Shown in pieces: positions 1 through 64,000 of a stretch of DNA of 64,000 bases. Within the stretch, counting starts at the first letter, position 1. Each line of letters begins with the position of its first letter. Source of the DNA: Sacculina carcini. Its lineage: Eukaryota > Arthropoda > Thecostraca > Sacculinidae. The notes under the pieces were generated by a model. That model saw only the letters and a program-made list of their open reading frames with translations. It had not been told where the DNA came from and ran no database searches. A program made the translations under genes and the position numbers. The stretch spans positions 4,949,826 to 5,013,825 of the forward strand of contig OU696578.1 of the NCBI GenBank assembly GCA_916048095.2. The letters run 5' to 3'.

Positions 1-238
1 TGTCATCTGAACGTAGATTGTGTGAAGTCGTAGACTTGAGCTCCAGCCAATTGTTAACATAAGCTGGCGACTTGAAGAACATTGCCATGTAGACAAGACA
101 CACTACCCTAAACTCAATAATACCTTTCATCGGAAGCCATGATAGTCGAATAAGATGCTCAGTTATATGTGCTCTAACTGAAAGTCGAAATATTAGCCTG
201 CACGCTTTGTTTATAATACGCTGAATTCTGCGAAGTTG
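1..238 (-). pseudogene. LINE reverse transcriptase fragment (region after the RT core), running off the left edge
   Basis: On the minus strand an uninterrupted frame from 238 down to 1 (about 79 codons) reads like the post-RT region of many non-LTR retrotransposons. It begins with a Q-L-R-R-I-Q type helix, followed by KACRLIF, then ITEHLIRLSWLPMKG, then EFRVVCLVY, and finally an SPAYV segment and HNLRSDD. In this part of LINE ORF2, the pattern LQ..QN.A.R / HWLP...RI.FK...L.YK / P.YL is standard. There is no methionine start because this is an internal piece. The element continues to the left of the window, and its upstream side ends near 238. No stop or frameshift is visible. The subclass cannot be told from this length. 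Confidence 0.75.
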
Positions 239-313
239 TATGTGTAGTTGTATGTGTGCGAAGAAGTATGTGGTAAATTCAAATAAAGCGAACGACAATA
301 ATGCAGCAATGAG

Positions 314-316
<3 letters not shown>

Positions 317-394
<78 letters not shown>
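317..394. repeat. (CA)39 microsatellite
   Basis: Thirty-nine uninterrupted CA units. The tract directly abuts the 5' truncation point of the nuclease-bearing LINE copy that starts at 396. It generates spurious poly-Thr-His and poly-Val-Cys reading frames. Confidence 0.98.
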
Positions 395-395
<1 letters not shown>

Positions 396-397
<2 letters not shown>

Positions 398-1556
398 GCA
401 CCCGGCGTTGTTCTTCCTGAGCAGATACGCGTCGGTGCCGCGGGCCATGTACCTGATGAAAGCAGCCCCAATATACAGGGCGACCTCTCAGCTCGTCACC
501 ATCGACGAGAGCCTCCGATCGGCCATCGGCAACTGCTGCAACGTCGACCTGGACGACGATCAATGGGAGCAAGCGGCGCTGCCCGTCCGTCTGGGAGGCA
601 TCGGGGCTAGGCGGCTGATCGACGTGGCGCTGCCTGCTCATATCGCCTCAATGGAGGCCGCTGGGGACCTGGTCAGTCATATAATTGACCGCCAACGCGG
701 TGACAGACCTGGTCTCCCGGCGCCCCCCGTGGAGGAGTTTGTGAGCAGAATGTACCCGGCTTTCAGCCAGCAAAATGTGCCCGAGTCCCTCACTCAGCGC
801 CACCTCGACACGAACGCGTCAGAGCACCGCCTGAACAGTCTGCTCCAGAGAGCCAACCAGGTGGACCGAGCCCGCCTTCTGGCTGCGGCCGCACCTCATA
901 GCGGCGCCTGGTTGTCCGCCCTTCCGATCTCCAGCCTCGGCCTGCTGCTGCCCGACGAAGCCGCTCGCGTCGGTGTGGCGCTGCGCCTGGGAGCTGCCAT
1001 CCAGCAGCCGCACAGGTGCCGTTGCGGCTGAACCGACCGATGGGGCCACCACAGTCTGTGGTGCTGCCACAACGTCGGCCGACTGCCGCGTCACACTGCC
1101 CTGAACGACATCGTCCATCGCAGTTTGGCGTCGGCAGGAGTCGCGGCAGTGTTGGAACCTCGCGGTCTGAACCGAAGCGACGGCCGCCGGCCGGACGGGA
1201 TCACCATCTTTCCCTTCCGGCGCGGAAAATCGCTCGTCTCGGACGTGACGTGCACCAACACCTTCAGCAGTGCACACCTGTTGGAGGGTGCAGTCGTTCC
1301 CGGGGCAGCGGCTCGGGCGGCCGAGGAGACGAAGAAACGACGCTACTCGGACTTGAGCCAGCGGTATGACTTCGCGCCGCTGGCCGTCGAAACAGCCGGC
1401 GTGCTGGGGTCCACATTCGACGACCTCATCAAGATCATCGGTCGTCGAATAACAGAGCGCTCGGGAGAGCCGCGCGAGACGGCCTGGCTCAGAGAGCAGG
1501 TCAGCCTGGCGGTCGTGCGCGGCAACGCGGCAACCATCACCAGGTCGCCGAACTGA
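396..1556 (+). pseudogene. LINE ORF C-terminal part with zinc-knuckle and PD-(D/E)XK-like nuclease region, copy 1 (frameshifted)
   Basis: The reading enters from the CA repeat at SHPALFFLSRYASVPR, which is post-RT sequence. It continues through SLPVRLGGIGARR-type and ALPAHIAS-type segments to a CRCG cysteine motif near 1015-1031, where it hits TGA. The other copy (5724-6976) continues in frame here, so this copy has a small deletion near 1031. The sequence resumes in another frame with H..GR.PRH.ALNDI, LEPRGLNRSDGRRPDG, SDVTCTNTF and a C-terminal ETAGVLGS...VVRGNAA block, ending at TGA 1556. The C..C...H...H cluster followed by GRRPDG and a D-V-containing strand resembles the zinc-finger plus restriction-like endonuclease tail of site-specific LINEs; that function is inferred. 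The segment is GC-rich (about 65%), unlike its AT-rich surroundings. Confidence 0.75.
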
Positions 1557-2251
1557 TGTGTGTGTGTGCGTGTTTGTCAGTTTTATATCGTGTTTTGTAT
1601 GAGTGTATGATTGTGTATGTATAATATAAATTGTGTGTGTCAAAAAAAAACAAGCAAACAAAAAACACGCACATACACGCACATACACACGACACACAAG
1701 CACACATACACACACACATACACACACACATACACACACACAACACACACACACACACACACACACACAACACATACACACAACACACACTCACACATAC
1801 AACACACATACAACACACACACAACACACACAACACACTCACACACACAACACACACACACAACACACACTCACACATAAAACACACATACAACACACAC
1901 ACAACACACTCACACACACAACACACGCGCACCACACGCACACACATGCAAACACACAACACACAACACACACACACAACACACAGACAACACACACACA
2001 CACCGTGTGGTCCGATGCGGTCTGTACATAAGCTTATCGTGAAGTCAAATATGACAAAACCAAGCGAAATGTGAGTTTACTCATTACGTACTTGACTAGC
2101 CTGAGGCAACTCAGCAACCCAATTCTGTGCTCTGCACACACACACTCAAGCACAAGAGTCATACACATACACAATCACGAACACACACCCACATACACAC
2201 ACATACACACACATAAACACACACACACACAGCACACACACACACCACACA

Positions 2252-2284
<33 letters not shown>

Positions 2285-2492
2285 CACACACACACACACA
2301 TACACACACATACACACAACACACAAACACACATACACACACACACACATACACACACACACAGCACACACAACACACACACACACACACAACACACACA
2401 CACACACAACACACACACACAACACACACACATACTCACACATACACACGCACACACACACATACATACACACATTCACACACACACACCTT
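1557..2492. repeat. LINE 3' tail followed by degenerate CA-rich satellite-like tract
   Basis: After the LINE stop, 1557-1668 is TG-rich 3' UTR ending in TGTGTGTC plus A-rich sequence. Copy 2 ends the same way at about 7020-7050. From about 1670 to 2012, and again from 2140 to 2492, the DNA is an almost pure mix of CA, CATA and CAACA units. The intervening 2013-2139 is unique sequence with no coding signal. All the long His-Thr or Val-Cys reading frames here are artefacts of the dinucleotide repeat. Confidence 0.9.
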
Positions 2493-3136
2493 CAAAGCAT
2501 AACAATCAATTTGCAACAGCAATCATCAAAAAATAATTGTCACTCTGATTTCGCTTTGATAAGCCAAATATATCAAATTGATTATGAACATGAAACTGAT
2601 CAATATGTTAATAATTGGCAAGAATTAGAGGTGTGTGGCCTTCAATATAGTATTTAAACATCGTTCAATAACTTTCGTGTATAATATATACTCATATATA
2701 AATGTCCGTGTATAAAATTGTTGGTATTCACTCTGCGTGAATGCGTGTGTGTGTTTTCACCGAGTTAATATGCACAGGAATGCGTGAAGAATTCGTCTTC
2801 CCGTCTCCCAGTTGTCATAATTATCTGTTGAAAAATATTATGTTATGATTTGTGATTTAGGCCTGATTTCTGTTTCATTTATTGATGTTTCTATGCGCAT
2901 GTGTGTTTGTGTGTGTGTGTGTGTGTGTTTATGCATGTATTCGTGTATGCGAGATAGGTCTCCTGTTTGAATGTTTATGCTTGTTCATTTGCATATGAAC
3001 TTCAAAATCACGCCATGACACTTAGCCGCGTTTGAAGTCGGCCCAGCTAAATGACCGATTTGGGAGTTTGTGTTAGCTGGATTTAATTGCCATAGTCGGA
3101 AGACGCAATTAGACACAACATTATTTCATGTATGAA

Positions 3137-3168
<32 letters not shown>

Positions 3169-3625
3169 GATTGCGCGCTGTCGAGAAAACGCATCAATAA
3201 TCAAATGTGCGCCACCAAAATACAAGCTGTTTACTTTGTCCTTCATTTCGAGGTGTTCGTGTCGATATATAAAACATTATCATTACAAATACACATAGAA
3301 TGCACTTTAACATTATTAAATAATCAAAATATGATTCATACCCATAAACATTGTAAATTATGGTAACATTTTCAAATTGACTTTAGGATATATATACATA
3401 TACAATTAAAATGAATATATACTTGTAAAAATCAGTATGCAAAAACTGCACGGTAATTTGAATAAGTGAAATTGTGAAATTATTCATGTTTCTATTATTT
3501 ATTCATGAAACTACTTGGGCACGTCGTCAATTCGTCGAACAATTCGTCGTCGAACAATTGCATGTTGTTTACTATTATTGCTGATTATTGTAGTACACAG
3601 TCTATTGAGCACTCAACGTAGTGCA
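2493..3625. other. AT-rich stretch without a recognised gene
   Basis: No coding signal seen. It holds a TG microsatellite at about 2903-2930 and a short AT tract at about 3139-3161. Near 3515-3550 a GTCGTCAATTCGTCGAACAA-like motif is imperfectly repeated. Confidence 0.6.
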
Positions 3626-3820
3626 CTATCGCTTTGCGAGATTGGCGTGCAATATCTTGAGTAATGCGCAGTGCATCGATGATGGAACCAACATTCTACG
3701 ACCACGTACGACGAGCCGGTTCAAATACCTCGCTAGACTGGTCCATTCAAAAACCTCCATTGAATCAGGGCTAAAAAGCTGAGTTGTGGGAAGTAAGCGA
3801 TATATTGTTCTAAATTCTGC
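3626..3820 (-). pseudogene. Possible LTR-retrotransposon integrase-start relic
   Basis: A minus-strand frame contains LARYLNRLVVRGRRMLVP followed by a leucine-rich helix with LKILHANLAKR. Gypsy/BEL-type polyproteins show the pattern R-x-VV-x-G-x-R-ψVP-x-S...ψL-x-x-LH at the border between RNase H and the integrase zinc-binding domain. The match is short and has no HHCC motif or flanking integrase core, so it is only a weak call. The 5' part of the same frame (3820-3913) is hydrophobic and AT-rich and probably chance. Confidence 0.3.
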
Positions 3821-3913
3821 TGGAGCATCATAATTGAGAACAATAATAAGAACAAAAGCAAACATGAAACAGTATAGCAACAATTGAAAAAACAGCGGTG
3901 TGATGATAAACAA

Positions 3914-4399
3914 TGGAATGAGTAGTTAACACTAGAAAAAATAACGTTTAATTATCATACAAGCAAGACAAACGAAGGCGGAAAAGAGCAAACTCCACCA
4001 GAAACAAGAACAAATGATGAATGAAACGATCACATTTGAGCGTATGAACAAGTTATATCTTGATATGAACCCGCAGATCACAAAACATATCCCTCAAGCA
4101 ATAGAGCAGCATGCATTAACAGAGATATAAATGCAAATAACTCATATGTTAACGCACAATTACAATAGGAAAGAGAGAAAGCATATATGACCATACGAAG
4201 ATTAAGAAATGCTCGACAGCGTGAGATGAACACTATCATAGCACGACATATATCGGGTGAGACAGGTTTTACATCTACACGAGAGTGAAAGAGGCAAACA
4301 TCTGAAAACATAGAATAGCATACGTGGGAAAGCAATACCATACGTATAATATATCGAAATAATATAATTAGGATCAATAATAAATATATAAAAATAATA
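3914..4399. other. AT-rich stretch, nothing recognised
   Basis: No gene, repeat family or RNA recognised. A 99-codon minus-strand frame at 4078-4377 has no family resemblance and biased AT codons, and was not called. Confidence 0.5.
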
Positions 4400-4802
4400 T
4401 AGCGTAAATGCTCTATTTATCCGACAGGCTTTAATAATCCGGCAGGCTCTAATAATCCGGCACCCTCAGGTGTGGGTTGAAAAATACTCCTGCAGGATCT
4501 AATAATCCGTCACTTCCTGGAAAGGCTTATTGAAACTGCAACCACGATTCAGTTATAGTTCAGCAACAGTTTATTTAGCAATCCTCTTATAAACCGGCAC
4601 TCATTAATCAAAGCAGAAATCATCGTCTTCTCTCGCTTCTCTCGTCCCTGTTATCAGTGCACTATTTTTTGTGTTGCAGTTTTTGCGCAATCATACCGTG
4701 CGGAGTTACCAAAAATAATCCGACAGGCTCCAATACTCCGGCACCATACGCAGGGGGTCGAAAAATAATCCGGCATGTCGGATAATAAGAGCATTTACGG
4801 TA
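4400..4802 (-). mobile_element. TA-flanked MITE (mariner/Tigger-like), copy A
   Basis: The left end reads TAGCGTAAATGCTCTATTTA and the right end, reverse complemented, reads TACCGTAAATGCTCTTATTA, giving terminal inverted repeats over at least 25 bp that continue into an ATCCGACA motif. The ends coincide with TA dinucleotides, as expected of Tc1/mariner-type target duplications. Inside, the motif AATAATCCGGCA recurs several times. The same element lies at 58928-59284 in the opposite orientation. No coding capacity is present, so it is a non-autonomous derivative. Confidence 0.8.
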
Positions 4803-5363
4803 GGTATAATGTAACAATAACATGTACTAAAATACGTGGAAACCGCTACGAGAAAATTGGCAAACGATCTTGAAATAAGTCGCAAGAAATGCGGAAATGA
4901 AAACGGAAGCAATCCAAAGAAAAATCAGGATATATAGAATATTATTGGAACACACTTAGCTTTAGGGCGACCTTTTAGTGTGCACGAAATTCAGAAAATT
5001 TGAGTTAAAAAATCCTAAAAGTTGCGAAAAAAATGGCTGAAATTTTACTGAAACTCGCGACAAAAAAATAATGAAAATCAGTGAATTATGAAAACGTACC
5101 TTTTGTGAAAAAATTGAGTTTTTTACAATAACCATAACATTTTTACAATGGGCATTATAATACGTTTTTTACAATACGTTGTGAGTATTCGCGGCTGTGC
5201 TAAGACTACATGTTATATAATATCCAACTCTCACGTCACAGATGACTGGAGTGAAATTTTGGGACAAAACAATCGCAAAAAGTTTCCCTAAAAATCGCAA
5301 GCAGTTGTATTCAAAAACATTGTTCATTCATGTTTCACGAAAAAATATTACTGTAATGTTCTT
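4803..5363. other. AT-rich stretch, nothing recognised
   Basis: No gene or RNA seen. A short motif, TGAGTATTCGCGGCTGTGCT at about 5180, has a weak counterpart near 9569, which hints at a decayed repeat. Confidence 0.4.
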
Positions 5364-5723
5364 GTGTCGCCTCTGATTGGCGAGAAACACACAGATGTAA
5401 GAAACAAAAATACTATAGTATATCACAGACAGGCGCGCGTGGTGCAGTCATGCCCACCCGCGCCTACAAGACGTCACAACGCTATCACACTTCGAACACG
5501 ACTCCACGCTCACACCGTGACACACGGCAGCACACACGGACAGACACACACGCACATCCATCACACCTACCGCAACAACCAATCAGCGGCGAGCCGGTCA
5601 CTCGCTCGCCGCCGCGGGGCATAGACAATTCAGAGTGTCACTCATACACACATACAAACACAGTAAACGACACGAACGCAAACGCGAATAACACACACAC
5701 ACACCCACACACACACACACACT
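5364..5723 (+). mobile_element. Element 5' segment with CCAATCAGC motif and CA-rich run leading into LINE copy 2
   Basis: This segment precedes the coding part of LINE copy 2. About 5450-5640 resembles 11070-11275 in the receptor intron: both have a cytosine/adenine-rich run, then an ACCAATCAGC box, then a GAGC-GGTCAC and a CACCGCCGCGGG-like motif, then CACACA-rich sequence. The shared order suggests the 5' portion of one repeat family. The frame starting at ATG 5450 runs through it without a stop into the LINE domain, but the His/Thr-rich stretch is simply translated CA repeat and there is no evidence it is a real start. Confidence 0.5.
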
Positions 5724-6976
5724 CCGACCTGCATCGGCTCGGCGCACCAGTGCAGACTGGCGGCATTGCAGAGGCACTGAAAGAAATCGAGGCCAAGACG
5801 TCCCTGCTGATTCAGCGCTCATCCAACATCGGCTCGCACCCGGCGCTGTTCTTTCTCAGCAGGTATGCGTCGGTTCCGCGAACAATGTATCTGCTAAAAG
5901 CAGCGCCGGTGTACCAGGCCCCTGAACAAATGGGTGACATCGACGAACAGCTGAGATCGGCCATCAGCGATTGCTGCAATGCCGCCATGTCATACGCACA
6001 GTGGCTTCAGGCTTCCCTTCCGGTCCGCCACGGAGGTATCGGAGCCAGACGTCTGAGCGACGTGGCACTACCTGCCCATATCGCCTCGCTGGAAGCCACC
6101 AGAGACTTGCTCTGTCTCATTAACCACCGCGCAAGCGGTGACAGACCCTGCTATCTGGTGGCAGCCATCGAGGAGTTCGTGTACACCATGTGCCCGGACT
6201 TCAGCACGAGCGAGCCACTGAACCATCGCCATCTGGACGATCGATACTCCTCCGTCCGCCAGCAGCATCTCCTTGGAAGCGCCGACCAGCTGTGCCGAGC
6301 CCGTCTCCTGGCCACAGCCGCTCCTCACGTCGGCGCTTGGCTGTCAGCGCTGCCTGTCCCCAGCCTCGACTTGCTGCTGCCAGACGAAGCCGTCCTAGTC
6401 GACGTGGCGTTGCGATTTGGTGCCGCAGTGCAGGAACCACACAGATGCCGTTGCGGTGCCACAACTGACAGGTGGGGTCACTTTAGCCTCTCCTGCAGTC
6501 ACAATGCCGGCCGCCAACCACGCCACATAGCGCTGAATAACATCATTCGTCGCAGTCTGGCGTCGACAGAAATCGCAGCGGTTTTTGAGCCACGAGGCCT
6601 GGACCGCGGCGACGGCCGCCGACCGGATGGATTTACCGTGTTCCCGGTGCGGCACGGAAAGTCACTGCTCTGGGATGTGATCTGCGTCAACACATTCTGT
6701 GACACACATCTGCTGGACGGCACGGTCACTCCCGGGGCAGCAGCGCAGGCGGCAGAAGATAGAACGCGGTGGCGCTACGCAGAACTGTATCAGCGGTACG
6801 ATTTCGTGACGCTGGCTATCGAAACCACCGGCGTGATGGGGGCGTCCCTGGACGACTTCGTCAAACTCCTGGGCGGAAGAACCAGTGAGTGTTCAGGGGA
6901 GCCGCGAGAGGCGGCCTGGCGGCAGCGAATAAGCCTGGCCGTCATTCGCGGCAACGCCGCCTCCATTGTATTGTAG
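5724..6976 (+). pseudogene. LINE ORF C-terminal part with zinc-knuckle and PD-(D/E)XK-like nuclease region, copy 2 (open frame, 5' truncated)
   Basis: An open frame of about 417 codons starts immediately after CACACACA at 5722. It begins in the linker after the reverse transcriptase core (LGAPVQTGGIAEALKEIEAK), followed by SHPALFFLSRYASVPR, SLPVRHGGIGARR, ALPAHIAS and a CRCG...WGHFSLSC..NAGR..RH cysteine/histidine cluster at about 6445-6530. Next comes EPRGLDRGDGRRPDG (about 6590-6630) and LLWDVICVNTF (about 6665-6700), matching the P-D...D spacing of a restriction-like nuclease. It ends ETTGVMGAS...VIRGNAAS with TAG at 6974-6976. The RT catalytic domain is missing, so this is a dead, 5'-truncated insertion whose remaining frame is intact. 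It is GC-rich and closely related to copy 1, which suggests recent activity. The endonuclease role is inferred from residue pattern. Confidence 0.75.
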
Positions 6977-7165
6977 TGTTGTGAATATGTGTAAGCATAT
7001 GTAAATATATTTCTTTGTGTGTCACAAATAACCAAAAAAACAAACACACACACACACACACACACTAAACCAAACACAATCCAACACGCTCACACACTCT
7101 CTCTCTCATACACAATAATACTGGGTAACAAAAAACTTAACACTATAACACTGGGTAACAAAAAA
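6977..7165 (+). repeat. LINE 3' UTR, CA tail, and a short direct repeat
   Basis: The 3' UTR ends TGTGTGTCACAAATAACC plus A-rich sequence, then CA repeats from about 7045, then CT repeats. It is followed by two direct copies of ACTGGGTAACAAAAAACTT at 7120-7138 and 7150-7168, spaced 30 bp apart. The direct repeat has no obvious owner; it could be a minisatellite seed or a target-site trace. Confidence 0.6.
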
Positions 7166-7460
7166 CTTTTTGGAAAAATCGTCCAGGGGTTTCCAGCGGA
7201 ATTAGACGGATTGTGATGCTCTGAGTCCGAAAATGCCATTGGTTTTTCTCAATCAGGTCAGGATTTTTCGCTACGGACATTAAAAAAACGATTTTCCGCC
7301 CACAAACCCAATTTCTGCGGATCATAAAAATTCGGGCTTTCCGTTTTCGTGGGGAAATAAAAGTCAACGTTTCAAAATTCATTCATTTTCTATATACTCG
7401 ATTACATTTGATAAGCTTAATACATGTACATCAGCGTTACGTGACACAAGAGTTAACAAT

Positions 7461-9130
7461 TCACGGCGTGAATCGCCGTTTCTTCGATTTTCGTGTGTGA
7501 GCAGCTGCTAGGCAGTCTCTCTTCAGCGACCAACAGTAGTCCGCGAGCATGAAAGCGTCCCACCTACTCTGGTACCTCTCCTCCATTTGACGCATGTCCT
7601 GATAGAACCTTTCTCCCTGTTCGTCGCTGACCGCACCAAGGTGTTCAGGAAACCTCTCTATGTATGATAACAAGGTTAACAGGTTAAATGCCCAAGTGAC
7701 AGCTGCTACACGGGAAGAAACCGAAGCTTATGAACACAAAGGTGTGCTCCGTACCACCACAGAACCGACTCTCTCTACGCTATGGCGCCACATGGACGTA
7801 AGACATATTAGAGAGGGCCACCTCCCCAGAATGCATGGCACAACACACGACTGACATCTGGTACCATCATTTACTGCTGGGCGGACAGGGGCTGTTGAAT
7901 TATAGAATTCGCCCAATGAAATTCTGCTCCGCCGGGATTCGAAACACGGTGCTCCCGCTTGTGAGGCGGGTGTGCTACCACTACACCAAAGAGTCCACAA
8001 AGAGAGATGCATCTTTATACTCATCAAACACCCGAGGTTTTGGGAGTTCTTTATCATGTTGTTGATGAGTGTGACGTGGTTTGCTGCCTTCTTGTTCCCC
8101 AGGGAGTTGTTCACCGCCTACACGAACGAACTCCAGGCGGCGCACTCCATCATGTTCATGGATTTTTCGAACTCTGTGTCCTTGATGAGCTGCCGTATCT
8201 GTGCGCCATCGAAAATGCCGGCCTTCAGCTTATCGCTGGTCACTCCAGGGAAGGCTCGCCACAGGTAGTTGAAGCACTTCCCATCCTTGTCCAGATCGCG
8301 CGTGAGCTGTTTCATTAGCCCAAGCTTGATGTGAAGCAATGGAAACAAAATATTTTCCCGGTCAATAAGAGGTTTGTTTACGATGTTGCTTGCCCCAGGT
8401 TATAGCTGCTCTCGCGCTGGCCACTTTGTCTTCACATAGTGTTGGGCTCTGTCTTGACTGTCCCACTTACATATAAAGCATGGGTACTTTGTGTACCCCG
8501 ACTGCTGACCAAATAGAATGTTCACAATCTCAAGGTCGACGCAGATGACACATTGGTGCTGCTCATATTGGATTTTGTCGAGCACGTACTTGACTGCATC
8601 ATGTTTCTCTTTGAGAGTTGTGGAGTGCGCCAGAGGAATTGAGGCAAACTCGTTCCCATTGTGGATGATCACACTCTTCAAAGAGCGCTTGCGACTATCT
8701 ATGTAGAGTCGCCAATCTCTCGGATCATATTGAGGAGCGCCGAGTTTAACAAGGAGACATATCGGCAGTACACGAGGTATTCTTCCTGGCGGAAGTGGCT
8801 CATGTAGTCCTGATGTCTTCTACGAAAGAACGTGATACGCGCATCCTCGCCGAGTAGGTTTTTCTCTTTGAATCTGGAGGCCAGCAGCTCGGCCAAAGTC
8901 TTCGACAAGCTGAGATCCCGAACCAGATCATTAAGCTCACATTATGAAAAGGGCTGTGGACTATCTTGTGTTTCATACTCCTCTTGTGTATGTCCTCCCT
9001 CATATGCAGTGGTGGACTCGTCGTCGCTGTCAGGAAGCTATATGCACGCTGGTACAGGAAGTTCTTCGTAGTGAGCAACTAAACGGCGGGCAGATGGAAG
9101 GTCGGTGTACTGGAGGCTGCTCCGATTTTT
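7461..9130 (-). pseudogene. Multi-copy conserved orphan protein, broken by frameshifts and a SINE insertion
   Basis: Read on the minus strand, pieces in order give an acidic lead-in (YLPDSDDEST-like, about 9080-9030), ELNDLVRDLSLSKTLAELL (about 8938-8880), a charged FFRRRHQDYMSHF block, and WRLYIDSRKRSLKSV (about 8710-8665). Then come VICVDLEIV, FGQQSGYTKYPCFICKWDS (about 8510-8450), PLLHIKLGLMKQ (about 8345), FPGVTSDKLKAGIFDG, NLGCLMSIKMHL (about 8025), and finally FPEHLGAVSDEQGERFYQD and YCWSLKRD (7640-7510). I recognise this order from a large family of uncharacterised proteins repeated many times in arthropod and other invertebrate genomes; its function is unknown. Here the frame shifts between about 8700 and 8680 and between 8400 and 8350. 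A tRNA-derived SINE (7681-7996) separates the last two blocks. It is not functional. Confidence 0.75.
7681..7996 (-). mobile_element. tRNA-Val-derived SINE, copy 1, inserted in the orphan gene
   Basis: The minus strand begins GGACTCTTTGGTGTAGTGG, a tRNA D-arm/A-box, followed by an anticodon arm CCCGC-CTCACAA-GCGGG (anticodon CAC, valine). A decayed T-arm/B-box follows (GTTTCGAATCC). The body continues GAATTTCATTGGGCGAATTC...CTCTCTAATA...CTTCTTCCCGTGTAGCAGC and ends TGTCACTTGGGCATTTAACC. The same body is found at 43255-43570 (plus) and 44690-45014 (minus). The head is a promoter relic, not a working tRNA gene: it lacks a good acceptor stem partner. Confidence 0.85.
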
Positions 9131-10020
9131 CCGGTTGATGCAAGTAGTATTGACGGCGCAGAATTAACAATCCGATTCATGGTCAGACGGTTCCCTTGAA
9201 TCCATCGGACTCCCAAACTTCAGTGAAGTTTACGATTACAATCAAACCACAACAGAACTCCCGATTGGTTGTAATAAAGCACGCCCAAGCGAGGCTAGCA
9301 TCGGACTGACTGCCGGACGGACTAACAAGGGCCACGGTTGTGACATACACACATACACAATACATACACTGCACAATGGGAGAACACGATGAACAGTTTC
9401 CAAATATGGTGATGAACGATGAATATGTTTGTACGCTTGTTGTGTGTCTATTGGACAACATACACGACGAACACTACAATTACAAATCTTAAATAATTGG
9501 GTAATACAAATTTAGCAGTGAAATCACTCTTTAACACTACACTTTGCGGATTTTCGTTTCCAATGTATTCTGAGCATTCGCGGTTGCGCTATGATTGAGT
9601 GTTGCACATGCTTGTCTAGTCTTTCGAGTCGGTTTATGCCTGGTAGTGACACTTGAATCTCAATATAATTTGACAGACTCACTCAATATTAGTTTCCTCA
9701 AATGTTCTAAAGTCCAAACGAAATTTGCAGATTAGAACATTGTCTGCTTATGCGGCAATCATAGGCAAGTGCTCTTGATCTAACCAGGAGTTCAAAGTTC
9801 AAAATTTGTCCTAAGCCCGAATAGTTGCTCTCAGAATATAAAAATGCAGAAATTGCGATAAAAGCAAAGATTTGTATTAATAATTTCTTAAAATACTTTC
9901 ACATTGATCCTTCAGATCAATAAAGGATAGAGTTTTGGGCTTCTCAAGATGGATAGTCTACAATGAAAAAGTTGCATTTGCATCACACGGCCACCCTATT
10001 AATCAGGATGATGTTGTTAA
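9131..10020. other. Upstream intron or intergenic DNA, nothing recognised
   Basis: No coding signal or repeat family recognised. If the receptor gene's first exon lies left of the window, this stretch is part of its intron. Confidence 0.4.
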
Positions 10021-10062
10021 AATGTATATGTATGTGTGTGTGTGTGTGTTTGTGTGTCAAAG
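10021..10062 (+). promoter_or_regulatory. TG-rich splice acceptor region of the receptor exon
   Basis: The 3' splice site ends TGTGTGTCAAAG with exon starting at 10063. The usual pyrimidine tract is replaced by a (TG)n run with two short T-runs (about 10031-10058). Such TG/T tracts next to an acceptor are polymorphic and can weaken exon inclusion, as in CFTR exon 9 (established example). That it matters here is inference. Confidence 0.5.
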
Positions 10063-10153
10063 GTATCGAACATGTTCATCATGAGCTTGGCTGCAGCTGA
10101 CCTGATAGTTGGACTACTGGTGATGCCACTTGGCTCGTGGTATGTCATTAAAG
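10063..10153 (+). CDS. Histamine H1-like aminergic GPCR, internal exon (TM2)
   Basis: The exon is 91 bp and encodes a typical TM2: VSNMFIMSLAAADLIVGLL followed by VMPLGSWYVIK. The L-A-A-A-D-L aspartate (Asp2.50) is the conserved sodium-site residue of class A GPCRs. The donor is AAAG/GTGAGC at 10153/10154. It ends in phase 1, and joining to the exon at 11627 makes a glycine codon followed by EW, exactly as in aminergic receptors, where TM2 runs to the TM3 cysteine. The preceding exon(s) with the N-terminus and TM1 were not found between 1 and 10062, so they lie upstream of the window or are lost. Confidence 0.85.
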
Positions 10154-10301
10154 GTGAGCGCTATTGACGTTAGGCGACCCAAAATCAGTCACCCTGGCCC
10201 GCATCATCTATGTACGGCCATAGATGTACATAGATGCACAATACAGCAAAACAACGACTAGCTTCAATTTATTGTTAAGGACCGACAATTATTGCTACAT
10301 T

Positions 10302-10633
10302 CAGAGCCGTTGCGAGGACTCATGAGCCCCCCCCCCCCCCGAAGGCAACACTTGGGGCTCCCCGAAGGCAACACTTGGGGCCCCTTACGAAAGCAACACT
10401 TGAGGCCCCCCCGAAGGCAGTACTTGGGCCCCCCATTATAAATAAACCATCAAATAATGAATTTATTTATTATACATAATCACATTATACAAGCTCAGGT
10501 CAAAACGTCTGAGCAAAAAGGTAAAGGCTATACATAATATGATACATTTTAATTTCATACGTGAAGCAACGGGGCCGCTCAACACTCGGGGCCCCCCGGC
10601 CGGGGGGTACGGGGGGTGGTTGCTACGGCTCTG
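10302..10633. mobile_element. hAT-type MITE with perfect 8-bp target duplication
   Basis: The left end CAGAGCCGTTGCGAGGA and the reverse complement of the right end CAGAGCCGTAGCAACC form terminal inverted repeats. They are flanked by identical 8-bp copies of GCTACATT at 10294-10301 and 10634-10641. Eight-base duplications and a CAG-start TIR are diagnostic of hAT. The inside holds a C14-like run at about 10327 and imperfect repeats of GAAGGCAACACTTGGGGC. There is no coding capacity. A decayed relative is visible near 37775-37860 in reverse orientation. Confidence 0.9.
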
Positions 10634-11069
10634 GCTACATTTAGTGCAATTTGGGGAAATCGACAAGTGTGTTGAACTTTCTGTATTGATGTTGAGTGTT
10701 GCGTATTTGGATGATTTGAATCAGATGAGTGTGTGTGTTCGTAGTTGAATGGTCGTTGGGAAAATAAAGCCAAGTTCCTTATGTTAATTCTTGAATTAGT
10801 TGATGCACAAGAATCGGTGCATTAATAACACTACAGTGCAATGAATGTCGGTCCATATAATTGCAGATATTATGGACAGATATTTTTTGGCCAATTTACT
10901 TGTCAAAACTTGCTAAAACTAAACTTGCTACTTGCTCAAACATCATTACGTAAAATAAAGCTAAAATATAATAACAGACATGCGCGTGTGGGCATCACCA
11001 TCATTTTTTTATTCGGGGAAGATTAAAGGGAAAAAAATAACGTTTTGCAGAGGGACCAACTCAGGCATC

Positions 11070-11290
11070 ACCACCACATGCGCTCCTATATCACTTGACA
11101 CCATGACCGGTACACCGGTACTCCTCACACACATTCAGGCTCACATTGTAACATACGGGATCACATACACCCACGCACACACACACCCCAGTTCAAACAC
11201 TCACACATAGACACTTTAGCGACCAATCAGCTGCGAGCTGGTCACGTGTTCACCGCCGCGGGATGTGTACACTTCCCAAACATACAAAAT
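11070..11290 (+). repeat. Repeat resembling the 5' segment of LINE copy 2
   Basis: ACCAATCAGCTGCGAGCTGG followed by TCAC and CACCGCCGCGGGAT parallels 5577-5625. Upstream CA-rich text also follows the same order. No open frame or LINE body follows. Confidence 0.45.
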
Positions 11291-11626
11291 CGTACAGGCA
11301 AAATCTCACACAAACATAAGCACACTGAAACGATCACACACTCTCACACAATATATGACTCTCTCTCACCTAACACAATCACACAACACATTAACCGTCT
11401 CAGAAACGTCCACAAGAATGTACACCCAATAATTTTATCTAAGATTTATTAAATATATCACACCATTAGCCTGCCTAATTTGTATTTTCTTCAGATTCAC
11501 CTTAAAACCATCCTTAGAAGCTTCCATGCAACCCAATTTTTAGTGTTTTTCTTCATTTTCCTCTGGTGACTTAGCGACATTTTGGCCGAGACCCTCAAGG
11601 AATTTGTTGTCGTTGTATGTTGGAAG

Positions 11627-12822
11627 GAGAGTGGGTGCTGGGAGTGATCGTGTGCCGACTGTGGCTGATCGTCGACTACACCGCGTCCACTGCTTCCATC
11701 CTCAATCTATGCATCCTCAGCCTGGACCGCTACTGGAGCATCACCGCGCCGCTGCGCTACCTGCGACGACGCACCAAACGTCGAGCGCTGGCAATGATCA
11801 CGAGCGTCTGGCTGCTCTCGTCCTGCTGGATCTGGCCGGTGCTGTTCTGGACTTCGACGCCAGCGGCGACAAGTCACGTCGGTAGCGGCAACAGCGCCTG
11901 CGAAACCGGCTTCGCTGCCAACTGGATCTTTAAGCTGGTCACAGCCACACTCAACTTCTACATTCCCTGGCTGTGGATGGTGTTTCTATACGCCCGTATG
12001 TTCAGCGTAATTCGCCGTCGGGCGCGTCTCGAGGTCGGCCGCTTTAATCAAGGACGAGGCCGCACTCACTCTTATCGCGAACCTATCGGGCCGGCCAGCG
12101 ACACTGCAGTTGCTGCAACAATTGATGCTGCCACCTCCGCGCCACAAATAACTCCGCCGCTTGGTCGCATACGCCGCTGCAGTAGCGCCGGCAACTACGA
12201 CCAATTGATTCTGGTGACGTTGCCGTCAATAGAAAATCAAAAGACCAAGTGCGGAGACAGGCGCCGTATGAATAAGCTTCAGCGCTACCGAGGTGTCAGC
12301 GTTCGAGTACAGGAAGCTAACAGCAACGTCGACCACGATCGACAACTTCAGGAGACATGTCTCGACAAGACGGCGTTATCGACAGCAGCCTACAATACCG
12401 ATAAGACTTGCCATAGTTCAGGTTCACCACGGATGACGCTCTCCGCCCCACTGGATAGGGCTCAATTGGGAGGATCGTTGGTGAAGAGCAGACGAACACG
12501 CCGTGCCAGCACAGACAATATTATCCTGCAGCGCGAAAAGAAGGCCGCCGTGCAGCTGAGCGTAATCATGGGAGCGTTTGTGCTGTGCTGGCTGCCGTAC
12601 AGTTTGCTGTTTGTGGTGGTGGCCATGTGCGATGATTGCGTCAGTCAGACAGCCTACATGAGCGCCATCTGGCTCGGCTACCTCAACTCGACGCTCAATC
12701 CTATTCTCTACCCGTTGTGCAACGCAAACTTTAAGCAGGCGTTCCGTCGAATGATCACACGCAGAAGCCAAACAACTAGGGGCAGTTTGTCGACAAGGAA
12801 CGATCGTGCCAATCCTCAATAA
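11627..12822 (+). CDS. Histamine H1-like aminergic GPCR, terminal exon (TM3 to C-terminus)
   Basis: The exon encodes about 397 residues. TM3 has a cysteine at 11653, Asp3.32 in LIVDYTAS (11674) for amine binding, and DRY at 11725-11733. TM4 ends WPVLFW, the muscarinic/H1 pattern. TM5 reads FKLVTATLNFYIPWLW; FK.xTA..NFY.P with the asparagine at position 5.46 is the histamine H1 signature. A third intracellular loop of roughly 175 residues rich in Arg, Ser and Asn follows. TM6 (AAVQLSVIMGAFVLCWLPYS) carries CWLP, TM7 (IWLGYLNSTLNPILYPLC) carries NPxxY, and a short tail ends at TAA 12820-12822. The predicted role is a plasma-membrane amine receptor coupling to a G protein. H1-like is the best match, muscarinic-like second; the ligand cannot be read from sequence. 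Confidence 0.88.
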
Positions 12823-13394
12823 TTAGAACGTTATAATTGGAGTATACACCAATGGCTCTAACGGCATTTGCGCTGGCTCTACGTATTTTGCAAATTTGTT
12901 TAATATGTGGCGACTTGAATCGATATTGCTGCCGCAGGATGAGTACAAAATCAACAGAATACAGAATAGCTCGTTCACACTGTGCCGATGCTGTATAGAT
13001 ATGCGACCTAAAAATGAATTTATGCCAAAAAAACTCGACCGAAAGACACGTTTTTTTATTTTTCAAGAATCATGCACGAAGAATTAAATAATAGAAACGA
13101 TATATTTCGGGATGTCAAATGAATTCTTTTTATCAACTTAAAATTTATTCATGCTATTAATTGAATTATTTATTCAATTTATTAGTGGCCCTATCAAGTT
13201 GAATACTCCTTAAATATGCACAATACTATTGTTATAATGTGTCTCAAAGTCCTAATATCATTGTTTGCATGGTACTGTGCTGCACTTATAGGTAAAGTAC
13301 AGCTTTGCATTCAATTATTGAGTTAATCATTATGTAAGAAAGGAGGATTTGAAATCCGCTATTTTCTGTTAAAAACCTGAAACTATTAAATAAA
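12823..13394 (+). other. Probable 3' UTR of the receptor
   Basis: AT-rich sequence directly after the stop with no further coding signal. A canonical AATAAA is at 13389-13394. It is the first good poly(A) signal noticed downstream, so the transcript may end shortly after. This is inference from motif and position. Confidence 0.4.
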
Positions 13395-15590
13395 CCGTGG
13401 CATAAATTGTATGGTTTTTTGCACAAAACCTTTTTGCCTCCAGAAATAATCTATGTGCCGCCCTGGTCAGCACGGAGCCTGATAGAGCGTGTGTGGTGAC
13501 GCTACTGAGCGCCTGGGGCATGCGTCTGTGTGTTTGTGTGTCATGGTGTATGTTCCGCGAGTACGGCGGACAGTGCATGGACGTTACGCGTGTATGTCTG
13601 TATGTACCTGTGTATGTTCCCCTCGCACAGGGACCGCGAATTAACACTACACATGCTGTTTCACTCTACACTATAACTCTGTCTTTCTGTACCTGACATT
13701 CCGTATTATTGTTGTGTTAATTCGGTAATATACGTTCGCCTGGTGTGGTCGTTGACTTGTACGTATATTACCAGCAATACAATCTACATTGATGATGATA
13801 ACTTTACGTTCTATGATGCTGAAATTTCTATCTTAAACATCATTTCTTTCAACGTATCAATTATTTGCAAGCATAAAAGTACAAGCACTGCAAATATTTA
13901 CACAAAAACTACAAATATACACACAAACTTAGTGTACCTAATGAGACTACGAATAAAGCGGGTCGCATTGTTCAGAGTGACAATCCTGACCAGAAAAACG
14001 GGCTTTTTCCGTGTAGGAAAATAACGACTGAGGAAATATATTTAATGTACAAAGAGGTATTTGAACACAACTAACCAGATTATATACACGTACAGATTAT
14101 ACAGATTATATATACGTGTTACAGATTATACAGATTGTATATACAGATTATATATACGTGTAAGTCATCATCCATAAAACCAGTTCTCAAAAGAGTTATT
14201 AATCAAAAACCATTAATTTGGTTCAACTTGCGTTGATCTGCTGACAAATTTTTCCAAAATCTCTACATGTACGAAAACCGTCTTTCAAAAAAATCAATTA
14301 TGAAAAACAATGGTTTAAAACAGTTAAAATCGAGTGGTTTTACCAGCCGCTTATACCAGCAAGCTATTTCATATCATGTACGAAATGTATTTCAATTAAA
14401 CCTGTCTTCCATAGAGACTGTTTGAAAACAACATTGTTTTATAAAAAACCTTGGCTTAAAAACGTTTGTTAAATAACACTTGATCAACCAATTAACTCTT
14501 CTTGTTCTGCTGACAACCTTGTCTGATTTTATACATTAATAACACGAATTTAAAACCTGTTTTCAAAACATTATGGCTTCTTTTCATAAAAAACATGGTT
14601 TCCTTATCAAAATACTTGATCAATCAATGAATTTGATATATTCTGCTGACAAATTACTTCAAATATCCACATAATTTAATCCATATTTAAAAAAACATTG
14701 GTTTTTCAATGAATACAACTTAAGCCACCGAAACGGGATTCACTTTCAAACATTATGTTGGGATATTTATTGATAAATATTTTTTGTTTATACTATTATT
14801 AAATTATCTTTGAGATTAACATGTAAAAAGGTACAAAACATCAATTACAGTCATTTCTATTCGATATATACTAAAATCCAACATCAGAAGTCAATTGGGG
14901 CTCATCCTACAAAAACAAAAAAACATGTTTTTTGCAAAAAAACGCAATAAAAATGGTTTCTTGCATCTCTAGGCATAACCCATAGAAAATACAAGATACT
15001 CGTGCATATAATTCATCTGAAGGAGAAAAAGGATACTGTGCTGTTATAAATATAAATGAATGTGCTATTAATAATATTGCATAAAACCAACAGATTGATG
15101 CAGCAGGAGTGCTAGCAATATAACAACAACAGCAACAACAACAACAACAAACGTTTACTCAACATGCCGCCCGGGACGGACCGGCCTCTCGCACCCCACG
15201 CGCTACGCCACAAGAGCTAACAACACCATAATAAAGCAACAAAATATAACGCAGACCAAATTAAAGAGCAATGAAATGCCAAATAGTTGAACAACAACAG
15301 CAAGACCACAGCGTGAATGCATCAAAAACAAGGAAACATACATTGTCACGAGCATACAAACACAAAATATACATTGAGTCACAGGCAACCCGTAGAAGTA
15401 CAGCAGCAAATATCACGCAAACAGTAAACATTTCGATATTTGCAAGGTGAGTGTAAAGTATAGAAGACTAGTCCGAAAAAATTCCCTCTTATAAACGAGG
15501 TTCTCTTATATCCGGGGTAAACTGTATAAGTCAGTAGTGACACCAAACAATGTGTCATCCACGGTCAAATACAATTCACAAACACCTCAC

Positions 15591-15594
<4 letters not shown>
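13395..15594. other. AT-rich stretch with minor repeats
   Basis: No gene recognised. Around 14075-14165 there is a short tandem array of ACAGATTATATATACGTG-like units. Between 14200 and 14740 three diverged blocks share CTGCTGACAA preceded by TTGATC/TTGATA-like sequence, a decayed tandem repeat. A CAA microsatellite lies at about 15123-15151. At about 15478-15533 a single end reads, on the minus strand, TACAGTTTACCCCGGATATA, which looks like one TIR of a Tigger-like element; its partner was not found. Confidence 0.5.

Positions 15595-15647
<53 letters not shown>
15595..15647. repeat. (TA)n microsatellite, 5' flank of Helitron 1
   Basis: About 26 TA units that end exactly where the Helitron begins. 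The same repeat resumes on the far side at 20252, so the Helitron sits inside one microsatellite. Confidence 0.95.
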
Positions 15648-22619
<6,972 letters not shown>

Positions 22620-23759
22620 TTAGCAAGCGTATTTGTCTTGTAGTGTCGCAGATCTTTGCTCAGCGTATGTAAGCGCTAGATTTCTTCTGGCGAGCAGTGT
22701 AGTACGTACCTCACGCCTTGCTAGCCCGCTCAGGTTGATATTCATGGGAATTGGTGAGCAAAGAAACGACTGTATTAGCCTCTCAAGAAATCCGATCCTA
22801 CTGCATAATACCCTACGTGGCAAATCATCCTCCAGTTCGGGCTGGGACGGAAAGAAAAACGGTGACACAAGAAACAATGGAGCTGATACAACGTAATGAA
22901 GATCTAACCATTCATCTAGGTGATACTTTTCCATAGACGCCCTCTCAACAAAATGTGTGTTCTGTTCGTCAATGAACAGCAAACAGTCAGTGGGATACGA
23001 GTCGAAAACGGACAACTCCGGTGTGCCCTTCAAGTCCCAAATCCTGTTCACTCCGTAGCTGACAAGCTTTGAGAGGAAATTGTCGCTAATTATTTGTATC
23101 TTATCGTGATAATTCAATGCACACTGGTGATGAATGTGGTTGCACACAGGAGCTTCCAGAGCGTTGTAGCCGGCAATGGGATAATGTCTGAGAAAATTGG
23201 CAATGTCACCGATGAATAGGACACCGTCATGCGGACCGTACGTTTCACTAATATGTCCAATAATATCATTTGTCAGTTGAACACAGTTCAACGTTGATTG
23301 ACTTCTCCTAAAAACCAGTAATACCACCAGTGTAATAACTGTGTTTCGATAAGAGAATCGAGCAATAATCTGGCGGAACTGTGTCAAAATTGACGCATGC
23401 TGGTACAGAACCAGAAGCTCGAGCATCGGAGTGTTGTATATCAGCATAGTCAATTTAGTCCTGTTTGTTGAAGCGTTGCTGTAGGACACTACAACACGTA
23501 CACTGCGTGGCTTGACGGCTACTTGAAGAAGGTCAGCAGTGAAACGATCCGTTATACCACTCCACACCAGCACGTCGTACATGCACGAGATCTGCTTCAT
23601 CCTCTCGAAGATGTTCGGAGCAGAGAGTTCTTCGAGACTGAAATGCGCCAGGTCCTGGAAACCCAGCCTAAGAAGTGCACATGTAGAAACCGGGCTCAGT
23701 GTGGAAATCACAAAGCAATGCACAGCGAGAAGGATATATTTGTCTGTGGCGCCAGGCAT
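22620..23759 (-). CDS. Intronless secreted protein, putative DNase I-like pseudoenzyme
   Basis: The open frame has 379 codons. The first 25-30 residues form a signal peptide (hydrophobic core YILLAVHCFVISTLS). After it, LRLGFQDLAHFSLEEL aligns by pattern with the DNase I start LRIGAFNI..FG. MYDVLVWSGITD (about residues 60-71) fits the YDIALVQEVRD strand, RQIIARFSYRNTVITLVVLL fits the central strand and catalytic-His strand, and GVLFIGDIANF fits VMLMGDFNA. TDCLLFID fits AYDRIVV, and YHLDEWLDLHYVVSAP fits YGLSDQL..SDHYPVEV. The expected catalytic Asn, Glu, His and Asp-His positions appear replaced (FQD, WSG, VLL, DLH), so activity is unlikely if the alignment holds. The frame is unbroken in AT-rich DNA, which argues for selection. 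It lacks introns, so it could be a retrogene. I made the family assignment by eye. An unrelated secreted orphan is the alternative. Confidence 0.5.
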   Translation of the reverse strand: MPGATDKYILLAVHCFVISTLSPVSTCALLRLGFQDLAHFSLEELSAPNIFERMKQISCMYDVLVWSGITDRFTADLLQVAVKPRSVRVVVSYSNASTNRTKLTMLIYNTPMLELLVLYQHASILTQFRQIIARFSYRNTVITLVVLLVFRRSQSTLNCVQLTNDIIGHISETYGPHDGVLFIGDIANFLRHYPIAGYNALEAPVCNHIHHQCALNYHDKIQIISDNFLSKLVSYGVNRIWDLKGTPELSVFDSYPTDCLLFIDEQNTHFVERASMEKYHLDEWLDLHYVVSAPLFLVSPFFFPSQPELEDDLPRRVLCSRIGFLERLIQSFLCSPIPMNINLSGLARREVRTTLLARRNLALTYAEQRSATLQDKYAC

Positions 23760-25120
23760 TTTGACACGCAGCTACTGCGTTCACGGTTGGTGGCTGATTA
23801 AAAAACCGCGACCAGTTGTGTTGGTGCCATTTCATACGCTTCAAGTCACTTCAAGTCGTATAGTATCGCAGTATTGAATTCAAAATACACATTGCATTTA
23901 ATCAAAACACACCAAGTGGCATGCTCGACAGAGCAAAAGACGTCGTAATATATGCAATTGTAAACAACAGAAATATACGTACGACTGTGAAAAGTGATAT
24001 AGCATATTTTGAATAGTGAGAGATGTGACAAAGGTGCACGTGATAAAGGTGATATGATTGTTAATACTTGGGGTATCAGAGATGAGCCAAGAAATACCCT
24101 GGCGACTGATATTCACAAACAGCCATCAATCCACTAAGCGAAAAGTGCACAACATTTGAAAAAACAATTATACAAGGAACAAATAAATGGATTCATATGA
24201 CAGCATTATTGCACTGTGCGAGTACCGACCTTTCAAGTTGTGCATATTGTTTTCGACAAACGCGAAATTAAAAGTCAAAGCTTGGCGCACAATATTGTAC
24301 AAATGGAACAAAATTGTGAGTCGAATATATAACTATTCGACCATTTGCAGTCATGTCAAATTGATTCAGACAAAAATATATGGTAGTGAGTATTGATAGA
24401 TGAATTGTAAACGCAAAAGACGTCATTTAAATTAACAACTTACAAGCACGCACACACGCAAACACACACATGGGATTCCACAAAACACATCTCACTATAT
24501 ATCGGAGATTTTACACCAAAAATTAAGATTTCGAACTTATTCTGGGACTAACCCGAGCATATTTGTGTATTTAGACATCTTACAGTGACCATGCGGGATT
24601 TTGTACAGTGTATAAGAGCACAAGGGGACGTGCCGAGTGACCCCGGAGAAATGCCACCGAGAATTTCGCTTCAAGAATGACAATGCAATTATATCCCCCA
24701 ATAATTCTGCTGAAGGTTTGCGAAATACTCTTTTAGAGACAGAAATGGATGATAGTACAGTGGAACCCCCAAATAGCGAAATAATCCCCTGGTCCCGATC
24801 AAAGTGCATATCGAGAAAGCCTATCAAATATATGTTAATTACACCTCCAAATAGCGGAATTTATACCTTAGAATAGCGGAAACGTTCAAATAGCGGAATA
24901 CTCTATTGATCCTTTCCCATATGGCTAAAGACCGGATATACAGGCAAAATGCCATAAATGCCAATATTTGCCTATTTTAGGGATTTTTCCAGTTATATGC
25001 CTTTTTAGCAATTTCGTCAAAATGTTTGCCTATTTTCATCGCAGGCTTTCAAGTAATTGGTTATACAGACAAAATGAGGCCGGAGGTGATGGTACAAATT
25101 ATCGCTGTGGAACTCAGCAC
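23760..25120. other. Upstream region of the secreted-protein gene and AT-rich intergenic DNA
   Basis: No gene recognised. At 24757-24900 the motif CCAAATAGCGGAAT is repeated several times, beginning with TACAGTGGAACCCCCAAATA. That looks like one end of a mariner/Tigger-type element; the partner end was not identified. Confidence 0.4.
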
Positions 25121-25138
25121 GTGTGTTCACTCATAATA

Positions 25139-25240
25139 TGCACACACACACACACACACACACACATAATCACACACACACACAAACACACACACACACA
25201 CACACACACATAATCACACACACACACACACACACACTAA
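25139..25240. repeat. CA-rich microsatellite
   Basis: CA units broken by two TAATCA interruptions, giving a short higher-order repeat. Confidence 0.9.
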
Positions 25241-28170
25241 AACACGAAAATTCATTACCTAAAGACTGGACAAATATCATGAACATAGAGAGTTTTCGTC
25301 CTAATACTGTTTCGATTCTGGATCAGCAGAAACCATTCGTGAATACCCTTCATTAATATAAACACACGTATTTAAACCATGTGTGTCATATATATTTTTT
25401 ATAGACAAGACACATAGTATTTACTAATATTTAATTTAGTATTGAATATTAATTTTCAATTATAAAATTTTATTTTCAGTATTAACAGACCACTAACAGA
25501 TATTGAATGTTTGAATTAGTACTGACAAATTATGCTGCAATGCTGAAATTGGTAGCCGCTATGACATATGACCAGAGTAACAGTATACCAGCGCTAACTC
25601 CCGGTAGACTCAAGTGGAGGAGCTGATGAACAAATCAGGTCCAGGATTCCAACAGCAAACCTCTGACACGATAATTCATCAGGAGTTACATATCTACCAC
25701 TAGTGTGTAGTGATATCAAAATTGTTTAACATTGTTACTCGTTTTGCATTCGGAATCATTGCGTATGTATTTATGTGCGATGCGTCGTAAGCGTGTAAGT
25801 TGCCTGATCATGTTTCGTTGTTCGTGTTTGGTCGAATGTTCTGCTCTATGTTGAGTTCAGAGTTGATAAAAGCCTATCCATAGGTCCTGATTTTGAATAC
25901 GTGTATTTCTGGTAGCACTACATAGTGGTACGCGAGAACCTTCCAGGTGGTACTCGATCACAAGAATGGATGGGAACCACGGGTCTAATGATACCGAACA
26001 AAACGAATCCCCACGTTGAGCCACGCATAATCTCGCAATCTTGGATCAAGCACTCACAATGAATCATATTCAACATTTTTTCATCCGTCTGACAGTGTAT
26101 CCGCAGCAACTATTGCTCTCATCAATCATCGTTCAATGACTGGGGCACACTCCTGCTTCCACCACTGAGCAAACACTATCAAGATCAGTGGATGAATAGT
26201 GCCGAATGAAGCTCTTGACAACCAGCTAATTCAAACGTTGACAAAGATAAACTTTCAAAATACAATTTGCATGATTACAAATTCACTATTGCGTGATTGC
26301 AAATTCATGCCATTGACAGAAACTTCACTGCAAATACATGCAAACTAATCATCAGGAGCTAGTTGATCCAGTTTAAGCTCCTTCCATAAATCAATATTTT
26401 AGCCCATTTGGGGTCATTGTCTGGCAGGCCCACTACATGCATTCCAGTACAACCAATAGTTTTGTATTGAATGTCACATGCATCCACACAGTGGTTCTTA
26501 TGCACATGACACATTTATACATGCATGATTATACAGACATAAGCACAAGTAAGTTGGTCATCAACATTGTCATCACAACAGGCAGAGCAAAATCGCATTA
26601 GCGACCAAATTAAATTATTTTGCGACCCAACTTTGGGTGGCAAGTTAGGGGTTGGGAAGCACTGGCATACAGTATGGTGGTGAGTTCGCTCATTATAGGC
26701 ACGCATATTGATATCAATGTTAGCTAAAAGAGTTATTCTACGAGGAATGAAGCGAATGAATGAGCGAATGGAAATGTTGCATGTTCACTAAAACAAACTG
26801 TGGTAAAAATAAGGTTAACATAAGATACACATTTTTAAGAACAGAATGAAATAATAAAATTAAATTAAAAACTAATAAAAAACAATAACAAACATTTAAA
26901 ACGTTAACAGAGGAACTTGCCAGTGGGTGTCAATACAGCGTGCTATTTTCCATACAGTAATGGTCATAAAAAATTTATATTTGAATTATCGCTGTCTGTA
27001 AATGCAAAAACATTACAATGATATTCTCATTTAACAATTGATATTTAATTATCGTAATATCGTTGTATCCAGTTTTCGTGATTGAGTGACTGGAAGCATG
27101 CACTATACGTTGAATATGGTGTTTGTCCTTCAGCTATACCTATGTGGTTGTATGTGCGTGTGGGCAGTTAGTTGAGTGCTAGCGTGTACTGCGTGCACTG
27201 GTGGTTTGAGCGGCACTGGATCAGGTTGTCATTGTGCGCGGTGACGTAGTGTCACGTGACAGTAGTGTCGGCCGCTGATTGGCTGTTAAACAAGAGACTA
27301 AGTGAGAGACAAATTGCGAGTAGGTGTGTGTGTTTGTGTGGGGTAGTTGCGTGGTGGAGTGGGCAGTGGCAGGAGAGGGTGGTGTGAACGGAGATTGGTG
27401 CGATAGATAGCTGACGTGTGAATTAGCCTGTGTTGCGTTGACAGTGTTTTGTGTATATTTAAACGTTATTGATTCATTCTTCATTGTATAGCCTCATCGC
27501 ACATGAAATATAGCGGCATTGTGAAGTGTTTATACGACCGGCATGGAAAAATCAGCAATTGAGCCACAACCTACATGTGGACTCATTAATTCCCCTGCAC
27601 TCATGCTGAAACACACATGCTTGAGCACAGTCTCTTGGGTCTATGTAATTTGCAATCCTGTATGGTAGGTCGGGGCGGCAAAAAAACGGACCCGCCTCGT
27701 GTGGTACACAGCCTAGCTACGCCAGCGGGTGAGTGTGCGCGCGAAGCAGTTTGAAGTATAAGCTTGACAACCGCACACGGACATCGAGTTCGATGTTGTC
27801 CGGTCTGTTTTTGGTTTTCAATAATGTGTTGTATCGTGCGGCGAAAACGACCTTACATGAGGCAGAAGTGTAAACAACACAGCTACCACCCAGCTACCAA
27901 TAACGAGTGCAGTAAACTGGCATTAGGAGGATGAAAGTCAATCGAAAGTCAGCGAAAGTGACTCTCCGATTGGTGTTTGACCAATAGAAGCAGTCAAAGC
28001 CAGCGTTGTCATCAAAGAAATACCAGCATATGTGCTACTTCGATTGGTATAGAGACGGTATTTGAGAAAAACATGAAGAGAGCCCAATCATGTCCTCATA
28101 TTTCAAATGCCCTGTCTCCTCAATCTTGTCGAGCACTGCAGTGGGCGATCAAGCAGGTGTTCACCTAGAT
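25241..28170. other. AT-rich intergenic DNA with one MITE candidate
   Basis: No protein gene recognised. 27220-27480 on the minus strand is CA-rich and contains GCCAATCAGCGGCCGAC followed by CACGTGAC and TCACCGCGC, resembling the CCAATCAGC segment at 5577-5625. 27900-28165 contains a 63-codon frame with no recognised domain. Confidence 0.4.
26492..26665. mobile_element. Possible small hAT MITE
   Basis: The left end CAGTGGTTCTTATGC and the reverse complement of the right end CAGTGCTTCCCAACC are hAT-like terminal repeats. The flanking 8-mers GCATCCAC-like and GCATACAG-like match only partly. The right end resembles the ends of hAT-A at 28171-30431, with a CCACCCAAAGT motif near the terminus in both. 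Confidence 0.35.
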
Positions 28171-28298
28171 CAGCGATTGCCAACCCCTGGATCGCCACCC
28201 AAAGTCGGATTGCGCATCAATTTGATTGGATCTACAAGTGTTACCAGAAAATGAATATTATGCCACTGCTATATCTTATAATTATATAATGTAATAAT

Positions 28299-30141
28299 TA
28301 GGGCTGCCAAAGTTAATAAAGTTATTTTTTCACCTAAAGGTCACTTTTTCATAAACTACCTAAAACTGAATGGAAAAAGCTATGTACGATAAATATTTAA
28401 AAAGTTATTACGTTACCAAAAGTTACTTTTTCATCGTTAGGTCACTTTTTATAGTCAGGTTGCCTTTTGATATTTTTTTTATTAGGTAACTTTGCCACCA
28501 AGTTTGGTGACAGCACCAAGAGGCACAAAAACGGTATATATGAGGAAAAAGTAGGCAGAGATGGAGTATTAGGTTTGAAGATCAAGAAATGCACAAACTT
28601 CTGCTGTTAGGATTTAGCAATTGATATTCACCTTAATATCTGTGCTACTCGATATTTATACGTTTTTGGGTACGCAGGATAGCGTCATTCCAATTTTAGG
28701 AAATGTTCACGTCGCTTTGTCTTCCGTCTTCCTCCGCGCACGCCAACTTCTCCCTACCTACATAAACTTGACTGACTTCCTGTTCAGGCTCGGATCAACT
28801 ATAAACTGTGCTGTCTTATCTTTAAAATTATCCGCTCACCCTCCTCTCCTTCTTACCTCCGCTCTCTACTATCTGAGCCTCAACACTCAGGTCGTCGTCT
28901 TCACTCTCTTCACTGTCCTCGAGCAGTTTTGGAGTCGCCTTGGTCGGCGAAATCTTTCTACTTCTTTGCTCCTCGTCTCTATAACTCCTTGCCTTCTCAT
29001 ATCTGGTCATCCCCTTCACTTCGATCCTTCACTTCGATCCTTCTCTTCTGCTCTGCATGCACATCTTCTTGTGTCTACCTCTCCCTGTTGAATGGGTTCG
29101 TGCTTTTCTGTTGTATATACGCCTGTTAAATTTTGTCTGTCATGCTCTTAGCTATTCTGACATTTGTTTCATTTATTTTATAAACATACATACTATATTA
29201 TTTTTATCTCATCCTGTCATCGCACCATTGTATATTTGGCGCTATATTAAATACATGTTGTTGTTGTTGTTCACGAACAGGAGGGTGTCGTGAGATGTTT
29301 GAAGCATGGTATAGTACGATGTGTGAGCTGTCTATACCAGATACTGCACTGTAGCACTTGACAGTACACATTTACTTGAACAGGAATTAGCACGTGATTT
29401 TCAGGGCGTGAGATAGCGCCATTTTCCCACGTTTGACATTTATAAGACTGTGAGCACAGGGTGCTACATATGGGAGGACGGGGGCATTCACACATGCAGT
29501 AATTACGCTCACACTAATATACAAACTGTAGTACGTGCTATTTGATAAAAAGTTACATTGAAACCATATTAAGAACATTATTGCGACCATTACTAAAATA
29601 TTTACATTTGCAATTAGTGTATTTCAATTTTGTATTAGCTTTCCACCTTAAATTACATTTGATGGTTATGCTCCGTTTTGCGATGTTAGCCAAATAAAAT
29701 TAGCATTATTTTGGTGGTTTGTTGTAAAATTGGTACCAGATCGGAGAGGGTGAAAAAATAGTACCAACTCGGAAAGAGGATATAAAAGAAGGACTGGTGT
29801 ATTTACTTCCTTCAGAACTGCAAACAGAAATAGACCTTTTTTGAACGAGGATATTTTTACGAAGGTTAGGTTATATTAGGTTACTTTTTTATAGGTTATT
29901 AGGTTACTTTTTTATAGCTTATTAGGTTACTTTTTAGGTTCAAAAACAACCAGCAAACAAACCGTGTAATTTATATAGCGCACTAATCAGCGCACAAAGG
30001 CGAGATAAACATGTGATACAGCGATACAAAAGTGGTAATAACATTAAAACTCTAAGTTCTATTAAGTTATGATTAGGTTAATTTTTCTCGAAAAAAAAGT
30101 TACTTTTATCTTATTTTTAGGTTACTTTTTTGACAGCCCTA
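28299..30141. mobile_element. hAT-B element, copy 1, nested in hAT-A
   Basis: TIRs are TAGGGCTGCCAAAGTTA on the left and, reverse complemented, TAGGGCTGTCAAAAAAGTAA on the right. The target duplication GTAATAAT is perfect at 28291-28298 and 30142-30149. Subterminal sequence is full of TTAGGTTACTTTTT motifs. A second copy begins at 34916. The interior carries an inserted LINE tail (28712-29267). No transposase frame is visible, so it is non-autonomous. Confidence 0.9.
28712..29267 (+). pseudogene. 5'-truncated LINE 3' end nested in hAT-B
   Basis: A plus-strand frame at about 28945-29060 reads YFFAPRLYNSLPSHIWSSPS and RSFTSILL, the standard AP-LWNSLP-IR-S-S-F end of LINE ORF2. The 3' UTR closes GCGCTATATTAAATACATG and a (TTG)n tail. 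The 8-bp duplication TGTTCACG occurs at 28704-28711 and 29268-29275, though its first bases overlap the TTG tail. Second hAT-B copy sequence lines up on both sides, confirming that this is an insertion. Confidence 0.75.
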
Positions 30142-30439
30142 GTAATAATTAAAAAGCATGGTGCCTAGTCCTAGGGTTATAAGCAAGCCATGATTAAATT
30201 ATATATCTGATTTGATCGAAGCAGTCCGTGATTAAACCAAATTGGGATTAAAAGTATAACCACTACATACATACTATGCATATATAAAAACAATACACAT
30301 GCTTATGTCTTACATATGAACTTATGTCTACAATACATGTAGACAATTCTTGCATCTATGCAGGCTTGGGCCACTCTACTTGATCTGCGCAAAATTTTGG
30401 GTCGCTGCCAAAAAAAGGTTAAGAACCACTAATCTAGAT

Positions 30440-31900
30440 CATTACACAGATATCATACAGATATACATCAAAGAACAAAAAGGAAGAGCCGGACCCTCCG
30501 GATGTCTCCTCTGAATCCGTCAACCCTCTTCCGGCTTGCACATATCCGCAACATCACACGTCAGTACAATGAGCAGGCGCAAGAAACGCCAAGCATCCAT
30601 CGTCGGCGTGTGAACATAATCAACTTCAACTTCTGCTTGCAACTTGGCAATTTGGCAATTGTAACTGAACATACATCAAGGCCCAATTTGACTGTGTACG
30701 CGTGCATGTCTACGTGAATGTGTGTGTGTGCGTGTGTGCGCGCGTATGCCTGCAGTGTGAACGGAGTTGTGTGTGAAAGTGGAGTAATTCGCGAGTGCAA
30801 TGATAGCGAGTGGTGTGCATATTGATTCAACTTCTATATTGTGTGTATGTGTACGTATGTAAACACGTTTCCTGCATAGTGTATATTTGCACAGCGAAGC
30901 GAAAATTAAAAGCGGCATATAGGTAATCCAATAGTATTCCAATAAATTCACCTTGGCTGAATTTATTAGGATAATTTTAACGCATGAACGAAGTCGCTGA
31001 AAAGAATTTCACAAGAAAAATGACTGATGTTACCAAGGCAACAAAAAAGTACAATCCAGCATCATTACATCAAAAACACATGCAAAGAAGACAGCACTCG
31101 ACAAATATAAAAAGAGCGATCCACAAATAACAGCACAAGCACAGTACATTTAGTATATACATACCCAGGGTCGGAAAAATACTGTGAGAGAGTGTTTTTT
31201 CATAATGTCTGTAAATGAACACATATTATGGAGAACATATATTTATACAATGCAATCAGGATACTGGCTTGTTCACTCAATTTTAAGAGTCAAACTTGAA
31301 GTGTCATCGTACAACAATGGTCACATGGTCCGCTATTCACTATGGGAGGCCCTTCAGGAAGAACAAACACTTAACCATATATAGTGTCTGGCAACTCCGC
31401 GCGACAAAGAGTGCGCGGATGGGGAAATTGGGATTGCTTACCTTAGTGATAGTAAGGAGGCAAAAGAGTCATAGCTCATATATGGTGCCTCTTCTCTGTC
31501 TTTTTCTTATAGTCTCAAACTGGTTATAACTGTTATTAAATCCATTAACACTGGTACTGCTGACTTCTTCCTCTGTGAGACTATTTCACTTGTTCACTAC
31601 TCTGGGAGTAACACATGGGCTGTTTTCAACATGAAGCCACGAGGATAGGTTGGTAATTTCATGTGAATAATTTGAGATTGGGGAATTTATGTGACTGTTT
31701 GATTTGATTTGGAGTATTGAATTGTGTTGTTTCTGTATGTGAGCTATGACAAATATTACTCTCTCACCAGCGCCGTTGGAAAAAGGCGATAATTTCGCCA
31801 AGTGGATGAAAAGTGAATATTTATATTGCCGCGATGAATGTCAGTAACGTAGAACAGAAATGTAATAATTTATTGCATTTACTGCGTAGTGAAATGTAGG
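30440..31900. other. Intergenic DNA, nothing recognised
   Basis: No gene, RNA or repeat family recognised. A TG-rich patch lies at about 30715-30745. A 71-codon plus-strand frame at 30502-30717 shows no known domain. Confidence 0.4.
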
Positions 31901-31928
31901 ACAGTGGAAACTGCCAGAAGCAGTAGAT

Positions 31929-32109
31929 GCTATGGACACAGATAAAGTATATGTGAAACTGCAAAAAACAGATGTCGCATTTTGAGCCGAGAACGAACGT
32001 GGTGGTGGAGAGGCATGTTTTTCATGTTATGCCGTATGATGGGAGTACAGTTGAGGATTTTGTTCTAAAACTGAGGAAACAAGCGATTAATCCCCTATGT
32101 ATTCCTTAG
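31929..32109 (+). pseudogene. Gypsy-type Gag relic
   Basis: One frame gives AMDTDKVYVKL. After a one-base shift, HFEPRTNVVVERHVFHVM and TVEDFVLKLRKQA end at TAG 32107-32109. The pattern F.P..N..ψER..F...Q..GE.V..FV..LR..A is the conserved capsid segment of Gypsy-like retrotransposon Gag. It is frameshifted and isolated, with no LTRs or pol seen nearby, so it is an old fragment. Confidence 0.5.
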
Positions 32110-33470
32110 CCCCACCAGCCCGCCGCCACTGGTGATAGGGATCAAAATTATTGCCTTTGGGGGTGGGCATAAGAACTTCCATCGTCTGTGAGTCGCGGTA
32201 TTTTGAAGGATGTAATCAGACGTAATGAGCTTGAATACATTCTGCACAAGGTGAATTTCAATTATAGTGAATTGATGGAAGTGATGGTGTCGATAAACTC
32301 AAATCACTCCTTTAGCATAGAATGATGAAATGAATCACCTGTTGACTCCTTCTCGAATTTTGATATTGTGCAAAACCTAAAACTCGTAATAAAACAGATC
32401 ATATACGCTGAGTGTTTTCTTCTCAAATAATGTAATTATGTTACTGTTAGTTGCCCAGCGTCCAGAAAACTGGACAGCTCGCACCTTCAAAACTATTAAA
32501 TATTTGTTTATAAGTAAGGCCTTCCTGTGGAAATCACTGAACTACCTATTTTGGTCAACTTTGGGCATTAATGGGTTAATGATGCATCATCCCAGGTATT
32601 TGAACATACCTAAATTGGAAAATCAGCACGAAAATATGATCTTCACCAGATATTCACTAATTCCAGTCATAAATGAGAGGACATCACCCATCTCCCAATC
32701 ACTCATCTCCGATCCAAAATTCGAGCTGTTAGCATTGGCTTCCTACACAGAAAAAACGATGGAACATCCTAACTCAATTAGCCAACATCCAGGGCAAAAC
32801 AATGTGACTGAATATCGAAAAGGAAAGCACACGCTCACACATATGTATTACAAAACAGTCAAAATATAAACCTACTCGCATACACAGACAGGCCAGTTTC
32901 ATTGGGAAAAATTTCCGAGAACCGCGTCAACACTATTGAACACAAACACACGCGCAAATGCACATACATACGAGTATATGCACATTTTATGAACTTCAAA
33001 ACGTAAATTACGCAAATAACCTGCGTCAAAATCCCTTCAACGGCACTCGCCAATTGTAACAACAAAGTTAATTTAATCATGAGAGAAGACGCGCTACTCA
33101 GAGAACCAGACGGCTCAACGCAATATATTGAAGCTCAAATACGCTTGAGTTGACATCTTTATATCACTATATCGGCATTGACAAGCGTTGACACCGCTAT
33201 ATCCGCTCCGATACCCAAATGGCCGAGCGGCAGCCCGTTTTGATGATTGACGACAGTAATTTGTAGCCGAACGCGCTTTCGGCATCGTTTTCGAGACCTG
33301 TGTCATGATGTTCTTGCTCCTCATCTCGGAACTTGGAGATCACCTACCCCACACAAGCACACGACAGTCGTCAATCAGTGGTATCAACACGCTGTGGGAA
33401 CAGTGTGGAGGTGTCGACTGAAACGTGTGTGGACAAGCAAGAAATTAAGCATTGAACGTCAAAACAACTG
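32110..33470. other. Intergenic DNA, nothing recognised
   Basis: A 143-codon plus-strand frame at 32438-32869 is the longest here; it has no recognised domain, no signal peptide and AT-biased codons, so it is left uncalled. Confidence 0.4.
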
Positions 33471-33473
33471 TAA

Positions 33474-34857
33474 GGCCCCTTTCACACGAGGCAACTAGTG
33501 GCGGACACTAGTGTCCGCCTCTAGTTGCCTGCAATACTTAGAAATGTACCCTTTCACACGAGGCAACTGCGGTTGTCGGTGGCGGCAACTGGTTTTTTCG
33601 GTTGCTCGCTCGGGCAACTAGTGGCGGACACCGAAGTTGCCGCCACCGCTTGATTAGCATTGTTTCCAATGGGAGCTTTCACACGAGGACACTGAGTGGC
33701 GCTACACAATATGATCAGCTGGGTGATTCATCGTGTATTCCGCGCGTGCAATATGATCCAGCACGCCTTCAGTGCTGATTCAGTGTATTGAGTGTTGTGT
33801 ATTCAGGGGTAGTTGAGACATTCAGGGGTATGTTGAGAAATTGAAATGGAGCAAGTTGATTGTCGTGATTTAATTGATATAATGAATACTTTTAAATAAA
33901 TACTATAAAATAAATAAGGAAGATTTCCTCCTTGTTTATTCACATAAATCTCAATGGAATTTCTCAACTCACTATACATATTTTTCAAGATTTTTCGTAT
34001 TTCTTCACCATCAACGCCAAAATCATCCCTAACTCCACTGAAACCATATTCACAACTAAAATAAACCAACTTGAATAACACCTGGCAATTGATTCTGACA
34101 ATCTCAATTTATATGCAAGCTGAATAAAAGTGGCTTCAAACTTGAAATCACACTATTTATTTCGACGTTACATGTCCAATTTGTTGGCTAGAGACGACGG
34201 GAATGAATAATAAGTGTCAATTATTATTGTTAATTATAACAAATTAATTATTACGGTTAGAACCTTAGATTAATAATCTGCAAAAACATGTTGACTCAAA
34301 ACATGCTCGTATATGACGCATTAATTTCTCCTCATTTGAATTATATTGGATTATAGACCTTACCCGTGCATACAGGCTACACGTTCCAAAACAAGCTGTT
34401 TCGGCTTATGCCTTACAATTGTATTACATTTTGAGTATATATTTGTGTTTATACCCAGGGCATAGCCACACATACAAAAAAATCGTATTCAATTTAATAT
34501 TATGCCTGGTGTAAAATACCCATCACGCACTCTAAAGTGATTGAAAAATGCAACAATTAAATTAATTCCTGGAAAAACTTATAGTAATAATCGCAATACA
34601 ATAAATATCCGCAAAATCAACCTGACATCAATTAAAAAATCGCTACTATCCTACTGCCCGGTTGGTACATAAAAAGACCTATGAGAAACAACAGACCGGA
34701 GATAGCCATGGTTGCTATGTCACGTGCTTTCAAATTTCGCTCAACGGATCGGAAATTTCAACGGAAATTTCAACGGATCAGTTGTCCAACGTGGTTGCCT
34801 GGCCTTTCATACGAGGCAACTAGTGGCGGACAATAGTTGCCTCGTATGAAAGGAGCC
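33474..34857. mobile_element. PIF/Harbinger-type MITE (1384 bp)
   Basis: The left end GGCCCCTTTCACACGAGGCA and the reverse complement of the right end GGCTCCTTTCATACGAGGCA match, and both continue ACTA. The element is flanked by TAA at 33471-33473 and 34858-34860. A 3-bp TAA/TTA duplication with a GGCCCTTTCAC-like terminus is typical of Harbinger. Each terminus is itself palindromic: at 34804-34853 CTTTCATACGAGGCAACTA is followed 12 bases later by its exact reverse complement, and the left end carries several CTAGTGGCGGACA repeats. No transposase is present. Confidence 0.85.
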
Positions 34858-35722
34858 TAAGAAATTGTAGCGAGGGTTGGAAGCAGCAGGGTGTTGCAGT
34901 GAGTTGTGTGATGACTAGGGCTGTCAAAAGTTAATAAAGTTACCTTTTCATCTAAGGTGCCACTTTTTCATAAGCTGACTAAAACACCATAAAAATTATG
35001 TGTACGATAATTAATAAAAAAGTTACCTTTTCTTCGTTAGGTTACTATTTCATCATTAGGTTACTTTCCGATATTTTCCATGTTATTAGGTGACTTAATC
35101 ACCCTTTTGCAGATAAGAGGCACAAAAAGGTATAAATTAGGATAATATTGGAAAACACGTGGAAAATCAGGTTTGAAGTTCAAGAAATCTCAAAATTTTG
35201 GCAGTACAAATGTAGCACCTGTTCTTCAATTTACTATGTGTGCTACTGATAATGTTTACATGTTATAGGATACGCAGGATATTGTGTTTCCGTTTTTGGA
35301 AACGCGCATCAAATATTGCACAATAACACTTGTCAATACCCATTCAATTGGACAGTGAATACTACGTGATTTTCAGAACGTGAGATAGTGCCACTTTCCC
35401 ATGAGGTCAGGCGACGAAACAGTGTCACCTAACAAAGGACTGTGAGGGCAGGTTGCTTACATGATGACGGGGGCATTCACACATGCAGCGTTTACGCTCA
35501 CACAGACATACATATTGGCGAAAGGAAAAATACAAGCTATAACACGTGCATATCTGTTAGGAATGTCTCACAAAAGCCTCAATCAAACAATATTCATGCT
35601 TATTGTTATTTATTTTCTATTTATTTATATTTATTCTTATTTTACTCTCTATTTATTACTATTTATTATTGGTTGTTGTTATTTATTAAATTATACTTTT
35701 ACTCAGTGTTGGCTGTTGTTGT

Positions 35723-35955
35723 TTATTGAATCATATTTATTGTTGTTGCTGTTTATTGAATCATATTTATTGTTGTTGTTGTTTATTGAATCATATTTAT
35801 TGTTGTTGCTGTTTATTGAATCATATTTATTGTTGTCGTTGTTTATTAAATCATATTTATTGTTGTTGCTGTTTATTGAATCATATTAATTGTTGTTGTT
35901 GTCTATTGAATCATATTTATTTGTGTTGTTGTTACTTATTGAATCATATTGATTG
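35723..35955. repeat. 30-bp minisatellite, about seven units
   Basis: The unit is TTTATTGAATCATATTTATT plus GTTGTTGCTG, tandemly repeated with few changes and preceded by TTATT-rich sequence from 35600. Because 30 is divisible by three it stays open in all frames and yields repetitive Leu/Ile/Cys-rich readings that are not genes. Confidence 0.9.
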
Positions 35956-36134
35956 CTCTTGATTGTTATTTATTACTTATTTATTAATATTTATTCTTAT
36001 TTATTGATGGCTGTTATTTACTGAATCACATATTTATTGTTTATTGTTATTATTTATTGAGGAACGTGGGCGGAGTGACATTATGGATTGTTATCGGATG
36101 ATGGTTTATTATTTATTGCTATATATTTATTATA

Positions 36135-36270
36135 TTCTTTTCGAACTCTCTTTCTCTCTGAATCTTTTGGGCGCTTCCGGTACATGGGGCCACCTTAGGG
36201 TGATAATAGTGCTTGTACTCTTCCCATGCTACTGGATTTGCCTGTAATTAATAATAATAATAATAATAAT
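36135..36270 (+). mobile_element. Retroposon 3' end with (AAT)n tail, copy 1
   Basis: From CTTTTCGAACTCTCTTTCTC through GGTACATGGGGCCACCTTAGGG and GGATTTGCCTGTAATTAA to an (AAT)n tail. It is nearly identical to 38684-38818. It is too short to assign to a LINE or SINE family. Confidence 0.75.
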
Positions 36271-36500
36271 ATAAATAACATTTTCGCGATTATTACAATA
36301 ATAAATCATTACATTAGCAACGAGTGTTTTTCACCTTTGTATTAACTTTCAACTTATTACTTTTTGATGGTTATGCTACTTTTTCGATGTTAGGTCATTT
36401 TTGGTGGTTTGCTGTAAAAATGGCACCAATGCGGAGAGAAGGCGGGAAATAGGGTAGTAGAGACTGGCGTATTTCCTTCAAGCAGAAGTGCAAAACTGAA

Positions 36501-38215
36501 TTGGTGATGTGATGATGACATACTCGTGATGACAACTCGAAAATGAAAGTGCTGTGCAAGTCCAGGCCTAGTTTGCTCATAGCATCTCCACTTGAATCCA
36601 CTGAAATTTATCATAGTAGACAGTGGAGTGTTCGGTCATATTTGAGTGATCGTACTAAGTACTAATAAGTACTACATAGTACTAAAAACTATGTAGTCCA
36701 CCAAACGATTACACGAATAAAAACAATAATTATAAAACTAATGTGCTCATTTTATGAGAAAATGAAAATCGGATAGGAAACATAATAGTAAACCATAAAG
36801 GTTGCACAATTTTCAATCAATGAAAGTACAAAGGTTTAATCTTGGAGAGTTTTCAGGCCGAAAACCAAGACTGTTGGAAAGGTTTAAGATGAAAAATATT
36901 ATACATTGAATATGTTTAGGATGCTAATCCTTAATGCTGAAACATTAACATTCTCAACACTTGGATATAGGAAGGCTAGAATATAGCATGTTTTGTTGAT
37001 TGGATCAAAGGAATACCTAAGCATCTGACGTCTCCATAATTAAATACCAAAGATGAGAATAATTGCAATTAAAAAGCACGAGACTTTGAAGTGATCATCA
37101 CTCGCATGAAAGGAAAGCGCCACACAGCAAGTCATCAGCCAAACGAAGACTAACAAGCAAGCTGACGCCGAAAAGTGGAAAACTTCCCAAGCGAGCGTGA
37201 GGAATATGCCATTAAACACTGTACATACTTGGACAATGTTCAAGGATCGCTAGATATGAAAATATAATATAAATATAACACCTGAACTCAAAGCAGGTTA
37301 TTATACACTCATTTCTATATAAATTAAATCCGCACAAATATGTGGAGATTGATGAAAAAACCCTGTTCGTTCGCAGACGGTATTGAGAACGACATATGAA
37401 ATAGCAAAATCCTGTTGGCACCTCGATAGCGGTTTTAAACTGGCAAAAATTGAAACGCATCATATGAATCAGTCAGATGTAATAGATAATCGATAGAGCA
37501 TACTGTGCAGATGAATCGACATAGTGAAGTCATGCACCGAAGGAGACATTCAAATTTAGGCGCCCTGGACAAAATTCACTAATGAATTTTCCAAATTTGG
37601 TCAATTGCAACTAGAGTTTCAGGTGTTTCCAATGAAAACCTTTTGCAAATGAAAATTAGGTAAAAAGAGGTGGTTGTAGGACTTATAGAAGAGAAGTTAA
37701 AATTAAGTCACGTTTGTGATAAATCAATATTAACCATATTCAAAACTGTGCAATACTTTATATTCTTTCATATAGAGCCGCATCAATCGCCCAAACCTCC
37801 AAGTCGGGGCCCCGTTGCCACACGCATGATACCGAAATTTGTCATAAAGTAGTGTAAAGAAGTACCGTAAGTCCCCAGCATAAAGGAGACCGAGGGGTTG
37901 CTCTTAACTACATTTTCCCAAAGTCGGGTATCTATCATAATGGTGCTATATTAAAAATGAGTGTACATTTCTTACGGGAGAGGGGTCCATAGGACTTACA
38001 TCGGCTCTCTTTTCAAGAACTATATAAGATTTCAAGAACTATATATATTTGCACCATTACCAAAAATATACCTGACAATTGGTCATTCACCTCATCAGTG
38101 CCCCAATGAACATCTCTGAACATCTACCAATGAACATATATGGCTCATTTACACATATGGACGAAAACAATGCGCACCAGCCTTCAACAAACCGACAAAG
38201 TTTAATGTTGTAGTG
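36501..38215. other. AT-rich intergenic DNA, nothing firmly recognised
   Basis: Near 37775-37860 (minus) GGCAACGGGGCCCCGACTTGG and a flanking CATGCGTG motif resemble the inside and end of the hAT MITE at 10302-10633. This suggests a decayed partial copy. No gene seen. Confidence 0.4.
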
Positions 38216-38217
38216 AA

Positions 38218-38500
38218 GCTTGAAGCCTCGCTGAGCTTTCGGTCAATAACAGTCGTGTGCATGTAGCCAGAAAATATATCATATCAGCCATCGTGTCATC
38301 GACCAAAGTGACGTATTCAAGTTGAATTGAATCAACTTCCTAATGTGACGTGCATTGGGAAGCCTCGGTGAACTTTCGGTCACTGTCAAAAACATTCGTG
38401 TGCATATAGCCAGAAAATACATAATATCAGCCATCGTGTCATCAACCAAAGTGACGTATTCAAGTTGAATTGAATCAACTTCCTAATGTGACGTGCACTG
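38218..38500. repeat. Tandem duplication of about 140 bp
   Basis: Two adjacent units share GAAGCCTCG-TGA-CTTTCGGTCA, TGTGCAT-TAGCCAGAAAATA, ATCAGCCATCGTGTCATC and GAATTGAATCAACTTCCTAA with GTGACGTGCA. Identity is about 90%. Function unknown. Confidence 0.85.
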
Positions 38501-38683
38501 AACATCGGAGATGCATGCTTTTCATAATCATCCGGAAAAAAGAATCCAAACAAATTTCTTACGGTTGTTGCTTCTGGCTAACTATAGAAAGTGCTGTGAT
38601 TTATGTACGCGCTCACTACATCACGATACGTGTCCATTTTACAACATAACATTATTTAAAGCGTGTCCATTCCAACCTTTTTT

Positions 38684-38818
38684 CTTTTCGAACTCTCTTT
38701 CTCTCTGAATATCTTGAGCGCTTGCGGTACATGGGGCCACATTAGGGTGGTAATAGTGCTTGCACTCTTACCATGCTAGTGGATTTGCCTGTAATTAATA
38801 ATACTAATAATAATAATT
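38684..38818 (+). mobile_element. Retroposon 3' end with (AAT)n tail, copy 2
   Basis: Same sequence as 36135-36270, starting CTTTTCGAACTCTCTTTCTC and ending CTGTAATTAATAATACTAAT. Both copies are cut at almost the same 5' point, which may mean a short stand-alone element rather than random truncation. Confidence 0.75.
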
Positions 38819-39417
38819 GCAAAATGTGATCAAGTTGGCTAATTTTAAGAGCACGACTGACAAGATAAGGTGAGGTAAAGTTAAGATGAATCAGGTAATG
38901 TTTGCCTGAGATTGGTAGGGTTAGGTTATGCAGGAACAGGTTAACTTATATTTCACCAATGTTCCGAAACATTTGTAGACCTCTCTTCAACCCGTTTTTT
39001 GAAACATTTATGTATTTATTTGCCCTATACTATTAATATCAGCGGATGGAGGATGAATCGCTCTTTCGACTGAACGTAAAAAACTTTACGTTAGAAATCT
39101 ATTAATTTGCACTAAAATTAATTTGAAATGACGTGATTTTCATTTCTTGGAGTTACTTCAGCAATTCTGCTTAAAAACTAAGTAAATATTAATTTATTTT
39201 CCTTATCTTCTCACAAAATATTCACTAGACTTAAATTGACACATCAAAGCTAATTACAGTAATTCAGATAGTATATTTTGGGTTTCAGAGCAAGTCAAAG
39301 TTCAATGTTCCCGTGTGGGAACAAATGGTCATTTTCATCAGAAACTTGCTAGGAGCGCTCTCCCTCATTAACTCTCGAGCACTCTAGCAAGGTAGCCTGA
39401 ATGAGTCCCCTTCCTGA
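38819..39417. other. AT-rich stretch before the piggyBac relic
   Basis: No gene. TTCCCGTGTGGGAA at 39308-39321 is a perfect palindrome containing CCCGTGTGGG; it could be related to a piggyBac terminus, but no TTAA duplication could be paired. Confidence 0.35.
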
Positions 39418-41167
39418 ATGATGCAATCAATGCTTGTTTTGCGTCATCTTCTTGAACGTGCATATGCTGCTGATAACATCAGGACACTTCAGTTTTGTTC
39501 TGCTTGTTACGGAGAGAGGTGCGATAATAGTGTGCTAATCATGGAGCCTGAGAACAATTTTGTTACTTTATCCGAAGCAATGGAAAGTACTGAGCATTCG
39601 ACCAAGACTCAAAACGTTGTGATACTTCCCCCAGACAGTGGTGATAATGCTATTGATAGTAACGTGGAGGATGCCGACAACATCATGGCGAGTCATGAAT
39701 AATTGTTTGAACCAGCCGGCCGACTGCAGGTTGACGTGGACGATGAGGATGAGAGTGAGGATAATTCACCTGCGGATAAAAGGACAAGCCAGCAACCGAA
39801 ATCGCCATGGGGAAAAGCTAGTCGTTTTTTGGCTGATATTGATTGTGATGAACCGGAAAGCTTGCTTGAGTCACACACTAATTTGGCTAGATTTTCGCCC
39901 GTCCAGCTGTGGGAGTGAATATTTAGTAAATCCTTTATGGACTTGATTGTGTGCCAAACCAACACATATGCCAGGAAAGATAAGAACAAGTCTGCTTTTG
40001 AGGTGTGCCACGACGAAATTCTCACTTTTCTCGGTATTTTGACTATGTCTGGCTACCATAAAGTGCCACATGAGCAACACTATGGGTCCACTCAGCCAGA
40101 TTTTGGTGTGAAACTGGCGTCGAGCGCAAAGTCTCGAAAACGATTCAATAATCTCAAAGTAATGTTGCATTTCGCTGATAACAGGCATCTTACTTCCGGT
40201 GATAAGCTCGCGAAAATTCGCCAGATCTATACCAAGTTGAATTCAAATTTAATTAAGCATGGTGTTTTCGGGAGAAAACTCAGTATTGACGAATACATGG
40301 TAGCTTATTATGGACGCCATTCGGCCAAAATGTTCATCAAAGGGAAGCCAATACGGTTTGGTTACAAATTATGGGCACTTTGTGGAAGTGATGGGTATCC
40401 ATACCGGCTGGAGCTCTAAGCTGGCAAGCAGACATGCCAAAACATGCAGACATGCCAAAGCAGACATGTCACTCTCTGAGAGGAACGTAAAGGCAACTGT
40501 CACCATACGTGAAGCAAGGTCTGGTGGCGCATCAAAATCTATTAAATCCAGTGCTGACATGAAAAAGCTACCAAGAGATAGCTTTGACTACCGGTGTGAT
40601 GGACACGTGTATGTGTGCAAATGACACGATAATTCCATCGTGGGCATCGCCAGCAACCACCAGAATCATATGCCTGTGAAGGAGGCGACTCGGCGAGTGA
40701 AAGATGCGAGCTCCATAAAAGTGAATCAACCACACCTCATCCGCACGTACAATGAGGGTATGGGGGTGTTGATCTTATGGACCGTCTCCTGGCAGCATAC
40801 CGGTCGTCAATCAGAGACAAGAAATGGTACTGGAATCTTTTTCCGAATGCGCTCAACGTATCTGTTGTGGCTGCATGGCGGTTACATTGTCTTGTGGCTG
40901 ACACACCTCTGTCTCATTTGGATTTCATGAGACAGACAGACCCTCTGTTTATTGAAGTCAGTTAGTCATTGTCGTGATCAACGCCACATCTCGACTGATA
41001 CGCCGCCTGATGTTCGACGTGACGGTCGCGATTATTACAAGCGACCGTGTAAGCAAGGTACATGTGTGGTTTGCAAGAAAAACACCAGATATGAGTGTGC
41101 TAAATATCAAGTGAGGCTGCATTATGACGGAAACACCAAGTGCGCTCTTACTTTTCATACGAAGTAA
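39418..41167 (+). pseudogene. piggyBac transposase pseudogene
   Basis: An acidic N-terminal region (DVDDEDESEDN near 39735) is followed by ARFSPVQLWE, EILTFLGILTMSGYHKVP (about 40015-40065), RKRFNNLKVMLHFADN, and KLSIDEYMVAYYGRHSAK with IKGKPIRFGYKLW (about 40275-40380). The SIDE aspartate is the first catalytic residue. Two in-frame stops (TAA 39700, TGA 39916) break the 5' half. After TAA 40417 the piece that should contain the second catalytic Asp (DNFFTS region) is absent. Sequence resumes with MKKLPRDSFDYRCDG and SIVGIASNHQNH (about 40555-40670), then a frameshift before the third catalytic block LMDRLLAAYRSS (40775). It ends with a Cys-rich CVVCKKNTRYECAKY domain up to TAA 41165-41167. 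The element is dead. Confidence 0.85.
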
Positions 41168-42769
41168 CGTGTTTTGCAGCGACTTTTTGCATATATTGGT
41201 ATATCAGCATCATGTCAATGAATATTAATTGTGATATTTAATGAATGTTGATCGGAATACACTTTTATTGTTTTATTGTATTTCTATAGTAAAAATGACA
41301 ATGTTCTTTCTATGCCGAAAAACAAAAGCGATTAACTAGATTAACGCCAACCAAACTAGCATTGATAAGATGACAAAGTTACCCGACCCAATCACAACAT
41401 TCAATCAGCAGTTTGAGAGTTATTAAGTTTCTCCTACATTGAGAAATCAGTCAATTCGATAACAATTCGTATCCAAAACTCTTAGATCCATTGCAATTGA
41501 CCAAACATGTCCTTGTTTATTCGAGCCCACATAATCTACACCATTGTTCGGTAGACCACGAATGGCATCATCGGTGAGTATGGTGTGAGAACGTATGAAT
41601 GGATTAGTAATTTCGCTGAAAGGGTAGTAGGTCGAGGATGTCGTTTGTATAACCGTACGTCTTCAAATTGACATTATGCAAATCATATTGAAGGCAAATA
41701 CCAAACGAGCATGTTTTGTAAAAAATGCAAACACATAAAAAACTTAAGGAGGTAGTATCCACTTTCAGGAAAATTTCTGGTGCACAACAAACGAACACAA
41801 CCTCCAGATAATGATCGTAGTCAATGTCTCAAAGAACACACACATATATCACTCATACACACTCACACACACGTACACATCACTCAAACACACCCACCCA
41901 CATACATACATATATACATTTGTCACATAAACTTTTATCTCGTGTATACTATTGACTGAACTGCTTGTATGAGTGACGAATAAACTTGCTTACTTACTTA
42001 CACACACACACACACATACACACACAGGCACAAAGTTGTTGCCAGAACGTGGAAAAACAGTCGAACGACGCGAGTACCGCAAATACCACAAAGGTGGCCA
42101 GCATCGAGAAACATCGAGAAAAAGAGGATTTATCACCGACAACACCGCATATCAACCCGAGTACAGCACGCCTAGCCACACCGCCAACACTGTGTGAGTG
42201 TGGATACAGGTCCGTGGGGAACATGAATCAGCATCCCCTTAGACATATGTGACTGAGTTTACACTTCTGGGGAAGAACGACTTGGTGATAGATTGTGCAT
42301 GTGACGCGTGCCCATCTCCCGCCTAAGCACCTCCAACGGGAAATCATCCGACAACCGGGCAGAACGCAGCACAGCGCGGTACAAGAGCTGGGCAGAAAAG
42401 CACAGGCGCTAAACAGCACTTTGCACGCGCCAAGACAGCTCACAACCGCACTGGGAGCGGATGCTATAACAACGGCAGCATTGCCAGAGATTCACGAGCC
42501 AGCAAACGGCAGCAGCAATGGATAAGATAGGCAATTGCACGCACACGAATGCAAACACACACTAGATACCGCGCACTTTGGAAGTAGACTGCAGAATACA
42601 AATGAGCATTCCTGGTGATACAAGCATTCACCGCGGCGAATAGCCAGATTGAAATATTTAGTACACTATAGCTACGACAACGTTAAAACGGGCCAACACC
42701 AACCGACTCACGAGAGACATTTGCTGTTGGTGTACGTGTCAAACCTCGCAACAATCAAGCCCGACACAC
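41168..42769. other. Intergenic DNA with a retroposon tail and CA repeats
   Basis: 41820-42025 ends GTGACGAATAAACTTGCTTA, CTTA repeats and then CA repeats, resembling the 3' tail of a LINE or SINE. 42026-42540 holds overlapping short frames, one containing TLCECGYRSVGNMNQH, that I could not assign. No gene called. Confidence 0.4.
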
Positions 42770-43196
42770 ACGCACGCACACGGACATCTTCAAAAGCACT
42801 TGCCGGTGATTGAGGGTACAAAAGCCGTTTGCAAAATAGATTCCTGGACTGAAAATACCCGATTATGAGTAGAGACTCCAAAAAATTCACCTACCAAGAG
42901 CAGAAGAAGAAAAAGATGGCATAATGATATACAAATGATCAAGTAGAAACAACAATTTAACATGAGGGAATGTTCAAAATATCAAACTCTACCAGGAGAC
43001 AACAAAAACTATCACAAAAGAGACTAAAACGGGACATGAAAAAAATATGGTTTGTATATAGAGCTATATCAGCTTGGAATAAGTTACCGGCCAATGTCAC
43101 AAACAAAATACTATCAAATGATTCAAAGACTCATTTGATCTATGGAAGGCGCGACAGACGAGCTGACTCAGTGATGCGCACTATAATTCGGTGAGA
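42770..43196 (+). pseudogene. CR1-like LINE 3' fragment, copy b
   Basis: The broken frames read DYE.RLQKIHLP near 42860, then a KYQT segment, and AISAWNKLPANVTNK at about 43068-43112, the W-N-x-L-P motif that closes many LINE ORF2 proteins. A region read as SFDLWKARQTS in another frame follows, and the 3' end is ATAATTCGGTGAGAACA. It is a close relative of 57780-58215. Its final GTGAGAACACACAC joins a CA-rich tract. Confidence 0.7.
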
Positions 43197-43254
43197 ACAA
43201 TCCGGTGAGAACACACACGCAAACACTATCAAGTCAAGACGCCCAAACTTCGTC

Positions 43255-43570
43255 GACCCCGTGGTGTAGTGGTAGCACACCCGCCTGACAAGCGCGAGGT
43301 CCGTGGTTCGCAGCCCTGCGGAGAATTCCTTTAAGCGAATTCTATAATCCAACAGCAATTGTTCACCCAGCGGTAAATGAGTACCAGATGTCAGTCATGT
43401 GTTGTGTCATGCATTCTGGGGAAGTGGCCCTCTCTAATACGCCTCTCTTCCTTGTGGCGCGATAGCATGGAGAGGGTCGGCTCTGCGGTAGCAGCGAGTT
43501 GCACGGGGCATACCTGTGTTCATAGGCTTCGGCTTATTCCCGTGTAGCAGCTGTCACTTGAGGCCTTTAG
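43255..43570 (+). mobile_element. tRNA-Val-derived SINE, copy 2
   Basis: The A-box GTGGTGTAGTGGTAGCAC, the anticodon arm CCCGC-CTGACAA-GCGCG (anticodon GAC) and the B-box-like GTGGTTCGCAGCC lie at 43261-43320. The body matches copies 1 and 3 through GCATTCTGGGGAAGTGGCCC and CCCGTGTAGCAGCTGTCACT. The anticodon and stem mutations show it is not a functional tRNA. Confidence 0.88.
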
Positions 43571-44689
43571 CCAGTGGAATATACAAACACAAAGTAGGAG
43601 GATAGAAGGATGAAAAGGGCATGCATATGAGCAATAGACCTGATTCATATGAGCATATAAACAAAAAATTTCGAGGGGCAGACAATTCTGTGTCTGCCCT
43701 TCGAGAATGACACAAAAATACTTAAAAGAAACACTACAGTGGAGCACTTCGTGAAGCTAAAAACGCCAAAGTCTTCTAATCAACATTCGCAGTTATCATA
43801 AACACGTATTTAAACCCCATCAACATACTCCAATTGTGAGCAAACTGCTTTGGTAACGATGAAAGTGTCCAACAAAAAGGATGAGAGTAGTGAATATTAT
43901 ACGGAAACAATCAGCAAATCAATGATCTCTGTCTAATGAGTTGAAATTAAATGAAATGTCCATAAACTGATCCACACACAAGTTCTCATTTAGCAGTTTG
44001 ATCACCTTCAAGTACGTCTACAGTGCATGAGATGGTATAGTGTGGAGAGGACTGGATAGACTGGCATTTGTCGGACAGTTGGACTGGATATTTGGTGTGA
44101 CAGTTGCTCACACAACAGTCATACAATTTCGAACACCCAGAAAATGGGTCTTTGAGGGAAATCTTGGCAAAGGCCGACTTAAACTAACAAGGTTTGCACA
44201 CGAAATTTGCAAGAACCAATGTAAATTCTACACCACTGAAGTCAGTGATTTGTTATCTGTTATCTGTTATCAGCTCATGTTATCTGACCAGGTAGTGTCC
44301 AGCTACAGGTAACATGAAGCCCAGTACATTCAGCTTCATGGTGGAGTTGTCGGCGACTAATCAGGCTCCTCCACTGACACTATGGCAGTGAGGAAGGCAA
44401 CTATGCACCTATCAGATCTGTCTACATGGAAATGCCTAACTGTCTTAAAAAGCGAATGAGCTACCAAAATAGGCAATGGTCATTTAGTGACTCCGGTTCT
44501 ATTCCATAGCTCAGTATTTGGCTCATGATCTAGTTTCTTGTTTGGTTTTTATCTATTTCTGATCTGTTTTTTATTCGTATGACCTCCCCCGTTACGCTCT
44601 CAGTTTTGGTCTCATTTACATCGACTTGTAGCAGGATCTCTACGTTCAATGCTTGTAATTCTTCCAGAGCCAGTGCTGTTAAAGGTAAA
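43571..44689. other. Intergenic DNA, nothing recognised
   Basis: A 90-codon plus-strand frame (44040-44312) has no recognised domain and ends in a short TTATCTG triplication. No gene called. Confidence 0.4.
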
Positions 44690-45014
44690 AGGTTAAATGC
44701 TTAAGTGACAGCTGCTACACGGGAAGAAGCCGAAGCTTATGAACACATAGACGTGCCCCGTGCAGCTCGCTGCCACCGCAGAACCGACCCTATCCACGCT
44801 ATGACGCCACAAGGACGAACGACGTATTAGAGAGGGCCACCTCCCCAAAATGCATGTCACAACTCATGACTGATACCTGGTACCATTTTTCTGCCGGGTG
44901 GTCAGCGGCTGTGGGATTATAGAATTCGCCCAATGAAATTCTGCTCAGCGGGGTTTCGAACCACGGACCTCCCGCTCGTGAGGCGGGTGTGCTAACCACT
45001 ACACCACGGAGTCC
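44690..45014 (-). mobile_element. tRNA-Val-derived SINE, copy 3 (best preserved)
   Basis: On the minus strand GGACTCCGTGGTGTAGTGGT starts the A-box. The anticodon arm is CCCGC-CTCACGA-GCGGG (CAC) and the B-box is GGTTCGAAACC, the closest to consensus of the three copies. The body runs about 250 bp to CTGTCACTTAAGCATTTAAC. It gives the reference extent of the family (about 325 bp). Confidence 0.9.
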
Positions 45015-46291
45015 ACAATAATGTGCGATTAACCAAACATTTGTTGTTGTTGTAAGACCTTCACCAACTGTATACATGTAGCAATGAGTGCAGCACGAAA
45101 TGCAATAATCGCAAATCATCCAGCTAATCCAGCAAATAACAACAAGAACCGCACGAATATTGCAAGTGGCCGAGACAACGCTAAACAAATTCCGAATTGA
45201 ATAAAAGTGATAGAAAAGAGTTGTTACGATGCAAAACACCAGTGAAATGTCTTGCGGTAACATGTGAAATACATTACAGCAAAATACGGACCAAAATTAG
45301 TCAATAAAACTTCTCAAAAGATACACACACACACACGTGTACTTTGTATACGCGTGTACTTTGTTTGCATATAGTTGTATGTTTGCGTATTGTTTCACGT
45401 GTATGTGTATGAGAATATGTGTACGAATATGTATGGTAGACTGTGGTAGGTATGGTTATATGTTTGTTGTGTATCATTGTATATGAATAGTGTTTATATG
45501 TGATCGCGCGCGCATGAGTGTGAATATATGTACTTGTATATATATAACCTGGCTTGATAGCATTATTTCCACCTGTACAAGTGAAATGTAAGCCTGTCTA
45601 TGAGCATTAGCTCGACGGGTCTTTTTCCAATTGTGATATTTATTGTTTGAACATTGTATATTTGCTTGTGGCAATAAAGGGTTGAATACAAATACAAAAT
45701 ACAAAATACACACACACACACCGCAATATACGTAAGAACAAAGCCAAAACAATACACAACTGTCGCACAATCATCAAAGACTTGCATTCTCTCTCACAAG
45801 AGATTCACACGAGATGCTCGTCTCGCAACCCCCGTAAGCCCCCTCACTACAACCTCCATGCAGCAGCAGAATTAATATCAGACCATATCCATCCAGTGTC
45901 GCTTCGCAAATATTCAAACGACGGCAAAGCACAGCAGACAGTCAAATAGCTGCATAGATTTTCAAAAACTTATACATCAAAGAACAAGGTGCAGACAAGC
46001 GCAAACTGAGGGATCCGATACTGCCTCCTGCCTAGCATAGAACCACCATAAAACTCGAAGCGGCCCTGGATACAACACACAATATAAATCGCCAGAAAAA
46101 GAGAACTGGCTGAGTATGTATGTATGTGCGTTTGTGTGTGTGTGTATGTGTGTGTGTATGTGTCCAATAAAGCGCAAACAATAGTGCGTGTGAAGTGCAC
46201 AGATATAATTTGTCAACACAATGCCCGACCTCTCTTCTCTATACTTTTCTCCCAATCCTATCTCCACACACACACACATACACACATGTAC
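45015..46291. other. Intergenic DNA with a retroposon tail and CA/TG repeats
   Basis: Around 45640-45720 GGCAATAAAGGGTTGAATAC followed by repeated AAATAC and CA units looks like a retroposon 3' tail. TG-rich sequence lies at 46130-46160 and CA repeats at 46264-46288. The latter abut the LINE that begins at 46292. Confidence 0.45.
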
Positions 46292-46527
46292 CTGAATTTT
46301 GGGGAAGCATGTTGATGAAGCTAGTTATGGATAATTTGATAACACAATGCATAGAATGAGTCACCAGAATAAGAGGAGACGATCGACCATCTATGCTGGA
46401 CTTGCTGTTTACAAAGGACACAGATTTTATTAAGAGCATTGAACACAGGAGCCCAATGGGTAAAAGACCACATGGTGCTAATTATAAAAACACTGGAAGA
46501 GACGGTCGCTAAAGAGGAAACGACGTA
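46292..46527 (+). pseudogene. CR1-like LINE, 5' part (C-terminal end of the AP endonuclease), upstream of Helitron 2
   Basis: Frames read KLVMDNLITQCIE, a TGA, VTRIRGDDRPSMLDLLFTKD, KSIEHRSPMGK and, after a one-base shift near 46460, DHMVLIIKTLEETVAKEETT up to 46527. In APE-type LINEs, T..R.....S.LDL.F......V......PLGKSDH is the last endonuclease block, so the DH here is the conserved pair. It is 5' truncated at a CA microsatellite. The codon split at 46526-46527 (TA) is completed by T 51841 across the Helitron. Confidence 0.8.
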
Positions 46528-49500
46528 TCTATATATATAAAAGAGATCCTCTGTGTGTGTATGTGTCTGTGTGTCTGTGTGTCTGTTCGACCCTCCTTGG
46601 TCCATTTTCTATCAGCTATTATTTGGCCACCACTTGGCCTACCTGCTAACAATTTATACCATCACGTTGGAAATTTTGTTGTCTACACTTTATATTAAAT
46701 TTTAAATTTCAAAAATGAAATCAAAAAAAGTTATAGCGGTGAAAAGACAAAATGAACCCTGAAAAATGCGAAAATTTTGGTCAATTTTCTGAAGACTACT
46801 CCTCCTAAACCAGCAATAGTACAACTATAAAAATTATACCACCGAGTAGAAAATTTTCTCTTCTACTCAACGAATTATAATTTATACCCCAAAATTGTAT
46901 ATAAAACATGTAAAATGGAAAACAATCAATCTACATTCAAAATTTTATTTAAACTCCACGCGTCCGATTTTCTATACTTTTTTCTCTATTTCTCAAAAAC
47001 TAAATATCACACATCTAAATAAGTAATACTATCATGCTGGGAATTTTGTTTGCTACAACACGGTACAATTTATAATTTTCCAAAGTGTATTAAAAAAAAG
47101 TTACGGCGGTGTGAAGTGTAAATGACAAAAAGGCAAAAAGGCACAATTAGCACAAGAAACGTGAATATTTTGGTCAATATTCCGCTATCTATTCCTCATA
47201 AACCAGCAATGGTACAGCTATAAAAATTATACTATTGTGTAGATAATTTTGTGTTCTACAAGAAAAGTTATAATTTATACCCACAAATGATACAAAAAAC
47301 GTGTAAAATTGGCAAAATTCTCAAATACATCCAAAATTACACTTGAACACCGGGTGACTAAAATTAATTCATTTTTCTACTATTTCTCAGTAACTATTAG
47401 TTAAACATAAGAATAAATTATACCATCGTGCTAGAAATCTTGTTTTCTACAATACGGTATAATTTGTAATTTTCCAAAGTATATCTGAAGGAAGTTACGG
47501 CGGTGTAAAGTCAAAAGGACATATTGCCAATTTGACAGCTATTATGCGCACTTGCGATTACACAGGAATATACTACTGTGTAGATAATTTTGTGTTCTAC
47601 AAGATAAGCTATAATTTATATCCACAAATGAAACAAAAAACGTGTAAAATTGGCAAAATTCTCAAATACATCCTAAATAACACTTGAACACCGGGCGACT
47701 AAAATTAATTCATTTTTCTACTATTTCTCAGTAACTATTTGTTATATAAAAAATAAATTATACCATCGTGCTAGAAATATTTTTTTCTACAATACGGTAT
47801 AATTTGTAATTTTCCAAGGTGTATCTGAAGGAAGTTACGGCGGTGTAAAGTCAAAAGCACATATTACCAATTTGACAGCTATTATACGCACTTGCGATTA
47901 CACAGGAATATACACCGATTAATTTCACTGAAGTCCAATCACAATTTACGCACTTGCGATTACACAGGAATATACTAATGTGTAGATAATTTTGTGTTCT
48001 ACAAGATAAGCTATAATTTAAACCCACAAATGATACAAAAAAACGTGTAAAATTGGCAAAATTCTCAAATACATCCAAAATTACACTTGAACACCGGGCG
48101 AATAAAATAAATTCATTTGTCTACTATTTTCCAGTAACTATTTGTTACACATAAAAATAAAGTATACCATCGTGCTGGAAATTTTGTTTTCTACAATCCA
48201 GTATAATTTTTAATTTTCCAAAGTGTATCTGAAGGAAGTTACGGCGGTGTAAAGTCAAAGGGACATATTGCCAATTTGACAGCTATTATGCGCACTTGCG
48301 ATTTCACAGGAATATACACCGATAAAATTTCACTGAAGCCCAATCACAATTAAGAATGTATCATATTAGCTCCAAGCATGGATGGTGTGGTTTTATTGCG
48401 TACAGTTTAATTAATGCTACACTATACTGAATATAAAGGCTTTATTGTCCGTAATATTTACACATGAATCGTTCCGCACGACGGGCGGGTAAAATGCTAC
48501 TGGGAACAAAGTAAACTACTGAATTTTACTGTGTAATTTAATTGGTTCAATTTCAAGTTGCATAAGGATACGGGTTGTAACATCATGCAATGCCAGCTAT
48601 ATGCATCTGCTGTTTTAGCGGAAGCATTAATCTGGAATTATAAAGATGAAAGAAAGTTACATTGTTTTGATAGTGTTACACTTCTGATTTACTACACACG
48701 AAGGATGGGTGTTAACTTGAGCACTGTTGAGGGAAAAAACATCGTCAATAATTAAAACAAGAATTTACAAATTTAACTTTTTCTATTGGTCGTTTTTTAT
48801 CAATTTTCTTTGTGTTTGTTTCGTGTTTGAGTTCTGAATTATTCCGCACGACGGGCAGCTTTAAATATGAGGCGGGTTGTGGAAAAACATATTTTCTAAA
48901 TTGAAACATAAATTTCACATTTGGAATTTTATATTGGCTAAATCTTTTCTATGGGTTTGTTTTTCTTTTTCAATTTGCACTAATTTTCTATGAATTGAAT
49001 ATTAATTATATTTTATGAACTTTTCCGCACGACGGGCGGGCTTGAATGTATCTATAAAGAGTGGGTTTAAATGATAGCGAGGTATATGATATTTTGCTAG
49101 CAGTAAATATTCCAGCGTTAAAAGTAGAATAGCTCTTGAGCAAATGATGGTGGAGAATGATGTGAACCTTCAAATATATTTTGCGATCTGATGATATATG
49201 TATTAGGAATAATACGTAGCAGAATATAGATTGCATAATATAATATCGGCTGTAATATCAAGGGCTGAAATATCGGTGTAATCCAAAAAATAACAACTGT
49301 ATGAATATGATACATTACTGGAAGCATTAACCGGGAATTATGAGATAATATTATGGAAAAAAGTTAATATATATAATAAAAAAATTATTGTTATTCTGTG
49401 TTTACATTTCGAAATTATCCCTGACGACAGGCTTAAGTATGAGGCGGCTTGACTGAATAATATGCCGTCAATTATTAGAATAAGAATACGCAAATTCAGA

Positions 49501-51343
49501 ACAGGAATTTTCTATTGGTATAGATTTTTCAATTTAGAGTTTTCTATTAGACCGGCTGTTTGCATTTAAATATGTATTACTTTTGTTTTATTAATTGTTC
49601 CGCACGACGGGTGGATTCAAACATTCAATTTTACCATGTGGAATGAATCCATATACAAAACATATATATACAAAATATACAAAACTCACGGGCTTGCCTT
49701 CAAGATCCAGACTCACTAATGTAAATGTGACTTAAATGGTGTATAAATATATCGCATTATGCAACAAATGTGAATTTAGCTGTTTGTAACAATTTGGTTC
49801 CGATACTATATTGGCGGGTTGAGAGAAAAGTATTGGTGGGCCGCGTGCTTGGGACCCCTGGGGTAGGTAATCTCAGTCTTCTGATTACAAATTATGATCG
49901 AATCAGTATATTTTGTGATCACAAACTAATAAGTTAAATCACCTCAGACTAGGCTGGGTGCGGTCAAGATTGGATGGTTGGGTTGGGTTGGGTAGGTTTG
50001 ACTCAGGTTATATTGGGTTTTAATGATAGCGGAAAATATATAAATTTTAGCAATAAATATTATAGCGGTAAATTAAAATAATACTTAAGCAAATGATGTC
50101 GGGGAATGATGTTGAGTAATAAATATAGTTTGGAAGCATTCTGATGAAAAGATTTCATCATCTTTCATTGTTTGTTTCGTGTTTGTGTTCTGAATTATAC
50201 CACACGACGGGCAGATTTATATATCAGGCGGGTTGAGGGATAATATTTGTCAAAATAAGAACAAAAATATTCAAATTTAGACTTTTCTATTGGTTAAGAT
50301 ATTTATAGGTTACATTTTTTGGTTTTCAATTTGTATTCATTATATTTTATGGATTTGATATGAATTTTATTGTATGAATTGTTCCGCACGACGGGTGGGT
50401 TTAAAAAAGTGTTTTTAGATCATTTTTTCAAATGGTTCATTTAAAAAAGGTAATTTTTTTTAAATAAAAATGTTCCGCGGGCAGCAACTATAGACAATAG
50501 AACGTTGAATTTCCCCTGTAGAATTAATCCATACACAAAACCAATGGATTTGACTTCAAATATGAATTTTATTGTATGAATTGTTCCGCACGACGGGCGG
50601 GTTTAAAAAAAGTGTTTCCATTGTTTATTTCATTTTTCAAATGGTTCATTTAAAAAAAGGTATTTTTTTAAAAATAAAAATGCTCCGCGGGCAGCAACTA
50701 TAGACAATAGAACGTTCAATTTACCCTGTAGAATTAATCCATACACAAAACCAATGGATTTGACTTCAAGATTCAGAACGGATCGTGTTCGAATTCTGAA
50801 TTATTCAGCACGACGGGCGGGTTTAAAAATGACTCAGGCGGACTGAGGGGAAATATTTTGTCGAAATAAAAATTTATTCCTTTTCTCTTATGAATTGAAT
50901 ACAAATTTAATAGTATGAACCGTTCCGCACGACGAGCGGGTTTACATGCTAGAACTTTCATTGTTTGTTACGTCTTTGTGTTCTGAATAATTCCGCACGA
51001 CGAGCAGGTTCAAATATGAGGCGGATTGAGGGATAATATTTTGTCAAAGTAAAATCATAAATATTCACATTTAGAGTTTTTATTGGTGAACGTATTTACA
51101 GGTTGAACTTTTTGCGGATCGTATTCGAGCTCTGAATTATTCCGTACGACGGGCGGGTTTCAATATGAGGCGGGTTGAGGGATCATATTTTGTCAAAATA
51201 AACATAAAAAATGAAATTTAGAATTTTCATTTGATTAGGATATATATGGATTTAATATAATATTTTTTAATTTGAATTTTTTTATTTATATAATATGAAT
51301 TTTATTTCATGAATTGCTCCGCACAACGGGCTGGTTTTAATGC

Positions 51344-51375
<32 letters not shown>

Positions 51376-51840
51376 TAAAAGAAATTATCTGTCTTTCAGT
51401 GTGTATGTATGCTTGAATATGAGGTGATATTATTGCGCGGGCTCAATGGTATAGATCAGGGGCTTCAAACGTAAACGAAGCAATGGATCATGTGTATGAA
51501 ATAAAAATGTCCCGCGGGCAGCAACTATAGACAATATGACGTTCAATTTCACCGTGTAGAATGAATTAATAAACAAAAACTAACGGATTTGACTTCAAGA
51601 TCTACAATGGATCGTGTTTGACTTATAAATTATTTCGCACGACGGGCGGGTTTAATTATGAGGCAGATTGATGGAAAATATTCTGTCAAAAAAAGAAAAA
51701 AAGAGTAAACTTAGACTTTTCAATTGATTACAATTTTATGACTGTACCCTTTTTCTTATTTAATTTTCAATTTTTTTATGGATTAAACATGAATTTCATT
51801 TTGAGAGTTGTTCCGCACAACGGGCGGGTTTTAATGCTAG
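46528..51840 (+). mobile_element. Non-autonomous Helitron 2 (5313 bp), inserted in the LINE
   Basis: It has the same termini as Helitron 1: TCTATATATATAAAAGAGAT at the start, and CCGCACAACGGGCGG, nine bases, then CTAG at the end, with host A 46527 and host T 51841. The boundaries are proven by the flanks, because removal restores a continuous LINE codon and frame. The five-unit array has motif positions near 46660, 47026, 47420, 47760 and 48166, the same spacing pattern as in Helitron 1 (about 366, 394, 341, 405 bp), so the array predates both copies. The 3' half has about fifteen CCGCACGACGGGCGG-like modules (for example 48475, 48841, 49023, 49597, 50383, 50585, 50926, 51140, 51810). No coding capacity for Rep/helicase was found. 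Confidence 0.9.
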
Positions 51841-53960
51841 TACAGGAATAAAGTACAATTATGCCGGATCAAATATGGATGGGCTTAAAAGATACTTCGC
51901 GGGCATTGATTGGAGTGAGCTCTTGGAAGCCAAAAACATACAAACAAGAGAAGTACACGATTTTGAAACATGTATATATCACTGGAGTAGAGCAATTCGT
52001 GCCTGTCATTAAGCAGAGACTGGAATTAAACAATCCTGGTTCAACAAGGTATGCAACAATGCTAGGAATATAAAAGGAAGAGCCTGGAGCAAAATAAGAA
52101 AGAGAAACACAGAAGAAACTGAAAGAAGTACAATATCGCGAGGAATTAGTATGTATATTTACGACGGCAAGAACAAATGAAGAATGAAAAAGATATTCTG
52201 AACAAGTGTCACAAAGAGCCGAAATTGTTCTACAAATATATAAACAGCAAGCTCAAGCGGAAAGTCAAAATCGATGAATTCCTCACAGAAGATGGATTAT
52301 GTGACGATGCAAGAAAATGAGCGAAATTTTGAACAAACAGTTCCAAGATGTTTTCACAAACGGATCTGAGTTTACATGCAAAGAAGTACCATCCAAGACA
52401 CCACCATTGAAAAGAGTACGATTGGTCAAGAGTGACATACTGCGAAGGCTAAGTGAATTGGATGGCAGGAAATCAGTTGGGCCAGATGAAATATCAGGAA
52501 TGATATTGAAAGTGTGCAGAGGGCAATTAATCGAGCCTATTTACAACATATTTAAAAGTAGTTTAAATGCAGGCAAAGTTTCCAACGATTGGAAGCAAGC
52601 ATGGATTGCACCAATATTGAAAAGTGGTGCAAGGAATAATCCAAGGAACTATAGACCCATATCATTGACATGTGTACTCTGTAAGATATGTGAGGGCATC
52701 ATAAGTAATGGGTGGACTATCTGGAAAATCACACAATTTTGTCTGAAAAACAGTATGGCTTCAGAAGAAAAGTGTTGTGTCAAACAAACTTGTTGAACTT
52801 TTACTCAAAAGTCACTGACAACCTACAGGAAAGGGATGGACGGGTGGATTGTATCTACCTAGACATGAAAAAAACCTTCGACAAAGTGGCAATAACTAGG
52901 TTGCTATGGAAACTGAAGTATGTTGGAGGTATTGAGGGAAGGTTGCATGAGTGGATGGAGGACTATCTGACTGACAGGAGGATGTGCACGAGTGTGAGAG
53001 GCGTAAGATCAGCATGGGGAAAAGTTAGTAGCGGTGTGCCACAGGGGTCGGTATTGGGCCCAACTATGTTTTTGATTTATATAAATGATATATTTGAAGG
53101 TATATAGAATTATATGAGTCTATTCGCTGATGATGCAAAATTGATGAAGAAAGTGAGATCCAAGGAAAACTGCAAACTGCTGCAAAAGGACCTAGACCAA
53201 ATTCATAAATGGAGTATAGATTGGAATATGGAATTCAACTATATGAAATGCCATCACATGAAACTCGGAAAGAGTAAATATCGCCCGAGCTACGAATATA
53301 ACATAGGAGGACATTAAATAGAAGAGGTGGATGAAAAAAGGACCTGGGTATAATTTTTCAGAATAATTTATCATGTGAACGACACATGAGGCAAAGTAGT
53401 AAGTATGGCGTATCAAACAATAGCGCAAATTAGAACAGTATTTAATTATTTAGATTGCAAAACACTAAAAAAAATTATGGTTGCTATAATAAGACCCAAG
53501 TTAGAGTACTCTGGACCTGTGTGGACGCCATACAAAAAGAAAGATATAGCCAAATTAGAGAAGAATAAAAAATATTTTCGAAACTGATCCCAGAATTAGA
53601 GAAATTACGATATGAAGACAGACTAAAAAGACTTGGCTTGAAGACACTGCAAGAAAGGAGAGAGAGGAGATTTAATAGCGGTTTTCAAGTACTTAAATGG
53701 GTATGACACAGGATTTAACATTTCGGAATACAAACAAAAAAAAGGAAGACGAGGGCACAACAGGAAACTAAAGAAAACGAGATGCCGCAGCGACTTGAGG
53801 AAATATGGCTTCCCGTTTAGGTGCATTACCAAGTGGAATTCTTCAAGCAATGGTGTTGTGGGGGCGCCAACCATAAGTTCCTTTAAGCCGTTGCTGGACA
53901 AATGTGTCAATTGAGACGGGAACGCTCGAGCCATGCTCATCTCCCGTAAATTCAACTCGG
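51841..53960 (+). pseudogene. CR1-like LINE, 3' part (reverse transcriptase), downstream of Helitron 2
   Basis: Continues the frame from 46527 with MDGLKRYFAGIDWSELLEAK (51875), the linker usual after the endonuclease. The RT domain follows: SVGPDEISGMILKVC (about 52470), NPRNYRPISLT (52640), QYGFRRK (52750), [11 protein letters not shown] (52856, first catalytic Asp), [12 protein letters not shown] (53030) and LFADDAKLM (53120, FADD catalytic pair), then MEFNYMKCHHMKLGK. A late RLGLKTLQERR and a W-N-S-S-S-type segment lead to the 3' end GGTGAGAACA near 53960. Frameshifts lie within 52700-52800 and after about 53310, with a TAG at 53105-53107. This is one degenerate copy, closest in style to CR1/L2 clades. 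Confidence 0.85.
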
Positions 53961-54109
53961 TGAGAACAACTCGGAGAGAACATATGCACACGCATGCATA
54001 CATAGACTAGCATATGAGAAGTGGAGCACACAAATAACTATGAAAACCCTACGCTACACGAAAACCACAATCGCATCCAACACACGCAAACATGCACAAG
54101 CACAGCGAC
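53961..54109. other. CA/CATA-rich junction between two LINE remnants
   Basis: Short CA-, CATG- and CATA-rich sequence following the CR1-like LINE end and preceding a fragment of the nuclease-bearing LINE. No gene. Confidence 0.5.
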
Positions 54110-54318
54110 TACACGCCGGAACGTGCCGGCGCTGCCATTTCGTGTCGCTGGCAATCGAGACAGACGGCGTGACGGGGTCATCGCTGGACTAGCTTATTAA
54201 ACCCGTGGATCGTGAGATTACACTGAGTTCGAGGCAGCCGCCAGAGACGGCCTGTCTCCGGCAGCGTATTAGCTTGGTCGTTATTCGCGGCAACATTGTC
54301 GCCATAATATTTGAGTGA
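54110..54318 (+). pseudogene. Nuclease-bearing LINE 3' fragment, copy 3
   Basis: The frame reads HFVSLAIETDGVTGSSLD, stop, LIKPVDREI, PPETACLRQRISLVVIRGN, and ends at TGA about 54318. It matches the last 65 or so residues of copies 1 and 2 (VTLAIETTGVMGASLDD...EAAWRQRISLAVIRGN). It is truncated just upstream and carries an in-frame stop. Confidence 0.8.
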
Positions 54319-54465
54319 TACCTATGTGTGCACGTGCTTGTAAACATACGTGCGTTTACCACATTTGCATGCACACGTATACGCATACAAATATTGAGCT
54401 CCTCTGGAAAGAATTAAGCCGCGTAATAGCCTTATTGTTCATCTTTCTATATATCCAGAAAAATT

Positions 54466-54845
54466 ACCGTAAACCCCTAACGACATCTCTAAAAGAACGG
54501 CACTTTGGGAGAAAAATAGGAAAAATAGAATGGCACTCTCTAATAGAACATCGCCTTTAATTATACTATTTGTCACCTTTAATTATACGTCACGTTAATG
54601 AATTATGTTTGGCAATAGCTATGACTAACTAATTTGATTAGTGAATTTTATTAGTTTGCTGTTAAGTAATCATCCTATATTTGTTAATTTTGTTAAATTA
54701 ATATGTCTACGTTACCTGGTCCATTTTTCATCCATAAAATATACCGTATCTTCTCTAAATTCTAACCAGCTAGTGAAAAAATAGAGCGGCATCCTCTAGT
54801 TGAACGGCATCTGTAAATGAACGGCACTACGGGGTTTTTACGGTA
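54466..54845. mobile_element. TA-flanked MITE with TACCGTAAA ends
   Basis: The left end TACCGTAAACCCCTAACG and the reverse complement of the right end TACCGTAAAAACCCCGTAG form TIRs at TA dinucleotides. Inside, motifs such as GAACGGCA recur near both ends. It shares only the TACCGTAAA start with the 4400/58928 family, so it is probably a sister family of mariner/Tigger type. Confidence 0.7.
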
Positions 54846-55221
54846 TATTCCAGGGTTTAAAAAAACGGTTTTCTCTCTCAAAAAACGGTAAAAAAACCAT
54901 GTTTTTAAAAAAAAACAGAAAAACATTATTCTTTTGGTCTATTTGGTTTTTTCAACTTTGCACCCACAAATCAAAAAAAGATTGTACCATGCTATTTAGT
55001 ATATAGTTAAACATATTTTAGTACCTCTTACCAAAAGTTTTTTAAATATTTGTATAAAAAAAATCCTAAAAATGTACACACAGGATCTTGAATTTCACCT
55101 TGTGGCATCTACAGACAACGGAAGTTTTAAACCGCTTCCAATTGCGAAAACAGTCGAATTTAAACACCCACATATGTTTGCAAAGTCCAAATCCAAATAC
55201 CCAGTGGCCTTATTTATGAAA

Positions 55222-56058
55222 ACTATACCATTTACAAGTCAATTTGGCAAAAGTGAAAATCAATTTGGCAAAAGTGAAATTCAATTTGGCAAAAGTGAAA
55301 ATCAATTTGGCAAAAGTGAAAATCAATTTGGCAAAAGTGAAAATCAATTTGGCAAAAGTGAAAATCAATTTGGTAATTCTTACAAATTTAGGTGGTAGTC
55401 GCATTGATAATGCATAATCACATTGTTTATTAGTGTTTTATTAACAAATTTATTACTCATGCAAATGATATCAATTAATGTTTTATGTTTAAGAATATAT
55501 ATAGTTTAAGAAGCTGCCATGTAGGGATATATTTGTTGATGAAGTCCATTATATTTGCATCAAAATGATCTTTTAAGTGATTTGGATTAGCTCCGATTCA
55601 AGGTTAATAATAGAATAAACTATACATTTTACAATTTCATTTGTCCCAATTGAAATCAAAATTGTCCCAGCTAGAACCACAATGTATGTTATTGATTTTA
55701 CATTAAATATCAAATTTAGTTGTTGTTAGTACATTTCATTGTATTTCACATGAACAACTTAGCATTAGTCGTAAAACACAGATATTTACTACTTACTATG
55801 TACTATACAATTATGTGCTATGGTATGTACTACAATTACAATGCAGATATGTACCGTAATTACTTACTTTATGAGGAACTCTATCAGCCAATATAGCAAT
55901 GTCAGCGTATATACCACCAGCGCGTGCACTTAAATTCTAGCAACAAAGCAAGATATCACAACTCAACACAATCACAACGCAACATGGCCCACTAAAACAC
56001 CTGCACTAACAAACACGCACGAACGTTCTGTGCAAACAACTGCCCCATGGCGCGCACT
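55222..56058. repeat. Left arm of the giant palindrome
   Basis: Begins ACTATACCATTTACAAGTCA, then six 21-bp units of CAATTTGGCAAAAGTGAAAA plus T (55240-55365), then about 690 bp of unique sequence, ending AACTGCCCCATGGCGCGCAC. The reverse complement is at 56428-57286. Identity looks above 90% by eye. Confidence 0.9.
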
Positions 56059-56125
56059 CTATCAGCCAATATATCAATGTCAGCGTATAGTCACTGTGCT
56101 CGGAGAGCACTCGCGAGCAAATCGT

Positions 56126-56180
<55 letters not shown>

Positions 56181-56427
56181 CAAACACATCTACAGAAACA
56201 TCACACTTTCAGAGACGGTACAATCCAGCTTATGGCAAGTGTTCTGGCATCACGTGCGAATAGCGCTTGTCGTTGCTAGCCATCTGTACTATGTTTAATA
56301 TAGTACGGTATATATTTTTGTATATGGTGTCTATTTGTGTGTGCGAGGTAGTGTGAGTGTATGTATGTTGTATGCACGTGCTATGAGCGAGCAGGGGGAT
56401 ACAGGGGGTGGGGCAGTGCGCGCCATA

Positions 56428-57286
56428 GGGCAGTGCGCGCCATGGGGCAGTTGTTTGCACAGAACGTTCGTGCGTGTTTGTTAGTGAATGTGTTTCAGTG
56501 GGCCATGTTGCGTTGTGATTGTGTTGAGTTGTGATATCTTGCTTTGTTGCTAAAATTTAAGTACACGCGTTGGTAGTATATACGCTGACATTGATATATT
56601 GGCTGATAGAGTTCATCATAAAGTAAGTAAATACGGTACATATCTGCATTGTAATTGTAGTATATACCATAACACATAATTGTAAAGTACATAGTAAGTA
56701 TTACATATCTCTGTTTTACGAATAATGTTACATTGTTCATGTGAAATACAATAGAATGTACTGATAACAATTAAGTTTGATATTTAATGTAAAATCAATA
56801 ACATACATTGTGGTTCTAGCTGGTACAATTTTGATTTCAATTGGGACAAATGAAATTGTAAAATGTATAGTTTATTTATTATTAACCTTGAATCGGAGCT
56901 AATCCAAATCACTTAAAAGATCATTTTGATGCAAATATAATGGTCTTCATCAACAAATATATCCCTACATGGCAGCTTCTTAATCTATATATATTCTTAA
57001 ACATAAAACGTTAATTGATATCATTTGCATGAGTAATAAATTTGTTACTAAAACACTAATAAACAATATGATTATGCATTATCAATGCGACTACCACCTA
57101 AATTTGTAAGAATTACCAAATTGATTTTCACTTTTGCCAAATTGATTTTCACTTTTGCCAAATTGATTTTCACTTTTGCCAAATTGAATTTCACTTTTGC
57201 CAAATTGATTTTCACTTTTGCCAAATTGAATTTCACTTTTGCCAAATTGATTTTCACTTTTGCCAAATTGACTTGTAAATGGTATA
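56428..57286. repeat. Right arm of the giant palindrome
   Basis: Begins GTGCGCGCCATGGGGCAGTT and ends with seven full 21-bp units in reverse (57117-57265), one more than the left arm, then TTGACTTGTAAATGGTATAG. The unit-number difference explains the 21-bp difference in arm length. Confidence 0.9.
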
Positions 57287-57779
57287 GTGACTAAAAATCG
57301 TTTTGTCCATGGAAGTTAATTCATGTTTGTTTTCAGAGTAAATATAGTTTTTTAACGCAGAGGTATCTAAAAATAGTGTTTTTTATAGAAACTCAAATCT
57401 TTTGTCGTACAAATTTAGGATTTATCATAACTACCAACTACAATGCTTCTCCAGCAGAAACCAAAAAATGTTCATAAAAATGTTTCCCATATCGTGAAAC
57501 CCTAAAAATCATGTCAAAAAGTAATATTTATGAAGATTTAGAACTGCATTAATGAACTTATTTACCAATTCAGAAAATATTTGATCATTCCTATATGAGA
57601 AAAATCATTTCCGTCAAAAAACCCAATTTAAAAAAAAAGTTTTTTTAAGAAAAAAACACCTGGTTTAAACCATGATTTAAGCCAAACAAACCCTGCTATA
57701 TTCCCACTATGTGCCCGGAAACAAACATCACATTTAGCGAATCGGGTTCGTTTCGCCCCATAGATTCGACCTCAGCTCG

Positions 57780-58215
57780 TTAGGAAAGGATAGACAACTG
57801 CATACGGACATACACATCTTCAAAATCACGTGACGATGATAGAAAGTCAAAGGTCGTTTACAAAATGTATACCTGGACTGAAACCACTGAATTATGAGCA
57901 GAGATTTAAAAAAATGACTTGCCAACGCTAGAAGAAAGAAGAAAAGAGATGCCATGTGGAAAAAACAATTCAACATTAGGAAGTGTCCAAAATATCAAAA
58001 TCTACCAACAACAGACATGCCAAGAAACTATTACAAAAAAGAATAATACGGGATATGAAAAATATAGTTTTCCATATAGAGCAATATAAGATTGGAATAA
58101 GTTACCGGCCAATGTCACAAACAAAAATACTATCAAAGGATTTAATGACTCATTCGATTTACGGAAGGCGGGACAGACGAGCTGACTCAGTCCTGCGCAC
58201 TACAATTCAGTGAGA
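57780..58215 (+). pseudogene. CR1-like LINE 3' fragment, copy c
   Basis: Follows copy b (42770-43196) closely: ATACCTGGACTGAAA..ATTATGAGCAGAGA, then a GAATAAGTTACCGGCCAATG block (the W-N-K-L-P-A-N region), then GGACAGACGAGCTGACTCAG and the end CAATTCAGTGAGAACACACA. Frames are broken. It sits about 85 bp downstream of the palindromic hAT element. Confidence 0.7.
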
Positions 58216-58927
58216 ACACACACATACAAATGTAATACTTCTTCGCTCGGTGATGAGTACCATAGGTAAATGACATGAAAACCTCCAGAATAATTGAACC
58301 AAAGGGCAATTATTATTAACATTAAGAAATAATACATTACGTGGTATGGTGATATTTAGTTAAAAAGTATGTTATGAAAGAATCTTTAAATGTGTGAGTA
58401 CGTTTGTACGCGTACTTGTCCGTTCAAGCGTGTGTGTGTGTGTGTTCATCTGTTTGTCTATGTATGTGCGTGTGTGTACGTGTGTGTATGTATCAAGGAC
58501 TACTATTATACTATTTATTATTTACTCAACAGTAATTGGTGTGTATTTCTGTGAGTGGGTGTGTGCGTGAATGTGTATGGGTGTATGTGTGTATTTGAGA
58601 ATGTGAGCGTGTATGCGTACATGTGTACGCTAATGTGTGAACGTTTGTGCGTGGAAGTGTATGTATGTGTGTCTAGCTAGCACACCTGTAGCAGGTGTGT
58701 GTGATCTGTGCCGGTATCGCGCGCGTGTTGCGTCAGTGATCTAATTTGCTGGTTATAATGGTCAGTGATGACTGTCTCAACAGCCACTGTGCATGCCATA
58801 GCTGCCTCCTTGCCCATCAACGCTGTTCCTACACACACACACACGTGGGTGTGCAAGTAGATTAGTATCTATTATAATTGATTATATATAATTATTATCT
58901 TTGATTGTATAATTTTGAATATATAAA
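58216..58927. other. AT- and TG-rich intergenic DNA
   Basis: 58385-58680 is dense in TGTGTG, TGTATG and TACGTG units. No gene seen. Confidence 0.6.
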
Positions 58928-59284
58928 TACCGTAAATGATGTTATTATCCGACATGCCGGATTATTTTCCGACCCCCCCCTGCGTATGGTGCCGGATTAT
59001 AAGAACCTGCCGGATTATTTTTGGTCACTCCGCACGGTAGGATTGCGCAAAAACTGTAACACAAAAATAGTGAACTGGTAACAGGGACGAGAGAAGACGC
59101 GTATCTCCACAGTGTATTGTTCTGTGTAGTAATCGCCCATTGCTAAATAAACCGTTGCTGAACTATAACTGAATCGTGGCTGCATTTCCAATAAGCCTTC
59201 CAGGAAGTGCCGGATTATTTTTCAACCCATACCTGAGGGTGCCGTATTATTAGAGCCTGTCGGATTAATAGAGCATTTACGGTA
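58928..59284 (+). mobile_element. TA-flanked MITE (mariner/Tigger-like), copy B
   Basis: Starts TACCGTAAATGATGTTATTA and ends TAATAGAGCATTTACGGTA. The interior matches copy A (4400-4802) in reverse: GCGTATGGTGCCGGATTAT, CACTCCGCACGGTA, TTGCGCAAAAACTG, GAACTATAACTGAATCGTGG and CCAGGAAGTGCCGGATTAT. It is 46 bp shorter than copy A. Confidence 0.85.
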
Positions 59285-60053
59285 TATTATCATACGATCA
59301 TTATTATCCAATTACAGTACAGTTGCAAGCGAAAATAATTTACATTACAGTATTATCAATTACAATATTACATTACACTAATACAACTATAGTTGATAAC
59401 GAAACTGATTGTTGAATGTTAATATTATTGTCAAATATAGTACATTGTGTTGAAATAGCTCCACCGTGGAAGCCAGTCTATGAGTGTGCTTGACACTACA
59501 CATGGTGTATGTGTGTATATGTATAGTGCTTTCAAATACTGTATATGTTATTGTGTACTTATCATAGGACAATAAAAGAAAAAACAAACAAAACATACAC
59601 ATACAAACATACATAAAAAATAGTTTCCCAAATAGTTGTGTCGACATTTGGAATATTGTTGAGGATACAATTGTTCTGCACACCCAAAACGATAACAAAA
59701 AAAAGACTAAAAATTTTATCTTATATTTCGTCGCATTGTGCATCTGGGCATTTAACTTCTGCTATTGATGACTTGATGAACTGATATACATTAGCTGTTA
59801 GTATTAGTATTATTATTAGTAATTACAGACAAATGCAGTGGCATGGGATGAGTGCAAGCACTATTACCACCATGCACTGGTCCCAAGGTACCAATAATGT
59901 TCAATAGCTAAAGACAGTTTGAGAAATGCGAGTTGAGTATGTGCCCCCGAGCACAACCCGAGCAACACCCAACAACTCAACCCGAACAAGAAGGGCAACC
60001 ACACAATTACACATGTCAAATCATTCACAAAATAAATCACACACACACACACG

Positions 60054-60085
<32 letters not shown>

Positions 60086-60820
60086 TTCACAACGTGAAAG
60101 ACGGACAAAGAGGGAGAGAGCAAAAAGGAAATTACACCTTATATTCATCGCTAGTATAAACAATGTTCTCTAAGATATAATAAGACTTCAACAAGATAAA
60201 TTTCTAAGATATGAGCGTAGTGACGGGGAGAGTTTATTGTAAATACGGGGTCCTAAGATAGAGAGACAGCGATTATAGTGCGATTGTCTAGAGGGAAAAG
60301 CAGGTTCCACTAAGAGACGAGAATCATCAGATGACTTAAGTGTATGAGTAGATTTTTAAAGGACAGAAGCTCAAATATATAAGAGGGCTTACGAAGAATA
60401 AGAGTAGAATGGATGATTAAGCAGACACGGTAGTCAATAAGTGCCTTAATAGGGAGAAGTCCAAAATTTTGAAGAAAGGGAGAGACATGAGATCCACATG
60501 ATATTTGAGACACACACACACACAGACACACACACACACACTACAAATACCCACGCCCACACATTCATAAACACACCAATGCGCTACACAAACTACAACA
60601 TAAATGAATATTCAATCGTGCATTTCCAATTGTTGCACATGGGATTGCATTGCAATGAGATGGGAATTGCAATTTGCGTTGATCCTGCGATCCTTTTTCT
60701 TTTAGATTCAACTGGATTAAGCAAGTGAGGCACATTGAGACATGTTTCTCAATGAGACAAATGCAAGCTTAGATCAGGTGAGGTTTTGATATAGTTTACA
60801 TTTATCTCAACATATTTTCA
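59285..60820. other. AT-rich intergenic DNA with CA repeats
   Basis: No gene. GGACAATAAAAGAAAAAACA at 59568 followed by CATACA repeats resembles a retroposon tail. CA microsatellites lie at about 60037-60085 and 60510-60540. Confidence 0.5.
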
Positions 60821-60902
60821 ATATGTGGGATATTACTTTGGATATTTTTGGCTCCATATTTTTGTGAATCCTCTTAATTAATTAGCGAAATGCAAAGTGC
60901 AA

Positions 60903-60945
<43 letters not shown>

Positions 60946-60994
60946 ATATACAAATCATTATATAAATATTGATATATATGTATATATATATATA

Positions 60995-61074
<80 letters not shown>

Positions 61075-61162
61075 TCTTAATTGCACTTTGCATTTCGCTA
61101 ATGAATTAAGAGGATTCACAAAAATATGGAGCCAAAAATATCCAAAGTAATATCCCACATAT
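60821..61162. repeat. 86-bp inverted repeat around TA-rich core
   Basis: Arm 60821-60906 (starting ATATGTGGGATATTACTTTG) is the reverse complement of 61077-61162 with a single mismatch (AATTAATTAG versus AATTCATTAG). The 170-bp core is TA repeats. It ends 9 bases before the Tigger 5' terminus. It would extrude or snap back readily. It may be a fold-back MITE or an inverted duplication formed at the TA tract. Confidence 0.92.
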
Positions 61163-61171
61163 TTATATATA

Positions 61172-63638
<2,467 letters not shown>

Positions 63639-63739
63639 TTATAATTATCACGAGAAATTAACCATTTGCGCAAATCTCAGCATTATTATTAGGAAAATTA
63701 AAACACACAAGCGTAAGCTAAATGAACAAACGCACAACC

Positions 63740-63862
63740 GTCATGGGTGTGCGGAACAATGCTAGAAGTGCGGTTTAATCAAGCAGTATTGGGTGAGAGA
63801 AGGGACAACAGTGGGCTTGCCGACAACACAGTCTGATCCTCACTCATCTCCTGTACACTACA
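63740..63862 (+). pseudogene. CR1-like LINE extreme 3' end, copy d
   Basis: A frame reads KQYWVREGTTVGLPTTQSDP and HSSPVHYN before TAA 63865-63867, resembling the last residues of CR1-like ORF2 (FK..LD.YW...). TCATCTCCTGTACACTACAA parallels the end of the LINE at 53930-53960 (TCATCTCCCGTAAATTCAAC). CACACA follows immediately. Confidence 0.5.
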
Positions 63863-63889
63863 ACTAATGAACACACACACATACACCTG

Positions 63890-64000
63890 CGCCAAGCATG
63901 AAGCCGGCGACATTCCAGAGTGGCACCAGTACGGTGGGTCTGGCACGATATCGTGGCAGCAACTGTTCAAATGTGGCCCTGTGATGTTTCTCCTGCTCCC
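63890..64000. other. GC-richer terminal stretch, unassigned
   Basis: The last 110 bases are clearly more GC-rich than the surroundings, as are the two real coding islands and the nuclease-LINE copies. This could be the edge of a coding or LINE segment that continues outside the window; too short to identify. Confidence 0.25.

Follow-up and report, generated by a model that had tools for sequence, protein, structure and literature searches.

In the window, by which we mean the whole stretch of 64,000 nucleotides of Sacculina carcini DNA analysed here (contig OU696578.1), the reading frame of a LINE breaks off within a codon and resumes several kilobases downstream, which raises the question of what the intervening DNA is and where exactly it begins and ends. 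The block very probably represents a new non-autonomous canonical Helitron that is present in high copy number (Table 1): it measures 5313 bp, starts with TCTATATATATAAAAGAG, ends with TTTTAATGCTAG and lies inside a 5'-truncated LINE copy. The left LINE flank ends in ACGACGTA, with 46527 as its last base, and the right flank starts with TACAGG at 51841; joined without the insert they read AKEETTYTGIKYNYAGSNMDGLKRYFAGIDWSELLEAK, a single reading frame, so that the split and its repair by removal, as proposed in the first-pass annotation, are confirmed to the exact coordinate. Homology of the right part to the fetched paralogues was displayed up to 53634, and the limit of 53960 is that of the first-pass annotation.

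Table 1. Coordinates of the interrupted LINE, the inserted element with its parts, and a second family copy in the window
Feature	Position	Strand	Evidence or comparison
Second family copy (4604 bp, subfamily I) sharing the terminal motifs, within a (TA)n run	15648..20251	+	
LINE copy, left part, 5'-truncated	46287..46527	+	separate flank alignment
Non-autonomous Helitron, subfamily II, TC...CTAG	46528..51840	+	empty sites; end-to-end sisters L069, L070
5' terminus TCTATATATATAAAAGAG	46528..46545	+	21-base version TCTATATATATAAAAGAGATC occurs exactly 2158 times in the genome
Tandem pair of 404-bp units in the 5' half, 92% matches	47547..48351	+	
3'-end motif TTCCGCACGACGGGCGGGTTT recurring 13 times internally, with at most 5 substitutions	48472..51653	+	
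966-bp 3' module	50875..51840	+	best-match start in 20/30 fetched 3'-end loci
Internal pseudo 3' end, CTAT for CTAG, then (TA)n and another stretch resembling a 5' end	51317..51346	+	
3' terminus: short CCGC...GCGG hairpin (51813-51827), 9 nt, CTAG	51811..51840	+	3169 exact GGGCGGGTTTTAATGCTAG in genome, some internal
LINE copy, right part, broken frames, RVT_1 in one frame	51841..53960	+	joined flanks, Pfam, flank alignment

When the joined flanks were searched against the same genome, 39 of 41 rows crossed the junction (65 candidates, 40 scored); of the remaining two, one is the right half of the window copy itself and the other a C3 fragment. Contiguity of LINE paralogues over the junction had been set beforehand as the test of the insertion, and all 30 fetched paralogues were gap-free there, with 50 bases matching 50 (L016 and L033 are partly N, outside the junction). 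The peptide TTYTG was found in frame at the junction in 29 of these 30, the exception (L026) being frameshifted upstream, and the junction codon was TAT in 29 and TAC in L030. Aligned separately, the left homology ends at 46527 in 28 of 29 printed rows (L036 ends at 46493, and L030 is without a printed piece) and the right homology begins at 51841 in 7 of 7. Removal of the Helitron regains the frame at the junction and not a working LINE, because the LINE itself is damaged: homology sets in no earlier than 46287-46290, in one row not before 46323, and the frame is broken again downstream of the junction.

Insert and right flank share T as their first base, so that the empty site taken by itself is compatible with TC...CTAG as well as with C...CTAGT, and the termini that the first-pass annotation had read from it are ambiguous by one base on that evidence. 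They gain support from other copies with the same ends, which had likewise been anticipated: L069 and L070 align over positions 1-5313 with 98.7 and 99.1% identity over aligned bases, at other sites with differing 5' flanks, and relatives of 4.5-4.6 kb share these ends. The ends of the family are fixed to within one shared T by the two end-to-end sisters, the 4.6-kb relative in the window and the counts of exact motifs in the genome (2158 5' ends and 3169 3' ends; 0 for the reversed-pattern controls). Given the internal repeats in which the block is rich, one could suppose that it is a satellite array or a join made in assembly and no transposed unit at all; we consider this extremely improbable, as the same ends and the end-to-end alignment recur at two other loci and the target is uninterrupted in the paralogues, and the idea was dropped on the strength of these sister copies and empty sites.

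The family had been described as lacking visible coding sequence, and this agrees with our results for the element: no Pfam family was recovered in six frames (stops read as X), no stop-to-stop frame of 150 aa occurs within it, and no structured RNA was found in it by an Rfam search at gathering score. The same Rfam search gave three tRNA matches elsewhere in the window. Of the features by which canonical Helitrons are recognised, a 5' TC, a 3' CTAG and an A^T site without target duplication are found. A place in the Helentron/Helitron2 (DINE/HINE) branch would suit an element that has internal tandem units and no coding sequence, and satellite-like repeats are reported for non-autonomous Helentrons of the oyster (PMC7492417); it is nevertheless unlikely, in view of the end in CTAG between A and T, which is the canonical pattern (PMC5876387), and of the other ends and target of the Helitron2-type elements of Fusarium (PMC5148889). 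Neither a 3' end other than CTRR nor a target other than A^T, by which that branch is defined (in part after PMC5148889), was found here.

Insertion at A^T with no target duplication, as first annotated, stands at this locus. In the genome the A before the 5' end is no absolute rule: the 2158 exact 5' ends are preceded by A in 1710 cases (79%), by G in 430 and by another base in 18, and a T follows CTAG in 2616 of the 3169 exact 3' ends (83%). Sequence was taken from about 84 loci in all. Among the loci fetched for their ends, A precedes the 5' end in 8 of 8 (one being the window itself and two look-alikes on C29), the alignment extends to the final base in 28 of 30 3' ends, each of them with CTAG (the other two have CTTG), and T follows in 28 of 28 of the former (one the window, three a single duplicated locus). 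Where G precedes the 5' end, it mostly belongs to the CTAG of another copy.

The 13 internal 3'-end motifs lie in the 3' half of the element and are comparable to the old ends inside maize Helitrons. GCTA is retained in three of the internal 3'-end motifs (48472, 50923 and 51317), and the second copy in the window has the same pseudo-3'-end form at 19312. Genome-wide, 1592 exact CTAT pseudo-ends and 93 joins of CTATA to TC were counted. Typing of 3' ends by the single best match proved insufficient, the elements being mosaics, and was replaced by a detailed comparison, with seven loci inspected together and one read separately, and by the comparison of joined pairs below. Canonical Helitrons have a hairpin about 10 nt before their 3' end. 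The hairpin found here is weak: it has a 4-bp stem and one isolated pair, lies 9 nt before CTAG and folds at -4.1 kcal/mol, and shuffled sequences fold as well in 11 of 200 cases for 26 bases (z -1.68) and in 39 of 200 for 41 bases (z -0.93).

Exact head-to-tail joins, in which CTAG is followed straight by TC, number 367 in the genome (0 for the control), the 5' pattern used for this count being slightly shorter than that for the 2158 5' ends. Precise joining of this kind is known among the products of the Helitron reaction, and in Helraiser, a reconstruction derived from bats, it forms the junction of the circle (PMC4778049). We compared seven joined pairs, which are not a random sample; in C1a, C1b, C1c and C3b/c the upstream element was taken from the join spacing and not read through, and one pair was followed across the join, including the 5' part of each member. 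Within the 5' part used for comparison, the neighbours are 76.1-92.8% alike in five of the seven pairs, and 100% and 98.9% alike in two arrays (C2 and C4, respectively). In C1c both members are closest to subfamily I and not clearly of different subfamilies; C1a and C3b/c agree in both their subtypes and in the order of these, and one composite may have moved.

Head-to-tail arrays could be concatemers, formed when replication makes more than one turn of a circle and the resulting multimer is inserted, or grown by unequal crossing-over, and we regard this as a possible explanation, to which we give clearly less than even weight. In the C2 array, identity between neighbours reaches 99.85% across 4596 bp and lies at 98.1-98.4% with the three remaining subfamily I sequences, equal spacings occur (4596 twice, 4544-4545 three times and, on C6, 3699 three times), and circles or rolling-circle replication are offered as explanation in the Fusarium and Helraiser papers (PMC5148889, PMC4778049, PMC5876387). 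Two equal-spaced arrays look like concatemers or nearly so, and the likeness of the neighbours in C2 and C4 is what a concatemer would give. The unlike pairs are not the concatemer of one circle, because their neighbours are only 76-93% alike (5 of 7). In six of seven joins, both members resemble some other sequence of the set more closely than each other (with small margins in C4 and C1c). The 100 listed places include six runs of at least three joins spaced by less than 9 kb, and in four of these the spacings are unequal; the first C4 monomer, at 99.16% to its neighbour, is no closer to it than to the window copy (99.25%). When two arrays were inspected on their outer sides (L075, L076, L078 and L079) for a clean A...T border enclosing the complete array, none was found: L076 begins after another family pseudo-end, L075 has an internal old end, L078 is without a terminus and L079 is N save one base.

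These unlike neighbours suggest that resident 3' ends may serve as insertion targets. Tentatively, and at not quite an even chance, we propose that a resident CTAG^T is a second, dedicated target beside A^T, used by roughly one in six copies. At the present locus the Helitron was inserted between A and T of the LINE with the target left unduplicated, as the ends, the empty site and the sisters show; the Rep/helicase of an autonomous Helitron, acting in trans, would have copied a single strand that starts with the 5' TC and stops at CTAG. The same chemistry, otherwise that of circle closing, would join an incoming TC in trans to a resident CTAG and so yield the exact head-to-tail pairs observed, and such mixed arrays, together with read-through past a worn 3' end, would give ever longer elements with rows of internal old 3' ends.

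Judging by their proteins, autonomous Helitrons are present in the genome: of 179 candidates for the Helitron Rep family PF14214, 150 stretches matched, and 14 of these lie within open frames 1332-1740 aa long; 14 control genomes gave no match. L071 (one open frame of 1704 aa) and L072 (712 and 941 aa) represent one autonomous type, 97-98% alike over their whole overlap; within the 8-9 kb fetched, short of their ends, they have only (TA)n in common with the element, and the comparison neither shows nor excludes a partnership. At a third Rep locus, L073, two family-type 3' ends lie in the orientation of the Rep match, 0.8 and 1.2 kb downstream of it, and its readable part (6322 of 9501 bases are N) lacks a 5' end of the family; match and ends may belong to one element or to neighbours. 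An open frame of 1834 aa at this locus (C18:8064333) was set aside as untrustworthy, two thirds of the locus being N.

Compared with known systems, the family is like Helraiser in its 5' TC, 3' CTAG and A^T insertion without duplication (PMC4778049, PMC5876387). Helraiser also has a hairpin near its 3' end (PMC4778049), but it encodes a transposase and its hairpin was shown to act as terminator (PMC4778049, PMC5876387), whereas the present element has no coding domain, a short 4-bp stem and joins between differing elements. Maize HelA likewise has several 3' ends per element with damaged internal CTAG (sought there as CTAT) and a reported preference for insertion near or in other Helitrons; its printed terminal motifs differ, the element here has 13 internal end motifs, and exact joins are undescribed in the parts compared (PMC3288121). 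Fusarium FoHeli (Helitron2) resembles the family in circle evidence, self-insertion and composites with multiple termini, and differs in its ends, its target between TNAT and A and its asymmetric inverted repeats (PMC5148889). The oyster elements share the non-coding rolling-circle nature and internal tandem units, but are classed as Helentrons, and TCTATA and CTAG are absent from the text on them (PMC7492417). By word matching, no paper was found that unites Helitron, TCTATA and CTAG, so that joins of unlike Helitrons may have been described earlier; wording on tandem Helitrons led to one paper, and passages of a paper on insect Helitrons contained nothing on the ends of this family (PMC6544945).

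The genome of S. carcini contains a family of thousands of copies without recognisable genes, which gene-based annotation would miss. Because a single assembly with long contigs offers hundreds of exact joins whose members can be told apart, replicated circles and insertion at resident ends become countable against each other.

We aligned the joined flanks of the element (236 + 300 bases) to the organism's own genome (264 Mb, 43 contigs; the window is G000:C10:4949826-5013825) and recovered at least 41 rows, 39 of which crossed the junction; there may be further copies of the host LINE, since 40 of the 65 candidates were scored. The element is 5313 bp long, begins with TCTATATATATAAAAGAG and terminates with TTTTAATGCTAG. 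The first-pass annotation was right in describing a Helitron that splits a LINE whose frame is restored by its removal: all 30 fetched paralogue loci (other genomic copies of the LINE) were gap-free across 50 junction bases, and 29 of them carried TTYTG in frame. Its claim that the empty site fixes the exact ends held apart from one base of slack, a leading T being shared by the insert and the right flank. The host LINE piece is 5'-truncated (paralogue homology sets in at 46287-46290 in 28 of the 29 printed rows and at 46323 in one) and is, judged by identity, an older or divergent copy, because it is 91.3-92.9% (median 92.7) identical to the paralogues, against a median of 98.1% among these.

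Features of the window, and Helitron Rep genes in the genome
Feature	Position	Description
Element	46528-51840	Inside LINE copy
LINE, right part		RVT_1 reverse-transcriptase domain in one frame, E 2e-20; frames broken elsewhere
Internal pseudo 3' end	51317	CTAT, then (TA)n, then second 5'-like start
Second family copy	15648-20251	4604 bp, inside (TA)n run, same terminal motifs
Transposase fragment	39919-40419	DDE_Tnp_1_7, E 1e-32; the domain of piggyBac-type elements
Transposase pieces	61232-63337	HTH_Tnp_Tc5 and DDE_1, two reading frames; pogo/Tigger-like
Rhodopsin-type GPCR frame	11575-12822	415 aa, 7tm_1, E 5e-47
Two long reading frames	225-1031, 5357-6976	Protein sequences visibly similar; no Pfam match for 5357-6976 at E 0.01
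Helitron Rep genes, long open frames	G000 C36:1181045, C35:2697942, C21:7275510, C8:5427783 and others

Other copies with the same ends were found: loci L069 (C3) and L070 (C9) match the whole element, 1-5313, with BLAST identities of 97.9% and 97.8% (98.7 and 99.1% over aligned bases), have 5' flanks unlike the LINE and unlike each other, and run on their 3' side into the 5' end of a further family member, which in L070 lacks its leading TC. Together with the element they form subfamily II (98.7-99.1% within), while the second window copy and the array monomers of C4 (4544, 4545 bp) and C2 (4596 bp) form subfamily I (98.1-99.9% within); between the subfamilies identity is 89.8-90.4%, and 90.4% for the two window copies (4419 aligned bases). 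The exact 5' end motif occurs 2158 times genome-wide, preceded by A in 1710, G in 430 and C or T in 18 cases, and the exact 3' motif 3169 times, followed by T in 2616 (reversed controls: 0). Judging from a near-motif in locus L075, old ends in internal position probably account for at least some of the 3' motifs without this T. Two sites on C29, separated by roughly 10 kb (G000 C29:4786361-4786768 and 4776137-4776544), each hold two copies arranged head-to-head, their 5' ends parted by TATA.

With up to 5 substitutions allowed, motif TTCCGCACGACGGGCGGGTTT is found at 14 sites in the element, of which 13 are internal and three of these retain GCTA, and at 10 sites in the second window copy. The latter shows at 19312 the same CTAT fusion form as the element, so that the fusion probably predates the subfamily split; exact CTAT pseudo-ends number 1592 genome-wide. 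Such ends resemble those of maize HelA elements, which are described in PMC3288121 as containing 3' ends whose CTAG is damaged and as inserting preferentially near or inside other Helitrons. Of 30 fetched 3'-end loci, 20 have a best match that starts at element position 4348 (± few bases), with differing sequence upstream in the loci inspected; elements would then grow by read-through and end exchange, which fits this common start.

No Pfam family was found in any of the six frames of the element, in agreement with its reported lack of visible coding sequence, and no stop-to-stop frame reaches 150 aa. Helitron Rep genes are present in the genome, with 14 matched stretches inside open frames of 1332-1740 aa, which makes mobilisation in trans plausible. 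No ends common to the family were seen in two copies of one autonomous type within the fetched stretch, which falls short of their own ends. Locus L073 (C18), largely N, is at most a suggestive lead to a possible partner: at 3834-5543 it carries a Rep match together with two 3' ends of the family type, which lie 0.8 and 1.2 kb downstream of that match in the same orientation.

A family 5' start follows within 40 bases in 12 of the 30 fetched 3' ends, and visibly also in L040-L042 (the C3 copy among them), which we count as one insertion because the 60 bases past the 3' end are identical in all three. The exact join, GGGCGGGTTTTAATGCTAG directly followed by TCTATATATATAAAAGAG, occurs 367 times (control 0; about 0.01 expected under random placement, by arithmetic on motif counts). 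The same CTAG-to-TC junction is reported for Helraiser circles (PMC4778049), and both plants and bats are known to have tandem Helitron arrays (PMC5876387). CTATA-to-TC joins number 93; four of them, equally spaced by 3699 bases, make up an array with worn 3' ends at G000 C6:7693473-7704607.

If joined pairs derived from one replicated circle, near-identical neighbours would be expected. We compared the first 600 bp of neighbours, omitting the initial 70 bases as microsatellite, at seven exact joins, a non-random set (C2 and C4 were picked for equal spacing, the others were taken from fetched loci or from arrays on the list) in which the upstream element of C1a, C1b, C1c and C3b/c was placed from inter-join distance; C3a/C3b (94.6%) was excluded for (TA)n between its ends. 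Identities of 100% in C2 and 98.9% in C4 are as a circle predicts, as is the equal spacing of two of the six runs with at least three joins (among 100 places listed), but the other five joins are 76.1-92.8% alike (C1c 92.8, C3b/c 90.3, C1a 90.2, C26 89.3, C1b 76.1%) and four runs are unequally spaced. In C26, where sequence was read for the join as well as for the 5' part of either member and zero bases separate the elements, the upstream member (~1390 bp of 5' part) is 94.2% identical to the element and 90.8% to the other window copy, and the downstream member (~1500 bp) 98.7% to that copy and 90.5% to the element; C1a and C3b/c agree in both subtypes and in their order, which counts against the independence of these pairs. 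On our reading of these sequences, the replicated-circle route and insertion at resident ends both occur, and the mixed pairs more likely arose when an element inserted at the CTAG^T of a resident copy; recombination between arrays is another possible source. The element itself is a transposon of an ordinary kind whose limits are newly drawn, and the mixed exact joins add somewhat more interest than a lone insertion.
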